Of a stretch of DNA of 64,000 nt, positions 1-64,000 are shown in pieces. The DNA is from Streptomyces humi (GTDB lineage: Bacteria; Actinomycetota; Actinomycetes; Streptomycetales; Streptomycetaceae), in assembly GCF_001005085.2 (NCBI RefSeq), contig NZ_LBMU02000071.1, forward strand, positions 1-64,000. Reading direction: 5' to 3'. Below the pieces are notes generated by a model. The model did not search any database. It saw only the letters and a program-made list of their open reading frames with translations, and had not been told where the DNA came from. The stretch's first letter is position 1. Each line of letters starts with the position of its first letter. The position numbers and the translations under genes are program-made.

Positions 1-60
1 TCCCGCACCCGGAACCCGATCCGTGCGGTCCCGGTCGGTGTGCCTGGAGCGTGCCCCGTC

Positions 61-92
61 AGGGGCGCGGGGAACTGCGCGACCAGCCCCCG
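61..92 (+). repeat. Dispersed repeat, short form
   Basis: One copy of the window-wide repeat (GGGGCGC followed by GGGGAACTGCGCGACCAGCC). It lies beyond the stop of the leftward lactonase gene, the usual place for this element. The first 60 bases of the window show no codon pattern that I can assign to a gene with confidence. Confidence 0.75.
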
Positions 93-137
93 CGCAGCCG
101 CACCCGAAGGCCGACCGTGCGGTCCTGTCGTGACTGG

Positions 138-998
138 CTAGCCCGTGAACGCCGGTTGGGCCACGCCCTGGCCCGCTCCCGGGATCACCAGGAGTGAACC
201 GGCCGTCGGGTGGGGCGCGGTCAGCCCCACGCGTGCCGTGGTGACGTACAAGTCGCTCAGCCCGGCGCCGCCGAACGCGCACGCCGTCGTACGCGGCGTC
301 GGCAGGGTGACGACCCGGTCCAGCTCACCCGTCGGCGTGTAGCGGCGCACCGCACCCCCGTCCCACAACGCCACCCACACACAGCCGTCCGCGTCGACCG
401 TCAGCCCGTCGGGGAACCCGGCGCCCTCCTCGATCGTCACCAACGGGCGCCGGTTGTGCGGGAGTTCGCCGTCGTAGTCGAAGACGTCCACCCGGCGGGT
501 CGGCGTGTCGACGTAGTAGACGCGGCTGCCGTCCGGGCTCCAGCCCGCCCCGTTGCTGACGGTGACGTCACCCAGCAGCGTCGTCACCGTGCCGTCGCCC
601 GCCACGCGGGCCCACGTGCCCCCGCCCGTCGCCTCGTCGTACCGCATCGTGCCGGCCCACAGGGAGCCGTCGGGGGCCACGGCCGCGTCGTTGGCGCGGC
701 GGCCGGCGACCGGCTCGTGGTGCAGCCAGCGGAACGTGTCGTCGGGGTCGAGAAGCGCGACGCCGTCGCGGAGGTTGAGCACCAGCCCGCCGTTCGCGCG
801 CGGTTTGACCGCGCCGACGTGCTGGTCCGTCGTGCGGACGGTGCGGCGGCCCGTCGCCGGGTCGTACGTGTGCACGCGCGAGCCGAGCACGTCGATCCAT
901 ATCAGGCGGCCGGCCGCCGGGTCCCACGTCGGGCCCTCGCCGAGGGTCGCCTCCGCCGCCACCGCGACCTCGTACCTCGTGTGTGCCGTCGTCGTCAT
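138..998 (-). CDS. SMP-30/gluconolactonase-family sugar lactonase
   Basis: A 286-residue protein of the SMP-30/regucalcin/LRE beta-propeller family, cytoplasmic metal-dependent lactonases that open aldonolactones to aldonic acids. The family metal and substrate residues are visible: Glu in LGEGPTW near the N-terminus, Asn and Asp in the NDAAVAPDG and SNGAGWSPDG blades, and Asp in FPDGLTVDADG. Length is normal for the family. The ATG overlaps the stop of the upstream IclR gene by four bases (ATGA), so the two are co-transcribed and translationally coupled. The substrate cannot be read from sequence. The neighbouring arabinanase operon makes L-arabinono-lactone or galactono-lactone plausible, by inference only. 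Confidence 0.9.
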   Translation of the reverse strand: MTTTAHTRYEVAVAAEATLGEGPTWDPAAGRLIWIDVLGSRVHTYDPATGRRTVRTTDQHVGAVKPRANGGLVLNLRDGVALLDPDDTFRWLHHEPVAGRRANDAAVAPDGSLWAGTMRYDEATGGGTWARVAGDGTVTTLLGDVTVSNGAGWSPDGSRVYYVDTPTRRVDVFDYDGELPHNRRPLVTIEEGAGFPDGLTVDADGCVWVALWDGGAVRRYTPTGELDRVVTLPTPRTTACAFGGAGLSDLYVTTARVGLTAPHPTAGSLLVIPGAGQGVAQPAFTG

Positions 999-1768
999 GC
1001 CACGCTCCGGTGGCCGAGCCGCTCGGAGAGTTCCGCGGCGCCCTTGGCGGCGAGCTGCTCCAGCTCGCCGCGGCGCTCGTCGCTCCAGCGGATCATCGGG
1101 ACGGAGATGGAGAGCGCCGCGACGACCTGGCCGGTGCGGTCGCGGACCGGCGCCGCGACACAGGAGACGTCGGGGTTGGACTCCCGGCTCTCCACGGCGA
1201 TGCCGCGGGCCCGGATCTCGATGAGGGCCTCGCGCAGCGCGTCCGGCTCGGTGATGCTGTTCGGCGTCATCCGGACCAGGTCGGCGTCGTCCGGGATGCG
1301 CGCGGACAGCTCCGGCTCCGGCAGCGACGCCAGCAGCATCTTGCCGACCGAGGTGCAGTGCGCGGGCAGCCGGCGGCCCGCGGCGGAGACCATGCGGACC
1401 GCGTGCGTGGAGTCGACCTTGGCGATGTAGATGACGTCGGTGCCCTCGAGGATCGCCACGTGGACGGTCTCGTCGCAGGTCTCCGCGACGGACCGGGCGA
1501 CCTGCTGGCCCTCGGCGGCGAGGTCGAGCTGCTCGGCGTATCGGCTGCCGAGCTGGTACGGACGGACGCCGAGCCGGTAACGTCCGGGCTGTCCGGGTAC
1601 GGGCACGATGTACGAGCGGGCGGCGAGCGTGGTCACCAACTCGTGCACGGTGGTCCGCGGCAGCTGGAGTTTGCGCACTATGTCGGGGGCGGAGAGAGTC
1701 CCGTCCCCGTCCAGGAAGAGCTCAAGAATGTCGAGAGCCCGGGTCACGGCAGGCACAAGGCGTCCCAC
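995..1768 (-). CDS. IclR-family transcriptional regulator
   Basis: A 257-residue regulator when started at GTG 1768, which follows a GGGAGGGGG ribosome-binding site; the open frame runs further upstream to 1912 but that extension looks non-coding. Residues 1-65 form the winged helix-turn-helix (RALDILELF, then LPRTTVHELVTTL). The remainder is the IclR effector domain, with CDETVHVAILEG and HCTSVGKMLLASLPEPEL, typical of small-acid or sugar-acid sensing. It is coupled to the downstream lactonase gene. A palindrome about 55-70 bp upstream recurs at other sugar genes in this window, so autoregulation and control of those genes is proposed. The ligand is unknown. Confidence 0.92.
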   Translation of the reverse strand: MGRLVPAVTRALDILELFLDGDGTLSAPDIVRKLQLPRTTVHELVTTLAARSYIVPVPGQPGRYRLGVRPYQLGSRYAEQLDLAAEGQQVARSVAETCDETVHVAILEGTDVIYIAKVDSTHAVRMVSAAGRRLPAHCTSVGKMLLASLPEPELSARIPDDADLVRMTPNSITEPDALREALIEIRARGIAVESRESNPDVSCVAAPVRDRTGQVVAALSISVPMIRWSDERRGELEQLAAKGAAELSERLGHRSVA

Positions 1769-1822
1769 GTCCGGCCCCCTCCCTTGGGTATAAGCGCCAG
1801 ATCTCGTCGGAGCGGCGGAGCC

Positions 1823-1838
1823 GTTCGAGATATCAACA
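1823..1838. promoter_or_regulatory. Candidate operator of the IclR regulon (site E)
   Basis: GTTCGAGATATCAACA matches 12 of 16 positions of the palindrome GTTCGATATWTCGAAC found before several sugar genes here. It lies 55-70 bp upstream of the proposed GTG of the IclR gene, where an autoregulatory operator would be expected. It is the weakest site together with that at 36675. Confidence 0.45.
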
Positions 1839-1932
1839 GGCGATCGGCATGACGAACACAGGCTAGCCACCGAGGATTCCCCGGGCAATGGCCGGGAACG
1901 AGCCGGGCACACGCGTGTGCACCATGGGTCCT

Positions 1933-2487
1933 ATGCGACTGGACTTCCAGCTGGTGCTGCTGCGTCGGATGGCCGACCACAATCCGGACCTGGTGGACGA
2001 CGCCCGCCGTGAACTCGGCGCGTCGCTCGCGGACATGAGGGAGACCAACAAGCGCTGGCAGGCGATGGTCCGCTCGCCCCGGTCCCGCTCCGCCGCGGCC
2101 CGCTACCGCTCGGTGCTGGGCCCGCCCGAGTGGGAGACCAAGCGTGCGGTCGGCGACCTGGAGTGCGCGGTCTGGCAGTGGCCGCTCGCCCTCTGGCCGA
2201 CCCTGCGTTTCGAGGTGCTGGTAGGGTCCGGCGGCGCGGTCTGGAACGAATGGCTGGTCCGCGCCCCCGGCGCGCCCGCTCCCACCCTGGAGACCTACGC
2301 CGACCTGACCCCCTGGTCCTGCACGATCGACGAGGCCGCCCGCGCCTTCGCCCCCGCCCGCCCCCTGGAGGGCACCGCCCCGACGCGGTGGGGCCTGGCC
2401 CTCACCCTGCCCGGCGGAGGTCAGGCGGTCGCCGAGTTCACCTGGGGCCTGCTCCAGCGCACCGCCCTCATCGGCGGGCCGCGGTGA
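1933..2487 (+). CDS. Conserved hypothetical protein
   Basis: About 184 residues if started at ATG 1933 (MRLDFQLV); in-frame ATGs at 1888 and 1924 are alternatives and none has a strong ribosome-binding site. The sequence is rich in Trp and Arg (PPEWETKRAVGDLECAVWQWPLALWP), shows no signal peptide or membrane helix and no motif I can assign. It probably belongs to a lineage-restricted actinobacterial family. Its 3' end overlaps the convergent ATP-grasp gene by 20 bases. Codon bias supports a real gene. Function unknown. Confidence 0.7.
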   Translation: MRLDFQLVLLRRMADHNPDLVDDARRELGASLADMRETNKRWQAMVRSPRSRSAAARYRSVLGPPEWETKRAVGDLECAVWQWPLALWPTLRFEVLVGSGGAVWNEWLVRAPGAPAPTLETYADLTPWSCTIDEAARAFAPARPLEGTAPTRWGLALTLPGGGQAVAEFTWGLLQRTALIGGPR

Positions 2488-3346
2488 GGAGCGCCCGGAC
2501 CACCCCGGCCACCGACCCGGGGTGCAGGAAGAGGAACAGGTTGGGCTCGACCAGCTCCAGCTCCATCACCCGTGGCCGCCCGTCCGCTCCGTCGACCAGG
2601 TCCACCCGCGCGTACAGCAGCTCGGGCGCCTCCGGTACGGCGGCCAGCGCGGCCTCGGCGACGGCGACTTCGGCCGGGGTCGGGGTCCACGCCGCAAGGT
2701 CCGGGTGGGCGACCTTGTCGGCGTCGTAGGCCGTGCCCGGGGTGAGGACGGCCCGCTTGCGGCTGGCGTGCAGCAGCCGCCCGCCGAAGAACTGGAGCGC
2801 CCGTTCCCCGCTGACGTCGATGCCGGAGACGTACGGCTGGACCATCGCGGTCAGCCCCTCCTCGTGCATGCGCGCGAGGTGCCGTACGGCCGTCCCGTGT
2901 TCGGCGGGTGTGTAGCGGGCGGCGAACCGGGCGCCGGCGCCGAAGGTCGGCTTGACCACGAAGTCGCGGTCGGTGGGGAGGGCGGGGCCCGCCGGGTCGC
3001 CGGGAGCCAGGTACCTCGTCGGCACCACCGGCACACCGGCCGCGGCGAGGTCACCGAGGTACCGCTTGTCGGTGTTCCACCGCACCACGTCCGCCGGGTT
3101 GGCGATCCGGGTCGCCTTGCCCACCCGCTCCACCCACGTCACGAACTCCTCGGCGCGCCAGCTGTAGTCCCAGGTGGAGCGGATGACGACCAGGTCGTAG
3201 CCGCCCCACTCGGTCTCCGGGTCGTCCCACGGGCGGGCGACGGCATCGGCGCCCGCCTCGGTCAGGGCCCGCAGCAGCACCGGCAGGTCCTGGTCCTTGC
3301 TGGGCTGCGCGCCGGGGTCGTAGGTGGCGAGGGCTATGCGGGGCAC
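2468..3346 (-). CDS. ATP-grasp domain protein
   Basis: A 292-residue protein starting at GTG 3346 behind AGGGAG. The N-terminal part carries VIRSTWDYSW, seen in the glutathione-synthetase-like ATP-grasp group that includes DcsG-type enzymes. The central part has the nucleotide-binding stretch DFVVKPTFGAGARF. The C-terminal part has ARVDLVDG and MELELVEPNLF, carrying the acidic and Asn residues that bind magnesium. Such enzymes ligate a carboxylate to an amine or thiol with ATP hydrolysis. No substrate can be inferred: the neighbours are an unknown convergent gene and a divergently read sugar transporter. Confidence 0.85.
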   Translation of the reverse strand: MPRIALATYDPGAQPSKDQDLPVLLRALTEAGADAVARPWDDPETEWGGYDLVVIRSTWDYSWRAEEFVTWVERVGKATRIANPADVVRWNTDKRYLGDLAAAGVPVVPTRYLAPGDPAGPALPTDRDFVVKPTFGAGARFAARYTPAEHGTAVRHLARMHEEGLTAMVQPYVSGIDVSGERALQFFGGRLLHASRKRAVLTPGTAYDADKVAHPDLAAWTPTPAEVAVAEAALAAVPEAPELLYARVDLVDGADGRPRVMELELVEPNLFLFLHPGSVAGVVRALLTAARR

Positions 3347-3495
3347 GGCGGGGCTCCCTTGACGGACGGCGGCTGCGTTCGCCGCAGGTTAACCGGAGCC
3401 GCCCCCGGAATCCCAGCGTGCCCGCGTCATGCCTGCCGACGTGGGCGGTTCACCGGTGAACAGGTGCCGGATACAGGAAAGTCGCGCCGTACCCA

Positions 3496-3524
3496 TTGAC
3501 GCGGAAGCGCTTCGAATTTACGGT
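3496..3524 (+). promoter_or_regulatory. Promoter of the arabinan-uptake operon
   Basis: TTGACG and TACGGT separated by 17 bp make a plausible -35/-10 pair. The block from 3496 to 3526 is closely similar to 18964-18994 in front of the second arabinanase gene: TTGAC, CG, TTCGA and TACGGTCC are shared in the same register. A perfect 10-bp palindrome GAAGCGCTTC (3504-3513) sits inside the spacer and resembles LacI-family operators. The palindrome is degenerate in the second copy. Confidence 0.6.
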
Positions 3525-3546
3525 CCCGTTCGAAGTTACGGGCGCA

Positions 3547-3562
3547 AGTCGATATTTCGAAC
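3547..3562. promoter_or_regulatory. Candidate operator of the IclR regulon (site A)
   Basis: AGTCGATATTTCGAAC matches 14 of 16 positions of the palindrome shared with four other sites. It lies just downstream of the predicted -10 and about 80 bp upstream of the binding-protein start codon, so a bound protein would block early transcription. Confidence 0.6.
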
Positions 3563-3641
3563 AGCTGTCTCGAGTAACCCCCCACGGAGCACGACACGCA
3601 CGACCGCACGCACGACAGATCCCCGAAGGTAAGGGCGGGCA

Positions 3642-4997
3642 ATGGGACGACCTGGCCTCACTCGCAGGCAACTACTGAGCACGGCGGGAGGGCTGGCGGT
3701 GGCAGGGAGCTTCGGCTTCGCGGCCCTCGGCAGCGGCGCCGACGCGCTCGCCTCCACCGCGCGCACCCGGGTGCGCTACTGGAACCTCTTCAGCGGCGGC
3801 GACGGCTCCAACATGATCGCCATGCTGGACGCCTTCCGTAAGGCGCACCCGGACATCGCGGTGAAGGACTCCACGCTCCAGTGGGGCAACCCCTTCTACA
3901 CCAAGCTCGCCATGGCGGCCGCCGGCAACCGGGCACCGGACCTCGGTGTCATGCACATCGGCCGGGTCGCCGGCTTCGCGCCCGGCCGCCTGCTGGACGC
4001 CTGGGACACCGGGCTGCTCGCCAAGTACGGCCTGCGGGAGTCGGACTACAACCCGAAGCTCTGGCAGCGCGGCGTCGTCGACGGCAAGCTCTACGCCCTC
4101 CCGCTCGACGTCCACGTGCAGCTCTGCTTCTACCGCAAGGACGTGCTGAGGAAGGCCGGCCTGCTCGGCGCCGACGACCGGATCGTGCCGGTCACCTCGG
4201 TCGACGACTGGTTCGGCGTCCTCAAGGAGGCCAGGAAGGCCACCAAGAAGGGCCTCCAGACCATCGGCCTGTGGATCAACGACCAGAACTTCCAGTGGTG
4301 GTTCTTCGTCGCCTTCTACACCCAGCTCGGCGGCACCTGGTTCGACGACGCGAAGACCGAGGTCACCTTCGACACCGACAAGGCCACGCAGGTCCTGGAG
4401 TTCCTGCGCCGGCATGTCACCGACGGCTACGCGAACCCGGCCATGGGCTCCGTCAACGCCGAACAGTTCATCAACGGCGCCCCGTTCGCCTGGGAGGGCA
4501 ACTGGTCGGTGCCGGTCTACTCCGGCGCGAAGCTGGAGTACGGCGCGATCCCGCTGCCGCCCGTCTTCGGCACCCGGGCCACCCACGCCGAGTCGCACTC
4601 CTTCGTCCTGCCGCACCAGTCCGACCGCGGCGGCGCCACCGACGAGGCCGCCCACCAGCTGGCCGCGTACGTCGTCACGCACGCCCAGCAGTGGGCGGCC
4701 GGCGGCCACATCCCCGCCTACCTGCCGACGCTGTCCACCCCGGCGTACCAGAAGCTCTCCCCGCAGAACGAGTACGTGTCGGCCATGAACCACCAGGCCA
4801 ACGAGCCCAAGGTGTGGTTCGCGGGCTCCACCGGCATCCTCGCCCAGCGGGTCGGCCCGATCGTCGTCTCCTCGACCGTGGGCTCGGCGAAACCCGACGC
4901 CGCGGCCGGCCGGATGAAGAAGGAACTCGCCACGCTGCTCGCGATGAAGAACCCCATGGACGGCAAGACCGCCGCGCAGGGAGGTACGGCCGCATGA
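3642..4997 (+). CDS. ABC transporter sugar-binding protein
   Basis: A 451-residue extracellular solute-binding protein of the family-1 (maltose/oligosaccharide) type. A twin-arginine signal (TRRQLLS followed by a hydrophobic Ala/Gly stretch) directs export; no lipobox cysteine is seen, so retention presumably depends on the Tat signal anchor. The mature part begins VRYWNLFSGGDG, the usual first strand of this fold. It is the first gene of an operon with two permeases, a GH43 arabinanase and a GH51 arabinofuranosidase, so arabino-oligosaccharides are the likely cargo (inference). No ATPase is encoded nearby; a shared MsiK-type ATPase elsewhere is usual in Streptomyces. Its stop overlaps the next start. 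Confidence 0.9.
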   Translation: MGRPGLTRRQLLSTAGGLAVAGSFGFAALGSGADALASTARTRVRYWNLFSGGDGSNMIAMLDAFRKAHPDIAVKDSTLQWGNPFYTKLAMAAAGNRAPDLGVMHIGRVAGFAPGRLLDAWDTGLLAKYGLRESDYNPKLWQRGVVDGKLYALPLDVHVQLCFYRKDVLRKAGLLGADDRIVPVTSVDDWFGVLKEARKATKKGLQTIGLWINDQNFQWWFFVAFYTQLGGTWFDDAKTEVTFDTDKATQVLEFLRRHVTDGYANPAMGSVNAEQFINGAPFAWEGNWSVPVYSGAKLEYGAIPLPPVFGTRATHAESHSFVLPHQSDRGGATDEAAHQLAAYVVTHAQQWAAGGHIPAYLPTLSTPAYQKLSPQNEYVSAMNHQANEPKVWFAGSTGILAQRVGPIVVSSTVGSAKPDAAAGRMKKELATLLAMKNPMDGKTAAQGGTAA

Positions 4998-5932
4998 CGA
5001 CCGCCGAGACAGTCCTCGCCCCGGCCCGCGCCAGGACCGCGGCCGCGAGCGCCACCCTCCGCCGCAGGCAGGGCTTCCAGCACGGCGGCTGGTTCGTGGC
5101 GCCCTTCCTGGCCCTGTTCGCCCTCTTCGTGGTCTGGCCGCTGCTGCGCGGCGTCTACCTCAGCCTCACGGACGCCAACATCACCGGCGCGGGCGCGAAC
5201 TTCATCGGCCTCGACAACTACCGCGAGGCCCTGAAGGACCCCCTGATGTGGGACGCCCTCGGCCACAGCGCGTACTTCACGCTGCTGGTCGTGCCCTGCA
5301 TCACGGTCCTCGCTTTCCTCCTCGCGATGCTCGCCCACCACATCGAGCGCGGGAAGTGGCTGTGGCGCCTGTGCTTCTTCGCGCCCTTCCTGCTGCCCTC
5401 CACCGTCGCCGGCAACCTCTGGCAGTGGCTGTTCAACCCCGGCACCGGAATGATCAACTACGTGTTCGGCGGCGACACGCCCTGGCTCACCGACAAGTCG
5501 TACGCGATGCTCGCCATCGTCATCGAGACCCTGTGGTGGACCGTCGGCTTCAGCTTCCTGCTGTACCTCGCCGCCCTCCAGTCCATCCCCGCGCACCTCT
5601 ACGAGGCCGCGAAACTGGACGGCGCGAACGCCTGGCACCGCATGGTCCACATCACCCTGCCGATGCTGCGCAACATCACCGGCCTGGTGATCGCCCTCCA
5701 GATCCTCGCCTCACTCCAGGTCTTCGACCAGGCGGTGGTCATGATGGACTTCGGGCCCGGCCCCGAGAGCTCCACCCGCACCTTCGTCCAGTACACCCTG
5801 GAGGAGGGCTTCACCAGCTACCGCGTGGGCTACGCCTCCGCGATCTCCATCATCTTCTTCGTGATCATCGCCGCCGTCGCCCTCGCGAGGATGTGGCTGC
5901 TGCGCAACCGCACCGAGGAGGCCACCCGATGA
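4994..5932 (+). CDS. ABC transporter permease (MalF-like)
   Basis: A 312-residue inner-membrane permease. About six hydrophobic helices follow an N-terminal cytoplasmic stretch. The EAA loop is recognisable as YEAAKLDGANAWHRMVHITLP, the segment that contacts the ATPase. The ATG overlaps the binding-protein stop by four bases and its own stop overlaps the second permease in the same way, indicating a tightly coupled transporter operon. The first helix begins near residue 30. Confidence 0.93.
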   Translation: MTTAETVLAPARARTAAASATLRRRQGFQHGGWFVAPFLALFALFVVWPLLRGVYLSLTDANITGAGANFIGLDNYREALKDPLMWDALGHSAYFTLLVVPCITVLAFLLAMLAHHIERGKWLWRLCFFAPFLLPSTVAGNLWQWLFNPGTGMINYVFGGDTPWLTDKSYAMLAIVIETLWWTVGFSFLLYLAALQSIPAHLYEAAKLDGANAWHRMVHITLPMLRNITGLVIALQILASLQVFDQAVVMMDFGPGPESSTRTFVQYTLEEGFTSYRVGYASAISIIFFVIIAAVALARMWLLRNRTEEATR

Positions 5933-6783
5933 CGACCGCAGTGCCCGTGAAGCCCCGTAGGACATGGACCCCCAGCCAGATCGTCCTCACCCTCCTCGGC
6001 ACGGCCGTCTCGGCGGTCTTCCTCGCCCCGCTCCTCTGGGGTCTGTTCACCTCCCTCAAGTCGGAGACGGAGGCCGTCGACGTACCGACGCACTGGCTGC
6101 CGAGGCACTGGACGGGCCAGGCCTGGAAGGCCCTCTTCGACACCGGCAACATCACGAACTGGTTCGTGAACTCGCTCGTCGTCTCCGTCTGCGTGACATC
6201 GATCGTGCTGCTGGTCAGCGCCCTCGCCGGATACGGCTTCGCCCGCACCGAGTTCCGCGGCAAGGGCGCGCTGATGGGCCTGGTCATGTCCGGCCTGATG
6301 GTCTCCCCGGCCGTCCTCGGCGTACCCCTGTTCACCACCGTGCAGCAGATGGGCATGGTCGACACCTACTGGGGGATGATCCTCCCGCAGTGCGCCCCGG
6401 CCGCGATGGTCTACATCCTCTACAAGTTCTTCCAGGGCATCCCGCGCGAACTGGAGGAGGCCGCCTTCATCGACGGCGCGGGCCGCTGGCGGGTCTTCTT
6501 CACCATCGTCCTCCCGCTCTCACGCCCCTCCCTCGCGGCGGTCGGCATCTTCACCTTCATCGCCTCGTGGAACAACTTCCTGTGGCCCTACATGGTGACC
6601 AACAACCCCGACCTGATGACCATGCCGAACGGCATCGCGACGGTCATGAACTCCTACGGCATCCAGTGGGCGCAGCTCATGGCCGGCGGCCTGATGGCGG
6701 GCCTCCCGCTGATCATCGTGTTCGTCTTCTTCCAGCGCCAGATCGTGGCGGGCGTGGCCCACACGGGCCTGGCCGGCCAGTAG
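5929..6783 (+). CDS. ABC transporter permease (MalG-like)
   Basis: A 284-residue permease forming the heterodimer partner of the preceding MalF-like protein. It has the EAA loop LEEAAFIDGAGRWRVFFTIVLP and six predicted membrane helices. The ATGA overlap with the upstream permease supports coupled synthesis. The next gene, a secreted arabinanase, starts only 11 bases after its stop, tying import to extracellular arabinan hydrolysis. Confidence 0.93.
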   Translation: MTTAVPVKPRRTWTPSQIVLTLLGTAVSAVFLAPLLWGLFTSLKSETEAVDVPTHWLPRHWTGQAWKALFDTGNITNWFVNSLVVSVCVTSIVLLVSALAGYGFARTEFRGKGALMGLVMSGLMVSPAVLGVPLFTTVQQMGMVDTYWGMILPQCAPAAMVYILYKFFQGIPRELEEAAFIDGAGRWRVFFTIVLPLSRPSLAAVGIFTFIASWNNFLWPYMVTNNPDLMTMPNGIATVMNSYGIQWAQLMAGGLMAGLPLIIVFVFFQRQIVAGVAHTGLAGQ

Positions 6784-6794
6784 GGAGCCCCGAG

Positions 6795-7766
6795 GTGAAG
6801 CGCTTCCCGAGACTCGCCGCACTCCTCGCGGCCGCGACGATCGCCCTCCTGCCCACCACCGCCTCCGCCGACGTCGCCTACCCCGACCCCCTCCCCCTCA
6901 CCGGCCAGCAGATCATCCACGACCCCACGGTCCACCGGCTGAGGAACGGCCAGTACGTCGCCTACTCCACCGGCGGCGTCATCGGCGCCCGCCTCTCCAC
7001 GGACCTCCGCGACTGGACCGACGCGGGCAACGCCTTCACCACCCCGCCGAGCTGGTGGTACGACTACAACTCCACCGCCGACCCCTGGGCGCCCGACCTC
7101 TCCTACCGCGACGGCCGCTACTGGCTCTACTACGCCGTCTCCTCCTGGGGCACCAACCACTCCGCGATCGGCGTGGCGACCTCCCCGTCCGGTCTCCCCG
7201 GCACCTGGACCGACCACGGCCCCGCCTTCACCTCCGCGACCACGGACTCCTGGAACGCCATCGATCCGGCGATCGTCCGCGCCGACGGCCGACTGTGGAT
7301 GGCGTTCGGCTCCTACTGGACCGGCATCCGCATGGTCGAACTCGACCGCAGGACCGGCAGGGCGATCCAGGGTGCCCCCGTCGCCCACCTGGCCACCCGC
7401 CCGGACGCCCCCTACGCGGTCGAGGGCGCGTCGATCCTCCGCCACGGCCGCTACTACTACCTCTTCGCCTCGTACGACGCCTGTTGCGCCGGCGTGAACT
7501 CCACCTACAAGATCAGAGTGGGCCGCTCGACAAAGGTGACGGGCCCGTACACCGACAGCACCGGGACGCCGATGCTGAACGGAGGCGGCGACCTGCTGCT
7601 GTCCTCCCACGGCCGCTATGTGGGCCCAGGCGGCGAATCAACGTTCCGTGCCCACGGCAGGACCTGGCTGGCGTACCACTACTACGACGCAGCCGACAAC
7701 GGCACCCCGAAGCTCGGGCTGAACCCCTTGGGCTGGACAGAGAACGGCTGGCCGAAACTTACTTAG
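6795..7766 (+). CDS. Secreted GH43 arabinan endo-1,5-alpha-L-arabinosidase
   Basis: A 323-residue protein starting at GTG 6795 with GGGAG upstream. Residues 1-26 form a Sec signal peptide ending in TASA. The five-bladed propeller of family GH43 is marked by the catalytic base Asp in HDPTV, the pKa-modulating Asp in NAIDPAIV and the acid Glu in AVEGAS. The SYDACCAG segment with vicinal cysteines is also present in the paralogue at 19051. It should cut the arabinan backbone outside the cell to give arabino-oligosaccharides for the transporter encoded upstream. The stop is followed by a long-form dispersed repeat. Confidence 0.93.
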   Translation: MKRFPRLAALLAAATIALLPTTASADVAYPDPLPLTGQQIIHDPTVHRLRNGQYVAYSTGGVIGARLSTDLRDWTDAGNAFTTPPSWWYDYNSTADPWAPDLSYRDGRYWLYYAVSSWGTNHSAIGVATSPSGLPGTWTDHGPAFTSATTDSWNAIDPAIVRADGRLWMAFGSYWTGIRMVELDRRTGRAIQGAPVAHLATRPDAPYAVEGASILRHGRYYYLFASYDACCAGVNSTYKIRVGRSTKVTGPYTDSTGTPMLNGGGDLLLSSHGRYVGPGGESTFRAHGRTWLAYHYYDAADNGTPKLGLNPLGWTENGWPKLT

Positions 7767-7780
7767 GGGCGGCCGACCCA

Positions 7781-7836
7781 GGGGCGCTGGGGGCACCCCC
7801 GGCCGAAGGCTCGGGGATGAACTGCGTGACCAGCCC
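7781..7836 (+). repeat. Dispersed repeat, long form
   Basis: GGGGCGC, then the insert TGGGGGCACCCCCGGCC with GAAGGCTCGGGGA, then AACTGCGTGACCAGCC. It separates the arabinanase from the arabinofuranosidase. It contains an in-frame ATG (7817) that could be mistaken for the start of the downstream gene. Confidence 0.8.
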
Positions 7837-7891
7837 CGACGCACCCGCACCCGCCCACGAGACACAAGAACCCACCCCCGAAAGGCGAAAA

Positions 7892-9403
7892 TTGCGCACC
7901 GCCCGCTTCACCCTCGACCCCGCCTTCACCGTCGGCGAAGTCAACCCCCGCCTCTTCGGCTCCTTCGTCGAGCACCTGGGCCGCTGTGTCTACACCGGCA
8001 TCTTCGAGCCGGCCCACCCCACGGCCGACGCCGAGGGCCTCCGCCAGGACGTCCTCGACCTCGTCCGCGAACTCGGCGTCACCACCATCCGCTACCCCGG
8101 CGGCAACTTCGTCTCCGGCTACCGCTGGGAGGACTCCGTCGGCCCGGTCGAGGACCGCCCCCGCCGCCTCGACCTCGCCTGGCGCTCGACGGAGACCAAC
8201 CGCTTCGGACTCGCCGAGTACATCGCGTTCCTGAAGAAGGTCGGCCCGCAGGCCGAGCCCATGATGGCGATCAACCTCGGCACGCGGGGCGTGGCGGAGG
8301 CCCTGGAACTCCAGGAGTACGCCAACCACCCCGCCGGCACCGCCCTCTCCGACCTCCGGGCCGCGCACGGCGACAAGGACCCCTTCGGCATCAAGGTCTG
8401 GTGCCTGGGCAACGAGATGGACGGCCCCTGGCAGACCGGTCACAAGACGGCCGAGGAGTACGGCCGTCTCGCCGCCGAGACCGCCCGCGCCATGCGCCAG
8501 CTGGACCCGTCCGTGGAACTGGTCGCCTGCGGTTCCTCCAGCCAGTCCATGCCGACCTTCGCCGAGTGGGAGGCGACGGTCCTCGCCGAGACGTACGACC
8601 TGGTCGACTACATCTCCCTGCACGCCTACTACGAGCCCCAGGACGGCGATCTCGACTCCTTCCTGGCCTCCGCGGTCGACATGGAGTCCTTCATCGAGAA
8701 CGTGGTCGCCACCTGTGACCACGTCGGCGCCAGGCTGAAGTCCCAGAAGAAGATCAACCTCTCCTTCGACGAGTGGAACGTCTGGTACACCTCGAAGTGG
8801 CACGAGATCGAGAACTCCGACGCGCGGGACTGGCCCGAGGCCCCCCGTCTCCTGGAGGACAACTACAGCGTCCTGGACGCGGTGGTCTTCGGCTCGCTCC
8901 TCATCGCCCTGCTCCGCCATGCGGACCGCGTCACGGTCGCCTGCCTGGCCCAGCTGGTCAACGTGATCGCCCCGATCATGACGGAACCGGGCGGCCCGGC
9001 CTGGCGCCAGACCACCTTCTTCCCGTTCGCCCAGGCGTCGCGCCACGGCCGGGGCCAGGTCCTGGACGTAAGGGTCGACTCTCCGACGCACGAGACGAAG
9101 AAGTACGGCGAGACGGCCCTCCTGCACGCGACGGCGGTCCGCGCGGACGACGGCACGGTGACGGTCTTCGCAGTCAACCGCAGCCGGACGCAGGCGCTGC
9201 CCCTCGAAATCGCCCTGAGCGGCCTCGCCCTGACCCAGGTCACCGAACACAGCGTCCTGTCGGACGAGAACCCCGACGCCCGCAACACCTTGGAGGAACC
9301 CGAGCGGGTCACCCCCCACCCGGCCGAGGGCACGACCCTGACCGAGGGCACTCTGAAGGCCACCCTTGAGCCGATGTCCTGGAACATGATCCGACTGGCG
9401 TAG
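7892..9403 (+). CDS. GH51 alpha-L-arabinofuranosidase
   Basis: A 503-residue cytoplasmic enzyme that releases terminal L-arabinose from arabino-oligosaccharides. The start is placed at TTG 7892 behind GAAAGGCG, giving the standard family N-terminus (RTARFTLDPAFTVGEVNPRLFG) and length. An in-frame ATG at 7817 lies inside a dispersed repeat and would add 25 unconserved residues. GH51 catalytic residues are visible: acid/base Glu in CLGNEMDGPW and nucleophile Glu in SFDEWNVWY. No signal peptide is present, consistent with hydrolysis after import by the upstream transporter. It closes the arabinan operon. Confidence 0.93.
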   Translation: MRTARFTLDPAFTVGEVNPRLFGSFVEHLGRCVYTGIFEPAHPTADAEGLRQDVLDLVRELGVTTIRYPGGNFVSGYRWEDSVGPVEDRPRRLDLAWRSTETNRFGLAEYIAFLKKVGPQAEPMMAINLGTRGVAEALELQEYANHPAGTALSDLRAAHGDKDPFGIKVWCLGNEMDGPWQTGHKTAEEYGRLAAETARAMRQLDPSVELVACGSSSQSMPTFAEWEATVLAETYDLVDYISLHAYYEPQDGDLDSFLASAVDMESFIENVVATCDHVGARLKSQKKINLSFDEWNVWYTSKWHEIENSDARDWPEAPRLLEDNYSVLDAVVFGSLLIALLRHADRVTVACLAQLVNVIAPIMTEPGGPAWRQTTFFPFAQASRHGRGQVLDVRVDSPTHETKKYGETALLHATAVRADDGTVTVFAVNRSRTQALPLEIALSGLALTQVTEHSVLSDENPDARNTLEEPERVTPHPAEGTTLTEGTLKATLEPMSWNMIRLA

Positions 9404-9408
9404 GGAAA

Positions 9409-9480
9409 AGCGCCCCGTAAGGGGCGCTGGGGGTACCCCCGGCCGAAGGCTGGGGGAGGAACTGCGCGAGCAACCCCCCA
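9409..9480 (+). repeat. Dispersed repeat, long form, at operon end
   Basis: The stem AGCGCCCC/GGGGCGCT is followed by the TGGGGGTACCCCCGGCC insert and the AACTGCGCGAGCAACC box. It lies between the converging arabinofuranosidase and GH35 genes, where it can fold as a bidirectional terminator. Confidence 0.8.
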
Positions 9481-9490
9481 CAACCCGCAC

Positions 9491-12475
9491 TCAACGGCCG
9501 GGGGAGTCCACCGAATCCACCCGCACTCCTCCGGCCGCACTCCCCAGCAACGCAAGCCGCACAACCCCCGGCCCGACCGCACTCGTCCCGTCCGCGAGCA
9601 CAGCCAACGCCAGCGTATTGGCACCCCGGGTCCGCAAGATCCCGTTCGGCAGCACGAAGGTGTGCTGCGGCCCCACGTCGTTGACGTACTGCCCGAGGTT
9701 CCACCCGTTCAGGAAGATCTGCACCCGGTACGCCCGCGCCGGATCGTCCTCGAGGACCAGCCCCACCGACGCGTCGACCCCGTCCGGTACGGCCAGCCGG
9801 AACCCCGTCCGGTACCAGGTGACGCCCATCCCCTTGTCGGCACGCGGGAGTTCGGCCGCCTCCCACGCGCCGTCCGCGAACCCGGGCAGGTGCCACCCCT
9901 CCCGCTCCCCGTACAGTCCGCCGTTGTTCTGCGGCCCCCGCACCGGATCCGGCGCCGCCGCGCCCTGGATCCGCCAGCTCACCTGCGGGGCGGCACCCTT
10001 GAAGGTGACGGCGGTCAGCCCGCGGGCCGCCTTGTGGGTGTCCACGGACTTCCCGTCCATGTCGTGCTGCATCCGCCGCACCAGCACGGACAGCACGTGC
10101 CGCCGTTTCTTCAGGGTCTTCTCGGGGACCCCGGCCACCCCGAAGGTCGCCGTGGCCGTCCAGCTGCCCTGCCGGACCGTCTTCGCGTCCGGCACCGGCA
10201 TCCGGTGCGAGCCCAGCGGCTCCCCGTCCAGCCAGGCCATCAGCATGCCCTGGGTACCGGTGCTGTAGGCGAGGGAGACGGACTCCAGGTCCGCGAGCGA
10301 GTCGCCCTCGATCCGCCCCCGGTACCAGACGTCCCCGTAGTGGAAGCCGTAGTCGTCGGCGAAGAGCACCGGCTGCCCGTCCGGCACCGGTGTCGTGCTG
10401 ACCGACGTGCGCCGGTCGGCGACCGTCCACCCCGTGTCGTCGAAGCCGACCGCCGACTCGGGGTTCTCGGCCTTCCGGCGCCAGCCGCCGAGCTCGGGCA
10501 GCGCCGGCTTCGGCGCCCCCGCGAGGAGCGACGTGGCGACCAGGCTCCCCGACAGGCCCACCCGGTTCGGCACCGGCCGCCCGTTCCAGGTGACCGCGGT
10601 GATCCCGCGGGGACCCCAGACCTCGAGCCCGGTCTCCTCGACCGTGTCGCCGGTGAGCCGCGCGGTCTCCCCGTCCAGTTCGACGTGGCGCAGCAGCGCC
10701 GGGCCGTAGACCAGCACGGTCCCGGACGGGGTGTCGTACGGGAACAGCCGTACCGAGGTGGCGTCGTCGGCGAAGAGCAGCAGCAGCGGGGTGTCGGTGT
10801 CGCCGCGCTGGACCAGCACCCGGGTGAGTCCGCCCTTGCCGAGCGGGACGGTGACGTGCAGGACTCCCTGGTTGTAGACCCAGGCCGCCTCCGGGTCGAG
10901 GCGCTGCACGAACGGCTCGGCCGGGCACTCCAGGACCAGGTGCGCCATCTCGCCGTAGCGGCCGGTGAACAGGGCGATGTCCTGGCGGCCCGCGGTGAGG
11001 ACGAACATCGGCTGGGCGGTGGCGTACCGCAGCTTCCGCTCGCCGAGGGCCAGTCCGGTGGTGAGGAGCCGGGCGTCGTGGGCCGGGACGGTGACCTCGA
11101 CGTCGTCGCCGGCGGCCGTCCGCAGGGTGGACGTCACCTCGTCGGTACCGTCGTTGCGCAGGACGTAGACGTGCGCCTGGGTGTCCGGGTTGGTGAGGTG
11201 GTACGTCCGCAGCCCCTTCACGCGGACGTCCGCCGCGGGTTCCAGTTTCGCGAAGTCCGGTACCCGGCGCAGGAGATGGCCGAGCTGGTGCATCGGCGCG
11301 ATCTTCGGCGTGACGTTGCGGGCCTCGTCGATGGCCGCGCCGTAGTCGTACGACGTGTAGACGACCGGTGCGGGCAGCCAGCCCCAGGTGGTGCCGCCGT
11401 AGGTCATGTAGACGTTGTGGAGCGTGATGCCGTTGGCGAGGTTGGTGAGGTAGAAGCGGCGTTCGTAGGCCGCGTCCCGGGTCTCCCGGGACCCCGCGTA
11501 GCCCTTACCGCCGAACTCGGCCCCGCCCCACGGGTCGAACCAGCCGCCGCCGTACTCCGGTACGAACCCGGGGGTACGGGGGCTGGCGGTCGCGCCGCCC
11601 TTGAGGCCGCCGATCCCGTAGTCCCCCCAGTCGGGCGGGGTCTGAGTAGGGGCGGGGTAGCCGTCGAAGCCGTACAGCCACTTCCCGCTCTCGCCGCCGG
11701 TGTCGAAGGAGCCGGGGATCCAGTAGCCGTTGCGCCCCTTGTCGTTGTGGAAGAGGGGGACGTCGATGCCGTCGGCCCGCACCTTCCGGTACAGGTGGGA
11801 CATGTAGGCGGGGCCGACCGGGTCGGTGACGTGTCCGTCGTACTCGTTCTCGATCTGGTAGAGCAGGACGCTCCCGCCGCCGTTCGTGAACTGGTGGCGG
11901 CGCACGATGCGGTTGACGGCCGTCAGCCACTCGTCGACATGGCCCAGGTAGGTCGGGTCGGTGGTGCGGGCGGTGCCCCCGGTGGCGGTCAGCCAGCCGG
12001 GGAAGCCGCCGGCGTCCACCTCGGCGTTGATGTAGGGGCCGGGGCGCAGGATGACGTACAGCCCGGTCTCGGCGGCGGTGCGCAGGAACAGGTCGAGGTC
12101 GCGTACGCCGGTGAAGTCGTACCGGCCGGGCGCGGGGGAGTGGTAGTTCCACGCCACGTAGATGCTGACCGTGTTGTAGCCGTGCGCCCGCATCTTCTCC
12201 AGCACGTCCCGCCACAGGGACGGGCTCGGCAGCCGGAAGGGGTGCATCTCGCCGGACCACACCACCAGCCGCCGGCCGTCGACGATCAGGGAGTGGTGGT
12301 CGTAGCCGATGCTGTGCCGTCGTCCGTCGGCGCTCGGCGGGGCCGGCGGCGGGCCGGTGGGCACACTGCGTGCCGCGTACGCCGAGGGCGCCCCGGGGCC
12401 GCCGCTGCCGCCCAGGGCGAAGCCGAGCGCGGCCGAACCGGCCAGTGCACTGAAGGTACGTCTGCTGAGCGCCAA
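9491..12475 (-). CDS. Secreted GH35 beta-galactosidase
   Basis: A 994-residue protein starting at TTG 12475, preceded by GGGAGGA. The N-terminus carries a twin-arginine signal (LSRRTFSALAGSAALG) and an Ala/Pro-rich linker. The GH35 barrel follows: SGEMHPFRLP, MRAHGYNTVSIYVAWNYHSP, acid/base Glu in YQIENEYDG and nucleophile Glu in VPEYGGGWFDPWG. The long C-terminal part contains jelly-roll modules (DVWYRGRIEG, VTWYRTGFRL) typical of large GH35 enzymes. It probably removes beta-linked galactose from arabinogalactan or pectic side chains outside the cell. It is divergent from the Rrf2-type regulator, 73 bp away. Confidence 0.9.
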   Translation of the reverse strand: MALSRRTFSALAGSAALGFALGGSGGPGAPSAYAARSVPTGPPPAPPSADGRRHSIGYDHHSLIVDGRRLVVWSGEMHPFRLPSPSLWRDVLEKMRAHGYNTVSIYVAWNYHSPAPGRYDFTGVRDLDLFLRTAAETGLYVILRPGPYINAEVDAGGFPGWLTATGGTARTTDPTYLGHVDEWLTAVNRIVRRHQFTNGGGSVLLYQIENEYDGHVTDPVGPAYMSHLYRKVRADGIDVPLFHNDKGRNGYWIPGSFDTGGESGKWLYGFDGYPAPTQTPPDWGDYGIGGLKGGATASPRTPGFVPEYGGGWFDPWGGAEFGGKGYAGSRETRDAAYERRFYLTNLANGITLHNVYMTYGGTTWGWLPAPVVYTSYDYGAAIDEARNVTPKIAPMHQLGHLLRRVPDFAKLEPAADVRVKGLRTYHLTNPDTQAHVYVLRNDGTDEVTSTLRTAAGDDVEVTVPAHDARLLTTGLALGERKLRYATAQPMFVLTAGRQDIALFTGRYGEMAHLVLECPAEPFVQRLDPEAAWVYNQGVLHVTVPLGKGGLTRVLVQRGDTDTPLLLLFADDATSVRLFPYDTPSGTVLVYGPALLRHVELDGETARLTGDTVEETGLEVWGPRGITAVTWNGRPVPNRVGLSGSLVATSLLAGAPKPALPELGGWRRKAENPESAVGFDDTGWTVADRRTSVSTTPVPDGQPVLFADDYGFHYGDVWYRGRIEGDSLADLESVSLAYSTGTQGMLMAWLDGEPLGSHRMPVPDAKTVRQGSWTATATFGVAGVPEKTLKKRRHVLSVLVRRMQHDMDGKSVDTHKAARGLTAVTFKGAAPQVSWRIQGAAAPDPVRGPQNNGGLYGEREGWHLPGFADGAWEAAELPRADKGMGVTWYRTGFRLAVPDGVDASVGLVLEDDPARAYRVQIFLNGWNLGQYVNDVGPQHTFVLPNGILRTRGANTLALAVLADGTSAVGPGVVRLALLGSAAGGVRVDSVDSPGR

Positions 12476-12548
12476 GGGATCCTCCCGGGCGATCTTACGG
12501 GGCGCGGGTCCGGCCATTCTGCACGGGAGCACGCCCCACAATGGACGC

Positions 12549-13007
12549 ATGAGGATCTCGGCACGGGCGGATTACGCGGTACGGGCGGTACTGGAGCTCG
12601 CCGTACGGCAGGGCGACGGCCCGGTGAAGGCGGAGGAGATCGCCGGGGCGCAGGACATCCCGCACAAGTTCCTGGAGGGCATTCTCGGTGACCTCCGGCG
12701 TGCCGGTGTGGTCGACAGCCGGCGTGGCGGGGGCGGTGGCTACCGGCTGGCCAGGGAGGCGTCCGCGATCACCGTGGCGGACCTGATCCGCGCGGTGGAC
12801 GGCCCGATCGTCTCGGTGCGCGGGGAGCGCCCGACGGGCCTCGCGTACACGGGCACCGCCGAGCCCCTGCTGCCGCTGTGGATCGCGCTGCGCGCCAACG
12901 TCCGCAAGATCCTGGAGGGCGTGACGGTGGCGGACATCGCGGCGGACGCCCTGCCGGAGCCGGTACGGGCGCTGGCGGCGGAACCGGCGGCCTGGGAGAA
13001 CCCGTGA
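12549..13007 (+). CDS. Rrf2-family transcriptional regulator without cysteines
   Basis: A 152-residue Rrf2-type winged-helix protein (MRISARADYAVRAVLELA, IPHKFLEGILGDLRRAGVV, SRRGGGGGYRLAR). The family often binds an iron-sulfur cluster through three cysteines near residues 90-110 (IscR, NsrR), but this protein contains no cysteine at all, so it must sense something else or act constitutively. It is divergent from the GH35 gene and convergent with the YdcF-like gene. Regulation of the adjacent galactosidase gene is possible but unsupported by a recognised operator. Confidence 0.88.
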   Translation: MRISARADYAVRAVLELAVRQGDGPVKAEEIAGAQDIPHKFLEGILGDLRRAGVVDSRRGGGGGYRLAREASAITVADLIRAVDGPIVSVRGERPTGLAYTGTAEPLLPLWIALRANVRKILEGVTVADIAADALPEPVRALAAEPAAWENP

Positions 13008-13014
13008 CCGCCGC

Positions 13015-14007
13015 TCACCGGAAGGCGACCAGTCCCAGCAGGCCGAGGACCAGGCAGATGCCCAGGTTGGTCTTCGCGTAGTGCAGGAAGACCGCGACGA
13101 ACTCGCGGATCGTCGCGCCGGGCCAGAAGTACCGGGCGGTGGGCGCGCCGACGACCTGGCCCCGGACGCCGGTGCGGCGGGCGGTGAGCGCGGCCCGGAG
13201 GACGTGGAAGTTGTTGGTGACCACGAGGCACCGGTAGTCCGGCTTCAGCTCCTGCATGATCGCCTTGCTGAAGCGCAGGTTCTCCTCGGTGCTGCGGGAG
13301 CGGTCCTCGCGCAGGATCCGGTCCTCGGGGACCCCGGCCGCGACCAGGTGCGCGGCCATCGCGTCGGCCTCGGGCAGTTCCTCGTCGCCGCCCTGCCCGC
13401 CGGAGGTGACCAGGAGCGGCGGGTTGCCGCGGGCGGCCTGTGCCTCGTACAGCCTGCGGGCCCGGTCCAGCCGGTTCGCCAGCAGGCGCCCCACCCGGGA
13501 GCCGCCGACCAGTCCGCAGCCGAGGACGACGACGAAGTCCACGTTGCGCCGCGTCGGCAGCCGGTCGTAGAGGAGCGCGTAGCCCAGGAAGCAGAGGAAG
13601 AGGAAGGAGACGTAGCCGACCGGGGGTGCCGAGAAGGCCGCGACGCGGACCAGGGTGGCCGAGCGGCCGGCGACGGCGGTGCCGAGCAGGGCGAGGAAGC
13701 CGAGGATCGCGAGTCCGGTGAGCAGGGTGAGCAGGTTGCCGGGGCTTCGGCCCTCCCTGCGGACCATTTTCACGCCGTTCGCCAGCAGGGCGAACGCGAG
13801 GGCGACGGCGCCCAGGACGAGCAGCGCGCAGGCGGCCAGGGCCGTCGTCCGCGGTGACACCGGGGGCCGTTCGGGCCGTACGAACGCGGAGACCGACACG
13901 AGGGCGACGGTGATCCCGAGGAGGACGGCGTTGCTGAAACGGCGCGGGTCCAGCATCACGCGGACACAGAAGACCAGGAAGACCACTGCTGCGGCGTACG
14001 TGAACAT
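13015..14007 (-). CDS. YdcF/ElyC-type (DUF218) membrane protein
   Basis: A 330-residue protein with about five or six N-terminal hydrophobic helices and a final C-terminal one. The soluble DUF218 domain lies between: DFVVVLGCGLVGG, LVTSGGQGGDEELPEADAMAAHL, SRSTEENLRFSK and LVVTNNFHVLRA. Proteins of this fold are linked to envelope processes, but their biochemistry is poorly defined. The ATG follows GGGAG. It runs convergently to the Rrf2-type gene, 7 bp away. Confidence 0.88.
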   Translation of the reverse strand: MFTYAAAVVFLVFCVRVMLDPRRFSNAVLLGITVALVSVSAFVRPERPPVSPRTTALAACALLVLGAVALAFALLANGVKMVRREGRSPGNLLTLLTGLAILGFLALLGTAVAGRSATLVRVAAFSAPPVGYVSFLFLCFLGYALLYDRLPTRRNVDFVVVLGCGLVGGSRVGRLLANRLDRARRLYEAQAARGNPPLLVTSGGQGGDEELPEADAMAAHLVAAGVPEDRILREDRSRSTEENLRFSKAIMQELKPDYRCLVVTNNFHVLRAALTARRTGVRGQVVGAPTARYFWPGATIREFVAVFLHYAKTNLGICLVLGLLGLVAFR

Positions 14008-14249
14008 CGGGCTCCCGTCGGATGCTTCGCCGCGGAGGCTGCTCCTCCCCGGCTCCTCCTCGTCTGTCCCGGGCGGGGCATGTGAAATCCGGCGTTGTGA
14101 ATGGCCGGAGTTCGACCTGACCGGTTCATGCCATGGTTCCTACGATTCGAGCGCCCCGGCCTTCACAGGAAACGCACAGTTTCTTCAAGGTTGAACCGCT
14201 CAGGCCGCGGGTGCGACCCCCCACTCGAATCATCCGGACTGGAGAAACC

Positions 14250-14918
14250 ATGGGAACCAGGAGACACCGCCTCCTGCTCGGCGGAGCGCTCGCCGCGCTG
14301 CTCACCGCCGGGTTGCCCGCGCAGGCCAAGGCCTCGTCGTCGCCCGTGTTCGACGACCCGCCGCCGGACAAGATCGTCATCAACGTGGCCACCGTCAACG
14401 GCTCCGGCTGTCCGGCGGGCACCACCGCCGTCGCGGTCTCCGAGGACAACGAGGCCTTCACCGTCACCTACAGCGCCTACCTCGCCCAGGCGGGCGGCAA
14501 CTCCGACCCCACCGCCTTCCGGCGCAACTGCCAGCTCAACCTGGTCGTCCACGTGCCGGGCGGCTTCACCTACGCCATCGCCAGCGCCGACTACCGCGGT
14601 TTCGCCTCCCTCCAGCAGGGCGCCACCGGCACCCAGCGGGCCTCGTACTACTTCCAGGGCTCGTCGAACACGGCCGCCGCCAGCCACCCCTTCAGCGGCC
14701 CCTACAACGACAACTGGCAGGCCACCGACACCACCGACTGGGCGCAGCTGGTCTGGGCGCCCTGCGGGGTGCAGCGCAACTTCAACATCAACACGGAGCT
14801 GCGGGTGAACGCCGGCACCGCGAACCCCGGCAAGGTCAGCTTCATGACCATGGACTCCACCGACGGCGACATCAGCACCGTCTACCACCTGGCGTGGAAG
14901 CAGTGCCCCGCCAAGTAG
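14250..14918 (+). CDS. Secreted DUF4360-family protein
   Basis: A 222-residue protein starting at ATG 14250 with GGAG upstream. A Sec signal peptide covers about residues 1-28 (HRLLLGGALAALLTAGLPAQAKA). The mature part matches the DUF4360 pattern: NGSGCPAGT, FRRNCQLNLVVHVPGGFTYA, and a late Cys in VWAPCG. Four mature cysteines could form two disulfides. Function of the family is unknown; it is common in actinomycete and fungal secretomes. It stands alone, with a strong hairpin after its stop. Confidence 0.8.
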   Translation: MGTRRHRLLLGGALAALLTAGLPAQAKASSSPVFDDPPPDKIVINVATVNGSGCPAGTTAVAVSEDNEAFTVTYSAYLAQAGGNSDPTAFRRNCQLNLVVHVPGGFTYAIASADYRGFASLQQGATGTQRASYYFQGSSNTAAASHPFSGPYNDNWQATDTTDWAQLVWAPCGVQRNFNINTELRVNAGTANPGKVSFMTMDSTDGDISTVYHLAWKQCPAK

Positions 14919-14937
14919 CCCGTACGTAGGGCGCGTT

Positions 14938-14972
14938 CCGTGGATGGCGGCTCGGGCGGCCGTCATCCACGG
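14938..14972 (+). terminator. Terminator after the DUF4360 gene
   Basis: CCGTGGATG and CATCCACGG form a perfect 9-bp outer stem around a GC-rich inner helix, 19 bases after the stop. There is no U-tract, as is usual in this genus. Just downstream (about 14996-15031) the 16-mer GGGGGAGACTCCGGCG occurs twice. Confidence 0.75.
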
Positions 14973-15167
14973 TGGGACCCCGGCCCTCTTCTTCCGGGGG
15001 GAGACTCCGGCGCGCCGGGGGAGACTCCGGCGTACTCGGCCACGGCCGGAGAACGTCGGCGCCATCCGGCGGGGTGGTTTGGCCGCGACTCCCCGGGATC
15101 GGCCCCGTGACCTCACTTACCTTCGAAGAGTAGTCGCACGGCTACGGTGAGTGAGAGGAGATCAGGG

Positions 15168-15653
15168 ATGCGTCCGACGCCCATGGGTCGCGTGGCGGCC
15201 GTCGTCTCGACGGGCCTGCTGCTGGCCGGCGTGGTGAGTGCCGGATCGGCCCAGGCGCAGTCCGCTGCCCGCGCCGGGTACCCCGGCGGGCTCGTCACCT
15301 ACTCGATCGAGTTCTCCAACCCGCAGGAGAAGGACGACAACGACCTGCCCGAACCCTACGGACGGGTCTTCGTGAGGGACGACGGCCTCCGGCACACCAC
15401 GCTGTGGGAACACCCGGACCTGGACATCAACACCCCGACCCTGCCGCGCTATCCGGAGGCGGGCGCCACGCACAGGTTCGTCGACCACCTGATCACCGAG
15501 GTGTGTGCGTTCGTCGGTGAGGACGACACCGGCATCAACGCCGACGACGTCCTCGCGCAGGGCTGCGAGCCCTTCCACGGCCCCGGCGTGTACACCATCC
15601 CCGGTCCGGACGGGGAGGTGACCGTCACCGTCTACCACGTCGCCGTCGTCTGA
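15168..15653 (+). CDS. Secreted hypothetical protein
   Basis: A 161-residue protein from ATG 15168, preceded by GAGAGGAG; an upstream in-frame GTG at 15147 is less likely because it covers this site. Residues 1-31 form a signal peptide ending in SAQAQ. The mature protein is acidic with two cysteines (TEVCAFVGEDD, LAQGCEPF) that may pair. No known domain is recognised. It lies in a group of small exported proteins with no operon partner. Confidence 0.7.
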   Translation: MRPTPMGRVAAVVSTGLLLAGVVSAGSAQAQSAARAGYPGGLVTYSIEFSNPQEKDDNDLPEPYGRVFVRDDGLRHTTLWEHPDLDINTPTLPRYPEAGATHRFVDHLITEVCAFVGEDDTGINADDVLAQGCEPFHGPGVYTIPGPDGEVTVTVYHVAVV

Positions 15654-15672
15654 TCCCCGCCCTCCCCCACGG

Positions 15673-15915
15673 TCACCGCCCGGCGTGGGCGAGGAAGCCG
15701 GACCAGACCGTGGGGGAGAGGGTGAGTTGAGGGCCGGTGGTGTCCTTCGAGTCGCGGATGTGGATGGTGGTGGGGCAGAGGGCGACTTCTACGCAGTCGC
15801 CGTCGCCGCCGCTGCTGTAGCTGGACTTGCGCCACTGGAGAGCGACCTCGACGCAGTCGCCGGAACCGCTGCTGCTGTAACTGCTCTTGAACCAGGCCAG
15901 GTCGGTGGTGCTCAT
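15673..15915 (-). CDS. DUF397 protein with a duplicated motif
   Basis: An 80-residue protein with GAGGGG before its ATG. DUF397 proteins normally carry one WRKSSYSxxxGDCVEVA motif followed by a VRDSKDxxGP strand. Here the N-terminal motif occurs twice in tandem (WFKSSYSSSGSGDCVEVAL, then WRKSSYSSGGDGDCVEVAL), followed by IHIRDSKDTTGPQL. The ATG overlaps the stop of the XRE regulator by four bases. Such pairs act with ATP-binding proteins in Streptomyces developmental and antibiotic signalling (WhiJ/AbaA-like systems), from family knowledge. Confidence 0.9.
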   Translation of the reverse strand: MSTTDLAWFKSSYSSSGSGDCVEVALQWRKSSYSSGGDGDCVEVALCPTTIHIRDSKDTTGPQLTLSPTVWSGFLAHAGR

Positions 15916-16733
15916 AAATCCCCTCGCATCCGCTTCAACAGGCCTACCGAGTCCCTCATAGTGTGAGCCTGTGAGCGCATCCTGGCATAGCGCTGCTGAA
16001 GAATGCTGATCTCCTTCGGGTCGGATACGAGCAGGCCGCCGCGTTGTCCTTCGCAATAGGCGAACCACTTGTTCTCCGGGGTTTCCAGCAGTTGCACGGG
16101 ACCGTCCAGGCCTGCATGCGTCTCCTGAGTCTGCGGCATGACCTGCACCTCCACGTTCCGTAGTTCGGCGACCCGGAGCGCGTGGTCGATGAGCTCCCGG
16201 GTGACCTCCGTCCCGCCGGTCCGGCGCAGGAAGACCCCCTCCTCCAGGATGAAGCTGAACGCCGTGTTGGGGCGCTCCCGCAGCAACCGTTGCCGGTCCG
16301 CGCGAGCTGTCCACTGGGCCTCGATCTGCGTGTCGTCCAGCGGCGGCAGCTGCTGGGTGAACAGCGTCCGCGCGTACGCCTCCGTCTGCAACAGCCCCGG
16401 GACCAGGCGGCATTCGTAGGTGTACAGCGTCAGCGCCGTCGCCTCCATCCGGGCCCACCGCCGGAACCAGGCCGCGAGCCCCGGCTGGCGGGCCAGATGG
16501 GCCGCCGCCCGTCGTAACGCGCCCGTGTTGCCCAGGGTCGTCTCCGCCGCCTCCACGAAGGACTCGTCCGGCATCCTGCGGCCCAGCTCGATCGAAGCGA
16601 CCGTGTGCTTCGAGAACCGGACCTGTTCCGCGAACCCCTCCCGGCTCAGCCCGGCATGCTCCCGCAACGCCTGGACCACCGCCCCGAACGTCCGCAGACT
16701 GTCCGACGACTCCGGCTCCGCTCCATCGCCCAC
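15912..16733 (-). CDS. XRE-family regulator with DUF5753
   Basis: A 273-residue protein if started at GTG 16733, eight bases after GGGAGG; the frame is open further upstream. The helix-turn-helix covers about residues 10-70 (LREHAGLSREGFAEQVRFSK, then TVASIELGRRMPDES). The DUF5753 effector domain follows (ALTLYTYECRLVPGLLQTEAYARTLF, and near the end MPQTQETHAGLDGPVQLLE). It is coupled to the DUF397 gene and divergent from an ATP-binding protein gene, the common three-part arrangement in Streptomyces. Confidence 0.9.
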   Translation of the reverse strand: MGDGAEPESSDSLRTFGAVVQALREHAGLSREGFAEQVRFSKHTVASIELGRRMPDESFVEAAETTLGNTGALRRAAAHLARQPGLAAWFRRWARMEATALTLYTYECRLVPGLLQTEAYARTLFTQQLPPLDDTQIEAQWTARADRQRLLRERPNTAFSFILEEGVFLRRTGGTEVTRELIDHALRVAELRNVEVQVMPQTQETHAGLDGPVQLLETPENKWFAYCEGQRGGLLVSDPKEISILQQRYARMRSQAHTMRDSVGLLKRMRGDL

Positions 16734-16863
16734 GCAGGCCACCTCCCGGCCCCCATGGTCACATTCAGTCACCGGTACGGTCCAGTCGGTCACCGCGTAC
16801 GCCCGCACGGCGTACGCGGCCGTGACCTGGAGAACCCGCTGCCCCGGGCGGCAGATTGGGCGC

Positions 16864-17340
16864 ATGGAAGCTCCCCCCACCACGGTCACCGTGAGTCGAA
16901 CACTCGCCCAGCGGCTCAGCGCCACGCCACGTGGCGCACGTCTGGCCCGTCAGCTCGCCGTCGCTCAACTCCACGTGTGGGGAGGGGGGTTCGCGTCGGA
17001 AGAGGTGGTCGACAAGGTGTCCGTGATCGTCGCGGAACTGGCCGCGAACGCCGTGACGCACGGCCGGGTGCCCGGCCGGGACTTCGAGTTGCGGCTGTCA
17101 CGGGTGACGGGAAGCGTGCGGGTCGAGGTGACCGACACCCGTCAGGACCGGCGGCCGCCCGCACCCGGGGCCGTGCGGGCGGCCCGGCCGCTGGACGACG
17201 GCGGGCGCGGGCTCGTGCTCGTGGACGCGCTGGCGGACCGTTGGGAGGTGCTGGACCGCGACGGCGTCGGCGCGCCGGGCAAGACCGTACGGGCCGAGGT
17301 CGACCTGCCGTTCCGGCGGCACCGCCGCGCGGTACCGTGA
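16864..17340 (+). CDS. ATP-binding protein (RsbW-like HATPase)
   Basis: A 158-residue stand-alone HATPase_c protein of the anti-sigma/SpoIIAB type. The N box is ELAANAVTHG and the glycine-rich lid is DDGGRGLVLVDALAD. It lacks a histidine phosphoacceptor domain, so it is a switch kinase or anti-sigma-like partner rather than a sensor kinase. It is divergent from the XRE-DUF5753/DUF397 pair, and these three families typically work together. The downstream membrane-protein gene begins six bases after its stop. Confidence 0.88.
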   Translation: MEAPPTTVTVSRTLAQRLSATPRGARLARQLAVAQLHVWGGGFASEEVVDKVSVIVAELAANAVTHGRVPGRDFELRLSRVTGSVRVEVTDTRQDRRPPAPGAVRAARPLDDGGRGLVLVDALADRWEVLDRDGVGAPGKTVRAEVDLPFRRHRRAVP

Positions 17341-17346
17341 CCGGGG

Positions 17347-18042
17347 GTGGTGCTCGACATGGAAGAGGCCGGGGGGACGGCACGGCTGCGGAAGTGGACC
17401 GTTCGGGGGCTGTGGACCGTACTGGCCGTGCCCGCCGGCGCCCTGCTGACCGCCGGTTCGTTCGGTATCGCGTACGGCGTGGACAGCACCCCCGACCGGT
17501 GGCCGACCGTCCTGCTCTTCGTCGGCGCCCTCGTCGCGACCGGCTGCCTGCTCGGAGTGGCCGGTCTTCTCCTCGACGCGCACCGGGAGTTCGGGAAACT
17601 CGACGTCGTGGCCGCGGTGTGCGTCGTGCTGACGACGGCCACGTTCACCTACACGCTGGAGCAGCAGGAACTGCACGACCGCGGCCGGGTCGAGCGGGCG
17701 GTCGTGACCTCGGTGTTCCAGGCGGGCGGCGCGGGCGGCCTGAGCGACGGCGGGCGGGTGGCCCGGCTGGCCGATCCGGCCGGCCGTCCGCTGACCGGGA
17801 CCGTGGGCGCGGGAAGCCTCGCCGTGGGCGACCGGCTCACCGTGACCGTGGACCCCGAGGGCAGGTTCGCGGTGCGGCGGGGTGCCCGGCCGGCGACCCC
17901 CCGTTTCTGGTGGGCGGTCTCCGTCGCGCTGGCCGCCGTCCAGGCCCTGGTCTGCTCGGTGATCGGGTACTCCACGGCCGTGCGGAACGAGTGGTTCTGG
18001 CAGGCGCGGCGGCGCCGGGCCGCGGCCGGGAAGTCCGTGTGA
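17347..18042 (+). CDS. Membrane protein (DUF3592-like)
   Basis: About 231 residues from GTG 17347, or 227 from ATG 17359. Three hydrophobic helices lie in the first half (LWTVLAVPAGALLTAG, VLLFVGALVATGCLLGVAG, VVAAVCVVLTTATFTY). A small beta-rich extracytoplasmic region follows, then a final helix (VSVALAAVQALVCSVIGYS) and a basic tail. The arrangement resembles DUF3592 membrane proteins. It may be co-transcribed with the ATP-binding protein gene. Function unknown. Confidence 0.7.
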   Translation: MVLDMEEAGGTARLRKWTVRGLWTVLAVPAGALLTAGSFGIAYGVDSTPDRWPTVLLFVGALVATGCLLGVAGLLLDAHREFGKLDVVAAVCVVLTTATFTYTLEQQELHDRGRVERAVVTSVFQAGGAGGLSDGGRVARLADPAGRPLTGTVGAGSLAVGDRLTVTVDPEGRFAVRRGARPATPRFWWAVSVALAAVQALVCSVIGYSTAVRNEWFWQARRRRAAAGKSV

Positions 18043-18089
18043 CGGGCCCCGGGGGACGGGCGCACCCGGCGTCCCCCAGGGCCCGGACG

Positions 18090-18848
18090 TCAGCTGGAGA
18101 CGCCGAGGGTGAGCGTGCCGGTGTAGCCGGCGGAGGTGGAACCGGTGACGGTCATGAGGCCCGAGGAGGCGCCTCCGTCGTCGTAGATGCCGTCCTGGGC
18201 GAGCGTGGTGCGGGTGACCGTGTTGGTGGAGTACGGCGAGACCTTGGCGACCGCCGTGGTGATGGTCTCGGCGACGAAGAGCTGGCCGGTGTGCACGGTG
18301 GAACCGCCGGTGAAGGAGCCGTCCGAGGTCAGGGTGACGCCGGTGTGCACCTTCACGTGGATGTGGACGCAGCGGCCCCGGTACCAGCCCGGGTAGATGG
18401 TCGTGATGTTGGCGACCCCGCTGGAGTCGGTGAGCACACCGCCGCGCAGGAAGGTGCCGTCGTCGGTCTCGTTGTGCCCGTTGGCGCCGACGTAGCCCGA
18501 GTACTCGCCGAGCGCGTCGGCGTGCCAGACCTCGACCAGCGCGTTCGGGATCACGGTGCAGGCGGAGTTGACGACGGTGAGGGCGAGGGCGAGCGTGATG
18601 CCCGGCTTGCCTTCGGTGATGTTGCTGCGGACCAGCGCCCCGTCGAGGTAGTAGGGGCCTTCGGTCATCTCCTCCGTGAGCGAGCAGACCGCCGCCGCGG
18701 CGGCCGGCTGGAGATCGGGGGCGGCGACTGCCGCGGGGGCCTCGGTCGAGACCGCTGCGCCCACGGCCAGGGCAGCGGCGGTCGTCCCGGTGGCGACGAG
18801 TACGGTACGGCGCCCGACGGAGCGGGCGGCATCTGAGGTGTCTGTCAT
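18090..18848 (-). CDS. Secreted intradiol dioxygenase-like protein
   Basis: A 252-residue protein from ATG 18848 (GTG 18854 is an alternative; no clear ribosome-binding site is seen). A twin-arginine signal (GRRTVLVATGTTAAALAVG) precedes the mature part. The intradiol-dioxygenase beta-sandwich is recognisable: EGPYYLDGALVRSNITEG, VEVWHADALGEYSGY, YPGWYRGRCVHIHVKV. Iron ligands of the family (two Tyr and two His) appear as Tyr in YPGWYRGR and His in HIHVKV. Secreted members attack catechols, including lignin-derived ones. It stands alone between divergent and convergent neighbours. Confidence 0.87.
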   Translation of the reverse strand: MTDTSDAARSVGRRTVLVATGTTAAALAVGAAVSTEAPAAVAAPDLQPAAAAAVCSLTEEMTEGPYYLDGALVRSNITEGKPGITLALALTVVNSACTVIPNALVEVWHADALGEYSGYVGANGHNETDDGTFLRGGVLTDSSGVANITTIYPGWYRGRCVHIHVKVHTGVTLTSDGSFTGGSTVHTGQLFVAETITTAVAKVSPYSTNTVTRTTLAQDGIYDDGGASSGLMTVTGSTSAGYTGTLTLGVSS

Positions 18849-18963
18849 GGACACGGCACCGTAGGAAGGGTTTCTGTTCGCGGGCTGTCAGTTCTGCAAA
18901 GTGGGCCACAGTCAAGTCGTCGGTTGAGACAGCCGGGTTGACACGTGAACCCTGTGCGAACCG

Positions 18964-18992
18964 TTGACCGCAAAACGATTCGATTCTACGGT
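18964..18992 (+). promoter_or_regulatory. Promoter of the second arabinanase gene
   Basis: TTGACC and TACGGT with a 17-bp spacer; TACGGTCC, the TTCGA upstream of it and the -35 are in the same register as the promoter at 3496. After one missing base the similarity continues to 19029. The shared block indicates a duplicated control region in front of two arabinanase transcription units 15 kb apart. Confidence 0.6.
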
Positions 18993-19013
18993 CCGTCCGA
19001 ATTGGCGATCGCC

Positions 19014-19029
19014 GTTCGATATTCCGGAC
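19014..19029. promoter_or_regulatory. Candidate operator of the IclR regulon (site B)
   Basis: GTTCGATATTCCGGAC matches 14 of 16 positions of the shared palindrome. It ends 21 bp before the GTG start, between the predicted -10 and the AAGGAGG ribosome-binding site. Confidence 0.6.
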
Positions 19030-19050
19030 GAATGAAGAAGGAGGCTTCGC

Positions 19051-20013
19051 GTGAGCCGCACCCGAACCGCACTTCTCGCCCTCCCCGCCGCACTCCTGCT
19101 CGCCCTGGTCCCCACGACCGCTTCGGCCTACCCCAACCCGGGCACCGTCACGGGCGACGTGGTCGTCCACGACCCGACGATGATCCGCACCTCCGCGGGC
19201 CGCTACCTGCTGTACTCCACCGGCGGCGGCCTCGCGTACAAGACGTCCACCGACCGGACCGCCTTCACGGCGGGCGCCGACGCGTTCACCACCAAGCCGG
19301 GCTGGTGGTCGTCGTACGCCACCGAGGCGTGGGCGCCGGACATCTCCTACCACGGTGGCAAGTACCTGATGTACTACGCCGTCTCCACCTTCGGCTCCAA
19401 CACCTCGGCCATCGGATTGGCCGGTTCCACGACGGGGCTGCCGGGCTCCTGGTCGGACTACGGCATCGTCTACACCTCGACGTCGTCCAGCGACTACAAC
19501 GCCATCGACCCCAACCTCTTCGTCGACGACGACGGCAAGTGGTGGCTGTCGTTCGGGAGTTGGTGGACCGGGATCAAGATGATCCGCATCGACCCGTCGA
19601 CCGGCAAGCAGTACGCGGGCGACACCGCCCGCCGCTCCCTGGCCGCGCGGCCCACCGGCAGCAAGGCGGTGGAGGCGCCGTACATCGTCAAACGCAACGG
19701 CTACTACTACCTCTTCGCCTCGTACGACCTGTGCTGCCAGGGCACCAGCTCGACGTACAAGGTGAAGGTGGGACGGGCCACGTCGGTCGCCGGTCCCTAC
19801 TACGACAAGAGCGGGGTGGCGATGACCGACAACGGCGGCACGGCCGTCCTGGAGTCCCACGGCGCGGTCATCGGCCCCGGCGGCGAGTCCGTCATGAACG
19901 ACACGGACGGCGACCTGATCGTCTACCACTACTACGACGGCAACGACAGCGGCACGCCCAAGCTCGGCATCAACCTGCTGAACTGGAGCACCGGCTGGCC
20001 GGTCGCCTACTGA
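19051..20013 (+). CDS. Secreted GH43 arabinan endo-1,5-alpha-L-arabinosidase (paralogue)
   Basis: A 320-residue protein from GTG 19051 behind AAGGAGG. It has a Sec signal peptide ending in TASA. GH43 residues are present: Asp in VVHDPTM, Asp in NAIDPNLF and Glu in AVEAPYI. It is collinear with the enzyme at 6795, including YYYLFASYDLCCQG and a final block ending GWPVAY, so the two are paralogues. The sequence divergence and separate position suggest different chain-length or branching preferences (inference). It is monocistronic and carries the same promoter and operator block as the arabinan operon. Confidence 0.93.
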   Translation: MSRTRTALLALPAALLLALVPTTASAYPNPGTVTGDVVVHDPTMIRTSAGRYLLYSTGGGLAYKTSTDRTAFTAGADAFTTKPGWWSSYATEAWAPDISYHGGKYLMYYAVSTFGSNTSAIGLAGSTTGLPGSWSDYGIVYTSTSSSDYNAIDPNLFVDDDGKWWLSFGSWWTGIKMIRIDPSTGKQYAGDTARRSLAARPTGSKAVEAPYIVKRNGYYYLFASYDLCCQGTSSTYKVKVGRATSVAGPYYDKSGVAMTDNGGTAVLESHGAVIGPGGESVMNDTDGDLIVYHYYDGNDSGTPKLGINLLNWSTGWPVAY

Positions 20014-20224
20014 GCGGGTCGGGGCGGCACCCGCGGTTCCCGTGGAGCCGGGGGCCGTGGGCGTGGCGGTGGGCGTGGCGGACTCCGCCCGTGGTGTCGG
20101 TGCCGCGGGCCGGGCCGCCGCGAACAGCGCGGTCAGGGCGCAGTATCCAGGGTGGTCAGGACGCGGTGCGTGGTCATCGTCTCCCCGTCCGGTCCGGGCG
20201 TGCGGTCGTGCCCGTGTTCCTTCG

Positions 20225-20866
20225 TCAGCCGCCGCCGCCCATGCCGCCCCGGGCGGCGACCATCGTCGTCGGCAGTCCGCGCACGGCCTTCTCCAGACCG
20301 GGTGCGAGGGCGGCGAGCCGCCCCGTGCAGGCGTCGATCCGGGCCCGGTGCGTCTTCCGGTCCCGCCGGGACACGACCGAGCGGACGCCGCCCGCCGTGG
20401 CCAGCGCCAGCAGCGCCGCGTCGACGGCCGGGAGGTCGGGCACCGGACCGTCCCCGTGCAGCACCGCGGAGACCCGGGCGCGCACGGCTGCGGGCACGGC
20501 GGGGTCCGTCACGGTCACCCGCCGGCTGCCGAGGAAGGTGCGGGGCGCGTGCACGGTGAGCAGGCCCGCGGCGGCGAGCCGGTCCTCCAGCCCGGTCAGG
20601 GTCCGTTTGCGGTGCCGGCGCACCAGGTGCTTCCAGTCGTGCCCGGCGGCGTCGCGCAGCACCCCGTCCAGGACCGGGTCACCGGTCGGCGTGGTGCCGG
20701 ACACGGCCACCGAGCCGTCGCCGTCCTCCCGCAGCCGCCCGCGCAGCGCGAGGTCGACCAGGGCGGCGGCACGGACCAGCAGCTCGGTCCGGGAACGGTC
20801 GTAGGGGCCCTCGGCGGTCTCGTCGTGGGCGAGCAGGTACACGAGGCGGGTCAGGTCGTCGGTCAC
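20225..20866 (-). CDS. GPP34 (GOLPH3-like) family protein
   Basis: A 213-residue cytosolic protein of the GPP34 family: LTRLVYLLAHDE at the start, then ELLVRAAALVDLALRGRL. In eukaryotes GOLPH3 binds phosphatidylinositol-4-phosphate; bacterial members are frequent in actinomycetes and of unknown role. The C-terminus ends in a glycine run (GGMGGGG). It is transcribed in the same direction as the two-component genes upstream but 132 bp away. The 20014-20224 gap before its end shows no gene. Confidence 0.85.
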   Translation of the reverse strand: MTDDLTRLVYLLAHDETAEGPYDRSRTELLVRAAALVDLALRGRLREDGDGSVAVSGTTPTGDPVLDGVLRDAAGHDWKHLVRRHRKRTLTGLEDRLAAAGLLTVHAPRTFLGSRRVTVTDPAVPAAVRARVSAVLHGDGPVPDLPAVDAALLALATAGGVRSVVSRRDRKTHRARIDACTGRLAALAPGLEKAVRGLPTTMVAARGGMGGGG

Positions 20867-20998
20867 ACCTCGACGCTAGGGCCGGCCGCCCCGGCACCGG
20901 ATCGGCCACGGGAACGGACCGGCACTGGGAGCACAGGAGGATCGCGGCCCTGTCTCCTACCTGAGGAGGAGCCGGCCCGCGGCGGGGACGGGGCGTCC

Positions 20999-21670
20999 TC
21001 AGGGGCGTCCTCGGGGGCGGCGCGGTTCCACGAGCCCGTGGTCGTAGGCGGCGACGACGGCCTGGACGCGGTCGCGCAGACCCAGTTTGCGCAGCACCGC
21101 GGTGACGTGGTTCTTGACGGTGGCCTCCGACAGACCGAGCCGGCCGGCGATCTCCGCGTTCGACAGGGCCTGTCCGATCAGGGTCAGCACCTCCCGCTCC
21201 CGGCCGGACAGCTCCCGCAGGGACGGCGGCGGCGCCGGGTCGGGCGTGGTGCGCAGGAAGCGGTCCAGGACCCGGCTCAGCACGGCGGGTGCCAGCAGCG
21301 CGTCGCCGCGCGCGGTGACCCGGATCGCCTCGACGAGCTCGGCGGGGCGGATGTCCTTGAGCAGGAAGCCGCTCGCCCCGGCCCGCAGGGCGGCGACGAC
21401 GTGCGCGTCCACGTCCCAGGTGGTCAGCACGAGCACCCGGGCCCGGCCGCCGTCCGCCACGATCCGCCGGGTCGCCTCGATCCCGTCCAGCACGGGCATG
21501 CGTACGTCCATCAGCACGACGTCCGGCGCCCGTTCCCGGGCCAGCCGCACCGCCTCCCGCCCGTCGGACGCCTCGCCGACCACCTCCAGGTCGTCCCGGG
21601 CGTCGATGATCATGCGGAATCCGGTACGGACCAGGGCCTGGTCGTCGGCCACCAGCACGCGCAACGTCAT
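20999..21670 (-). CDS. NarL/LuxR-family response regulator
   Basis: A 223-residue response regulator. The receiver domain has the acidic pair VADD, phospho-acceptor Asp55 in VVLMDVRMP, Thr in LTTWD and Lys in FLLKDI. A LuxR-type helix-turn-helix closes the protein (SGREREVLTLIGQALSNAEIA, then LSEATVKNHVTAVLRKLGL). It is coupled by a four-base overlap to the upstream sensor kinase and is its cognate partner. Target genes are not evident; the divergently read hydroxylase/methyltransferase pair is one candidate. Confidence 0.95.
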   Translation of the reverse strand: MTLRVLVADDQALVRTGFRMIIDARDDLEVVGEASDGREAVRLARERAPDVVLMDVRMPVLDGIEATRRIVADGGRARVLVLTTWDVDAHVVAALRAGASGFLLKDIRPAELVEAIRVTARGDALLAPAVLSRVLDRFLRTTPDPAPPPSLRELSGREREVLTLIGQALSNAEIAGRLGLSEATVKNHVTAVLRKLGLRDRVQAVVAAYDHGLVEPRRPRGRP

Positions 21671-22917
21671 GAGGCATCCTCCACCGGCAGCCGCGCCGCC
21701 ACCTCGAACCCGCCGCCGGGCAGCGGCCCGGCACGCAGACTGCCACCCACCAGCCGGGCCCGCTCCCGCATCCCCACCACTCCACGCCCGGCCCCCACCA
21801 CTCCACGCCGGGCCCCCGCCACACCATGCCCCGCACCCTTCGGGGCGGCCCCCGCCGAGACCGTCTCGTCCGGGCGGCCCCGGCCGACCGAAACCCCCGG
21901 CCGGGTACGGCCGTTGTCCACCACCGTCACCCGCACACCCGCCCCGTCGGCCACCACCCGTACCCGCACCTCGTCGGCGCCGGCCGCGTGGCGCAGCGCG
22001 TTGGTGAGGGCCTCCTGGACGATCCGGTACGCCGCCAGGTCCACCGCCGCCGGCAGTCCGTCGAGGGGACCCTCCCGGCTCATGCGCACGGCCAGTCCGG
22101 CCGCCCGTACCGCGTCGGCCAGTTCGTCCAGCCGCGCGAGCGACGGCGTCCGCTGCCCGGCCCCGTCCTGCGGCGCCTCGGCGTCCGGCCCGAACGCCCG
22201 CAGCAGCAACCGCAGTTCGCCCAGTGCCGAGCGGGCGCCCGTCTCGATGGCGCGCAGTGCCTGCCGGGCCTGGTCGGGCCGCTCGGTGAACACGTCGTCG
22301 GCGGCGCCCGCCTGGACGACCACCACCGACAGCGTGTGCGCCACGACGTCGTGCACCTCACGCGCGATCCGCGCCCGCTCCTCCAGCACCGCCCGGCGCG
22401 TCTCCGCCCGTGTCCGGGCCCGCTGCGCCCTGCGCCACTGCCCCGCGGTCCACGCCAGCACCACCGTCAGCACGAAGACCGCGAGCCCCGCGGGGCCGCC
22501 CGCGCCGAACGCCAGCGGCGCCGGCAGGCACATCGCCACGAGCGCCGCCAGCGACACCCGCCGGGGCATCACCGCCGACAGCACGCACAGCGCGAGCTGC
22601 GCCCCGAGGAGCGCCCCGGTCAGGCTCACCGCGGGCAGCAGCGCCCACACCGCGAGCCCCGTCAGCGCGGTCGCGGCCAGCACGGCGACCGGGGCCCGCA
22701 CCAGCCACCGCAGCGCGCAGACCTGCGCGAGGACCAGCGCCACGGCCACCGGCAGCCGCCCGCCGTGCTCCGTACCGGCGACGGCCACGGAGGTCCCGAG
22801 GACCCCGAGCACCAGCCCGGCCGACCCCCACCACAGCGCCCGCACCGTCCGCGGCGACAACTCGCTCCGCGCCCCGTCGGCGAACTCGTCGTCCGGCTCC
22901 CCGCTGCTGTGTTCCAC
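21667..22917 (-). CDS. Sensor histidine kinase (DesK/NarX type)
   Basis: A 416-residue kinase from GTG 22917. The N-terminal half holds about five or six membrane helices without a sizeable extracellular sensor domain, suggesting sensing within the membrane. HisKA_3 has the phospho-acceptor His in REVHDVVAHTLS; HATPase has the N box EALTNALRHA and DNGRT. The segment that is usually a single GxxGMRERA is expanded to three seven-residue units (GVAGARR, GVVGAGR, GVVGMRE; residues 365-385), matching a 21-bp tandem repeat. It is coupled to its response regulator downstream. Confidence 0.93.
   Translation of the reverse strand: MEHSSGEPDDEFADGARSELSPRTVRALWWGSAGLVLGVLGTSVAVAGTEHGGRLPVAVALVLAQVCALRWLVRAPVAVLAATALTGLAVWALLPAVSLTGALLGAQLALCVLSAVMPRRVSLAALVAMCLPAPLAFGAGGPAGLAVFVLTVVLAWTAGQWRRAQRARTRAETRRAVLEERARIAREVHDVVAHTLSVVVVQAGAADDVFTERPDQARQALRAIETGARSALGELRLLLRAFGPDAEAPQDGAGQRTPSLARLDELADAVRAAGLAVRMSREGPLDGLPAAVDLAAYRIVQEALTNALRHAAGADEVRVRVVADGAGVRVTVVDNGRTRPGVSVGRGRPDETVSAGAAPKGAGHGVAGARRGVVGAGRGVVGMRERARLVGGSLRAGPLPGGGFEVAARLPVEDAS
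21763..21825 (-). repeat. 21-bp in-frame tandem repeat in the kinase gene
   Basis: Three near-identical 21-bp units (CCCCACCACTCCACGC core on the + strand) encode seven-residue repeats in the ATP-lid region of the kinase. Copy number can change without altering frame. Confidence 0.75.
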
Positions 22918-23119
22918 ACCCCGAGGCTAGGGGCTGTCCGGCGGCTCGTGCCGCAGCCGCGGGGTGTGGCACGCCCACCTGCCGCGGGCCGGTCGCCGCC
23001 CTCGCCCTCTGTAATCGAACGGCTGCCCTTTAGGGGTAATCCACGTAGTTCACCCGACTGTATCCAGGATCCAGGTGATATGAAGCACCTTGATCAATAA
23101 GCGACTTCAGAAGGCGGGC

Positions 23120-24292
23120 ATGGCAGAAGTACAGGCCGGAGTGGTGATCGTCGGTGCCGGCCCCGCAGGGCTCGTGCTGGGGAACCTGCTCCTGGACCGC
23201 GGCGTCGACTGCGTCGTCCTGGAGCGGCGGAGCCGGGCCGCGGTGGAGGGCCGGGCCCGCGCCGGATTCCTCGCGGCCCACTCCGTGCGCGTCCTCACCG
23301 AGAACGGCCTGGCGGCCGGTCTGCTCGCCCGCGGCAGGACCCACACCACCTGCCGGTTCCGCAGCGAGCGCGGCGAGTTCACCCTCGACTACGCCGGTCT
23401 GGGCCGCGGCGAGGTGCACACCGTCTACCCCCAGCAGGAACTGGTCCGCGACCTGGTCGCCGAGTTCCTGCGGCGCGGCGGCGACCTCAGGTTCGGCGTC
23501 GAGGCGGCGGACGTCACCGACGGCCGGGTCCGCCTCCGCGACGGCACGGACGTCACCGGCCGGTACGTCGCCGGCTGCGACGGACACCGGGGCGCCGGCC
23601 GCGCAGCCCTCACCGCCCGCGGTGTCCCTGCCGCCCGCTGGGACCACGGCGTCTCCTGGCTCGCCGTGCTGGCCGCCGCCCCGCCCAGCATGCCAGCCAC
23701 CGGATACGCCCTGCACGAGCGCGGCTTCGCCGGCCACATGGCGCGCACGGCCGCGGTCACCCGGTACTACCTCCAGTGCCCGCGCGGCACCGCCCCCGCC
23801 GACTGGAGCGAGGACCGGATCTGGGCCGAACTGGCGACCCGGATGCGCGCCGCCGAGTTCGGGCCGCTGCGCGAGGGCGCCGTCCTGGAGAAGACCGTCG
23901 TCGACCTCCGTTCCGACGTGCTGGAGTCCCCGGGCACCGGGCGGCTGTGGCTGGCCGGGGACGCGGCCGGGCTGATCAGCCCCTCGGCGGCCAAGGGCGC
24001 CAACCTCGCCGTGCTCCAGGCCGAGTCGCTGGCCCGCGCCTTCGAGGCGGTGCTGCTGCGCGGTGACGAGAGCGGCCTCGCCCGGTACGCCGCCGACTGC
24101 CTGCCCCGGGTGTGGCGGGCCCATGAGTTCTCGCACTGGATGAGCGGCCTGCTGCACGGCCCCGCCGACGCCGGCGACGGCGACCGGGACGAGGCCAGGT
24201 ACGGACGGGCGCTCCAGTACGCCCGGCTGGAGAGCCTGCGCACCTCCCGCCGCCACCAGGACTTCTTCGCCGAGAACTACACCGGCATCTGA
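23120..24292 (+). CDS. FAD-dependent monooxygenase, 4-hydroxybenzoate hydroxylase-like
   Basis: A 390-residue group A flavoprotein hydroxylase, the normal length for PobA-type enzymes. The dinucleotide fold is VVIVGAGPAGLVLGNLL followed by Glu in VVLERRS. The PobA-like RARAGFLAAHSV, the DG motif GCDGHRGAGR and the second FAD motif WLAGDAAGLISPSAAKG are visible. It should add a hydroxyl group ortho to a phenolic OH using NAD(P)H and oxygen. The start ATG follows AAGGCGGG. The next gene, 85 bp on, encodes a methyltransferase, suggesting hydroxylation then methylation of an aromatic compound (inference). Confidence 0.88.
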   Translation: MAEVQAGVVIVGAGPAGLVLGNLLLDRGVDCVVLERRSRAAVEGRARAGFLAAHSVRVLTENGLAAGLLARGRTHTTCRFRSERGEFTLDYAGLGRGEVHTVYPQQELVRDLVAEFLRRGGDLRFGVEAADVTDGRVRLRDGTDVTGRYVAGCDGHRGAGRAALTARGVPAARWDHGVSWLAVLAAAPPSMPATGYALHERGFAGHMARTAAVTRYYLQCPRGTAPADWSEDRIWAELATRMRAAEFGPLREGAVLEKTVVDLRSDVLESPGTGRLWLAGDAAGLISPSAAKGANLAVLQAESLARAFEAVLLRGDESGLARYAADCLPRVWRAHEFSHWMSGLLHGPADAGDGDRDEARYGRALQYARLESLRTSRRHQDFFAENYTGI

Positions 24293-24324
24293 TCCTCCGG
24301 GGCCCATGAGCCCCGGTTCTCCCC

Positions 24325-24366
24325 ACCTCACGATCAACACCTCACGATCAACACCTCACGATCAAC
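24325..24366 (+). repeat. 14-bp tandem repeat, three copies
   Basis: ACCTCACGATCAAC occurs three times in a row, immediately before the methyltransferase start codon. The copies occupy the leader where a ribosome-binding site would be expected, and only a weak ACGGGAA remains between the repeat and the ATG. Confidence 0.85.
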
Positions 24367-24377
24367 GGGAATTCTTC

Positions 24378-26012
24378 ATGAACCTCTCCGTCGTACAGCC
24401 ATGTCTGACGGAAACCGACCTGGACCGGATCCGGCACGCGGCCGACCACGTCCGCGGCCACGACACCGACCAGGTCCTCGCCGAGCTGCTGCCCCGCCTG
24501 ACCGCCGAGGACCGCGCCGACGTCGCCCGGCACCTCGGCTACGACCACACCGCCGTACTGGTCTTCCCCGCCTCCCTCGACGGGCTCGGCGACGAACTCC
24601 GGCGCGCCGGACTGGACCCGGGGCCGGTCGCCCCCAGCGTGGTGGTGCGCGGGCGGCTGGCCCGGCGCTACGGCGCGGCCCTCGCGGACAGCCGGGTCGG
24701 CATCGTGCACGTGCCCGTCGCCGGACGCACCGTGGAGATCTTCGCGCTGCCCGTACCGCCCGGCTCCCCGCTGGAGGCGGTCGCCGCCGACGAGCGCGCT
24801 GCCGGTCACGAGTCCCACCACGCCTTCGCCGTCACCGCACCGGGACGGGTGATCCCGGCCGGGCTGCGCACCCTGCTGACCGAACGCGCGGGCGCGGTCC
24901 CGGACGGCGGCGGCTACAACGACCACGAGAACGTCACCGTCCTCTACTTCCGCACCGCCCGGCACCGCCGCTTCGAACTGCGGCTGCCCGGCCGCCACGA
25001 GCCCGTCCCCGACCCCACCCTCGCCCTGCTCGGCGTGATGACCGGTGCCTGGGCCACCCAGGCCGTCCGCACCATGGCCGAACTCGGCCTCGCCGACCAC
25101 CTCGCCGCCCGCCCCGGTCTCGACGCCGGCACCCTCGCCGGGCTGACCGGCACCGACCCGGACGCGCTGCGCCGCCTGCTGCGCTACCTGGCCGGCCTCG
25201 GCCTGCTCACCGCCTCCGGCGCCACGTACCACCTCACCGCCCTCGGCGAACCCCTGCGCACCGGCGCCGAGTTCTCCCTGCACCCGCTCGCGCTGCTGTA
25301 CGGCGGCCCGTTCTACGACTCCTTCGCCGGGCTGCCGTACGCCGTACGCACCGGGCAGGAAGCTTTCGCCCACCGGCACGGGCAGCACCACTTCCGCCAC
25401 TTCGCCGAGCACCCCGAGCTCGGTGACCTCTTCCACCGGGGGATGGCGGCGAGCGCGGAGATGTTCACCCCGGTACCGCACCTGGCCGACTTCTCCGCCG
25501 CCCGGCGGGTGATCGACGTGGGCGGCGGGAACGGGGCGCTGCTCGGCCGGATCCTGCGGGCCCACGGCCACCTGGAGGGTGTCCTGCTGGAACGCCCGGA
25601 CGCGCTGGCGGCGGCCCGCCCCCGGCTGGCCGACCTCGCCGGCCGCTGTGCCTTCGTCCCCGGCGACTTCACGGAGTCGGTGCCCGACGGCGGTGACGTC
25701 TATCTCCTGTCCCGGGTCCTGCACGACTGGGACGACGACCGCTGCCGCACGATCCTGCGCCGCTGCGCGCGGGCGATGCGCCCCGGCACGGAACTCCTCC
25801 TGGTGGAACGCCTGCTGCCGGCCCACGAGGGCACCCCGTCCCCGACCCCGGCCTGGGACATCCACATGCTGTGCAACGTCGGCGGCCGGGAACGCGACGA
25901 GGCCCACTACCGACAACTACTGGAGGAGACGGGCTTCAAGCTGGAGAGCTGCCACGTTTTGCCCTTGGGAGCATCACTACTGCACGCCGTCCGCGTGGAC
26001 GAGCCTCTTTAG
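24378..26012 (+). CDS. O-methyltransferase with an N-terminal extra domain
   Basis: A 544-residue protein. Residues from about 212 to the end form a complete plant-COMT-type methyltransferase: a winged dimerisation part (VRTMAELGLADHLAARPGL), SAM motif I VIDVGGGNGALLG near residue 378, and the catalytic His region LHDWDDDRC near 446. Stand-alone relatives have about 340 residues. Residues 1-210 form an extra domain without a motif I recognise (RLGYD-like acidic helices, then GGYNDHENVTVLYFR). It follows the PobA-like hydroxylase gene and may modify its product. The 3' end runs into a dispersed repeat. Confidence 0.85.
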   Translation: MNLSVVQPCLTETDLDRIRHAADHVRGHDTDQVLAELLPRLTAEDRADVARHLGYDHTAVLVFPASLDGLGDELRRAGLDPGPVAPSVVVRGRLARRYGAALADSRVGIVHVPVAGRTVEIFALPVPPGSPLEAVAADERAAGHESHHAFAVTAPGRVIPAGLRTLLTERAGAVPDGGGYNDHENVTVLYFRTARHRRFELRLPGRHEPVPDPTLALLGVMTGAWATQAVRTMAELGLADHLAARPGLDAGTLAGLTGTDPDALRRLLRYLAGLGLLTASGATYHLTALGEPLRTGAEFSLHPLALLYGGPFYDSFAGLPYAVRTGQEAFAHRHGQHHFRHFAEHPELGDLFHRGMAASAEMFTPVPHLADFSAARRVIDVGGGNGALLGRILRAHGHLEGVLLERPDALAAARPRLADLAGRCAFVPGDFTESVPDGGDVYLLSRVLHDWDDDRCRTILRRCARAMRPGTELLLVERLLPAHEGTPSPTPAWDIHMLCNVGGRERDEAHYRQLLEETGFKLESCHVLPLGASLLHAVRVDEPL

Positions 26013-26119
26013 GGCCGCTGGGGGAGGAACTGCGCGACCGGCGACGCACCACCCGTACCGTTGAACGCCGTCCAGCTCGACGTGCCCCTAAAGGGGCGCG
26101 GGGAACTGCGCGACCGGCC
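26011..26119 (+). repeat. Two dispersed repeats in tandem
   Basis: An intermediate form (CCGCTGGGGGAGGAACTGCG, 26011-26040) overlaps the methyltransferase stop region. A short form with its GCCCC/GGGGC stem lies at 26083-26119. Both precede the convergent aminotransferase gene end. Confidence 0.75.
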
Positions 26120-26142
26120 ACGGACAACCCGCACCCGGCCGC

Positions 26143-26240
26143 GCACGGCACGCCCCCGCCGGTCAGCCGGTCTGTGCACGGCACGCCCCGTCGGTCAGCC
26201 GGTCTGTACACGGGATGCTCCCGTCGGTCAGCCGGTCTGT
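26143..26240 (-). repeat. 33-bp tandem repeat covering a gene end
   Basis: Three units of 33, 32 and 33 bp, each ending GTCAGCCGGTCTGT, at 26143-26175, 26176-26207 and 26208-26240. The rightmost unit encodes the last residues and stop (GQTG, stop) of the aminotransferase, so the 3' end of the gene has been duplicated outward. Confidence 0.85.
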
Positions 26241-27904
26241 CCCATCCCCGCCGCATTGGGCCAGCTCTGCGCATTCGGCCACCCCGTCGCAGGCGCCGGC
26301 GACAACCCCGGCGCGGGCGGCGGCGCGGTGGCCCCCCGCACCTGCGCCGCGGTCAGCCCACCGCGGGCCGGCACCCCGGGGGGCGTCGGCCCGGTCGGCA
26401 TGGGCGCGGGGGCAGGCGCGGGCGCGGGCATCTGCGGCATCTGCATCGGCGGCGCGGGCGTCGGCGTCGGCGCCATCATCGGCTGCGGTGCCATCGGCGC
26501 CTGCATGGGCATCTGCATCTGAGCCGCCGCCGGCACCGGCACCGGAACCGGCGCCATCATCGGCTGCGGCACCCCCACCCCGCCGGACTGCCCGGCCATC
26601 GGCATGCCGAGACCGGCCGCGGCGGCCAGACCGGGCCCCGGCGCCGGTGCGAGGCTCGGGACCGGCCCCGCCCCCACGGCCTGCGCCAACTGCATCCCCG
26701 CCCCGTTCGTCTCGCTCACCAGCCGGTCGACGGCCGCCGTACCCGAGCTGTAGCTGGTCCCGTTGCCCAGCTCGGGTACGGCGGTTCCCCTCCTGGTCCC
26801 GTAGAGCACCTGCTCCATGGCGGACACCAGGCGACGCACGTCCACCTCGGGGCGTACCACGAGCCTCAGGAAGCGGCTGGAAGAACCGATCTTGTTGCCG
26901 CACTCGCGGACCAGGATCCGGTGCTCGGTGAGCATCCGGTCCCGGACCACGGTGCCCTCGGCGCCGACGGGAAGGCGCACGAAGAGGAAGTTGCCCTGCG
27001 AGGGGTAGACGGTCAGGCCGGGCAGCGCGGAGAGCTGGCTCGCCATCTCCAGCCGGTCCTTGCGGACCTGGAGCAGGCTCTGCGCGTACTCGGCGCCGTG
27101 CTCCTTGAGCATGAAGACGACGTACTCGGCGAACGCGTTGAGGTTCCACTTCGGCAGCATCGAGCGGACCTTGCCGGCCAGCGAGGGGTTGGCGACCATG
27201 TAGCCGAAACGGATGCCGTGCAGGCCGAAGTTCTTGCCGAGGCTGCGCAGCACGATGACGTTCGGCCGGATCATCGCCTCCTGCACGACGCTCGGCTCCT
27301 GTTCGGCGTCGGCGAACTCCAGGAACGACTCGTCGATGACGATGAGGTCCAGGTCGGCCATGGCGTCCATGAACTGGACGAGCGCGTGCTTGTGGAGGAA
27401 CCCGCCGTCGGGGTTGTTCGGATTGCAGATCACCGCGACCTTGGTCCCCCGGGTGCGGATGAAGTCGGCGTACTGCGCGAGGTCGAGGGCGAAGCCGCTG
27501 GACTCCTGGAGCGGGAACATGTCGACCCGCTTGCCGGTCTCCATGGGCTGGTCGGTCCAGCGGCCGAAGGTGGGGACGGGGATGGCGAGGGACTCGCGGA
27601 CCAGCAGGTGGTCGATCCAGGTGATCAGCTCGGTGGAGCCGTTGCCCATGGCGACGGCCTGCGGCGGGAGCTGGAGGAGGTTGCACAGCTCGGCGGTGAT
27701 GGTGTCGGCGCTGCTCGGGTAGAAGGTGATGATGTCCTTGAGCCGCGCGGCCATTGTTTCCATCATGGCCGGAGTGGGGAAATAGGGGTTACAGGGGATG
27801 CAGAAGTCAACCGGCCCGGTCCCGTCGCCTCCTTCGCGTGCCAGCGCCGCCATCGACGGGCTGTGAGCTCCGCTGCGGAACAACGAGGTGACGTTGCCGG
27901 CCAT
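26228..27904 (-). CDS. PLP-dependent aminotransferase with a low-complexity tail
   Basis: A 558-residue protein from ATG 27904, behind GGAGG. Residues 1-390 form a class I/II (HisC/CobD-like) aminotransferase: FCIPCNPYFPTPAM, GNGSTELITWIDHLL, ICNPNNPDGGFLHK, VIDESFLEF, and the PLP-binding Lys in RSLGKNFGLHGIRFGY. The final 170 residues are unusual: Met, Pro, Ala and Gln rich, with MQMPMQAPMAPQPMM and PAPAPAPAPMPTG, predicted disordered. The tail is in the same frame with no stop and uses the genus's codon bias. The substrate is unknown. No partner genes adjoin it; a 230-bp leader separates it from the epimerase gene. Confidence 0.88.
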   Translation of the reverse strand: MAGNVTSLFRSGAHSPSMAALAREGGDGTGPVDFCIPCNPYFPTPAMMETMAARLKDIITFYPSSADTITAELCNLLQLPPQAVAMGNGSTELITWIDHLLVRESLAIPVPTFGRWTDQPMETGKRVDMFPLQESSGFALDLAQYADFIRTRGTKVAVICNPNNPDGGFLHKHALVQFMDAMADLDLIVIDESFLEFADAEQEPSVVQEAMIRPNVIVLRSLGKNFGLHGIRFGYMVANPSLAGKVRSMLPKWNLNAFAEYVVFMLKEHGAEYAQSLLQVRKDRLEMASQLSALPGLTVYPSQGNFLFVRLPVGAEGTVVRDRMLTEHRILVRECGNKIGSSSRFLRLVVRPEVDVRRLVSAMEQVLYGTRRGTAVPELGNGTSYSSGTAAVDRLVSETNGAGMQLAQAVGAGPVPSLAPAPGPGLAAAAGLGMPMAGQSGGVGVPQPMMAPVPVPVPAAAQMQMPMQAPMAPQPMMAPTPTPAPPMQMPQMPAPAPAPAPMPTGPTPPGVPARGGLTAAQVRGATAPPPAPGLSPAPATGWPNAQSWPNAAGMGQTG

Positions 27905-28073
27905 TGAACCTCCGTATGAGGCGGGCCCGATGGGGACGTCCGGGCCCGTCGTCTTGGGTGGCCCGCGCGGGGGAGCACGGGCCACCCTTGAATACGGAGA
28001 CGCCTGATCCTCTGTTCACCCGGTGTGAAAAAAGTGTGAGTGACCGATTCTTCACAGCGCCGGGTTGTGCAAC

Positions 28074-28112
28074 GCGCCCCGAAGGGGCGCGGGGAACTGC
28101 GCGACCAGCCCC
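28074..28112 (+). repeat. Dispersed repeat, short form
   Basis: GCGCCCC-GAA-GGGGCGC stem followed by GGGGAACTGCGCGACCAGCC. It lies just beyond the stop of the leftward aldose-epimerase gene and can serve as its terminator. Confidence 0.8.
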
Positions 28113-28139
28113 TTACTGCCCGCACAGTCCCCCACTACC

Positions 28140-29300
28140 TCAGGCGTCGAACGTATGAACCGTCCGCGTCCTGTACACGTGCCCCGGCCGCAACACGGTC
28201 GACGGGAAGTTCGCGTGGTTCGGCGAATCAGGGAAGTGCTGCGTCTCCAGGCACAGCGCGTCCCCCTGCCGGTAGGTGTGCCCACCCGTCCCCGTCAGCG
28301 TCCCGTCCAGGAAGTTCCCGGAGTAGAACTGGAGCCCCGGCTGGTCGGTCGCGATCTTCAGCGTCCGGCCCGACCGCGGGTCCCGCAGCGTCGCGATGTG
28401 CTCCGGCTTAGCGGTGACGCCCTTGTCGAGCACCCAGTTGTGGTCGTACCCCTTGGCCTGCACCTGCTGGACGTGCCCGGCGCGGATGTCCCGGCCGATC
28501 GTCTTGGTCTCCCGGAAGTCGAACGGCGTGCCGCGTACGGTGGCCAGCTCACCCGTGGGGATCAGCCCCGAGTCGGTCGGCGTGTAGCGGCCCGCCGCGA
28601 TCGTCAGCTCGTGGTCCTCGATGGTGCCGCTGCCCTCGCCGGCCAGGTTCCAGTAGACGTGGCTGGTGAGGTTGACGACCGTGGCCTTGTCGGTGGTGGC
28701 CTCGTAGTCGATGACCCACTCGCCGCGCCGGGTCAGCGTGTACGTCACCTTCGCCTTGAGCGTGCCCGGGTAGCCCATCTCGCCGTCGATGCTGGTGTAG
28801 TGCAGGACGAGGCCGACGTCCGAGCCCTTCACGAACGGCTCGACGTCCCAGACGTGCTTGTCGAAGCCCTGGGTGCCGCCGTGCAGGCTGTTCACACCGT
28901 CGTTGACGGACAGCTGGTAGCTCTTGCCGTCGAGGGTGAACTGCCCCTTGCCGATGCGGTTGCCGTACCGGCCGATCAGGGCGCCGAAGTACGGGGACTT
29001 GGCCACGTAGTCGTCGATGTCGTCGAAGCCGTTGACCACGTTGGCGTAGTGGCCGCGCCGGTCCGGCAGCTCCAGGGTCTGGACGACTCCGCCCCAGTTG
29101 AGGACCTTCAGCCGGGTGCCGCCGTTCTCCAGCGACCAGCGGTAGATCTTCGTGCCGTCGGCGAGCTTCCCGAAGGACTCCTTCACCGGCTTCCTGCCTC
29201 CCGAACCGGTGGCGGCCTCGGCACTGCCCGTCCCGAGGGTGGTGGCGGCGATGCCCGCCGCCGCGGCTCCTGCGATGACCGTGCGTCTGTTCAGTTCCAC
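28140..29300 (-). CDS. Secreted aldose 1-epimerase
   Basis: A 386-residue GalM-family mutarotase from GTG 29300 (CAGGAG upstream). A twin-arginine signal (LNRRTVIAGAAAAGIAATT) sends it outside the cell. Catalytic residues are visible: His in NSLHGG, His in NLTSHVYWNLAG and a late Glu in LCLETQHFPDSP. It interconverts alpha and beta anomers of aldoses such as galactose or arabinose. It is the last gene of the ChvE/MmsA/permease cluster, 54 bp after the permease, so it supplies the transported anomer. A cytoplasmic paralogue lies at 46838. Confidence 0.92.
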   Translation of the reverse strand: MELNRRTVIAGAAAAGIAATTLGTGSAEAATGSGGRKPVKESFGKLADGTKIYRWSLENGGTRLKVLNWGGVVQTLELPDRRGHYANVVNGFDDIDDYVAKSPYFGALIGRYGNRIGKGQFTLDGKSYQLSVNDGVNSLHGGTQGFDKHVWDVEPFVKGSDVGLVLHYTSIDGEMGYPGTLKAKVTYTLTRRGEWVIDYEATTDKATVVNLTSHVYWNLAGEGSGTIEDHELTIAAGRYTPTDSGLIPTGELATVRGTPFDFRETKTIGRDIRAGHVQQVQAKGYDHNWVLDKGVTAKPEHIATLRDPRSGRTLKIATDQPGLQFYSGNFLDGTLTGTGGHTYRQGDALCLETQHFPDSPNHANFPSTVLRPGHVYRTRTVHTFDA

Positions 29301-29353
29301 GTGCGGCTCCTGGATAAAGGAGGGGCCCCGCCTTCCGGCGGGGCCCGCGCTGA

Positions 29354-30598
29354 CTACGAACCGGACTTGCGCTTGTTCCACACGTCGAACCCGACCGCCG
29401 CGAGCAGGGCGAGGCCCTTGATGACCTGCTGCCAGTCGGTGCCGACGCTGAGGAGGTTCATGCCGTTGTTCAGCACGCCGAGGACGAGACCGCCGATGAT
29501 GGCACCGAGGATGGTGCCGACACCGCCGCTCATGGAGGCGCCGCCGATGAACGAGGAGGCGATCGCCTCCAGTTCGAAACCGTCGCCCGCCTTCGGCGAG
29601 GCCGCGTTCAGCCGGGCCGCTACCACCAGACCGGCCAGGGCCGCGAGCACGCCCATGTTCAGGAAGACGTAGAAGGTGACCTTCTTGTCCTTGACGCCGG
29701 ACAGCTTGGCCGCCGGCAGGTTGCCGCCGATCGCGTAGATATGCCGGCCGAAGACCGCGTTGCGCATCACGTAGCCGTAGCCGACGACCAGCACGCCCAG
29801 CACGATCAGGACGATCGGGGCGCCCTTGTAGCTGGCGAGCAGCATCGTCATGACGAGGATCGCGGCGACGAGCGCGGTCAGCTTCAGCAGGAACAGCCGG
29901 GTGGGCGGCACATCAAGGGCGAACTCCTGCTGGCGGCGCCGGTCCCGGAACTCCTGCCAGACCACGGCGGCGATCAGCACGAGGCCCAGCAGCAGCGTGA
30001 TGTTGTGGTAGTTGGTGTGCGGGCCGACCTCGGGGAGGAAGCCGTTGCCGAGGTTCTGAAGGCCGTTCGGGAACGGGCCGATGGTCTGACCCTGGAGCAG
30101 GATCTCGGTGAGACCGCGGAAGAGCAGCATCCCCGCGAGGGTGACGATGAACGACGGTATGCCGAAGTAGGCGATCAGCACGCCTTGGGCGGCGCCCGCG
30201 AAGGCCCCCATCACCAGGCACAGGACCAGGGCGACCGGCCAGGGCACCCCGTGGTTGACCGTCAGCACGGCCGCGAAGGCGCCCACGAACGCGGTCAGTG
30301 AGCCGACCGACAGGTCGATGTGCCCGGCGATGATCACCATCATCATGCCGATGGCCAGGATCAGGATGTAGCTGTTCTGGAGGACCAGGTTGGAGACGTT
30401 GCGCGGCAGCAGCAGGTCCCCGTCGGTCCACACGGCGAACAGGGCGACGATCAGACCGAGCGCGATCAGCATCCCGTACTGGCGCATGTTGCGGCGCAGT
30501 CCGTCGAGGACCATCCGGAGCAGGTTCCCGTCGGCGGCCGATCCGCTCCCGCCCGGCGGCGCGGGCGCCGGGCTCTTGGCGGTGACATCCGTGCTCAT
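29354..30598 (-). CDS. Sugar ABC transporter permease (GguB/XylH type)
   Basis: A 414-residue polytopic permease of the BPD_transp_2 family with about ten helices. Recognisable parts are the [23 protein letters not shown] motif near residue 90 and [21 protein letters not shown] near the C-terminus. It pairs with the two-domain ATPase encoded just upstream, with a four-base overlap of the genes. This transporter class imports monosaccharides (galactose, arabinose, xylose). Confidence 0.95.
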
Positions 30599-32145
30599 CG
30601 CGTTACCTCTTTGTCCTTCGTCATATGGCGCATCAGCACTTCCTGCGTGGCCTCGGCCCTGGGCACCTCACCGGTCAGGCGGCCCGCGGCCATGGTGTAG
30701 ATGCGGTCGCACATGCCGAGCAGTTCGGGCAGCTCGGAGGAGATGAAGACGACCGCCTTGCCCTGGGCGGCCAGTTGGTCGATGACCGTGTAGATCTCGT
30801 ACTTGGCGCCCACGTCGATACCGCGGGTCGGCTCGTCCAGGATCAGCACCTCGGGACCGGCGAAGATCCACTTGCTGAGGACGACCTTCTGCTGGTTGCC
30901 GCCCGACAGCTTGCCCACCGGCTCGAAGACCGTCGGCGCCTTGATGTTCATGGACTTGCGGTAGCCCTCGGAGACCTGCCGCTCCTCGTGCTCGTCCACG
31001 ATCCCTCGCCTGGCCACCTTCTTCAGCGCGGTCAGCGAGATGTTCCGGTTGATGGTGTCGATGAGGTTGAGGCCGTAGTGCTTGCGGTCCTCGGTGACGT
31101 ACGCGATGCCGTGCCCGACCGCCTCGGCGACCGACTTGGTACGGATCTCGGTGCCGTCCTTGAGGACCGTCCCGCCGTCGTAGCGGCCGTAGGTCCGCCC
31201 GAAGACGTTCATCGCCAGTTCGGTGCGGCCAGCGCCCATCAGGCCCGCGATACCGACGATCTCACCGCGCCGGACGTGGATCGACACGTCGTCGACGACC
31301 TTGCGCTCGTGGTCGATCGGGTGCCGCACGGTCCAGTCGCGGATCTCCAGGGCCGGCGCCGCGTCCTCCTCGCCCTCGTAGGGGGTGCGCTCGGGGAAGC
31401 GGTGGTCCAGGTCGCGGCCCACCATGCCGGAGATGATCCGCTCCTCGGTCGTCTCCTTCGACTTCACGTCGAGGGTCTCGATGGAGTGACCGTCCCGGAT
31501 GATCGTGACCGAGTCGGCGACCCGGCGGATCTCGTTGAGCTTGTGGGAGATGATGATCGAGGTGATGCCCTGGTTCTTCAACTCCAGGATCAGATCGAGG
31601 AGTTTGCCGCTGTCCTCGTCGTTCAGCGCCGCGGTGGGCTCGTCGAGGATGAGCAGCTTCACCTTCTTCGACAGCGCCTTCGCGATCTCCACCAGCTGCT
31701 GCTTGCCCACGCCGATGTCGGCGACGCGGGTCTCCGGGTGGTCGTCCAGACCCACCCGGCGCAGCAGTTCGGTTGCGTGCCGCAGGGTCTCCCGCCAGTC
31801 GATGAACCCGCCCTTGGCGTGTTCGTTGCCGAGGAAGATGTTCTCCGCCAGCGAGAGGTACGGCGACAGCGCCAGCTCCTGGTGGATGATCACGATGCCG
31901 CGCTGTTCGCTCGCCCGGATGTCACCGAACTCGCAGAGCTGTCCCTCGAAGAGGATCTCGCCCTCGTAACTGCCGTGCGGGTGGACGCCGGAGAGGACCT
32001 TCATGAGGGTCGACTTGCCGGCGCCGTTCTCCCCGCAGATGGCGTGGACCTCGCCCTGGCGGACGGTCAGCGTGACGTCCGACAACGCCTTGACGCCGGG
32101 AAAGGTCTTGACGATCGAGCGCATTTCCAGGACGGGTCCCGCCAT
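30595..32145 (-). CDS. Sugar ABC transporter ATP-binding protein (MmsA/XylG type)
   Basis: A 516-residue protein with two fused nucleotide-binding domains. The first has Walker [10 protein letters not shown], signature-like [15 protein letters not shown] and Walker [12 protein letters not shown]. The second has the degenerate Walker [11 protein letters not shown], the signature [14 protein letters not shown] and [13 protein letters not shown]. This asymmetry is standard for the monosaccharide class. It lies between the binding-protein and permease genes and energises import. Confidence 0.96.
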
Positions 32146-32187
32146 GGTCTGCCTTCCAATCAGTGCTTGTCGGTCAGGGCCGGCGGA

Positions 32188-33297
32188 TTACTTGAGCTCG
32201 GCGTCGGTGTAGTAGCCGCCCTTGACCAGGACTTCCTCGTAGTTGGTCTTGTCGACGCTCACCGGCTGGAGCAGGTAGGCGGGGACGACCTTGGACCCGT
32301 TGTTGTAGGTCTTGGTGTCGTTGACCTGCGGGGTCTTCTTGTTCAGGACGTCGTCGACCATGGTCGCGGCGACCTTGGCGAGCTGCCGGGTGTCCTTGTA
32401 GACGGTCTGCGTCTGCTGACCCGCGATGATCGACTTCACCGAGGCCAGCTCGGCGTCCTGACCCGTGATGACGGGCAGCGGCTGGCTGCCGGACCCGTAG
32501 CCGTCCGACTTCAGCGCGGCGATGATGCCGATCGAGATGCCGTCGTAGGGCGAGAGCACCGCGTCGACCTTGGCGGACTTGTAGGAGGAGGTGAGGATGT
32601 CCTCCATGCGCGACTGCGCGGTCGCGCCGTCCCAGCGCAGCGTGGTGACCTTGTTCAGCGCGGTCTGGCCGGACTTGACCACCAGCTGCTTCTTGTCGAT
32701 GTACGGCTGGAGCACGCTCATCGCGCCGTTGAAGAAGTACTTGGTGTTGTTGTCGTCGTTCGAGCCGGCGAACAGCTCGATGTTGAACGGGCCCTTCTTG
32801 CCGCTGTCCAGACCGAGCTTGTGCACGATGTACGTGCCCTGTTCGACGCCGACCTTCTCGTTGTCGAAGGACGCGTAGTAGTCGACGTTCTTGGTGCCGA
32901 GGATCAGCCGGTCGTAGGCGATGACCGGGATGTTGGCGTCCGCGGCCTCCTGGAGCACGTTGTTCAGGGACTTGTTGTCGATGGCCGCGATGATCAGGCC
33001 CTTGACGCCCTGCGTGATCAGGTTCTCGATCTGGGAGACCTGGGTGTCCGGGTCGTCCTCGCCGTAGACCAGCTTGGTCTTGTAGCCCTTGGACTCCAGG
33101 TTCTTGACGACGTTGTTGCCGTCGTTGATCCAGCGCTCGGAGGACTTGGTCGGCATCGCGATGCCGATGGTGCCGCCCTTGGCGCTGCCGCTGTCCTCCT
33201 TGCTGCCGCCTTCGCCGCTCTGGCCGCAGGCGGACAGCGTCAGGGCGAGGGAGGCGGCCCCGGCTATGAGGGTGAGGGCGCTTCTACGAGTGCGCAT
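32188..33297 (-). CDS. ChvE-like sugar-binding lipoprotein
   Basis: A 369-residue periplasmic-binding protein of the ribose/xylose type (Peripla_BP_4). The start ATG at 33297 precedes a lipoprotein signal with lipobox LTLSAC near residue 24, then a Gly/Ser-rich linker. The mature part starts [21 protein letters not shown], with the Trp and charged residues common in ChvE/XylF, and contains [20 protein letters not shown] and [14 protein letters not shown]. It delivers a monosaccharide, probably galactose, arabinose or xylose, to the permease/ATPase encoded downstream. A short repeat lies upstream. Confidence 0.94.
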
Positions 33298-33336
33298 GGT
33301 GATCGTCCCTGTTCTTCTCGTCGTTGAGAGGTTGAA

Positions 33337-33374
33337 GCGCCCCGAAGGGGCGCGGGGAACTGCGCGACCAGCCA
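33337..33374 (+). repeat. Dispersed repeat, short form
   Basis: GCGCCCC-GAA-GGGGCGC stem plus GGGGAACTGCGCGACCAGCC. It separates the TIM-barrel-like gene from the transporter genes and probably ends the upstream transcript. Confidence 0.8.
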
Positions 33375-33401
33375 CGACGGACCCGCAGTCCCCAACGTTC
33401 G

Positions 33402-34379
33402 TCAGGCGGAACCCTCGACGGGGAACCGGCGGAGAGCCCCCGGCAGCCGCGACCCCAGCGGCGCCATGTCGCCGTCCGCGCCGTGCCGGGCCAGCAGGTC
33501 CAGCGCGAGCCGGCCCCGCCGCACCCGCTCCTTCGCGGTGCTCAGCGTCACGTCCCGCAGGTGGGTGCCCCACGGGTAGATGCCGGGCGCCTTGGACAGG
33601 CCGAACTTCAGGTAGACCGGCGCGCCGCGCCGGATCAGCTCGGCGACCTCGTACATCCGGATGTAGCCGCCGAGGTCGTCCGGGGCCTCGATGTACATGT
33701 CCAGGGGAGCGCCGGACACCCGGCGGATCTCGGTGAGGTGGTCGAGCGTCAGGTCGCTCGGCACGTTGACCGAGTCGGCGCCCAGGTGCTCGAAGACGGA
33801 GTACGACGCCGGGTTGACCGGACCGATCAGCGCGGACACCTTCAGCGTGGTGTCGGCCGGGATGATTCCGGCCTCCCGCGCCCGGTGCAGCGTCCACAGC
33901 ACGCCCTCGTCGGCGACGAGCAGGCACTTGACGCCCAGCTCCGTGGCCCGGACCGCGTCCTCGACGCAGCCGGCGACGGCGTCGTGACCGCGGGCGCGCA
34001 GTCCGGCCCCCCGCGAGTCGGAGCGCACCGAGCCGCCGATGTCCCAGGTGCCGCGCGGGCCGGTGAACAGGCAGAGCTCGATGTCCCGTTCGGCGGTGGC
34101 GTCGACCATCTCGGTGATCTCGGCGTCGGTGAGCATCCACACGCCGCTGCCCTGGCTGATCCGGTGGATCGGCACGTCCAGGCGCGAGGACTCCTTGAGT
34201 ACGACGGCAAGCGCCTCGGGACCCTCGCAGGAGGGAATCTCGGTGCGCCACTTGCCGCCGCCCGGGAAGCTGTGGGCGGAGGCGTCGGCGGGGTCGAGGG
34301 CGGGCGCGCCCAGACCGAGGGCGGTGAGCGCCTGCTCACCGGGTCGGCGGGCCGCCGTAACGGAAGCGTCGGTCGTCAC
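33402..34379 (-). CDS. Unassigned TIM-barrel-like protein (possibly U32-like)
   Basis: A 325-residue cytosolic protein from GTG 34379 (AAGGACAG upstream). Alternating strands and helices ([89 protein letters not shown]) suggest a TIM barrel. The pattern recalls proteins labelled U32 peptidase-like, but I see no diagnostic active site. Position after a dehydratase and dehydrogenase, and its own copy of the shared operator, point to sugar-acid catabolism rather than proteolysis; an aldolase or second dehydratase is an open possibility. Confidence 0.75.
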
Positions 34380-34393
34380 AAGCTGTCCTTCAT

Positions 34394-34409
34394 GTTCGGT
34401 ATATCGGAC
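34394..34409. promoter_or_regulatory. Candidate operator of the IclR regulon (site C)
   Basis: GTTCGGTATATCGGAC, 14 of 16 matches to the shared consensus and close to a perfect palindrome (arms differ only by transitions). It ends 15 bp upstream of the GTG start of the TIM-barrel-like gene, matching the geometry of site B. Confidence 0.6.
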
Positions 34410-34494
34410 AAGGTTCGCGGCTCGGGGTAGAGAAAACGGCTTGGTGGTACGCCGGTCACGGCGAGGTCAGGGCACGCCGCGACCGGCGTACGAC

Positions 34495-35502
34495 TCAGGG
34501 GCGGAGCAGCACCTTGCCCACCTTCGGATCACCGGCCCCCACCAGCTCGATGGCCTGGGGGAACTCGGTCAGCGGCAGCTCGTGCGTGATCAGTGGCGAG
34601 GGGTCGAGGAGACCGGCCCCGAAGACCCGTACCGTGTGCGCCCAGGCGTCCGGCGGCGCACCGAAGACGGTGTGCACCTCCAGCTGCCGTACGACGAGCT
34701 CGGTCGGGTCGAGACCGTCGGCACCCGCGGCCGGGATCCCGGTCAGGACCAGGCGTCCGCCGCGCCTGAGCAGGGAGGCGGCGGTGCGCGCGGCGGACGC
34801 GGACCCGGCGGTCTCGATGACCACGTCGAAGTCGTCGGGCAGTTTCTGGTCCCTGGTCCGGAAGTCGGTCGCCCCGAACTGCCGGGAGAGCGCCTCCCGG
34901 TCGTTCCGGGTACCGACCACCAGCAGTTCGCCCGGCGAGATCGCCTTCAGGAACTGCACGGCGAACATGCCCAGCGTCCCGGTGCCGACCACCGCGACCC
35001 GCTCGCCCGGCTGGGCGTTGCCCTTCAGGGCGGCGGCCGCGATACAGGCGGCGGGCTCCAGGAGAGCCGCGGCCGTCAGGTCGGCGTCGTCCGGGAGGAC
35101 GTGCAGCAGGCGGGCCGGGAGGGTGAGCGTCGTGGCCATGGCGCCCGGCTGGGTGAAGCCGGTCTCCTCGTAGCCGTCGGTGCACAGGGTGGTCTCGCCG
35201 GCGTGGCAGCGGTCGCACACCTGGCAGTTCCGGAAGCCCTCGCCGACGACCTTGCGGCCGACCAGGCCTCCGGGCACGCCGGCGCCCACCGCCCGTACCG
35301 TCCCGGACCACTCGTGACCCGGCGTCAGCGGGTACCGGACGTACCCCTCGGGCCGGTTCCCCTGGTACACCTCGCGGTCGCTTCCGCAAATCCCGACCGC
35401 GTGCACGGCGACCAGCGCCTCTCCGGGGCCGGGGTCGCGGGGCGTGTGCTCCTCGACCCGGTGGCTGCCCGGCGCCTCGACGACGACCTGGGTCGCGCTC
35501 AC
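34495..35502 (-). CDS. Zinc-dependent alcohol/polyol dehydrogenase
   Basis: A 335-residue medium-chain dehydrogenase from GTG 35502. Catalytic zinc ligands are Cys in VGICGSDREV, His-Glu in TPGHEWSG and the later Glu in LLEPAACIA. The structural-zinc loop is CQVCDRCHAGETTLC. The Rossmann motif is VAVVGTGTLGMFAV. The GTGA overlap with the dehydratase gene indicates coupled translation. In context it may oxidise a sugar or sugar-acid intermediate in the same pathway; substrate and cofactor preference are not readable. Confidence 0.9.
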   Translation of the reverse strand: MSATQVVVEAPGSHRVEEHTPRDPGPGEALVAVHAVGICGSDREVYQGNRPEGYVRYPLTPGHEWSGTVRAVGAGVPGGLVGRKVVGEGFRNCQVCDRCHAGETTLCTDGYEETGFTQPGAMATTLTLPARLLHVLPDDADLTAAALLEPAACIAAAALKGNAQPGERVAVVGTGTLGMFAVQFLKAISPGELLVVGTRNDREALSRQFGATDFRTRDQKLPDDFDVVIETAGSASAARTAASLLRRGGRLVLTGIPAAGADGLDPTELVVRQLEVHTVFGAPPDAWAHTVRVFGAGLLDPSPLITHELPLTEFPQAIELVGAGDPKVGKVLLRP

Positions 35503-36656
35503 TTCGTGCCCTTGGGCTTGCGCTGCTCCCAGCCGTCCGCCCACAGGTCGAAGCGGGCCTGCTGCTGCGGGAACTCCGCGGCCGCGTCGGCGTCGAACTC
35601 GACCCCGAGCCCCGGCGCGTCGGACAGGTGGAAGTACCCGTCGACCACCTCGGGCGCGCCCTTGACCACCTTCTTGATCTCGGCGTCGGCGAAGTCGTTG
35701 AAGTGCTCCAGGATCTTGAAGTTCGGGGAGGTGAACCCGACCTGGAGGGAGGCGGCGGTCAGTACGGAGCCGCCGACGTTGTGCGGCGCGACCAGCACGT
35801 AGTGCGTCTCGGCGGTGGCGGCGAGCTTGCGCGTCTCCCAGATTCCACCGATATGGCCGACGTCCGGCTGGATGATGTCCACGGCCTGGCTCTCGAAGAG
35901 CTCGCGGAACTCGATGCGGTCGTGGATGCGCTCACCGGTGGCGACCGGGATGTCCACCTTGGCGGCGACCTTCTCCAGCGCCTTCAGGTTCTCCGGCGGG
36001 CAGGGCTCCTCCAGCCAGGCCGGCTTGAAGGGGGCCAGCTCCTTGGCCAGCCGTACGGCGGTGGCGGGGGAGAAGCGGCCGTGCATCTCCAGCATCAGCT
36101 CGGCGTCCGGCCCGATGGCGTCCCGCACGGCCTCGATGAGCGAGACGGAGTACAGCGTCTGCTCGTGGTCCAGCTCGAAGTGCCCGGTGCCGAACGGGTC
36201 GATCTTCAGCGCCCGGTACCCGCGCTCGATCACTCCCTGGGCCGCCTTGTGGTACGCCTCCGGCGTCCGCTCGGTGGTGTACCAGCCGTTGGCGTACGCC
36301 TTGACCTTGTCGGTCACCTTGCCGCCGAGCAGCTGCCACACCGGCACGCCCAGGGCCTTGCCCTTGATGTCCCAGCAGGCCATCTCGATCACGGCGATGC
36401 CGGACATGACGATCTCGCCCGCCCGGCCGTAGTCGCCGTACTTCATCCGGCGTACGAGGTCTTCCACTGCGAACGGGTCGGAACCGAGAATGTGGTTCGC
36501 CTCGGCCTCCCGCAGGTAGCCGATCAGCGCGTCGGTGTGACCGAGCATCCGGGTCTCGCCGACTCCCGTGATCCCCTCGTCGGTGTGCACCTGGACGTAG
36601 GTCAGGTTGCGCCAGGGCGTCCCGACCACGTGTGTGCTGATTCCGGTGATGCGCAC
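35499..36656 (-). CDS. Enolase-superfamily sugar-acid dehydratase (MR/MLE type)
   Basis: A 385-residue mandelate racemase/muconate lactonising enzyme-family protein. N-terminal capping domain to about residue 115, then the barrel. Residues expected for acid-sugar dehydratases are visible: KID near RALKIDPFGTG, LMLEMHGRFSP, WLEEPCPPEN, ATGERI and the APHN motif with catalytic His. Closest in appearance to galactonate dehydratase-like enzymes, converting an aldonate to 2-keto-3-deoxyaldonate. First gene of an operon with the zinc dehydrogenase, and preceded by operator-like palindromes. Exact substrate unresolved (arabonate or galactonate would suit the context). Confidence 0.9.
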   Translation of the reverse strand: MRITGISTHVVGTPWRNLTYVQVHTDEGITGVGETRMLGHTDALIGYLREAEANHILGSDPFAVEDLVRRMKYGDYGRAGEIVMSGIAVIEMACWDIKGKALGVPVWQLLGGKVTDKVKAYANGWYTTERTPEAYHKAAQGVIERGYRALKIDPFGTGHFELDHEQTLYSVSLIEAVRDAIGPDAELMLEMHGRFSPATAVRLAKELAPFKPAWLEEPCPPENLKALEKVAAKVDIPVATGERIHDRIEFRELFESQAVDIIQPDVGHIGGIWETRKLAATAETHYVLVAPHNVGGSVLTAASLQVGFTSPNFKILEHFNDFADAEIKKVVKGAPEVVDGYFHLSDAPGLGVEFDADAAAEFPQQQARFDLWADGWEQRKPKGTK

Positions 36657-36674
36657 GGCAGTTGCCCCTCAGCT

Positions 36675-36767
36675 GTTCGAGATTTCGTCACACGTTCGAA
36701 ATGCTGGCGTGACAGTAAGGACGGGGCGGTCTGGGTGTCAATGGGTCGAACAGGTAACGGTTTCGAC
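36675..36767. promoter_or_regulatory. Operator cluster before the dehydratase operon (site D)
   Basis: GTTCGAGATTTCGTCA (36675-36690) matches 12 of 16 positions of the shared palindrome. A half-site GTTCGAAAT follows at 36694, and GTCGAAC/GTTTCGAC arms form an inverted repeat at 36745-36767. The spacing suggests several bound dimers upstream of the leftward dehydratase gene. Confidence 0.5.
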
Positions 36768-36857
36768 AAGGCTTTCGACAGTTTTTTCGGTCCCCCACAG
36801 AACCTTCACAGAGGTGCCTGGTTATGTGACCCGCGGGGAACTTAGTCTTCCCGCGTC

Positions 36858-37709
36858 ATGGACTACTGCCACCCGTGCCGACGGCACCTCAACGGCGCCC
36901 TCGCCTGCCCCGGGTGCGGCGCACCGGTCGAAACGCTACGCGCGTCCGCGCCCGAGGCGGCCCCTCCCGGCCCGGCCGCCGATGCCGGAACGCCGTACAC
37001 GGGAGCGGAGTTCACCGAAGCCGGACGCGGCGGCGGGGGCAGCGAGGCCGAAGGGGCCGAAGGGGCCGAAGGGGCCGACGAACCCCGGGCGGGCGGCCGG
37101 GCCGACCGGCGCCGCGCCGCCCGCGGGAGAGGGCGCGGGCGGGCCGCCGAGGGTCCCTCCGGAAGCCCCTCCGACGGCGCTCCCGTGGGCCCGTCCGAGG
37201 CCGACGGCAGCCGTCGCGACCGCAAGGCGGCGGCACATCGAAGACGGCGCCGCAGGATCCTGCTCGTGAGCGCGGCCTGCGTCCTGGCGGCCGGCGCCCT
37301 GAGCCTCGCCGAACTCGGCACCGACGCCATACCCTTCACCAGCCCCGGCGCCACCTCGGCCGGCGGCGACACGACCGACGGCGGCACCGCCACGTCGTCC
37401 CCCGGTACGACGGCCCAGCCCCTGGGTGACACCTCGGGCGCCACGGGCGCGCCGGGCTCCGCCTCGCCCGACCCCTCGGCCTCCCCGTCCCCTTCCGCGT
37501 CGAAGGACAAGGCGTCCGGCTCCCCGTCGGCGTCCCCGAAGGACACGGACGCCCAGTCGGCGACGGTGGCCCCGGGCAGCGGTGCGCCGACGGCGGCACC
37601 GGCCACCACGGCGGGCTCGACCCCGACGGCGGCCCCGACGACCTCGGACCCGACCCCGGCCCCGTCCCCGACCCAGACGTGCAACCGCTTCCTCTGGTGG
37701 TGTACGTGA
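36858..37709 (+). CDS. Zinc-ribbon membrane protein with Ser/Thr/Pro-rich tail
   Basis: A 283-residue protein. The N-terminus is a zinc ribbon with two CxxC pairs (YCHPCRRHL and CPGCGAPV). An acidic/Gly then Arg-rich disordered region follows to about residue 130. A single membrane helix (ILLVSAACVLAAGALSLAELG) then leads to a long outside segment rich in Ser, Thr, Pro and Ala, ending CNRFLWWCT with two cysteines that may pair. The layout suggests a cytoplasmic metal-binding head with an extracytoplasmic stalk. It resembles a conserved Streptomyces family of unknown role located in this chromosomal neighbourhood. Confidence 0.75.
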   Translation: MDYCHPCRRHLNGALACPGCGAPVETLRASAPEAAPPGPAADAGTPYTGAEFTEAGRGGGGSEAEGAEGAEGADEPRAGGRADRRRAARGRGRGRAAEGPSGSPSDGAPVGPSEADGSRRDRKAAAHRRRRRRILLVSAACVLAAGALSLAELGTDAIPFTSPGATSAGGDTTDGGTATSSPGTTAQPLGDTSGATGAPGSASPDPSASPSPSASKDKASGSPSASPKDTDAQSATVAPGSGAPTAAPATTAGSTPTAAPTTSDPTPAPSPTQTCNRFLWWCT

Positions 37710-37715
37710 GCGGGA

Positions 37716-37760
37716 GCGTCCCGTCAGGTGCGCTGGGGGAGGGACTGTGCGAGCAACCAC
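37716..37760 (+). repeat. Dispersed repeat, intermediate form
   Basis: TGCGCTGGGGGAGGGACTGT followed by GCGAGCAACC, immediately after the zinc-ribbon gene. It carries the TGGGGGAGG insert but lacks the CACCCCCGGCCGAAGGC part of the long form. Confidence 0.7.
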
Positions 37761-37783
37761 GGATCATCCGCAGTTGACGCAGT

Positions 37784-37800
37784 GCTGAAGCAAATTCAGC
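37784..37800. promoter_or_regulatory. Palindrome upstream of the AhpD-like gene
   Basis: GCTGAAGCAAATTCAGC has perfect six-base arms. It overlaps a possible -35 TTGACG (37774) to -10 region. Its arms resemble the CTGAA/TTCAG palindromes next to the MarR gene 1 kb away, so shared control is possible. Confidence 0.4.
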
Positions 37801-37875
37801 AAACGTGTCACATCCTGCTCCCCCGGCCCGTCATAGGTGCGTAACCCACTGGGACGACACCGCAGGGAGCACCCC

Positions 37876-38349
37876 ATGGAAGCCCGTCTGAACCTCTTCG
37901 CCAGCCCCGTCGCCACCAAGCTCGTCAAGCACTTCGTCGGCGCCGGCAAGGTCGCTCACGAGACGACGGTCCCCGACGCCACCCTGGAGCTCGTGAAGAT
38001 CCGCGCCAGCCAGATCAACGGCTGCGGCTACTGCCTCGACATGCACACCAAGGACGCGGCCGAGGCCGGCGAGACCCAGCAGCGCCTCCACCTGGTCGGT
38101 GCCTGGCGCGAGGCGACCGTCTTCACCGAGGCCGAGCGTGCCGCCCTGGAGCTGGCCGAGCAGGGCACCCGGATCGCCGACGCGGCCGGCGGTGTCCCGG
38201 ACGAGGTCTGGGAGAACGCGGCCAAGCACTACGACTCGGAGGAACTCGTCGCGCTGGTGGCGACGATCGCCGCGATCAACGCCTTCAACCGGCTGAACGT
38301 CATCTTCCAGCAGCCGGCCGGCGACTACCGCCCGGGTCAGTTCGCGTAA
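37876..38349 (+). CDS. AhpD-like carboxymuconolactone decarboxylase-family protein
   Basis: A 157-residue protein with AGGGAG before its ATG. The CMD domain motif is INGCGYCLDMHTKDA, with the redox CxxC and the following His used in AhpD-type peroxidases. Length and pattern fit the single-domain alkylhydroperoxidase-like group, probably multimeric and cytosolic, acting on organic peroxides with a reductant partner. It converges on the MarR gene across a shared hairpin. A palindrome about 75-90 bp upstream may be its operator. Confidence 0.9.
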   Translation: MEARLNLFASPVATKLVKHFVGAGKVAHETTVPDATLELVKIRASQINGCGYCLDMHTKDAAEAGETQQRLHLVGAWREATVFTEAERAALELAEQGTRIADAAGGVPDEVWENAAKHYDSEELVALVATIAAINAFNRLNVIFQQPAGDYRPGQFA

Positions 38350-38357
38350 CGCCACCG

Positions 38358-38390
38358 AGGGGCCGGTGTCGCCGGGGAGCACCGGCCCCT
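38358..38390. terminator. Bidirectional terminator between AhpD-like and MarR genes
   Basis: AGGGGCCGGTG and CACCGGCCCCT form a perfect 11-bp stem with an 11-base loop. The right arm overlaps the MarR stop codon, so the hairpin serves both converging genes. Confidence 0.8.
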
Positions 38391-38844
38391 ACGCGTCGGT
38401 GCCCAGCATCCGCCGCAGCAGGTCCCGTAGCGACAGCCGCTCCGCGTCCGTGAGGCCCGCCAGCGGCTCGCGCGCGAAGCGCAGCCCCTCCCGCAGGTCG
38501 CGGGCGACCCGCCGGCCCTCGTCGGTCGCCGCGGCCAGCTTCACCCGGCGGTCCGCCGGGTCCGGCCGCCGCTCCACGAGCCCGCGCGCCTCCAGCCGGT
38601 CCACGATCCCCGTCACGTTGGACGGCTCGCACTTCAGTTTCTGCGCCAGCTTCCGCATCGGCAGCGGCTCCAGCGACAGCAGGCTGAGCAGGCGAGCCTG
38701 CGCCCCGGTCAGCGCGTGTTCGCCCGCCGCCTCCTCGTAGTCGGCGTAGAAACGGGACACGACGTCCCCGATGAGCTCGACGACCTCGAGGGTCAGGGCG
38801 TCGGGTCTGCGGGTCTGCGCCGGGGTGGACCGTGAGGTGGACAT
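38389..38844 (-). CDS. MarR-family transcriptional regulator
   Basis: A 151-residue winged-helix protein: RLLSLLSLEPLPMRKLAQKL, then CEPSNVTGIVDRLEARGLVER and the wing DPADRRVKLAAATDEGRRVA. MarR proteins are dimeric repressors released by phenolic or oxidant ligands. It is divergent from the NADP-dependent oxidoreductase gene, with two palindromes in the 92-bp gap, so it very likely represses that gene and itself. Confidence 0.93.
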   Translation of the reverse strand: MSTSRSTPAQTRRPDALTLEVVELIGDVVSRFYADYEEAAGEHALTGAQARLLSLLSLEPLPMRKLAQKLKCEPSNVTGIVDRLEARGLVERRPDPADRRVKLAAATDEGRRVARDLREGLRFAREPLAGLTDAERLSLRDLLRRMLGTDA

Positions 38845-38866
38845 GAACTCCAGGATACCCGGTTAC

Positions 38867-38911
38867 TTGACATTCTGAAATATTCAGGAGCATGGTTGTT
38901 TCAGGTACTGA
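38867..38911. promoter_or_regulatory. MarR operator region
   Basis: A TTGACA -35 (38867) reads toward the oxidoreductase gene. The palindrome CTGAAATATTCAG (38875-38887) fills its spacer and TTCAGGTACTGAA (38899-38911) lies downstream. The two share CTGAA/TTCAG arms, as expected for binding of two MarR dimers blocking RNA polymerase. Confidence 0.6.
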
Positions 38912-38936
38912 AGTATTTTCGGAAAGGCGCACCGTC

Positions 38937-39935
38937 ATGATCAACCGCGAGTGGCACCTGGTCAGCCGTCCCGTCGGCTGGCCGAAGCCCGAGGACTTCG
39001 CCCTGGTCGAGGCCGAGGTCCCGACGCCGGGTGAAGGACAGGTGCTGGTACGGAACAAGTACGTCTCCGTGGACCCGTACATGCGCGGCAGGATGAGCTC
39101 GGCCAAGTCCTACGTGGCCCCCTTCGAACTGGGCAAGGTCATGCAGGGCGGCGCGGTCGGCGAGGTCGTCGAGTCGAACGCCGAGGGCATCGCGGCCGGC
39201 GACCACGTCCTGCACTTCTTCGGCTGGCGCGAGTACGCCGTCGTGGACGCGAAGAACGCCGTCAAGGTGGACGCGCAGGCCGCGCCCCTGTCGACGTACC
39301 TCGGTGTCCTCGGCATGACCGGCCTCACCGCTTACGCGGGTCTGCTGCGCACCGCCTCCTTCAAGGAGGGCGACTCCGTCTTCGTGTCCGGCGCGGCCGG
39401 CGCGGTCGGCAGCCAGGTCGGCCAGATCGCCAGGCTCAAGGGCGCCTCCCGGGTGATCGGCTCGGCCGGCTCCGACGAGAAGGTCAAGCTCCTGGTCGAG
39501 GAGTACGGTTTCGACGCGGCCTTCAACTACAAGAACGGCCCGGTCGCCGAGCAGCTGCGGGCCGCCGCCCCGGACGGCGTCGACGTGTACTTCGACAACG
39601 TCGGCGGTGACCACCTGGAGGCTGCGATCGGGCAGCTCAACCGGGACGGCCGGATCGCGGTCTGCGGCATGATCTCGGTCTACAACAGCACCGAGCCCGT
39701 CCCCGGCCCGAAGAACCTCGCGCGCCTCATCCAGACCCGCGGGCGCATCGAGGGCTTCCTGGTCGGCGACCACTACGACCTTCAGCCGCAGTTCGTCGCC
39801 GAGGTCGGCCCGTGGGTCGCGTCCGGGCAGCTGAAGTACCGCGAGACGGTCGTCGAGGGCATCGAGAACAACCTGGAGGCGTTCCTCGGGGTGCTGCGCG
39901 GCGACAACACCGGGAAGATGATCGTCAAGCTGTGA
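38937..39935 (+). CDS. NADP-dependent oxidoreductase (LTB4DH/CurA type)
   Basis: A 332-residue medium-chain reductase without zinc sites. The start is ATG 38937, giving the family N-terminus MINREWHLVSRPVG. Motifs include VDPYMRGRM, LGMTGLTAYAGLL, the nucleotide loop VFVSGAAGAVGS and DVYFDNVGGDHLE. Such enzymes reduce the double bond of enones and reactive aldehydes with NADPH. The divergent MarR gene and operator palindromes suggest induction by electrophiles or quinones. A strong hairpin follows the stop. Confidence 0.93.
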   Translation: MINREWHLVSRPVGWPKPEDFALVEAEVPTPGEGQVLVRNKYVSVDPYMRGRMSSAKSYVAPFELGKVMQGGAVGEVVESNAEGIAAGDHVLHFFGWREYAVVDAKNAVKVDAQAAPLSTYLGVLGMTGLTAYAGLLRTASFKEGDSVFVSGAAGAVGSQVGQIARLKGASRVIGSAGSDEKVKLLVEEYGFDAAFNYKNGPVAEQLRAAAPDGVDVYFDNVGGDHLEAAIGQLNRDGRIAVCGMISVYNSTEPVPGPKNLARLIQTRGRIEGFLVGDHYDLQPQFVAEVGPWVASGQLKYRETVVEGIENNLEAFLGVLRGDNTGKMIVKL

Positions 39936-39940
39936 ACGCC

Positions 39941-39973
39941 CGTCCGGCGCCCCCGCCGCGGGGGCGCCGGACG
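39941..39973 (+). terminator. Terminator of the oxidoreductase gene
   Basis: CGTCCGGCGCCCC and GGGGCGCCGGACG form a perfect 13-bp stem, starting six bases after the stop. Confidence 0.85.
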
Positions 39974-40104
39974 TCGCGCCACCGAAGCCCCCTTCGGAAT
40001 ACCTCTGTTGGATCCTGTCCGAAGTCTTCCCCGGAGCTGTGCGTTCCTGTAGCCATGTGCGCGTAGGTGTTCGCCTCCGCTGGTCTCAGGGTCGGGAGAG
40101 CCGC

Positions 40105-42945
40105 ATGCTCCAGTCCGTCCGGTACCGCGTGCTGTCATGGCTCGCGGTCGTCAGCTGCCTAGCGTTCCTCTCCGGCGCCCTGACATCGTTGTCAGCCCGC
40201 GCCGCCACCACGACGTCCGCGCCGCCCGCCACCACGATCACCGTGGACGGGTCCGGTACCGGCCGCACCTTCGACGGCATCGGCGCCATCAGCGGCGGCG
40301 GAGGCAACTCCCGGCTGCTCGTCGACTACCCCGAGCCGCAACGCGGCCGCATCCTCGACTACCTCTTCAAGCCCGGCTACGGCGCCGCCCTGCAACTCCT
40401 CAAGGTGGAGATCGGCGGCGACACCAACTCCACGGACGGCTCCGAACCCAGCATCGAGCACACCCGGGGGACCGTGCACTGCGACAGCGGCTACGAGTGG
40501 TGGCTGATGGAGCAGGCCAAGAAGCGCAACCCCGGCATCAAGCTCTACGGCCTGGCCTGGGGCGCCCCCGGCTGGATAGGCAACACCGCCGACACCCCGG
40601 GCGGCGGCGACTTCTGGTCCCAGGACATGATCGACTACCTGGTCGACTGGCTCGGCTGCGCCCGGCAGCACGGCCTGGACATCGACTACCTGGGCGGCTG
40701 GAACGAACGCGGCTACGACATCGGCTGGTACGAGAAACTGCACGCCGCACTGGCCGCCCGGCACCTCCCGGTGCGGATCGTCGCCGCCGACTCCGGCCTG
40801 GACGTCGCCGACGACATCGCCAAGGACCCGCGGTTCGCCGACTCCGTCGACGCGGTGGGCGTGCACTACCCGTGCGAGGGCGGCGACGGCGGCAGCGCGA
40901 ACACCTGCTACAGCTCCGACACCGCCCAGGCCACCGGCAAACCCCTGTGGGCCAGCGAGAACGGCTCCCTCGACGCGGACACCGGCGCCGGCGCCCTGAT
41001 CCGCTCCATCACCCGCGGCTACCTCGACGGCAGGTACACCGCCTACCTCAACTGGCCCCTGCTGGCGGCGGTCTACCCCAACCTGCCGTACGACACGGTC
41101 GGCCTCGCGGTCGCGAACCAGCCGTGGTCCGGGGCGTACCGGCTGGGCACCAGCCTCTGGACCACCGCCCAGGTCACCCAGGTGACCCGTCCCGGCTGGC
41201 GGTTCGACGACCAGGCCAGTGGCTACCTGGGCGGCGACCGGGCCGACGGCAGCTACGTCACCCTCAAGCCCGCCGACAACTCCGCCTACAGCACGATCAT
41301 CGAGACCTCCACCGCGAGCAGCGCACGGACGGCGGACTTCACAGTGGGCGGCGGGCTGCCGGCCGGCACCGTGCACATCTGGGCCACCGACCTCACGTCG
41401 AACGGCCGCGGCTTCGTCCACACCGGTGACGTGGTACCCGAGGGCGGCCACTTCTCCGTCACGCTCCAGCCCGGTCACGTGTACTCCCTGACGACCACCA
41501 CCGGCCAGGGCCGGGGCACGGCCGTCAGCCCGCCGAGGCACCGGCTCGCGCTGCCGTACCGCGACTCCTTCGACCGGCCGGCCCCCGGCCGCGAGGCCAG
41601 GTACCTCTCGGACATGCAGGGTTCCTTCGAGACCGTGCGGTGCGGCGGCGGCCGGCCGGGGCGGTGCGTACGGCAGATGGCCGCCGAGCGGCCCATCGAG
41701 TGGCAGGACGACAGCGACGCGTTCGCGTTGCTCGGCGACACCGACTGGCGTGACTACACGGTCAGTTCCGACGTGTACCTGGAGCAGCCCGGCACCGTCG
41801 AACTCGTCGGCAGGGCCGGCGAACAGCAGCGTCCCCAGTCCCACCAGGCGGGTTACTTCCTGCGGGTCGCCGACACCGGTGCCTGGTCCGTCGTCAGGAG
41901 CGACACGGCCGGCCGGCTGACCACCCTCGCCGACGGCACCGCCCGCGCCCTGGGCACCCACCGCTGGCACAGCCTCGCCCTCGGCTTCAGCGGCACCACC
42001 ATCACCGCGAGCGTCGACGGCCGGCGGGTCGGCGCGGTGGACGACTCCGCGTATCCGGCCGGACAGGCCGGCATCGGCGTGGCCGGCTACCAGACCGACG
42101 AGTTCGACAACCTGAGCATCACCCCCGTACGCCGGCCCGCCGCGGCCCCCGCGACGCTCACGGCCGGCCTGCCCGCGACGGTCCGGCGGGGCGCGTCCGC
42201 GACCCTGACGACGACGTTCACCGTCCCACGGACCGGTACCGGGGCGACCACCGGTGCGGCGACCGGCCTCACGCTGACCCCTGGTGCCCCGGCGAACTGG
42301 CGGACCGTCCCGACCACGCCCGTGACCTTCGCCAGGGTCGCCCAAGGGCAGTCGGTCACGGCCAGCTGGACCGTCACCGCGCCGACGGCCACGGACACCC
42401 CGGTGACCAACACCTTCACGCCGCTCGCCACGTACCACCGGGAAGGCGTGCGGCACTGGACGTACGGCGGCGCGAGCACCCGGGTACCGATCCCGGCGCC
42501 CACCGGCAACCCGTATGCGAGCGAGCTGTCCTTCGTATCCGCCGACAACGGGTGGGGGCCGGTCGAGCGGGACATGTCCAACGGCGAGCAGGCGGCGGGG
42601 GACGGACGGCCGATGAGCATCCGGGGCGTCGCCTTCGCCAAGGGGGTCGGCGCGCACGCCGCCGGCGACGTGGGCCTGTACCTCGGCGGCGACTGCAACC
42701 GGTTCACCGCCACGGTCGGCGTCGACGACGAGGTCGCGCCGTACGGCTCGGTCGTCTTCTCCCTGGTCGGGGACGGCCGCACGCTGGCGACGACCGACGT
42801 ACTGACCGGGGAGTCGGCGGGGCTGCCGCTGGACGTCGACGTCACCGGCGTCCAGGAGCTGCATCTCGTCGTCGGGGACGGCGGGGACGGGAACGCGCAT
42901 GATCACGCGGACTGGGGTGGGGCGAGGCTCGCCTGCGCCGGATAG
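40105..42945 (+). CDS. Secreted GH59-type galactosidase with NPCBM domain
   Basis: A 946-residue protein from ATG 40105 (CGGGAG upstream). Residues 1-33 form a signal peptide. The catalytic part is of the galactocerebrosidase (GH59) type: FDGIGAISGGGGNSRLLVDYP, LFKPGYGAALQLLKVEIGGD, with Glu in GGWNERGYD and Glu in LWASENGS as likely acid/base and nucleophile. A lectin-like region follows (about residues 480-670), then a NEW3-type domain (about 690-800). The NPCBM module closes the protein (LSFVSADNGWGPVERDMS, GVGAHAAGDVGLYL). Bacterial substrates are probably beta-galactosides of plant or fungal origin. Confidence 0.87.
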   Translation: MLQSVRYRVLSWLAVVSCLAFLSGALTSLSARAATTTSAPPATTITVDGSGTGRTFDGIGAISGGGGNSRLLVDYPEPQRGRILDYLFKPGYGAALQLLKVEIGGDTNSTDGSEPSIEHTRGTVHCDSGYEWWLMEQAKKRNPGIKLYGLAWGAPGWIGNTADTPGGGDFWSQDMIDYLVDWLGCARQHGLDIDYLGGWNERGYDIGWYEKLHAALAARHLPVRIVAADSGLDVADDIAKDPRFADSVDAVGVHYPCEGGDGGSANTCYSSDTAQATGKPLWASENGSLDADTGAGALIRSITRGYLDGRYTAYLNWPLLAAVYPNLPYDTVGLAVANQPWSGAYRLGTSLWTTAQVTQVTRPGWRFDDQASGYLGGDRADGSYVTLKPADNSAYSTIIETSTASSARTADFTVGGGLPAGTVHIWATDLTSNGRGFVHTGDVVPEGGHFSVTLQPGHVYSLTTTTGQGRGTAVSPPRHRLALPYRDSFDRPAPGREARYLSDMQGSFETVRCGGGRPGRCVRQMAAERPIEWQDDSDAFALLGDTDWRDYTVSSDVYLEQPGTVELVGRAGEQQRPQSHQAGYFLRVADTGAWSVVRSDTAGRLTTLADGTARALGTHRWHSLALGFSGTTITASVDGRRVGAVDDSAYPAGQAGIGVAGYQTDEFDNLSITPVRRPAAAPATLTAGLPATVRRGASATLTTTFTVPRTGTGATTGAATGLTLTPGAPANWRTVPTTPVTFARVAQGQSVTASWTVTAPTATDTPVTNTFTPLATYHREGVRHWTYGGASTRVPIPAPTGNPYASELSFVSADNGWGPVERDMSNGEQAAGDGRPMSIRGVAFAKGVGAHAAGDVGLYLGGDCNRFTATVGVDDEVAPYGSVVFSLVGDGRTLATTDVLTGESAGLPLDVDVTGVQELHLVVGDGGDGNAHDHADWGGARLACAG

Positions 42946-42986
42946 ACCCACGAGCGGCCCGCGCCCCCGCGGGGGCCCGGGCGGGC

Positions 42987-43250
42987 CTCTTCCGGGTCCA
43001 GGGCCTCTTCCGGGTCCGGGGCCTCTTCCGGGTCCGGGGCCTCTTCCGGGTCCGGGTCCTCTACCGGGTCCGGAGCCTCTACCGGGCCCGGGGTCCGTAG
43101 CGGGTCCGGAGCCTCTTCCGGGTCCGGAGCCTCTACCGGGCCCGGGGTCCGTAGCGGGCCCGGGGTCCGTAGCGGGCCCGGGGTCCCTAGCGGGCCCGGG
43201 CCCCTACCGAGTCCGGGGCCCCTACCGAGTGCGGGGTCCCTACCGGGCCC
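42987..43250. repeat. 18-bp minisatellite between convergent genes
   Basis: About 14 head-to-tail copies of an 18-bp unit. Variants include CTCTTCCGGGTCCGGGGC, CTCTACCGGGCCCGGGGT and CCGTAGCGGGCCCGGGGT, and they alternate in blocks, a sign of unequal exchange. The array lies between the converging GH59 and serine-hydrolase genes. The last unit supplies the CTA that reads as TAG, the stop codon of the hydrolase. Palindromic CGGGCCCG cores can fold. Confidence 0.9.
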
Positions 43251-44397
43251 GCGCCGCCCTGTGCACGGCCAGGGCCAGCCGGTCGTTCTCCGGGGCCGCC
43301 CCGCCCGGGAACGCGAAGCGGCGCCTCGTGTAGCCGTAGGCGAGGCCGCTCCGTGGGTCCGCGAACGCCTGGGAGCCCGCAGCGCCGCTGTGCCCGATCG
43401 TGCCGGCGCCCAGGAACGGGTGCCAGACGTCCGCCGTCGCCTGGAAGCCCAGGCCGTACGCCTTGTGGGTGCGAGCCACGAGGTCGTACCCCACCGAGTG
43501 GAACTGCCCGAACTCCGCCACCGTGTCCTCCTTCAGCAGCGGCGCCTTGCCGTCGACCTCGCTGAGCAGCGCCGCGTACATCCCGGCCAGACCGCGCGCC
43601 GACGCCACCCCGCCGAACGACGCCGGGCCCTTCGCCCGCACCAGCCGGTCGTTCGGAAGGGCGTCCAGGGCGGTCGGCTCGGCCGCGTGCTCGTTGAAGG
43701 CGATCGCGGCGAGCGTGTGCGGCCCGGACGGGACGGAGTCCAGGAGCGCCTGCTCCGCGGGCGTCGGGCGCAACGGCTGGACGGTGCGGAACCGCGGTTC
43801 CTGCGCGGCCGGCAGGCCCAGGAAGAACCCGAGGCCGTACGGCGCCCGGACCCGCTCCTCGTACACGTCCTGGAGGGTGCGGCCGGTGGCCCGCCGCACC
43901 ACCTCGCCGGTGAGCGCCCCGATGACGAGGGCGTGGTAGCCGAAGGCGGAGCCGGGCCGCCAGAACGGCCGCTGGTCGGCGAGGCGTTCGGCCATCGCCC
44001 GGTCGTCGGCCAGCTCCCGCGGGCCGAACCCGGTGTCGGTGCCGATCAGGCCGGCCCGGTGCGCGACCAGCTCCCGCAACGTCAGCGCGCCCTTGCCCTC
44101 CGCTGCGAACTCCGGCCAGTAGTAGGTGACTTTGCGGTCGAGCTCCAGCGTGCCGTCCTGCACCAGCATCGCCACCACCAGGTGCGCGGCCCCCTTGGTG
44201 GACGAGAACACCCCGTACAGGGAGTCCCCGTCGGCTCCCTCACCGGCCCACAGGTCGACGACCCGCCGGCCGTGGACGTACGCGCACAGCTGCCCCTCGT
44301 AGTCGGCCGGTCCCTCGGCGACGAACGCGGCGAACTCCTCGCGCACCGCCTCGAAGCCCTCCGCGACCGTGCCCTGGACGGTGATCTCCTGAGTCAT
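43240..44397 (-). CDS. Serine hydrolase (class C beta-lactamase/EstB family)
   Basis: A 385-residue cytoplasmic protein without signal peptide. Penicillin-binding-type motifs: SxxK as FSSTKGA, the Tyr of the second motif in FGYHALVIG, and HSGAAG as the third. Such members act as esterases or D-aminopeptidases rather than beta-lactamases; this is inferred from the family. The stop codon lies inside the adjacent 18-bp repeat array, so the last two or three residues vary with array sequence. Confidence 0.9.
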   Translation of the reverse strand: MTQEITVQGTVAEGFEAVREEFAAFVAEGPADYEGQLCAYVHGRRVVDLWAGEGADGDSLYGVFSSTKGAAHLVVAMLVQDGTLELDRKVTYYWPEFAAEGKGALTLRELVAHRAGLIGTDTGFGPRELADDRAMAERLADQRPFWRPGSAFGYHALVIGALTGEVVRRATGRTLQDVYEERVRAPYGLGFFLGLPAAQEPRFRTVQPLRPTPAEQALLDSVPSGPHTLAAIAFNEHAAEPTALDALPNDRLVRAKGPASFGGVASARGLAGMYAALLSEVDGKAPLLKEDTVAEFGQFHSVGYDLVARTHKAYGLGFQATADVWHPFLGAGTIGHSGAAGSQAFADPRSGLAYGYTRRRFAFPGGAAPENDRLALAVHRAARAR

Positions 44398-44572
44398 CCG
44401 CTCTCCTCAACCGAGCCGCCACCTGTGTGGTTCCGTAGGTCGGTACGGCAAGACGTACCCGTTCGACTCAACAGCGGCAACGCGGCCCGCCGTCACCGCC
44501 GCCACGGCCGGCCCCCGGTGCGCGTCCACAGCCCCCGCCGGACCCTTTCCGATCCCCGGTAAAGTTTTCGCC

Positions 44573-45361
44573 ATGCGTGATCTCGGGGCGGGTTTCGGAT
44601 ATCTCCTCAAGGGCCAGCGGTGGGTGGGCAGGCACGGCAGGCAGTTCGGTTTCGGACTGCTGCCCGGCCTGATCACCCTGGTCCTCTACGCTGCGGCGCT
44701 GGTCGCGCTGGCCCTGTGGGGTGCGGATCTCGTCGCCTGGGCCACCCCGTTCGCCGACGACTGGTCCAGCCCCTGGCAGGGCCTCTTCCGGGGCCTCCTC
44801 ACCGCCGTCCTGTTCGCCCTCGGCCTCCTCGGCGCCGTCCTCACCTTCACCGCGGTGACCCTGCTGGTCGGCCAGCCGTTCTACGAGAACCTCTCCGAGA
44901 AGGTCGACGCGGACGTCTCGCCCGACGGCACCGCGCCCGAGTCCGGGCTGCCGTTCTGGCGCGAGCTGTGGATATCGGCCCGCGACAGCCTGCGCGTCCT
45001 GGTCCGCGCCGCGCTCTGGGGCCTGCTCCTCTTCGCCCTCGGCTTCCTGCCCTTCGTCGGCCAGACGGTCGTACCCGTCGTCGGGTTCTTCGTGACCGGC
45101 TTCTTCCTCACCGAGGAACTCGCCGCCGTCGCCCTCCAGCGCCGGGGTGTCGACCTGCGCGCCCGGCTCGCCCTGCTGCGCTCCCGCAAGACCCTGGTGT
45201 GGGGCTTCGGCACCCCGCTGGGCCTCGCCTTCCTGGTCCCGTTCGTCGCGGTGTTCCTGATGCCGGGCGCGGTCGCGGGTGCCACACTCCTCGCCCGCGA
45301 CCTGCTGGGCGAGGAGACGGCGGACGAGGACCAACGGGCCGGCGAACCCGTCAGCTCCTGA
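44573..45361 (+). CDS. EI24/CysZ-type membrane protein
   Basis: A 262-residue protein with four or five membrane helices: GLLPGLITLVLYAAALVALALWG, TAVLFALGLLGAVLTFTAV, LWGLLLFALGFLPFVGQTVVPVVGFFV and LGLAFLVPFVAVFLMPG. The central VGQPFYENLSEKVD is typical of the EI24 family; members in enterobacteria (CysZ) move sulfate. Transport of sulfate here is not shown by context. Its last 11 bases overlap the converging C15-like gene. Confidence 0.85.
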   Translation: MRDLGAGFGYLLKGQRWVGRHGRQFGFGLLPGLITLVLYAAALVALALWGADLVAWATPFADDWSSPWQGLFRGLLTAVLFALGLLGAVLTFTAVTLLVGQPFYENLSEKVDADVSPDGTAPESGLPFWRELWISARDSLRVLVRAALWGLLLFALGFLPFVGQTVVPVVGFFVTGFFLTEELAAVALQRRGVDLRARLALLRSRKTLVWGFGTPLGLAFLVPFVAVFLMPGAVAGATLLARDLLGEETADEDQRAGEPVSS

Positions 45362-46586
45362 GGCCCGCGTCGGCCGCCACGGTCACGATCGCCCGTACCT
45401 GGTCGATGATGTCCACCCGGTTCCGCACGAACTCCGGGTCGGTCACCTCGGTGGCGTTCCCGGCGCCGAATTGCAGTACCGGCGTGTGCACGTGCCCGCC
45501 CGGCAGCCGGTCGCGCAACCCGAGCCGGTCCCGCAGCAGGGTGGCGCGGTAGGCGATCTCGTTGGAGAGGTAGTCCCCGCCGCCCCCGGCCCGCGCGGTG
45601 GACCCGGCGGTCGGTCCGTCCGCCCGTACGACGGCCTCCGTACCGCCTGCCGGGATCTCGGTCACCTCGGTGTGGTCGTACACCGGGAAACGCCCCGTCG
45701 ACGCCGCCACGATCGCCGCGTAGGGCAGGGTCGTGGTCGTCCACTGGGGCTGCGAGGCCGGGTCGGCGACCGGGACGGTCCCGGTCCGGCTCACGTTCTC
45801 GTTGTCCGGGAAGCCGCCCCGCCAGGCCCCGTTGGTCCGCTCCACGTCGAACCGGCCGACCCGCCCCTGGCTCACCGTGGTGAACAGGTCCACCTCCGGC
45901 AGGTACGGCCGCAGGGTCCGCTCCACGGTCCCCGCCGCGAAGTCGTCCCACCGCACCGGGAACACGGCCGTCTCGACCCGCGCGGGACCGTGCGCGGTCC
46001 GCACGACCGTCCCGTCCAGGGCCAGCGCGCTCGCCCCGGACGGATTGGAGATCCGGATGTCCCGGTCGAGCGTGAACGGGTCGAACCCGGTGACCAGGAT
46101 CCGCCGCAGGTGACCGGGGTACCGGAGGTCCGTCTCCCCGCGCGAGGTCCGCTCCAGCACGTCGAGCAGGGCGGCCCGTCGGGCGTCGCTCACCCCGAAC
46201 GCCGGCTCCCAGGTCCGCACGTACCGGGTCATCCCGAGCCGCGCCCAGTACAGCGGCCGGTCGTCGTCCCGGCTGAGATCACCTCCGAGCGGCCCCCGGC
46301 CCTGCGCCCGGTCCACGGCCCGCCGCCACAGCGCCGACCCCTCCCGTAGGACGGTCCGCCTGGCCTCGGCGTAGGAGCGCGTGCCGTCCAGGGCCCGGGC
46401 GAACCCCGGTGCCACGTCGTCGAACCCGGACCGCCGGAGTATCTCCTGCGGCACGGCCCGGTCGAGCCGCAGTTCCTCGACGGTGGGGGAGGGGGCGGCC
46501 GGCGCCGCCTGCGCCGCGGTGGGGGCCAGCGCCCCGGCCAGCAGGGCGATTCCGAGCACACCGATCCGAACACGCAGCGAGTTCAC
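45351..46586 (-). CDS. Secreted pyroglutamyl peptidase-like protein lacking the family Cys
   Basis: A 411-residue protein from GTG 46586 with GGAAGG upstream. Signal peptide to about residue 28 (AAQAAPA). An N-terminal helical region of about 125 residues precedes a C15-fold domain: ILVTGFDPFTLDRDIRISNPSG matches the first strand and substrate loop, TVSQGRVGRFDVER the region with catalytic Glu, and GHVHTPVLQ the catalytic His region. The nucleophile segment, usually GxYxCN, reads GDYLSN, so Ser stands where Cys is expected. It may be a Ser-nucleophile enzyme, a binding protein or inactive. Confidence 0.78.
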   Translation of the reverse strand: MNSLRVRIGVLGIALLAGALAPTAAQAAPAAPSPTVEELRLDRAVPQEILRRSGFDDVAPGFARALDGTRSYAEARRTVLREGSALWRRAVDRAQGRGPLGGDLSRDDDRPLYWARLGMTRYVRTWEPAFGVSDARRAALLDVLERTSRGETDLRYPGHLRRILVTGFDPFTLDRDIRISNPSGASALALDGTVVRTAHGPARVETAVFPVRWDDFAAGTVERTLRPYLPEVDLFTTVSQGRVGRFDVERTNGAWRGGFPDNENVSRTGTVPVADPASQPQWTTTTLPYAAIVAASTGRFPVYDHTEVTEIPAGGTEAVVRADGPTAGSTARAGGGGDYLSNEIAYRATLLRDRLGLRDRLPGGHVHTPVLQFGAGNATEVTDPEFVRNRVDIIDQVRAIVTVAADAGLRS

Positions 46587-46786
46587 GGGAGTTGGCCTTC
46601 CGTCGCAGTGGGGTGCGTGGTGCCGTTCGGGGCGCAGTATCGCGTGCGGGAGACGGTGTGGTCCATGCCGTGCCGGGTCGGCCGGTTTGTGAAGGGTTCG
46701 TACGAGATTCCCGGCGGCCGCTCGATCACCGGCCGCCGTCTCACAGCCGCGGCTAAGGTGAGATCCGGGACAAGTCCCCCTTGAGC

Positions 46787-46822
46787 AGCCCCGGTCCGGG
46801 ACCTGACCCCTGGACCGGGGCT
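46787..46822 (-). terminator. Terminator of the cytoplasmic aldose-epimerase gene
   Basis: AGCCCCGGTCC and GGACCGGGGCT form a perfect 11-bp stem with a 14-base loop, 16 bases beyond the leftward epimerase stop. The remaining 46587-46786 sequence shows no gene and would hold the promoter of the C15-like gene. Confidence 0.8.
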
Positions 46823-46837
46823 TGCGTCCGGGCTGCG

Positions 46838-47812
46838 TCAGTCCCGCACCCCGAAGCCGTACACCGTCTCCGAGCGGTACACCGCGCCCGGGTCGAGGCG
46901 GGTGCTCGGGAACTCCGGGCGGTTCGGGGAGTCCGGGAAGTGCTGGGTCTCCAGGGCGATGCCGTCACCGGGCGCGAACGGGGCGGTCAGGTGCTCGGCC
47001 GTGTACAGCTGGACGCCCGGTTCGGTGGTGGCCACGGTGAGGGTGCGGCCGGACCCCGTGTCGTGCAGTTCGGCGATCTCCACCGGGGTGTCCGTGACGC
47101 CCTTGTCGAGGACGAGGTTGTGGTCGTAGCCGGAGCCGGTCTTCCGGGCCGTACGGAAGTCGAAACGGGTGCCGGAGACGTCCTCCAGGACCCCCGTCGG
47201 GATCAGGTCGCCGTCGACGGGCGTGTAGCGCGAGGCGGCGATCCGCAGTTCCTGGCCGGTCGCGTTCCCGGCGCCCGCCAGGTTGAAGTAGCTGTGGTTG
47301 GTGAGGTTCACGACGGTCGGCGCGTCGGTGACCGCCTCGTAGGCGATCCGCAGCGCGCCGCCGGCGTCCAGCGTGTACGTCACGGACACCTCCAGCCGCC
47401 CCGGGAAGCCCTCCTCGCCGTGCGGGCTCACCCGGGCCAGCCGCACCCCGTGCTCGACGCCCGTCACGTCCCACACCCGCTTGTCGAAGCCGCCGGGGCC
47501 GCCGTGCAGCGAGTTGGGCGCGTTGTTCGGCTCCAGCGCGTAGGTCACGCCGTCCAGCGGGAAACGGGCCCGCGCGATCCGGTTGGCGTACCGGCCGACC
47601 AGGGCGCCCAGATACGGGCCCGGGTTCTCCAGATAGCCGTCCAGGCCGGCGAACCCCAGCACCACGTCCGCCGTCCGCCCGTCCCGGTCCGGGACCTCGA
47701 CCGACTGCACGATCCCCCCGTACGACAGGATCCGCACCCGCGTCCCGGCGCGCTCCAGGGTCCAGCGGTGGACCTGGGTGCCGTCGGAAAGTGTGCCGAA
47801 AAGTTCGCTCAT
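46838..47812 (-). CDS. Aldose 1-epimerase, cytoplasmic
   Basis: A 324-residue GalM-type mutarotase without signal peptide. Catalytic His residues lie in NSLHGGPGG and NLTNHSYFNLAG, and the general base Glu in IALETQHFPDSP. It is clearly related to the secreted epimerase at 28140 (shared QTQHFPDSPN-like end and GRYANRIA block), so the chromosome carries an exported and an internal version. It is monocistronic, ended by a hairpin. It equilibrates anomers of imported galactose or arabinose. Confidence 0.92.
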   Translation of the reverse strand: MSELFGTLSDGTQVHRWTLERAGTRVRILSYGGIVQSVEVPDRDGRTADVVLGFAGLDGYLENPGPYLGALVGRYANRIARARFPLDGVTYALEPNNAPNSLHGGPGGFDKRVWDVTGVEHGVRLARVSPHGEEGFPGRLEVSVTYTLDAGGALRIAYEAVTDAPTVVNLTNHSYFNLAGAGNATGQELRIAASRYTPVDGDLIPTGVLEDVSGTRFDFRTARKTGSGYDHNLVLDKGVTDTPVEIAELHDTGSGRTLTVATTEPGVQLYTAEHLTAPFAPGDGIALETQHFPDSPNRPEFPSTRLDPGAVYRSETVYGFGVRD

Positions 47813-47834
47813 GGGGAGACTCTAAGCCAAGGGT

Positions 47835-48734
47835 CTAGTCCACCGGGTTCTTCGCGGTGACGGTCCGGTAGGCGATCGCGGCCAGCTTCGACTGGCCGTC
47901 GGTGCTCGGATGGAACCAGTCCCAGTGGCTCAACTGGTCCGTGCCGAAGCGGTACCGGTACACCGCCCCGCCGTCGAAACGGCACCGTCGGTCCTTGGCG
48001 CAGACCTGCGCCAGCACCGTGTTGTAGTCCTCCACCCGCTGCTGCACCCGGTCGCGGCGCAGGACCGCCGTGGCGGTCAGGTCGTCCGCGTCGCCCAGCA
48101 TCGAGGGGCAGATGCCCAGCTTCCAGATCTGCTTGCCCAGCGGATTGGTGCGCCCCTCCGACCACAGCCGCTTCAGGTTCGGCACGCTCGCCACGTACAC
48201 CTGCGTCTTCGGCAGGGCCTTGCGCAGGGTGCCCAGCGCCTCCTCGAACTGGGTGCGGAAGTCCGCCACCGAGGTCATCGCCCGCACCGACGAACGGCAG
48301 GCGTCGTTGGACCCCACCATCACCGTGACCAGCGCCGGCCTGCGCACCACCGCGTCCGCCACCTGGTCGGACAGGTCGGCCATCCGGGCGCCGGTCTCCG
48401 CGTAGTTCCAGCTGTGGTCGGCCGCCCTCGTCCGGCCGAGCAGACGTACCGCCAGACTGTCCACCTGCTCGCTGGTGCCGGTCGCCCAGGACACCTCCGG
48501 GCAGTCCGAGAGCACCGTGCACGCGTCGAAGCCACGCGTGATGGAGTCCCCCACGGCCGCGATCGACGCCGGGCTGCGGTCCCACACCTGTACGGCCCGT
48601 GAGGCGTGCGTCCGCCCGCCGTCCGGTGCCCCGGAGGCACCGCCGACGGCATCGCACCCGGTCACCCCCAGCGCGGCGGTGGCGGCCACGGCGCCGACCA
48701 GGGCACGCGAACGCCGGCGTCGCTGCTTGCGCAT
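47835..48734 (-). CDS. SGNH/GDSL hydrolase lipoprotein
   Basis: A 299-residue protein from ATG 48734, behind GAGAGGA. A basic N-terminus and lipobox VTGC at about residue 27 mark a lipoprotein. SGNH blocks are present: GDSITRGFD (Ser nucleophile), NYAETGAR (Gly), MVGSNDACRSS (Asn) and DWFHPSTDGQ (Asp-x-x-His). It is an extracellular esterase or lipase of the SGNH type; substrate unknown. It precedes the epimerase gene by 22 bp and may be read with it. Confidence 0.92.
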   Translation of the reverse strand: MRKQRRRRSRALVGAVAATAALGVTGCDAVGGASGAPDGGRTHASRAVQVWDRSPASIAAVGDSITRGFDACTVLSDCPEVSWATGTSEQVDSLAVRLLGRTRAADHSWNYAETGARMADLSDQVADAVVRRPALVTVMVGSNDACRSSVRAMTSVADFRTQFEEALGTLRKALPKTQVYVASVPNLKRLWSEGRTNPLGKQIWKLGICPSMLGDADDLTATAVLRRDRVQQRVEDYNTVLAQVCAKDRRCRFDGGAVYRYRFGTDQLSHWDWFHPSTDGQSKLAAIAYRTVTAKNPVD

Positions 48735-48983
48735 ACCCCGCTGGTCCTCTCCGTAGGCTGTTCGTCCCCCTTCATAACAACGCACGGGAGTTCCCACCCC
48801 GCCCGCTGCAACGGACCACCCCCGTACAAGCGTCCCCATGGGTGAATGGCAGGGGTTTCCTGGCTGTGGGACCGACGGTACGTCACACTCCTTGCGCCGC
48901 CGCACGGTAGCCTCGCCATCAAGCGGCCGTCGTGCCACTGCCGCCAGCCAGCCAGCAAGATGTCCCGCTTCCCGGAGGTTCCG

Positions 48984-49478
48984 GTGACGACACGTGGAGT
49001 TCTGTACGTGCACTCCGCGCCGCGCGCGCTGTGCCCGCACGTCGAGTGGGCCGTCGCCGGGGTGCTCGGCACGCGCGTCAACCTCGACTGGATCCGGCAG
49101 CCCGCGGCCCCCGGGACCTGGCGCTCCGAGTTCTCCTGGCAGGGCGAGGTCGGCACGGCCTCCAAACTGGCGTCCGCGCTGCGCGGCTGGCACCTGCTGC
49201 GTTTCGAGGTCACCGCGGAACCCTGCGCGAAGGCCGAGGGGGAGCGCTACAGCTGCACCCCCGACCTGGGCATCTTCCACGCGGTCACCGGCATCCACGG
49301 TGACATCCTGATCCCGGAGGACCGTCTGAGAGCGGCCATGACCCGCTCACAGCGCGGCGAGACGGCCCTGGAGGCCGAGATCGCCAAGCTCCTCGGCAAG
49401 CCCTGGGACGACGAACTGGAGCCGTTCCGCTACGCGGGCGAGGGCGCGCCGGTCCGCTGGCTCCACCAGGTGGTCTAG
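48984..49478 (+). CDS. DUF3145-family protein
   Basis: A 164-residue protein from GTG 48984, spaced correctly after CCCGGAGG, giving the usual family start (TTRGVLYVHSAPRALCPHVEW). Further conserved parts are VNLDWIRQPAAPGTWRSEF and LRGWHLLRFEVT. The family is actinomycete-specific and of unknown function, commonly found beside the fatty-acid synthase genes as here. It converges on fabF across a repeat pair and terminator. Confidence 0.93.
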   Translation: MTTRGVLYVHSAPRALCPHVEWAVAGVLGTRVNLDWIRQPAAPGTWRSEFSWQGEVGTASKLASALRGWHLLRFEVTAEPCAKAEGERYSCTPDLGIFHAVTGIHGDILIPEDRLRAAMTRSQRGETALEAEIAKLLGKPWDDELEPFRYAGEGAPVRWLHQVV

Positions 49479-49524
49479 CGCTCCCGCCTGCCGTCCGCCG
49501 ACTGCGGCGCCGTCGTGGCCGTTC

Positions 49525-49596
49525 GCGCAGTTCCCCGCGCCCCTATAGGAGCGCTCGTGCAGCTGGCCTGTCTTTCAGGGGCGCGGGGAACTGCGC
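49525..49596. terminator. Inverted pair of dispersed repeats
   Basis: Two short-form repeats face each other: a 20-bp perfect inverted repeat (49525-49544 and 49577-49596, core GCGCAGTTCCCCGCG) with a 32-base loop. It lies between the converging DUF3145 and fabF genes and can end transcription from both sides. Confidence 0.8.
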
Positions 49597-49637
49597 GACC
49601 AGCCCCCACCGGCCCGCGGCCGACGGCGAAACGCACT

Positions 49638-49672
49638 GTGGCCCGGACTCCATCCGACGGAGTCCGGGCCAC
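49638..49672 (-). terminator. fabF operon terminator
   Basis: GTGGCCCGGACTCC and GGAGTCCGGGCCAC form a perfect 14-bp stem with a seven-base loop, 21 bases beyond the fabF stop. Confidence 0.88.
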
Positions 49673-49692
49673 GAGCAGTTCTGGAACGTGCC

Positions 49693-50955
49693 TCACACGG
49701 TCCTGAACGCCAGCACCACGTTGTGTCCGCCGAAGCCGAACGAGTCGTTCAGCACGGCGATCTGCCCCTCGGGCAGCTGCCGGGCCTCGCCCCGCACCAC
49801 GTCCGCGTTGACCTCGGGGTCGAGCTCGTCCAGGTTGATGGTCGGCGGAGCCGTCCGGTTCACCAGCGCCAGGATCGACGCGACGGTCTCGATGCCGCCC
49901 GCGCCACCCAGCAGGTGACCGGTCATCGACTTGGTCGCGGAGATGGCCATGTGGTCGACGTCGTCGCCGAACACCTTCCGCAGCGCCTTGATCTCGGCGA
50001 CGTCACCCTGAGGCGTCGACGTCGCGTGCGCGTTGACGTGCACGATCTCGGCCGGCTTCAGGTCCGTGTTGTCCAGCAGGTTCTGGAGCGCGTGCGCGAT
50101 CCCGTTGCCCGACGGCTCCGGCTGCGTGATGTGGTGCGCGTCCGCCGAGATGCCCTGCCCGACCGCCTCGACGTAGATCCGGGCCCCGCGCGCCTTCGCG
50201 TGCTCCTCGGACTCCAGGACGATCACACCCGCGCCCTCGCCGAGCACGAAGCCGTCCCGGCCGGAGTCGTAGGGACGCGACGCGCCCTGCGGGTCGTCGT
50301 TGTTCTTGGACATCGCCATCATGTTGCCGAACGCGACGATGGGCAGCGGGTGGATGGCGGCCTCGGTGCCACCGGCCACCACCACGTCCGCACGCCCGGT
50401 GCGGATCATCTCGATGGCGTACCCGATGGCCTCGGCGCCGGAGGCGCAGGCCGACACGGGGGTGTGCACGCCGGCGCGCGCACCCAGCTCGATACCGACG
50501 TTGGCGGCCGGCGAGTTGGGCATCAGCATCGGCACGGTGTGCGGGGAGACCCGGCGAACGCCCTTCTCCTTGAGCACGTCGTACTGGTCCAGCAGGGTCG
50601 TCACACCGCCGATGCCGGAGGCGATGACCGCGCCGACCCGGTCGGGGTTGGCGGACTGGTCCTCACCGGCCTTGGCGGTGAAACCGGCGTCCTTCCAGGC
50701 CTGCTGAGCGGCGATCAGCGCGAACTGCGCGGACCGGTCCAGCTTGCGGGCCTGCGGACGCGGGAGGATCTCGCTCGGTTCGACGGCGATCTGTGCCGCG
50801 ATACGGACGGGCAGCTCGGCGGCCCAGTCCTGCTCCAGAAGGCTGACGCCGGACTTGCCGGCGACCAGGGCCTCCCAGAACGAAGCTACGTCGCCACCCA
50901 GCGGTGTGGTTGCGCCGATACCGGTGACGACCACGGTGCGATTGGTCGGGCTCAC
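49693..50955 (-). CDS. Beta-ketoacyl-ACP synthase II (FabF)
   Basis: A 420-residue condensing enzyme from GTG 50955 (GGAGAAAG upstream), which elongates acyl-ACP with malonyl-ACP. The catalytic triad is visible: Cys in VSACASGAEA, His in VNAHATSTPQGD and His in FGFGGHN; Lys lies in SATKSMTGH. Last gene of the type II synthase operon, 118 bp after acpP. The terminator hairpin follows. Confidence 0.97.
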   Translation of the reverse strand: MSPTNRTVVVTGIGATTPLGGDVASFWEALVAGKSGVSLLEQDWAAELPVRIAAQIAVEPSEILPRPQARKLDRSAQFALIAAQQAWKDAGFTAKAGEDQSANPDRVGAVIASGIGGVTTLLDQYDVLKEKGVRRVSPHTVPMLMPNSPAANVGIELGARAGVHTPVSACASGAEAIGYAIEMIRTGRADVVVAGGTEAAIHPLPIVAFGNMMAMSKNNDDPQGASRPYDSGRDGFVLGEGAGVIVLESEEHAKARGARIYVEAVGQGISADAHHITQPEPSGNGIAHALQNLLDNTDLKPAEIVHVNAHATSTPQGDVAEIKALRKVFGDDVDHMAISATKSMTGHLLGGAGGIETVASILALVNRTAPPTINLDELDPEVNADVVRGEARQLPEGQIAVLNDSFGFGGHNVVLAFRTV

Positions 50956-51072
50956 GGGAATTCTTTCTCCAACGGATACGGGATTCGACGGCGCCACCGC
51001 CGGGTGGCGGGGCCTAGCGGCCGGGGACCCCGGCGGGACTCAGGGCTGGTGCCTGAGTCCCTGACGGGGTGC

Positions 51073-51321
51073 TCAGGCCTGGTGCTTGAGGATGTAGTCG
51101 GTCGCGTCGCCGACGGTCTTGAGGTTCTTGACGTCCTCGTCCGGGATCTTGACGTCGAAGCGCTCTTCGGCGGCGACGACGACCTCGACCATGGACAGCG
51201 AGTCGACGTCCAGGTCGTCGGTGAAGGACTTGTCCAGCTGGACGTCCTCAACCGGGATGCCGGCGATCTCGTTCACGATCTCGGCGAGACCTTCGACGAT
51301 CTCTTCCTGAGTGGCGGCCAT
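51073..51321 (-). CDS. Acyl carrier protein (AcpP)
   Basis: An 82-residue acidic carrier protein. The 4'-phosphopantetheine attachment Ser lies in DDLDVDSLSMVE. It shuttles acyl chains among the fatty-acid synthase enzymes. Located between fabH (90 bp upstream) and fabF. Length and charge fit the primary fatty-acid carrier rather than a polyketide carrier. Confidence 0.97.
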   Translation of the reverse strand: MAATQEEIVEGLAEIVNEIAGIPVEDVQLDKSFTDDLDVDSLSMVEVVVAAEERFDVKIPDEDVKNLKTVGDATDYILKHQA

Positions 51322-51411
51322 GTCAGGCGCTCCTTCTTAGATGTTCCAGACGGTTGCTGCGGTGTTGCAGTCGGCGTACCCGTACCGGATGCATGATCCG
51401 GCACGGAGTGC

Positions 51412-52443
51412 CTAGGGGAGGGTAACGACAGTGGCGGCGTAGACGAGACCCGCCCCGAACCCGATGACGAGCGCGGTGTCACCGCTCTTCGCCTCGCCGG
51501 TCGCCAGGAGCCGCTCCATCGCGAGCGGGATCGAGGCGGCCGAGGTGTTGCCGGTGGTGCGGATGTCACGGGCGACCGTGACGTGCTCCGGCAGCTTGAG
51601 AGTCTTCACCATCGAGTCGATGATCCGCACATTGGCCTGGTGCGGGATGAAGACGTCCAGGTCGTCCGCGCTGATTCCGGCCGCGTCCAGTGCCTGCTGC
51701 GCGACCTTCGCCATCTCGAACACGGCCCAGCGGAACACCGCCTGGCCCTCCTGCGTGATCGCAGGAAACTTGATGTTGCCCTGGCTGTCGACCGGCAGCC
51801 CGGAGCGGTCACCGAAGTGGAAACGGTCCCAGGGGATCGTCTGCTTGATGGTCTCGGACTTGTCGCCCTCCGACCCCCACACGGTCGGGCCGATCGCCGG
51901 CTCCTTCGAGGGGCCGACCACGACCGCGCCCGCGCCGTCGCCGAACAGGAAGGCGGTGGCCCGGTCCTCCAGGTCGGTGAGGTCGCTGAGCCGCTCCACG
52001 CCGATCACCAGGACGTACTCGGCGGAACCCTCGACCACCATGCCCTTGGCGAGCGTCAGGCCGTAGCCGAAGCCCGCGCAGCCGGCCGAGATGTCGAAGG
52101 CGGCGGCCTTGTCGGTGCCCAGCTTGTCGGCGATCTCGGTGGCGACGGCCGGGGTCTGGCTGAAGTGCGAGACGGTGGAGACGACCACGGCGCCGACCTG
52201 CTCGGCGGAGATGCCCGCGTCCGCGATCGCCTTGCCGGCGGCCTCGACCGACATCGCGGCGACGGTCTCCTCGGGGCCCGCCCAGTGCCGGGTCTCGATG
52301 CCGGAGCGCGAGCGGATCCACTCGTCGGACGAGTCGATCGTCTCGAGGATCACCTCGTTCGGCACCACACGGGTCGGGCGGTAGCCGCCCACGCCGAGGA
52401 TGCGCGCGTACGGGGCACCCTTGCTGGGCTTGATCTTCGACAT
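51412..52443 (-). CDS. Beta-ketoacyl-ACP synthase III (FabH)
   Basis: A 343-residue initiating synthase that condenses short acyl-CoA with malonyl-ACP. Catalytic Cys is in DISAGCAGFGYGL, His in FIPHQANVRI and Asn in RTTGNTSAASIP. In Streptomyces FabH accepts branched starters, giving iso and anteiso fatty acids (family knowledge). It follows fabD by 17 bp in the operon. Confidence 0.97.
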   Translation of the reverse strand: MSKIKPSKGAPYARILGVGGYRPTRVVPNEVILETIDSSDEWIRSRSGIETRHWAGPEETVAAMSVEAAGKAIADAGISAEQVGAVVVSTVSHFSQTPAVATEIADKLGTDKAAAFDISAGCAGFGYGLTLAKGMVVEGSAEYVLVIGVERLSDLTDLEDRATAFLFGDGAGAVVVGPSKEPAIGPTVWGSEGDKSETIKQTIPWDRFHFGDRSGLPVDSQGNIKFPAITQEGQAVFRWAVFEMAKVAQQALDAAGISADDLDVFIPHQANVRIIDSMVKTLKLPEHVTVARDIRTTGNTSAASIPLAMERLLATGEAKSGDTALVIGFGAGLVYAATVVTLP

Positions 52444-52460
52444 CGCAGTGGGCTCCTAAT

Positions 52461-53381
52461 TCAGCTGTGCTCGGCGATGAGCTCGCGGGCCGCGTCGAGG
52501 TCGTCGGGGGTCTTCAGGGCCAGCGTCTTCACGCCGGGCAGGGCGCGCTTCGCGAGGCCGGTCAGCGTGCCGCCGGGGCACACCTCGAGGAGGGCGGTGA
52601 CGCCGAGCTCCTTGAAGGTCTCCATGCACAGGTCCCAGCGGACCGGGTTGGCGACCTGGCCGACCAGCCGGTCCACGATCTCGGCACCGGACGCGACGGT
52701 CTGCCCGTCCTTGTTGGAGACGTAGGTGAACTTCGGGTCGAGGGGCGCGAACTCCTTCGCCGCCTCGGCGAGCCGGTCGACCGCGGGGCCCATGTGGTGC
52801 GTGTGGAAGGCACCGGCGACCTTGAGGGCGACGACCTTGCGGACGCCCTCGGGCTTGTCCTCGTCGAGCGCGGCGAGCTGCTCCAGCGTGCCCGCGGCGA
52901 CGATCTGACCGGCGCCGTTGATGTTCGCCGGGGTCAGACCGAGCTTCTCCAGGTGCGCGACGGAGACCTCCGGGTCGCCGCCGAGCAGCGCCGACATGCC
53001 GGTCCGGGTGATCGCGGCGGCCTCGGCCATCGCGAGTCCGCGCTTGCGCACGAGGGTCAGCGCGGCGGTGTCGTCCAGGACGCCCGCGAAGGCGGCGGCG
53101 GTGATCTCACCGACGCTGTGACCGGCGACGGCGCCGGGGGCGACGGTCGCGATGTCACCGAGTGCCGCGCCGGACAGGATCCCGGCGGCGACGAGCAGGG
53201 GCTGGGCGATCGCGGTGTCCCGGATCTCGTCCGCGTCGGCGTTCGTGCCGTAGTGCACGAGATCGAGACCGATGGCGTCCGACCAGGCACGCAGACGGTC
53301 CTCGACACCGGGGAGGTCGAGCCATGGGGTCAGGAAGCCGGGCGTCTGAGCGCCCTGGCCGGGAGCGACGAGTACGAGCAC
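52461..53381 (-). CDS. Malonyl-CoA:ACP transacylase (FabD)
   Basis: About 306 residues from GTG 53381; GTG 53387 two codons earlier is an equal alternative after an AGAGAG purine run. N-terminus is VLVLVAPGQGAQTPGF. The nucleophile elbow is GHSVGEITAAAF, with catalytic His in AFHTHHMGPA. It loads malonate onto AcpP, and in this genus may also serve polyketide synthases. It is the first synthase gene after fasR. Confidence 0.96.
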   Translation of the reverse strand: MLVLVAPGQGAQTPGFLTPWLDLPGVEDRLRAWSDAIGLDLVHYGTNADADEIRDTAIAQPLLVAAGILSGAALGDIATVAPGAVAGHSVGEITAAAFAGVLDDTAALTLVRKRGLAMAEAAAITRTGMSALLGGDPEVSVAHLEKLGLTPANINGAGQIVAAGTLEQLAALDEDKPEGVRKVVALKVAGAFHTHHMGPAVDRLAEAAKEFAPLDPKFTYVSNKDGQTVASGAEIVDRLVGQVANPVRWDLCMETFKELGVTALLEVCPGGTLTGLAKRALPGVKTLALKTPDDLDAARELIAEHS

Positions 53382-53470
53382 TCTCACACTCTCTCTTGTG
53401 GACGGCCACGGCCGCCCGTGGGGACAGGGACGAAGAACACGAGGGGGTTTTGTGGGCCCCCGACAAAACG

Positions 53471-54676
53471 CTATGCCTGGAGATCTCCATCGACCAGACG
53501 TCCCAGGATCAGCGCGATCCGCAGCGTGAAGGCGGATCGTACATCGGACGGTGACCACCCGGTGACGTCAGTCACACGTCGGAGCCGGTAGCGCACGGTG
53601 TTCGGGTGGACGAAGAGCATCCGGGCGGCGCCCTCCAGGCTGCTCGCCTGTTCCAGATAGACGCTCAGCGTTTCCAGCAGCGCCGAGCCCGCTTCTTCCA
53701 GCGGTCTGTAGATCTCCTCCACCAACTGCTCACGCGCACTGGGATCGCCCGCGATGGCGCGCTCCGGCAGCAGATCGTCCGCCAGCACCGGCCGCGGCGC
53801 GTCCTGCCAGGCAGAACACGCCTTGAGCCCGGCGGCGGCGGCCTGCGCGGACCGCGTGGCGGCCAGCAGATCGGGTACGACGGGCCCCGCGACGACCGGC
53901 CCGGCGGCGAACGGGCCGATCAGTGACTTCGCCACGGCCAGCGGGTTGTCGCTGCCGCCGGCGATGACGACGAGCCGGTCTCCGAGCACCCCGGTCAGCA
54001 CCTGGAGCTTGGCGTGCCGGGAGGCCCGCCGGATGGCCTCGACGGTCAGCTCGCTGTCCCCGTCGGGCGCTGTGCCGAGGACGACGCACACGTGGTCCGG
54101 CGAGTTCCAGCCGAGCGCGGCCGCCCGGCTCACCGCGCCCTCGTCCGCCTCGCCGCTCAGCACGGCGTTCACGACCAGCGACTCGAGGCGCGCGTCCCAG
54201 GCACCCCGTGCCTCCGCGGCCTGGGCGTACACCTGGGCGGTCGCGAAGGCGATCTCCCGCGCGTACACGAGCAGCGCCTCGCGCAGCACTCTCTCGTCGC
54301 CCGGGGCCGCCACCTCGTCGATGGCGCTCTCCATGACCTCGATGGTGGTCCGCACCATCTCCACGGTCTGCCGCAGCGTGATCGCCCGGGTCAGCTCGCG
54401 CGGCGCGGTCCCGAACACGTCCGTCGAGATGGCCTGCGGCGCGTCGGGGCGCCGGAACCACTCGGTGAAGGCCGCGATGCCGGCCTGGGCGACAAGCCCG
54501 ATCCAGGAGCGGTTCTCCGGGGGCATGGCCCGGTACCACGGCAGGGAATCGTCCATGCGCGCGATGGCCTGGGCGGCGAGGCTGCCGGACGACTTCTCCA
54601 GCCGCTTCAGGGTCGCGGAGTGCGGGTGGACGTCATGAGCCGAGGGGTCGGACTTGCGCGTTACGGGTTCGGGCAC
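53471..54676 (-). CDS. Fatty-acid synthase regulator FasR (PucR-type)
   Basis: A 401-residue regulator. The central region is GGDEF-like, as in PucR proteins. The C-terminal helix-turn-helix is LEGAARMLFVHPNTVRYRLRRV followed by TDVTGWSPSDVRSAFTLRIAL. Its place directly before fabD, in the same direction with a 90-bp gap, is that of FasR in S. coelicolor, which activates the fabDHF operon. The gap should contain the fab promoter and FasR site. Confidence 0.94.
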   Translation of the reverse strand: MPEPVTRKSDPSAHDVHPHSATLKRLEKSSGSLAAQAIARMDDSLPWYRAMPPENRSWIGLVAQAGIAAFTEWFRRPDAPQAISTDVFGTAPRELTRAITLRQTVEMVRTTIEVMESAIDEVAAPGDERVLREALLVYAREIAFATAQVYAQAAEARGAWDARLESLVVNAVLSGEADEGAVSRAAALGWNSPDHVCVVLGTAPDGDSELTVEAIRRASRHAKLQVLTGVLGDRLVVIAGGSDNPLAVAKSLIGPFAAGPVVAGPVVPDLLAATRSAQAAAAGLKACSAWQDAPRPVLADDLLPERAIAGDPSAREQLVEEIYRPLEEAGSALLETLSVYLEQASSLEGAARMLFVHPNTVRYRLRRVTDVTGWSPSDVRSAFTLRIALILGRLVDGDLQA

Positions 54677-54749
54677 GGGGACAAGACTGCCTTATCGGGA
54701 CGGGCGAGTGCGCCGCCGGGTGCCGACTGCGGTCTACGGTGGTGCCGTG

Positions 54750-55403
54750 ATGGACGTCAGGCGCGCGGCGCAGCGCTACCGGGGCGGCGACCCGGCGACC
54801 GGGATCGAGTCCCGCCACGCCTTCTCCTTCGGCCCCCACTACGACCCCGACAACCTGCGCTTCGGGGCGGTCATCGCCTGCAACGAGGAGCACCTGGCGC
54901 CCGGCGCCGGCTTCGACGAGCATCCGCACAGCCACACCGAGATCGTGACGTGGGTGGTCGAGGGCGAGCTGACCCACCGGGACTCCGCGGGCAACGAGAC
55001 GGTGGTCCGCCACGGCGACGTGCAGCGCCTCGGCTCCGCCGGGGGCGTGCGGCACGTGGAGCGCAACGACGGGGGCGGGCCGCTGACGTTCGTCCAGATG
55101 TGGCTGGCGCCGGTGCGGCCGGGCGGCGAGCCGTCGTACGAGATCGTCCGGGGCATCGCGGACTCGACGCCGTACGCCGTCCCGGCGGCCGGGGCGATGC
55201 TGCACGTCCGCCGGCTCGGGGCGGGGGAGCGGACGGCGGTGCCGGACGGGGCGTTCGTGTACGTGCACGTGGTGCGGGGCGAAGTGCGGCTGGGGGAGGA
55301 GCCGTTGGGGCCCGGTGACTCGGCGCGGATCGCTGACGCGGAGGGCCTGGAGGCGGAGGGGCTGACGCCGGTGGAGCTGCTGATGTGGGAGATGGCGGGG
55401 TAG
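54750..55403 (+). CDS. Pirin-family protein
   Basis: A 217-residue bicupin. The start is ATG 54750 (a GTG lies one codon upstream). The N-terminal cupin has the metal-site pattern FDEHPHSHTEIVTWVVEGEL, with three His and one Glu, then HVERNDGGGPLTFVQMWL. Bacterial pirins bind iron and some act as quercetinases or bind metabolic enzymes; role here unknown. It is divergent from fasR. Confidence 0.92.
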   Translation: MDVRRAAQRYRGGDPATGIESRHAFSFGPHYDPDNLRFGAVIACNEEHLAPGAGFDEHPHSHTEIVTWVVEGELTHRDSAGNETVVRHGDVQRLGSAGGVRHVERNDGGGPLTFVQMWLAPVRPGGEPSYEIVRGIADSTPYAVPAAGAMLHVRRLGAGERTAVPDGAFVYVHVVRGEVRLGEEPLGPGDSARIADAEGLEAEGLTPVELLMWEMAG

Positions 55404-55440
55404 TCGGGGTCGTTGTTCGGCTGCGGGTGGGTGGGGGCGG

Positions 55441-55503
55441 GTCGCGCAGTTCCTCCCCCAGCCTTCGGCCGGGGGTGCCCCCAGCGCCCCCTGGCGGGGC
55501 GCT
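55441..55503 (-). repeat. Dispersed repeat, long form, reverse orientation
   Basis: Reads on the minus strand as GCGCCCC stem, GGGGCGCTGGGGGCACCCCC, GGCCGAAGGCTGGGGGAGG, AACTGCGCGAC. It lies between the converging pirin and serine-hydrolase genes. Confidence 0.8.
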
Positions 55504-55505
55504 GT

Positions 55506-56330
55506 TCAGCCGCGTGATTCCGCCAGTACGGCGTCCGTGAACGTCGGCCATGCCTCGACCGCCCAGGGGCCGAAGGCTCGGTCCGTGAGGGCGACGCATG
55601 CCAGGCCGGCGTCCGGGTCGGCCCACAGGAACGTGCCCGACTGGCCGAAGTGGCCGAAGGTGCGGGGGGAGGACGAACCGCCCGTCCAGTGCGGTGACTT
55701 GGAGTCGCGGATCTCGAAACCCAGGCCCCAGTCGTTCGGGTTCTGGTGGCCGTACCCCGGGAGCACGCCCTTCGTGCCCGGGTACTGGACGGTCAGCGTC
55801 GCCTCCGCGACCGTCCGCGGGTCCAGCAGCCTCGGTGCCTGGAGTTCCGCGGCGAAGCGGAGCAGGTCGGAGACCGAGGAGACGCCGTCCTTCGCCGGGG
55901 AGCCCTCCAGTGACGTCGACGTCATGCCCAGCGGCTCCAGCACCGCCTGCCGCAGGTACTCCGCGAACGGGATCTCCGTCGCCTTGGCCACATGGTCCCC
56001 GAGGACCTCGAACCCGGCGTTGGAGTACAGCCGCCGCTCCCCGGGCGGCGCCGTCACCCGGTGTTCGTCGAAGGCCAGCCCCGAGGTGTGCGCGAGCAGG
56101 TGCCGTACCGTCGCGCCCTCGGGCCCCGCCGGCTCGTCCAGCTCGACCGCCCCCTCCTCGTACGCGACGAGCACCGCGTAGGCGGCCAGCGGCTTGGTGA
56201 CGGAGGCCAGCGGGAAGCGGTGACCGGCCGGCCCGTGGACGCCCAGGACCGTCCCGTCGGCGCGTACGGCACCCGCCGCGGCGGTGGGAACCGGCCAGTT
56301 CTCGATCAGCGCGAGGCTCTGCAACGACAT
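55506..56330 (-). CDS. Beta-lactamase-fold serine hydrolase
   Basis: A 274-residue protein of the class C/transpeptidase-like fold without signal peptide. Motifs: SVTK within FPLASVTKPLAAYAV, YSN within RRLYSNAGFEVLG and HFGQSGTFLW as the third element. Probably an esterase or D-aminopeptidase. Shorter than the relative at 43240 and only distantly similar. The next gene on the same strand, GNAT, starts upstream with a 19-bp gap. Confidence 0.9.
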   Translation of the reverse strand: MSLQSLALIENWPVPTAAAGAVRADGTVLGVHGPAGHRFPLASVTKPLAAYAVLVAYEEGAVELDEPAGPEGATVRHLLAHTSGLAFDEHRVTAPPGERRLYSNAGFEVLGDHVAKATEIPFAEYLRQAVLEPLGMTSTSLEGSPAKDGVSSVSDLLRFAAELQAPRLLDPRTVAEATLTVQYPGTKGVLPGYGHQNPNDWGLGFEIRDSKSPHWTGGSSSPRTFGHFGQSGTFLWADPDAGLACVALTDRAFGPWAVEAWPTFTDAVLAESRG

Positions 56331-56349
56331 GCCTACGACCCTAAGCGGC

Positions 56350-56820
56350 TCAGAGCGGCAGGATCATCGTGGGGTCCGGCTTGTGGACGAAACCCAGCGC
56401 GGCGTAGAGCGGCTCGGCCTCGGCGGACGCGGTCAGCATGACCTGCCCCGCGCCCCGCTCCCGGAACCAGGCCAGCAGTTCCTCCATGCACGCGCGCGCG
56501 TACCCGCGGCGACGCGCGTCCGGGTCGGTGGCCACGCTGAAGACGTACCCGGCCCGCCCGTGCGGGCTGCTCGCCTTGCCGATCCGGTAGTCGACCGTCC
56601 CGGCGACCAGCGCGGCCAGCGCCCCCGGCCGGTCGGGGTGGTCCACGACGAACGCGGCGAAGTCGCCGTCCGCCTCGGCCAGCCTCGCCGCGAGCCCCGG
56701 CAGCGCCTCGGCGTGCCACCCCGTCGAGGCGTCCCCGCCGGGCAGCGCGTCGATCATGATCTGGCGCAGGCGCAGCACTTCCGGCGCGTCCGGCGGGATG
56801 GCACGGCGTACGAGACTCAT
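56350..56820 (-). CDS. GNAT-family N-acetyltransferase
   Basis: A 156-residue acetyltransferase from ATG 56820. The acetyl-CoA loop is VATDPDARRRGYARACMEELL, followed by AEAEPLYAALGF, the usual final strand. It precedes the serine hydrolase by 19 bp, suggesting a two-gene unit. The acceptor substrate is unknown. Confidence 0.9.
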   Translation of the reverse strand: MSLVRRAIPPDAPEVLRLRQIMIDALPGGDASTGWHAEALPGLAARLAEADGDFAAFVVDHPDRPGALAALVAGTVDYRIGKASSPHGRAGYVFSVATDPDARRRGYARACMEELLAWFRERGAGQVMLTASAEAEPLYAALGFVHKPDPTMILPL

Positions 56821-56918
56821 GTGCGGGAACGCTAGCCACTGGGTTCCGGCCGTGTCGCGGGTATTTCTTACCGGGTCCCGCTTGCTTCGAGTGCACTCCA
56901 AGGTCATAGCGTTGGGTC

Positions 56919-57386
56919 ATGACGGTGATGCAGACCACGACCGCGACCCCCACCGAGCAGTCCGACCGCGAGCCCGCCGACATCTGTTCCGCCCCGCCCC
57001 GTCGGCACCCGCGTCCCGAGGGCCAGGACCGCTACACGATCAGCGAGGTCGTCGCCTTCACCGGCCTGACCGCCCACACCCTGCGCTGGTACGAGCGGAT
57101 CGGCCTGATGTCCCACATCGACCGCTCCCACACGGGACAGCGCCGCTACACCAACCGCGACCTGGACTGGCTGGACTTCGTCACCAAGCTCCGCCTGACC
57201 GGGATGCCGGTGGCGGACATGGTGCGCTACGCGGAACTGGTGAGAGAGGGCGAGACGACCTACCCGGAGCGCCGCGAACTCCTGGAGCAGACGAGAAGGG
57301 ACGTCCTGTCCCGCATCGCCGAACTCCACGACACCCTCTCGGTCCTGGACAAGAAGATCAGCTTCTATGAGAAGGGCAGCAACTGA
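56919..57386 (+). CDS. MerR-family transcriptional regulator
   Basis: A 155-residue regulator. About 38 poorly conserved residues precede the helix-turn-helix (YTISEVVAFTGLTAHTLRWYE, then RSHTGQRRYTNRDLDWLDFV). A coiled-coil dimer helix closes the protein (LEQTRRDVLSRIAELHDTLSVLDKKISFYE). No metal-binding cysteines are seen in the C-terminal part, so this is not a heavy-metal MerR. It is divergent from the GNAT gene. Confidence 0.92.
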   Translation: MTVMQTTTATPTEQSDREPADICSAPPRRHPRPEGQDRYTISEVVAFTGLTAHTLRWYERIGLMSHIDRSHTGQRRYTNRDLDWLDFVTKLRLTGMPVADMVRYAELVREGETTYPERRELLEQTRRDVLSRIAELHDTLSVLDKKISFYEKGSN

Positions 57387-57388
57387 AA

Positions 57389-57430
57389 CGCCCCTGAAAG
57401 GGGCGCGGGGAACTGCGCGAGCAACCCACC
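57389..57430 (+). repeat. Dispersed repeat, short form, as terminator
   Basis: CGCCCCTGAAAGGGGCG stem two bases after the MerR stop, then CGGGGAACTGCGCGAGCAACC. It lies between the converging MerR and DUF4429 genes. Confidence 0.82.
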
Positions 57431-57453
57431 ACGACCCGCACCCGACGGAACTG

Positions 57454-58299
57454 CTAAAGCTCGGCCAGCAACTCCGCCTTCTTCGCGGCGAACTCCTCGT
57501 CGGTGACCAGCCCCGCCTGATGCAGTTCCCCGAGGTGGCGGATCCGCTCGGCGATGTCGGCGGGGTCACGGCGCCCCGCCGCCGCCGGCATCGCGGCCGC
57601 GCCTCTCGCCCGTACCGCCTCCAGCACCGCCGCGGCGAACGGCAACGACTCGTGCACCGGCCCGTACCCCAGCCCGAACACCACGGTCGCGGGATCCTGG
57701 TCCGCCGGCACCGCCGCCCCCGTGAGGTCGCGCCGCAGCAGTCGTAGATGCCCCTCGAAGATCTCCGGGGAGCGCCACTCCACACCGCCCAGGTCGGCCA
57801 CCGCGAAGCGCTGGTCGCCGGCCTTCCACTTGGCCGTCGACGCCCCCGTCCACGACCACCGGAAGTGCACGGCCTTGCCGTCGAAGCTCGCCTTCCCGTC
57901 GTACGCCTTGAACTGCCGGGGCGCCTTTGGGGCGGGCACCAGAAACCTCTCGGCCGGCCCGGACGCGGTGAGCAGCGAGCGCAGTTCCTCGGCGTAGTAC
58001 TCGGCAAGGGTCTCCCGCTCGGCCGGGAGGACCAGCCGGTACGGGTCGCTGCCGTCCTTGAGCTGGCCGGCCGCCGCCTCCATCAACGGATCCGCGCCGG
58101 GACGCGGTTCGGCCCGCAGTACGACCGTGCCCCGCTTGCCCGGTGTGAGGGTCACGCCCGCCAGCGCGGCCAGCGGCACCCGGCGTTCGCCCAGGGTCTG
58201 GAACAGCTTGGGTGTCCGGATCCCGCGTTCGTAACGGATGCGCACGGAGTCGGACTCGAACTCCCAGGCGGCATGAAATCCGGCCAGTACGTCACCCAT
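57454..58299 (-). CDS. DUF4429/SHOCT-domain protein
   Basis: A 281-residue protein from ATG 58299 (MGDVLAGFHAAWEFES); ATG 58308 is possible. Two DUF4429 repeats are seen, one starting at the N-terminus and one around VHFRWSWTGASTAKW. A short SHOCT motif ends the protein (ERIRHLGELHQAGLVTDEEFAAKKAELLAEL in part). SHOCT modules are small helical oligomerisation units. No catalytic motif is seen. Function unknown; widespread in Streptomyces. Confidence 0.88.
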   Translation of the reverse strand: MGDVLAGFHAAWEFESDSVRIRYERGIRTPKLFQTLGERRVPLAALAGVTLTPGKRGTVVLRAEPRPGADPLMEAAAGQLKDGSDPYRLVLPAERETLAEYYAEELRSLLTASGPAERFLVPAPKAPRQFKAYDGKASFDGKAVHFRWSWTGASTAKWKAGDQRFAVADLGGVEWRSPEIFEGHLRLLRRDLTGAAVPADQDPATVVFGLGYGPVHESLPFAAAVLEAVRARGAAAMPAAAGRRDPADIAERIRHLGELHQAGLVTDEEFAAKKAELLAEL

Positions 58300-58366
58300 G
58301 CGGCTCATCGTATGCGGCACGTGCTTCTCAGTCCCATCCCCGCGCGCACCGCACTTCCTGCTGTTT

Positions 58367-59584
58367 CTACGCGCGTTCCGCCGTCGACGTGCCGGGCAGA
58401 CCCGCCCGGCACCCGTCATCGTGCTGGGCGCAGCTGACCGCGCCGTACGCGCCGACCCCGATGTCCGCGAGGTTGCGCAGACTGTCCGTGCCGGGCTCGA
58501 AGTAGCCGGCGTGACCCTGGGCGTCGCGGGCCGACAGCACCCGCGCCCCGAAGGAGCCGGAGACCGGATCGGCGCCGTGGCCGAGTCCGCCGAGCTCCAG
58601 ATAGGGGACGTCCTGGATCCAGTCGGTGGCGTCCCGCATCGCCCACACCCGGGCCGACGTGCCCAGGTGCGAGGCCTTCTCGACCCGCATCCCGGGGCTG
58701 GCGGCCACCGCTATGTCCGCCACCCGCCCCGGCATGCCGTGCGCGGCCACCCCGCAGACCACCGAGCCGTAGCTGTGGCAGAACATCGACACCGGCGCCT
58801 CGCCGGGCAGCGCGCGCAGCAGTGCGTTCAGGCGTACGGCACCCTGCTCCGCGGCCATACCGGTCGCCGCGCCCACGCCGAGCCCGTCGGGCGCGGTGTA
58901 GTCGGCCCAGGCGATCACCGCCGTACGGGTCGTCGGGCTCGCCGTGTACTCCTCCCGGTACAGCGCCTTGGCCATGCCGACCGGCGCGGTGTACTGACGG
59001 TTCGTCTTCTGGAAGGTGAGCAGGTCGGTGTCGACGCCGGGGACGACGACGGAGATCCGCTGGGCCCGGGCGAGGTCGCCGAACACCTCGGCGACCCGGC
59101 CGTCGCCGTCCGGGTCGAAGGCCAGGATCTGCCGGCCCTTGGTGAGCAGCGCCTCGTAGCGGTGCATCCGGCGGCCCGCGTCCTGCTGCCCCGCCGCGCT
59201 GAGCCGTGGGTCGTGCATGCGTTTCTTCTCGACCTTGCGTTGCTGGTCGAGCGCGATGTCGTTGGCGCGGTACCGCAGTTCGGCCGGGGCGCCGTTCATG
59301 TTGCCGACGGCCAGCGGGTAGCGGTGGACGAGCCGGTCGCGTTCCTGTGCCGTGAGCGACGTGAAGAAGCGGGTGAGCCGCGCGGGTGACGCCTCCGGGT
59401 CCGGCAACCGCAGGCCGCGGACGCTGCCGTGCTCCCACTTGTCGAGGGAGGCCTGCATCGCGGTGGTCTCGCGGTGGGCGCGCAGAGCTGTCCAGCCGGT
59501 GGTCGCGAGCATCACGAACACCACGGCGAGGGCGAGCAGCGCGCGCCAGACGTTGAGTGGCGGGGAGGTGTCGAAGGAAGTCAC
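58367..59584 (-). CDS. DUF1023 alpha/beta hydrolase, membrane-anchored
   Basis: A 405-residue protein. An N-terminal hydrophobic helix (WRALLALAVVFVMLATTGWTAL) anchors or exports it. The hydrolase part carries the nucleophile elbow FCHSYGSVVCG and DADTD-like strands (ISVVVPGVDTDLLTF, AVIAWADY), as in the DUF1023 group of actinomycete alpha/beta hydrolases. Late His residues (GLGHGAD, GHAGYFEPGTDS) include the probable catalytic His. Substrate unknown. Confidence 0.88.
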   Translation of the reverse strand: MTSFDTSPPLNVWRALLALAVVFVMLATTGWTALRAHRETTAMQASLDKWEHGSVRGLRLPDPEASPARLTRFFTSLTAQERDRLVHRYPLAVGNMNGAPAELRYRANDIALDQQRKVEKKRMHDPRLSAAGQQDAGRRMHRYEALLTKGRQILAFDPDGDGRVAEVFGDLARAQRISVVVPGVDTDLLTFQKTNRQYTAPVGMAKALYREEYTASPTTRTAVIAWADYTAPDGLGVGAATGMAAEQGAVRLNALLRALPGEAPVSMFCHSYGSVVCGVAAHGMPGRVADIAVAASPGMRVEKASHLGTSARVWAMRDATDWIQDVPYLELGGLGHGADPVSGSFGARVLSARDAQGHAGYFEPGTDSLRNLADIGVGAYGAVSCAQHDDGCRAGLPGTSTAERA

Positions 59585-59666
59585 TGGGAGGACACACTAG
59601 GAGAACGAAGGGGTCTCGCGGTAACTGAGTGACGGTTATCACGTTTTGGCAAACGTGAGGCCGATC

Positions 59667-60293
59667 TCAGCTCTCCCGCCAGTTCCCGAGGAGGGCCGGA
59701 CCCACCTGGTCGAGGTATGCCACGGTGAGGTCGCGGATCGCCGCCACGCCGAAGTCGTCACCCACCGACCAGTGCCGCTCGGTCACCCGGATCACGGCGC
59801 CGAACAGCGCCACCAGGAGCCGCGGCCGGGGGTCGGTGTCCGGGTCGACTCCCTCCCGTTCGGCGACGATCCGGGTGATCTCCTCCTCCGTCTCCGACTG
59901 CCGGCCCAGATGGGCGGCGTGCAGGACCGGGGTCGCCTCGATCACCTTGTAGGCGCGCATGTGCAGTTCGAGCGGGACGTACCGCTCGATGGCCTGCTCG
60001 ATCGAGTCGAAGCTGTCCAGGACCGCCGCGCGCAGCGCCTCCAGCGGCGCCTCCTCGGGCGGCCGCCGGCGCAGTGCCTCCACGTAGTACGCCTCGGTGA
60101 GCCGCGGCAGGAAGAAGGCGGCCTCCTCCTTGCCGGCGAAGTAGCGGAAGAAGGTGCGCTGCGACACGTCGACGGACTCGGCGATCTCGTCGACGGTGGT
60201 GTGCTCGTAGCCCTGGGCCACGAACAGCTCGAGCGCGGACCGCAACAGCGCGTCCCGGGTGCGCTGCTTCTTGCGTTCGCGCAACGTTTCCAT
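59667..60293 (-). CDS. TetR-family transcriptional regulator
   Basis: A 208-residue repressor. DNA-binding domain at residues 10-55: RDALLRSALELFVAQGYEHTT, then VSQRTFFRYFAGKEE. The ligand domain is helical and unassigned. It is divergent from an MFS drug-efflux gene, with a palindrome in the 66-bp gap, the standard TetR/efflux arrangement. It likely represses the pump until a toxic ligand binds. Confidence 0.94.
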   Translation of the reverse strand: METLRERKKQRTRDALLRSALELFVAQGYEHTTVDEIAESVDVSQRTFFRYFAGKEEAAFFLPRLTEAYYVEALRRRPPEEAPLEALRAAVLDSFDSIEQAIERYVPLELHMRAYKVIEATPVLHAAHLGRQSETEEEITRIVAEREGVDPDTDPRPRLLVALFGAVIRVTERHWSVGDDFGVAAIRDLTVAYLDQVGPALLGNWRES

Positions 60294-60322
60294 GCCTGAC
60301 AGTTACTGACTAGTGAATTTGT

Positions 60323-60345
60323 TTGTCAAATGTCAGAGGCTGACA
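60323..60345. promoter_or_regulatory. TetR operator within the efflux promoter
   Basis: TGTCAGAGGCTGACA (60331-60345) is a perfect inverted repeat with six-base arms. It occupies the spacer after a TTGTCA -35 (60323-60328) reading toward the MFS gene. Related TGAC/GTCA half-sites lie nearer the TetR start. Confidence 0.6.
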
Positions 60346-60359
60346 CTAGCCTCGCCCGC

Positions 60360-61979
60360 ATGACTAGTCAGACCACGCTCGACACGGCGGGGTCGGGGGA
60401 CAAGGCAGCGGCGGCGCCGTCGTGGCGGCCGCCGGCCTCCGGCCTGCGCGGCCACCCCTGGTTCACCCTGATAACCGTCGCCGTCGGGGTCATGATGGTG
60501 GCCCTCGACGGCACCATCGTGGCCATCGCCAACCCGGCGATCCAGAAGGACCTCGGCGCCACCTTCGCCCAGGTGCAGTGGATCACCAACGGCTACTTCC
60601 TCGCCCTCGCGGTCTCGCTGATCACCGCGGGCAAGCTCGGCGACCGCTTCGGCCACCGGCAGACCTTCCTGATCGGCGTCGTCGGCTTCGCCGCCGCCTC
60701 CGGCGCCATCGGCCTGTCCGACAGCATCGGCCTCGTCGTCACCTTCCGGGTCTTCCAGGGCCTGTTCGGCGCGCTGCTGATGCCGGCCGCCCTCGGCCTG
60801 CTGCGGGCCACCTTCCCGGCCGAGAAGCTCAACATGGCGATCGGCATCTGGGGCATGGTCATCGGCGCCTCCACCGCGGGCGGCCCGATCCTCGGCGGTG
60901 TGCTGGTGCAGCACGTCAGCTGGCAGTCGGTGTTCTTCATCAACGTGCCGGTCGGCCTGATCGCCCTCGTGCTCGGCGTGGTCATGCTGCTCGACCACCG
61001 TGCGGAGAACGCCCCGCGCTCCTTCGACCTGCTCGGCATCGGCCTGCTCTCCGGCGCGATGTTCTGCCTGGTCTGGGCCCTCATCAAGGCGCCGACCTGG
61101 GGCTGGGGCGACGGCAAGACGTGGACGTTCATCGCCGTGTCCGTGCTCGGCTTCGCCCTCTTCTCCTTCTGGGAGACGAAGGTCAGGGAACCGCTGATCC
61201 CGCTCGGCCTGTTCCGCTCCGTGGCGTTGTCGGCCGGTGTGGTCCTGATGGTCCTCATGGCCATCGCCTTCATGGGCGGCCTGTTCTTCGTGACCTTCTA
61301 CTTGCAGAACGTGCACGGGATGGACCCGGTCGACGCCGGCCTCCACCTGCTGCCCCTCACCGGCATGATGATCGTCGGTTCGCCGCTGGCCGGCGCCGCG
61401 ATCACCAAGCTCGGCCCGCGGATCCCGCTGGCCGGCGGCATGGCGGCCACCGCGATCGCCATGTACGGCATGTCCACGCTGAAGGCGGACACCGGCAGCG
61501 GGATCATGGCCGTCTGGTTCGCCCTGCTCGGTCTCGGCCTCGCTCCGGTCATGGTCGGCGCCACCGAGGTCATCGTGGGCAACGCCCCGATGGAGCTCTC
61601 CGGTGTGGCCGGCGGTCTCCAGCAGGCCGCGATGCAGATCGGCGGCAGCCTCGGTACGGCCGTCCTCGGTGCCGTGATGGCCTCCAAGGTCGACAGCGAC
61701 CTGCCGGGCAACTGGGCCGGCGCGGGCCTGCCCGAGCTGACCCCGGCGCAGCTGGCCCAGGCCTCCGAGGCGGTCCAGGTCGGGGTCGCGCCGGTGGCCA
61801 AGGGCACGCCCGAGGCGATCGCCGCGAAGATCACCGGTGTCGCCCACGACACGTTCATCTCCGGCATGAGCCTCGCCTCGCTCGTCGCCGCGGGCGTGGC
61901 CGCCGTCGCGATCCTGGTCGCGCTGCTCACGAAGCGGGGCGCGAACGCGGACAGCGGCGCGGGCGTGGGCCACATCTGA
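60360..61979 (+). CDS. MFS multidrug transporter (DHA2, 14 helices)
   Basis: A 539-residue proton-coupled exporter. Motif D1-like VALDGTIVAIANPAI in helix 1, motif A GKLGDRFGHR after helix 2, and motif C region GASTAGGPILGGVL in helix 5 mark the EmrB/QacA-type family. Start is ATG 60360; an upstream in-frame ATG at 60330 overlaps the operator. Paired with the divergent TetR gene. Likely exports hydrophobic drugs or endogenous metabolites. Confidence 0.94.
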   Translation: MTSQTTLDTAGSGDKAAAAPSWRPPASGLRGHPWFTLITVAVGVMMVALDGTIVAIANPAIQKDLGATFAQVQWITNGYFLALAVSLITAGKLGDRFGHRQTFLIGVVGFAAASGAIGLSDSIGLVVTFRVFQGLFGALLMPAALGLLRATFPAEKLNMAIGIWGMVIGASTAGGPILGGVLVQHVSWQSVFFINVPVGLIALVLGVVMLLDHRAENAPRSFDLLGIGLLSGAMFCLVWALIKAPTWGWGDGKTWTFIAVSVLGFALFSFWETKVREPLIPLGLFRSVALSAGVVLMVLMAIAFMGGLFFVTFYLQNVHGMDPVDAGLHLLPLTGMMIVGSPLAGAAITKLGPRIPLAGGMAATAIAMYGMSTLKADTGSGIMAVWFALLGLGLAPVMVGATEVIVGNAPMELSGVAGGLQQAAMQIGGSLGTAVLGAVMASKVDSDLPGNWAGAGLPELTPAQLAQASEAVQVGVAPVAKGTPEAIAAKITGVAHDTFISGMSLASLVAAGVAAVAILVALLTKRGANADSGAGVGHI

Positions 61980-62205
61980 CCCCGGTTCAGGGGTGTTTCA
62001 CCTATCAGGGTGACTCCGCTAAAGATCCCTCGCGTTCGGCACGCGCCGCAGGTCACAGTAGGTCAAGTCCTCCGCAGGGCATGGGAGGAGGCCCGGGCCG
62101 CGGCGCGCTGCCGGAGGGGGGCGGCGCGCGGGCAGGTCTGCGGACGCGGAACAGGGGTACCCGGTCATCACGCCCGAACAGTCCATGGGGACAGAGGAGT
62201 TGATG

Positions 62206-62496
62206 ATGGCGAGCTTCGGCCAACGAACACGCGGGTACCCCCGTTCACGTGGCCGCACAGGTACACGGGACGGGCTGGACCGCGGCACGCTGGGCATCAT
62301 CGGCACGATCTGCGCCGTCGCCGGCTTCTTCACGCTGGGCATCATCCTGGGCCCGGCCGCGCTGGTGTGCGGCTGGCTCTCCATGGGCCGGGCGTGGAAC
62401 CCGAAGAGCTCGATACCGGCGCTGGTCGCGGTGGTGCTGGGCGCGATCGACACCGTGCTGGCACTGCTGTGGCTGGGCGGCGTGTCGCCGATGTAG
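62206..62496 (+). CDS. DUF4190-like small membrane protein
   Basis: About 96 residues from ATG 62206, seven bases after GAGGAG (ATG 62203 or 62185 are alternatives). A basic head (RTRGYPRSRGRTGTR) precedes two membrane helices (GIIGTICAVAGFFTLGIILGPAALVCGWLSMG and LVAVVLGAIDTVLALLWLGG), the DUF4190 pattern. Function unknown. The 61980-62205 gap before it shows no gene. Confidence 0.8.
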   Translation: MASFGQRTRGYPRSRGRTGTRDGLDRGTLGIIGTICAVAGFFTLGIILGPAALVCGWLSMGRAWNPKSSIPALVAVVLGAIDTVLALLWLGGVSPM

Positions 62497-62527
62497 CGTG
62501 CGGGCCGGCGGGGGCCGCCCCCGCCGG

Positions 62528-62700
62528 CCCTCCCCCGGCCTTCGGCCGGGGGTGACCCCGCGCCCCTTACCGGGGCACGTCCTGGCCGCGGGCAGTCGTG
62601 CCGCTGGGGCGATGGGGATCCCCCCGCTCGAACGGAGCCGAGAGCGGGGGAGGGTGGGCGCTGGGGGTCCCCCCGGCCGAAGGCTGGGGGAGGCACCCGG
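62528..62700. repeat. Composite of dispersed repeats at the channel gene 3' end
   Basis: A reverse copy of the long insert (TCCCCCGGCCTTCGGCC, 62528-62577) is followed by a related but distinct insert (GGGGATCCCCCCGCTCGAAC to GAGAGCGGGGGAGG, about 62610-62652) and another long insert (62661-62693). Most of this block is inside the C-terminal coding part of the potassium-channel gene. Confidence 0.7.
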
Positions 62701-63460
62701 CCGACGCCGGTGAGCGCACCCCACCCCCCGGCCCCGAGCATTTGCGCATCGTGGCCACCTCGGTCCGCAGCGCCCGTACTTCCTCGGTCAGCAGAGCGAT
62801 CGCCTCCGTCTGCCGCCGTTCCTCCACGTCGTCCTTCTCGAAGCGCGCGATGAACCACGTGGCGATGTTCGCGGTCACCACACCGAGCAGGGCGATCCCG
62901 GACAGCATCAGCCCGACCGCGATCATCCGGCCCAGCCCGGTCGTCGGCGCGTGGTCGCCGTATCCCACGGTCGTCATCGTGGTGAACGACCACCACAGGG
63001 CGTCACCCAGCGTCCGGATGTTCCCGTCGGGAGACTCGCGTTCGACCGACAGGACGGCCAGCGACCCGAACATGAGCAGGCCGATGACCGCGCCGACGAC
63101 GTACGTCGTCAGCCGGATCTGCGAGGCCATCCGGGCCCGCCGCCCCACCAGCGTGAGCGTCGCCACGAGCCGCAGCAGCCGCAGCGGCTGAAGCAACGGC
63201 AGCACCACCGCGCACAGGTCTATCCAGTGCGTCCGCACGAACTCCCGGCGCCGGGGCGTCAGTGTCAGCCGTACGAGATAGTCCGTGGCGAAGGACCCCC
63301 ACACCACCCATTCCGCCACCGTGCACGCGGACGTCAGCACATGACCGGCGGAACTGTCCACGATCGGCAGCGCGTAGGAGACGGCGAACACCACCGCGAG
63401 CGCCAGCAACGGCCGTTGGGTGAACTGCTCCCAACGCGACTGCGCGGACTGTGGCTCCAT
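62567..63460 (-). CDS. Voltage-gated-type potassium channel
   Basis: A 297-residue membrane protein with the six-helix plan. S4-like arginines lie in PLRLLRLVATLTLVGRRARM, and the pore helix and selectivity filter in WWSFTTMTTVGYGDH. A coiled-coil-like region follows the last helix (EERRQTEAIALLTEEVRALR). The final 55 or so residues (from KCSGPGGG, including CLPQPSAGGTPSAH) are encoded by dispersed repeat sequence and are probably disordered. Real family homology ends near residue 242. Confidence 0.92.
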   Translation of the reverse strand: MEPQSAQSRWEQFTQRPLLALAVVFAVSYALPIVDSSAGHVLTSACTVAEWVVWGSFATDYLVRLTLTPRRREFVRTHWIDLCAVVLPLLQPLRLLRLVATLTLVGRRARMASQIRLTTYVVGAVIGLLMFGSLAVLSVERESPDGNIRTLGDALWWSFTTMTTVGYGDHAPTTGLGRMIAVGLMLSGIALLGVVTANIATWFIARFEKDDVEERRQTEAIALLTEEVRALRTEVATMRKCSGPGGGVRSPASAGCLPQPSAGGTPSAHPPPLSAPFERGDPHRPSGTTARGQDVPR

Positions 63461-63482
63461 GTGAGCATCGTAGGCATCATCC

Positions 63483-63520
63483 GCGCCCCGCAGGGTCGTG
63501 GGGAACCGCGCGACCGGCCC
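63483..63520 (+). repeat. Dispersed repeat, degenerate short form
   Basis: GCGCCCCGCAGGGTCGTGGG with GAACCGCGCGACCGGCCCCC. It lies in the gap between the potassium-channel start and the aceE end. Confidence 0.6.
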
Positions 63521-63571
63521 CCACCGGCCCGCGGTCCCCCACTGCCTTCCCTGCCGAAGCCGGGCGCGGCG

Positions 63572-64000
63572 TTACGCGTCGCCGCCCGCCACGCCCGGGT
63601 GCGCCGCCGACACGTCCAGCAGCTGGTAGCGGTCGATGGCCTGCTTGAGCACGGACCGGTCGACCTTGCCCGCCCGGGCCAGTTCGGTCAGCACCGCGAC
63701 CACGATCGACTGGGCGTCGATGTGGAAGAAGCGGCGCGCCGCGCCCCGCGTGTCGGCGAACCCGAACCCGTCGGCGCCCAGCGACTGGAACGTGCCCGGC
63801 ACCCACCGGGCGATCTGGTCCGGAACCGATCGCATCCAGTCGGACACGGCCACGAACGGACCTTCGACGCCGCTCAGCTTCTGCGTCACCCAAGGCGTCC
63901 GCTGCTCCTCCTCCGGGTGCAGCAGGTTGTGCTGCTCGCAGGCCACGGCCTCGCGCCGCAGCTCGTTCCAGGAGGTGGCGGACCAGACGTCGGCCCTGAC
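63572..64000 (-). CDS. Pyruvate dehydrogenase E1 component (AceE), C-terminal part
   Basis: The last 142 codons of a gene that continues beyond the window. The sequence (EQRTPWVTQKLSGVEGPFVA, WMRSVPDQIARWVPGTFQSLG, ADGFGFADTRGAARRFFHID) is the C-terminal domain of the homodimeric thiamine-diphosphate E1 of the pyruvate dehydrogenase complex, which decarboxylates pyruvate and acetylates E2 lipoyl groups. The frame is open to the edge without interruption. Its position relative to the fab operon matches the aceE locus of S. coelicolor. Confidence 0.93.
   Translation of the reverse strand, partial: VRADVWSATSWNELRREAVACEQHNLLHPEEEQRTPWVTQKLSGVEGPFVAVSDWMRSVPDQIARWVPGTFQSLGADGFGFADTRGAARRFFHIDAQSIVVAVLTELARAGKVDRSVLKQAIDRYQLLDVSAAHPGVAGGDA

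Follow-up and report, generated by a model that had tools for sequence, protein, structure and literature searches.

Prokaryotic satellites and minisatellites have been defined as arrays of 10–200 nt units in at least four copies (BMC Evol Biol 2019; PMC6749651). That paper reports intergenic satellites in several species and lists Streptomyces coelicolor with 38 satellites in 9.05 Mb (the table columns being inferred); the words ‘stop codon’ are absent from its text. The array described here differs from those satellites in spanning a stop codon and in having diverged units. The repeats of Borg elements (PLoS Biol 2023; PMC9879509) are perfect and A-rich and belong to archaeal extrachromosomal elements, whereas the present array has GC-rich, diverged units. 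GTAG-tagged REP elements (BMC Genomics 2013; PMC3733652) resemble the array in their short palindromic units, some with GTAG; unlike them, the array is undispersed, has a head-to-tail 18-bp period and belongs to a genome in which a Y1 transposase was not found. With VNTR/MLVA typing loci it shares a multi-copy array of short units with block structure. Among the literature matches listed, none dealt with this locus or with Streptomyces arrays that span stop codons.

The window, the whole stretch of 64,000 nt that was analysed, lies on a 69-kb contig of the Streptomyces humi genome (10.0 Mb in 214 contigs). TRF reports a period of 18 with 15.0 copies (269 bp; Table 1), also read with periods of 36 and 54, and the score of 265 is the highest among the 29 TRF rows for the window. 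The array seen in the sequence-only reading is thus real, with 15 units rather than ‘about 14’ and with limits slightly wider than the proposed 42987–43250. Its 15 head-to-tail copies of an 18-bp unit place it within the minisatellite definition (a unit of 10–200 nt repeated head to tail four or more times), and it looks like an ordinary minisatellite of known kind. The blockwise variants noted in that reading are also evident among the many unit variants. Units 1–4 differ at one varying base, units 2–4 being identical, and unit 5 is intermediate in sequence. Units 6–7 recur 54 bp further along as units 9–10 with one difference, and units 10–12 and 13–15 form further blocks. One base is absent between units 12 and 13, the final base of unit 12 (43198) being common to unit 13. 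A two-unit 26-bp pattern (up to three mismatches) matches eight times in the array and once elsewhere in the window, whereas 100 shuffles gave 0.00 matches on average, and CGGGCCCG occurs six times in the array and 20 times in the window (12.75 expected; one of 100 shuffles reaches 20).

Table 1. Features of the array and its surroundings (window coordinates).
Feature	Coordinates	Strand	Basis or remarks
GH59-family (galactocerebrosidase-like) glycosidase, C-terminal NPCBM domain	40039..42945	+	ORF and Pfam
GC-rich hairpin past the GH59 stop, candidate terminator without T run	42956..42987	+	51-nt fold, −33.3 kcal/mol
Minisatellite, 15 units × 18 bp	42983..43251	no strand	TRF, units written out
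Units 1–4, GGGCCTCTTCCGGGTCCR, without stop in the hydrolase register	42983..43054	no strand	
Units 5–12, mixed block, 36-bp pair (6–7) repeated as 9–10	43055..43197	no strand	
Units 13–15, in-register hydrolase TAG in each	43198..43251	no strand	
Hydrolase stop codon TAG, within unit 15	43240..43242	−	
Beta-lactamase-family serine hydrolase, 385 aa	43240..44397	−	PF00144, E 6.8e-49
EI24/CysZ-family gene, beyond the hydrolase	44573..45361		

The array lies between converging genes, as had been read from the sequence, and the hydrolase stop is indeed in the terminal unit. The GH59-family gene matches PF02057 (E 1e-106), PF08305 (E 1.8e-48) and PF21708 (E 4.7e-21); its start codon is uncertain, and a home-made predictor places it at 40105. 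An ORF with Pro-Gly repeats (42899–43333, plus strand) was taken as spurious, since it is without a Pfam match and overlaps both genes.

The last three sense codons of the hydrolase (CGG GCC CGG) are also array sequence, and a TAG in the hydrolase register is found in seven of the 15 units (5, 6, 9 and 12–15). We modelled 15 contractions by removing units from the hydrolase side. The protein keeps its 385 residues in six, reaches 391–397 residues in four (6–12 more) and becomes 428–452 residues long in the five in which at least 11 units are lost (43–67 more); none of the 15 shortens it. Gaining units, or losing internal ones while unit 15 is retained, should leave the hydrolase unaltered. The earlier proposal that the array could extend or shorten the protein is therefore weakened: the modelled changes are mostly of 0–12 residues (10 of 15) and shortening is not among them, although one orthologue is extended (see below). 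The in-register stops and the mild contraction outcomes together suggest that the array buffers the end of the hydrolase rather than controls it, and this array looks like one that leaves its protein nearly as it was.

Conserved gene order allowed a comparison with an array-free locus. With flanks of 1.5 kb, a GH59 gene adjoins the hydrolase at one of 30 hydrolase loci, the window's own. Of 272 GH59 loci in named genomes, the best 80 (flanks of up to 4 kb, some shorter) include one with an adjacent hydrolase: L073, from the metagenome-assembled genome Streptomyces sp. SH_71_13. The corresponding locus of G396 is identical to it (100% over 3434 bp), so that a single syntenic relative is available rather than two. 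The GH59, hydrolase and EI24-family genes occur in the same order in L073 and the window; identity is 89% and 93% in the two flanks (182 and 134 bp) and 91% between the hydrolases. TRF finds no array in the 158-bp spacer of L073, so the array is absent at the same site in this one relative. The L073 hydrolase ends at the same residue (about 385), with TGA in place of TAG. The array is thus not needed to place the stop, which together with the TAG in seven units weakens the earlier claim that the array supplies the stop codon. A GH59 3′ end was found at E ≤ 1e-90 in seven of 392 genus genomes: the window's, G396 and five at 77–79% identity. By eye, none of these five has a comparable array in the 300 bases past the GH59 stop; one (L149) seemingly carries a short two-copy duplication there.

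In the L073 spacer CCGGGTTCGGCCTTGACG precedes CCGGGTGCGG, and CCGGGTTCGG and CCGGGTGCGG form a pair that agrees at nine of ten positions at an offset of 18 nt, a level attained by 36 of 2000 dinucleotide shuffles. The stretch resembles the window unit weakly and no more than by chance (18 of 28 positions; 189 of 2000 shuffles reach this). As the 18-nt offset was chosen after looking at the sequence, an L073-like spacer repeat as the seed of the array is a lead only.

We consider it probable that the array is a selectively near-neutral minisatellite of a 3′–3′ spacer, grown by slippage, in which in-register units buffer the stop; most likely it is neutral and recently expanded. An 18-bp GC-rich segment of the local spacer would have grown by repeated slippage or unequal recombination, a gain here rather than a loss in the relative. 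Growth would have begun beside the 3′ arm of the hairpin past the GH59 stop; this arm extends into unit 1, consistent with, though no proof of, seeding of the array at a terminator. Multi-unit duplications would have come later, and the array would have reached and then covered the last hydrolase codons and the stop. With a unit length divisible by three and an in-register TAG in roughly half of the units, gains and losses would change the ancestral length of the hydrolase little or not at all.

Alternatively, the array may be a bidirectional terminator or roadblock that limits antisense read-through, its copy number tuning the strength and its pseudo-palindromic units folding in the GH59 transcript, perhaps also as DNA cruciforms. 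The spacer folds below its shuffles on both strands (plus strand, z −2.34, 2 of 100; minus strand, z −1.72, 3 of 100), and the block 43145–43198 as plus-strand RNA reaches −45.5 kcal/mol (z −5.15, a value equalled by none of 200 shuffles). Shuffling is a lenient control here, since tandem self-complementary GC-rich units fold well by that alone. Noncoding arrays in the four-genome sample described below were also densest between converging genes, with 57 in 45.0 kb, compared with 112 in 146.2 kb between codirectional genes and 46 in 71.5 kb between divergent ones (27 arrays at fragment edges fall outside these classes). Against this, the same block is ordinary as minus-strand RNA (z −1.10, 24 of 200 shuffles), and the blocks 43001–43054 and 43073–43126 give z −1.81 (9 of 200) and z −0.47 (59 of 200). 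The folding suggested from the sequence is supported to some extent. The hairpin at the GH59 stop is not clearly beyond its shuffles (31 of 200 as good; 20 of 200 on the other strand). A simple scan of 42900–43320 gave no intrinsic terminator (GC hairpin plus T run) and no terminator- or promoter-like consensus site, no Rfam family matched 42800–43400 up to E 1, and L073 manages without an array. We therefore regard a terminator function as unlikely.

The position of the stop inside the array could instead suggest a contingency-like switch, in which the number of units alters the C-terminus and the activity of the hydrolase. A hydrolase match of some kind was present in 198 of 199 genomes, and we compared 55 orthologous 3′ ends from 52 genomes (three counted twice); the set comprises 50 loci among the most similar plus L073 and L189, some similar loci being left out. 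Estimated orthologue lengths are 381–394 residues, with L218 the exception (∼403), and the 385 residues of the window protein are typical. TRF arrays cover this stop in four of the 52 genomes, the window included. L019 (G106) has an 18-bp unit in 3.2 copies with an in-frame TGA in each, L217 (G188) has a weak array (score 60) and L218 (G152) has a 20-bp unit in 3.2 copies with the C-terminus replaced. The sequences in these three of 51 other orthologues, one of them weak, differ from that of the window, and the arrays were therefore taken as independent. L218 suggests that protein extension by a stop-spanning array is possible in principle, and the modelled loss of at least 11 units would have a like effect; most modelled contractions, however, change nothing or add 6–12 residues. 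The last few residues vary among the compared orthologues, so that small C-terminal changes look tolerated. A switch of this kind is very improbable, and the near-neutral minisatellite remains the preferred reading.

An error of assembly, in copy number or by a wrong join, might be considered in a genome of 214 contigs, and the identical units 2–4 could have been collapsed or expanded. The array, however, is 269 bp long with many unit variants and lies inside the 69-kb contig, and its flanking genes and the EI24-family gene recur in the same order in L073; we give this explanation very little weight.

Searches for copies outside the array bear on a mobile origin. BLAST of the array region against its own genome returned the array itself, an inverted self-match and four similar GC-rich arrays, on C112 (83% over 78 bp), C203, C24 and C133, for which TRF gives other units; a sequence source shared with these is conceivable. 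Mismatch-free matches of two unit-type patterns occur in this genome only in the array. PF01797 (Y1 transposase), a model that we take to stand for RAYT-type transposases, had no match in the genome, with the control search positive in five of 14 genomes. A REP-like or mobile repeat with GTAG-bearing palindromic units akin to GTAG-REP elements, which are short palindromes (PMC3733652) and which units 7, 10 and 11 recall in that GTAG adjoins GGGYCC, is thus largely refuted and the least probable of the explanations, since matches outside the array are about as frequent as with reversed patterns (six with two mismatches against six for one pattern, seven with three mismatches against five for the other), so that dispersed intergenic copies are not evident. 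The array is a real, locus-specific minisatellite.

The array region found matches in 154 of 199 genomes, and we inspected 33 loci, four from the own genome and 29 among the matches listed from genus genomes. We rejected a genus-wide family of one array, as the loci inspected are mostly hydrolase 3′ ends or other GC-rich units. Ten of the 33 are the hydrolase 3′ end (L041, L048–L050, L052–L054, L058, L060 and L062), L041 carrying the G106 array; nearly all others are GC-rich runs with units of 6 bp, 18 bp or 30–42 bp, many in long ORFs. Two arrays, each between converging genes, appear to be noncoding. One (L040:1483–1669, G164) is GC-rich, with an 18-bp unit in 10.4 copies just past a response-regulator stop; the other (L057:1501–1578, G087) has the 19-bp unit CGGTAGGGGCCCCGGACGC in 4.1 copies between EPSP-synthase-family and ABC transporter genes and by eye resembles units 13–14 of the window, the locus being unrelated. 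By eye, L038, considered as a further convergent noncoding case, appears to be a Pro/Gly-rich insert, in frame, within an alpha/beta hydrolase and was rejected, and the L046 array appears to consist of coding repeats at a C-terminus encoded on the minus strand. L038 and L040 have the repeat sequence alone in common, not the flanks; neither L046 nor L057 matches L040.

To place the array in context, arrays and 1330 genes from a home-made predictor were compared in a four-genome sample of 1.66 Mb, made up of the window, 400 kb of its own genome (G000) and 400 kb from each of G106, G188 and G109. Arrays are ordinary here, with 157 distinct ones in 464 kb; this frequency, their density between converging genes and their presence over stops rather than starts (see below) favour the near-neutral reading. 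The present array is large for its surroundings: it is the fourth longest of 242 noncoding arrays, and its 15 copies of 18 bp exceed the 11.1 at the top of the copy-number list, in which an array is entered only with its best-scoring period. Counting a stop as inside an array when at least 6 nt of array lie on each side, we found 31 (19.7 expected; four of 500 random shifts reach 31), of which the window contributes three, the present array included. By genome the counts are ten for G000 (6.33 expected; 51 of 500 shifts reach it), 11 for G106 (7.61; 88 of 500), seven for G188 (3.0; 15 of 500) and three for G109 (2.72; 261 of 500). Starts lie inside arrays in three cases against 19.65 expected, predicted starts being less certain than stops. 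The sample was not blind, as the G000 contigs were taken for array-like BLAST matches and G106 and G188 for their arrays at the hydrolase gene, and mere avoidance of coding sequence would suffice to collect arrays at gene edges; owing to these effects and to the uncertain starts, the stop excess is a lead. It could also reflect function rather than tolerance, which qualifies the neutrality proposed above. The period is divisible by three in 15 of the 31 stop-spanning arrays, in 252 of 274 mostly coding arrays and in 124 of 242 noncoding arrays.

Two further arrays in the window were noted. At 26143–26240 a 33-bp unit in 3.0 copies (score 154) crosses the stop of a predicted gene (26228–27754, minus strand), the same arrangement as at the present array. 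At 24324–24366 three perfect copies of the 14-bp CACCTCACGATCAA lie between the plus-strand predicted genes 23141–24292 and 24378–26012, just upstream of the latter, and are possibly operator-like repeats.

By itself, a locus-specific minisatellite is of little consequence; it is a clean example of an array that covers a stop codon with the protein little affected, and it may serve as a typing locus if variable. The excess of arrays at stops over starts in the four-genome samples makes a simple, testable statement on C-terminus evolution in high-GC bacteria. More speculatively, and in our view doubtfully, stop-spanning minisatellites may be a general trait of gene ends in Streptomyces, shaped by selection and acting as stop-codon buffers or as suppliers of tails. 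If so, units of a multiple of three with an in-frame stop would make slippage in 3′–3′ spacers harmless, off-register arrays would supply new C-terminal tails, and the hydrolase family would contain both outcomes, buffered in the window and G106 and extended in G152.
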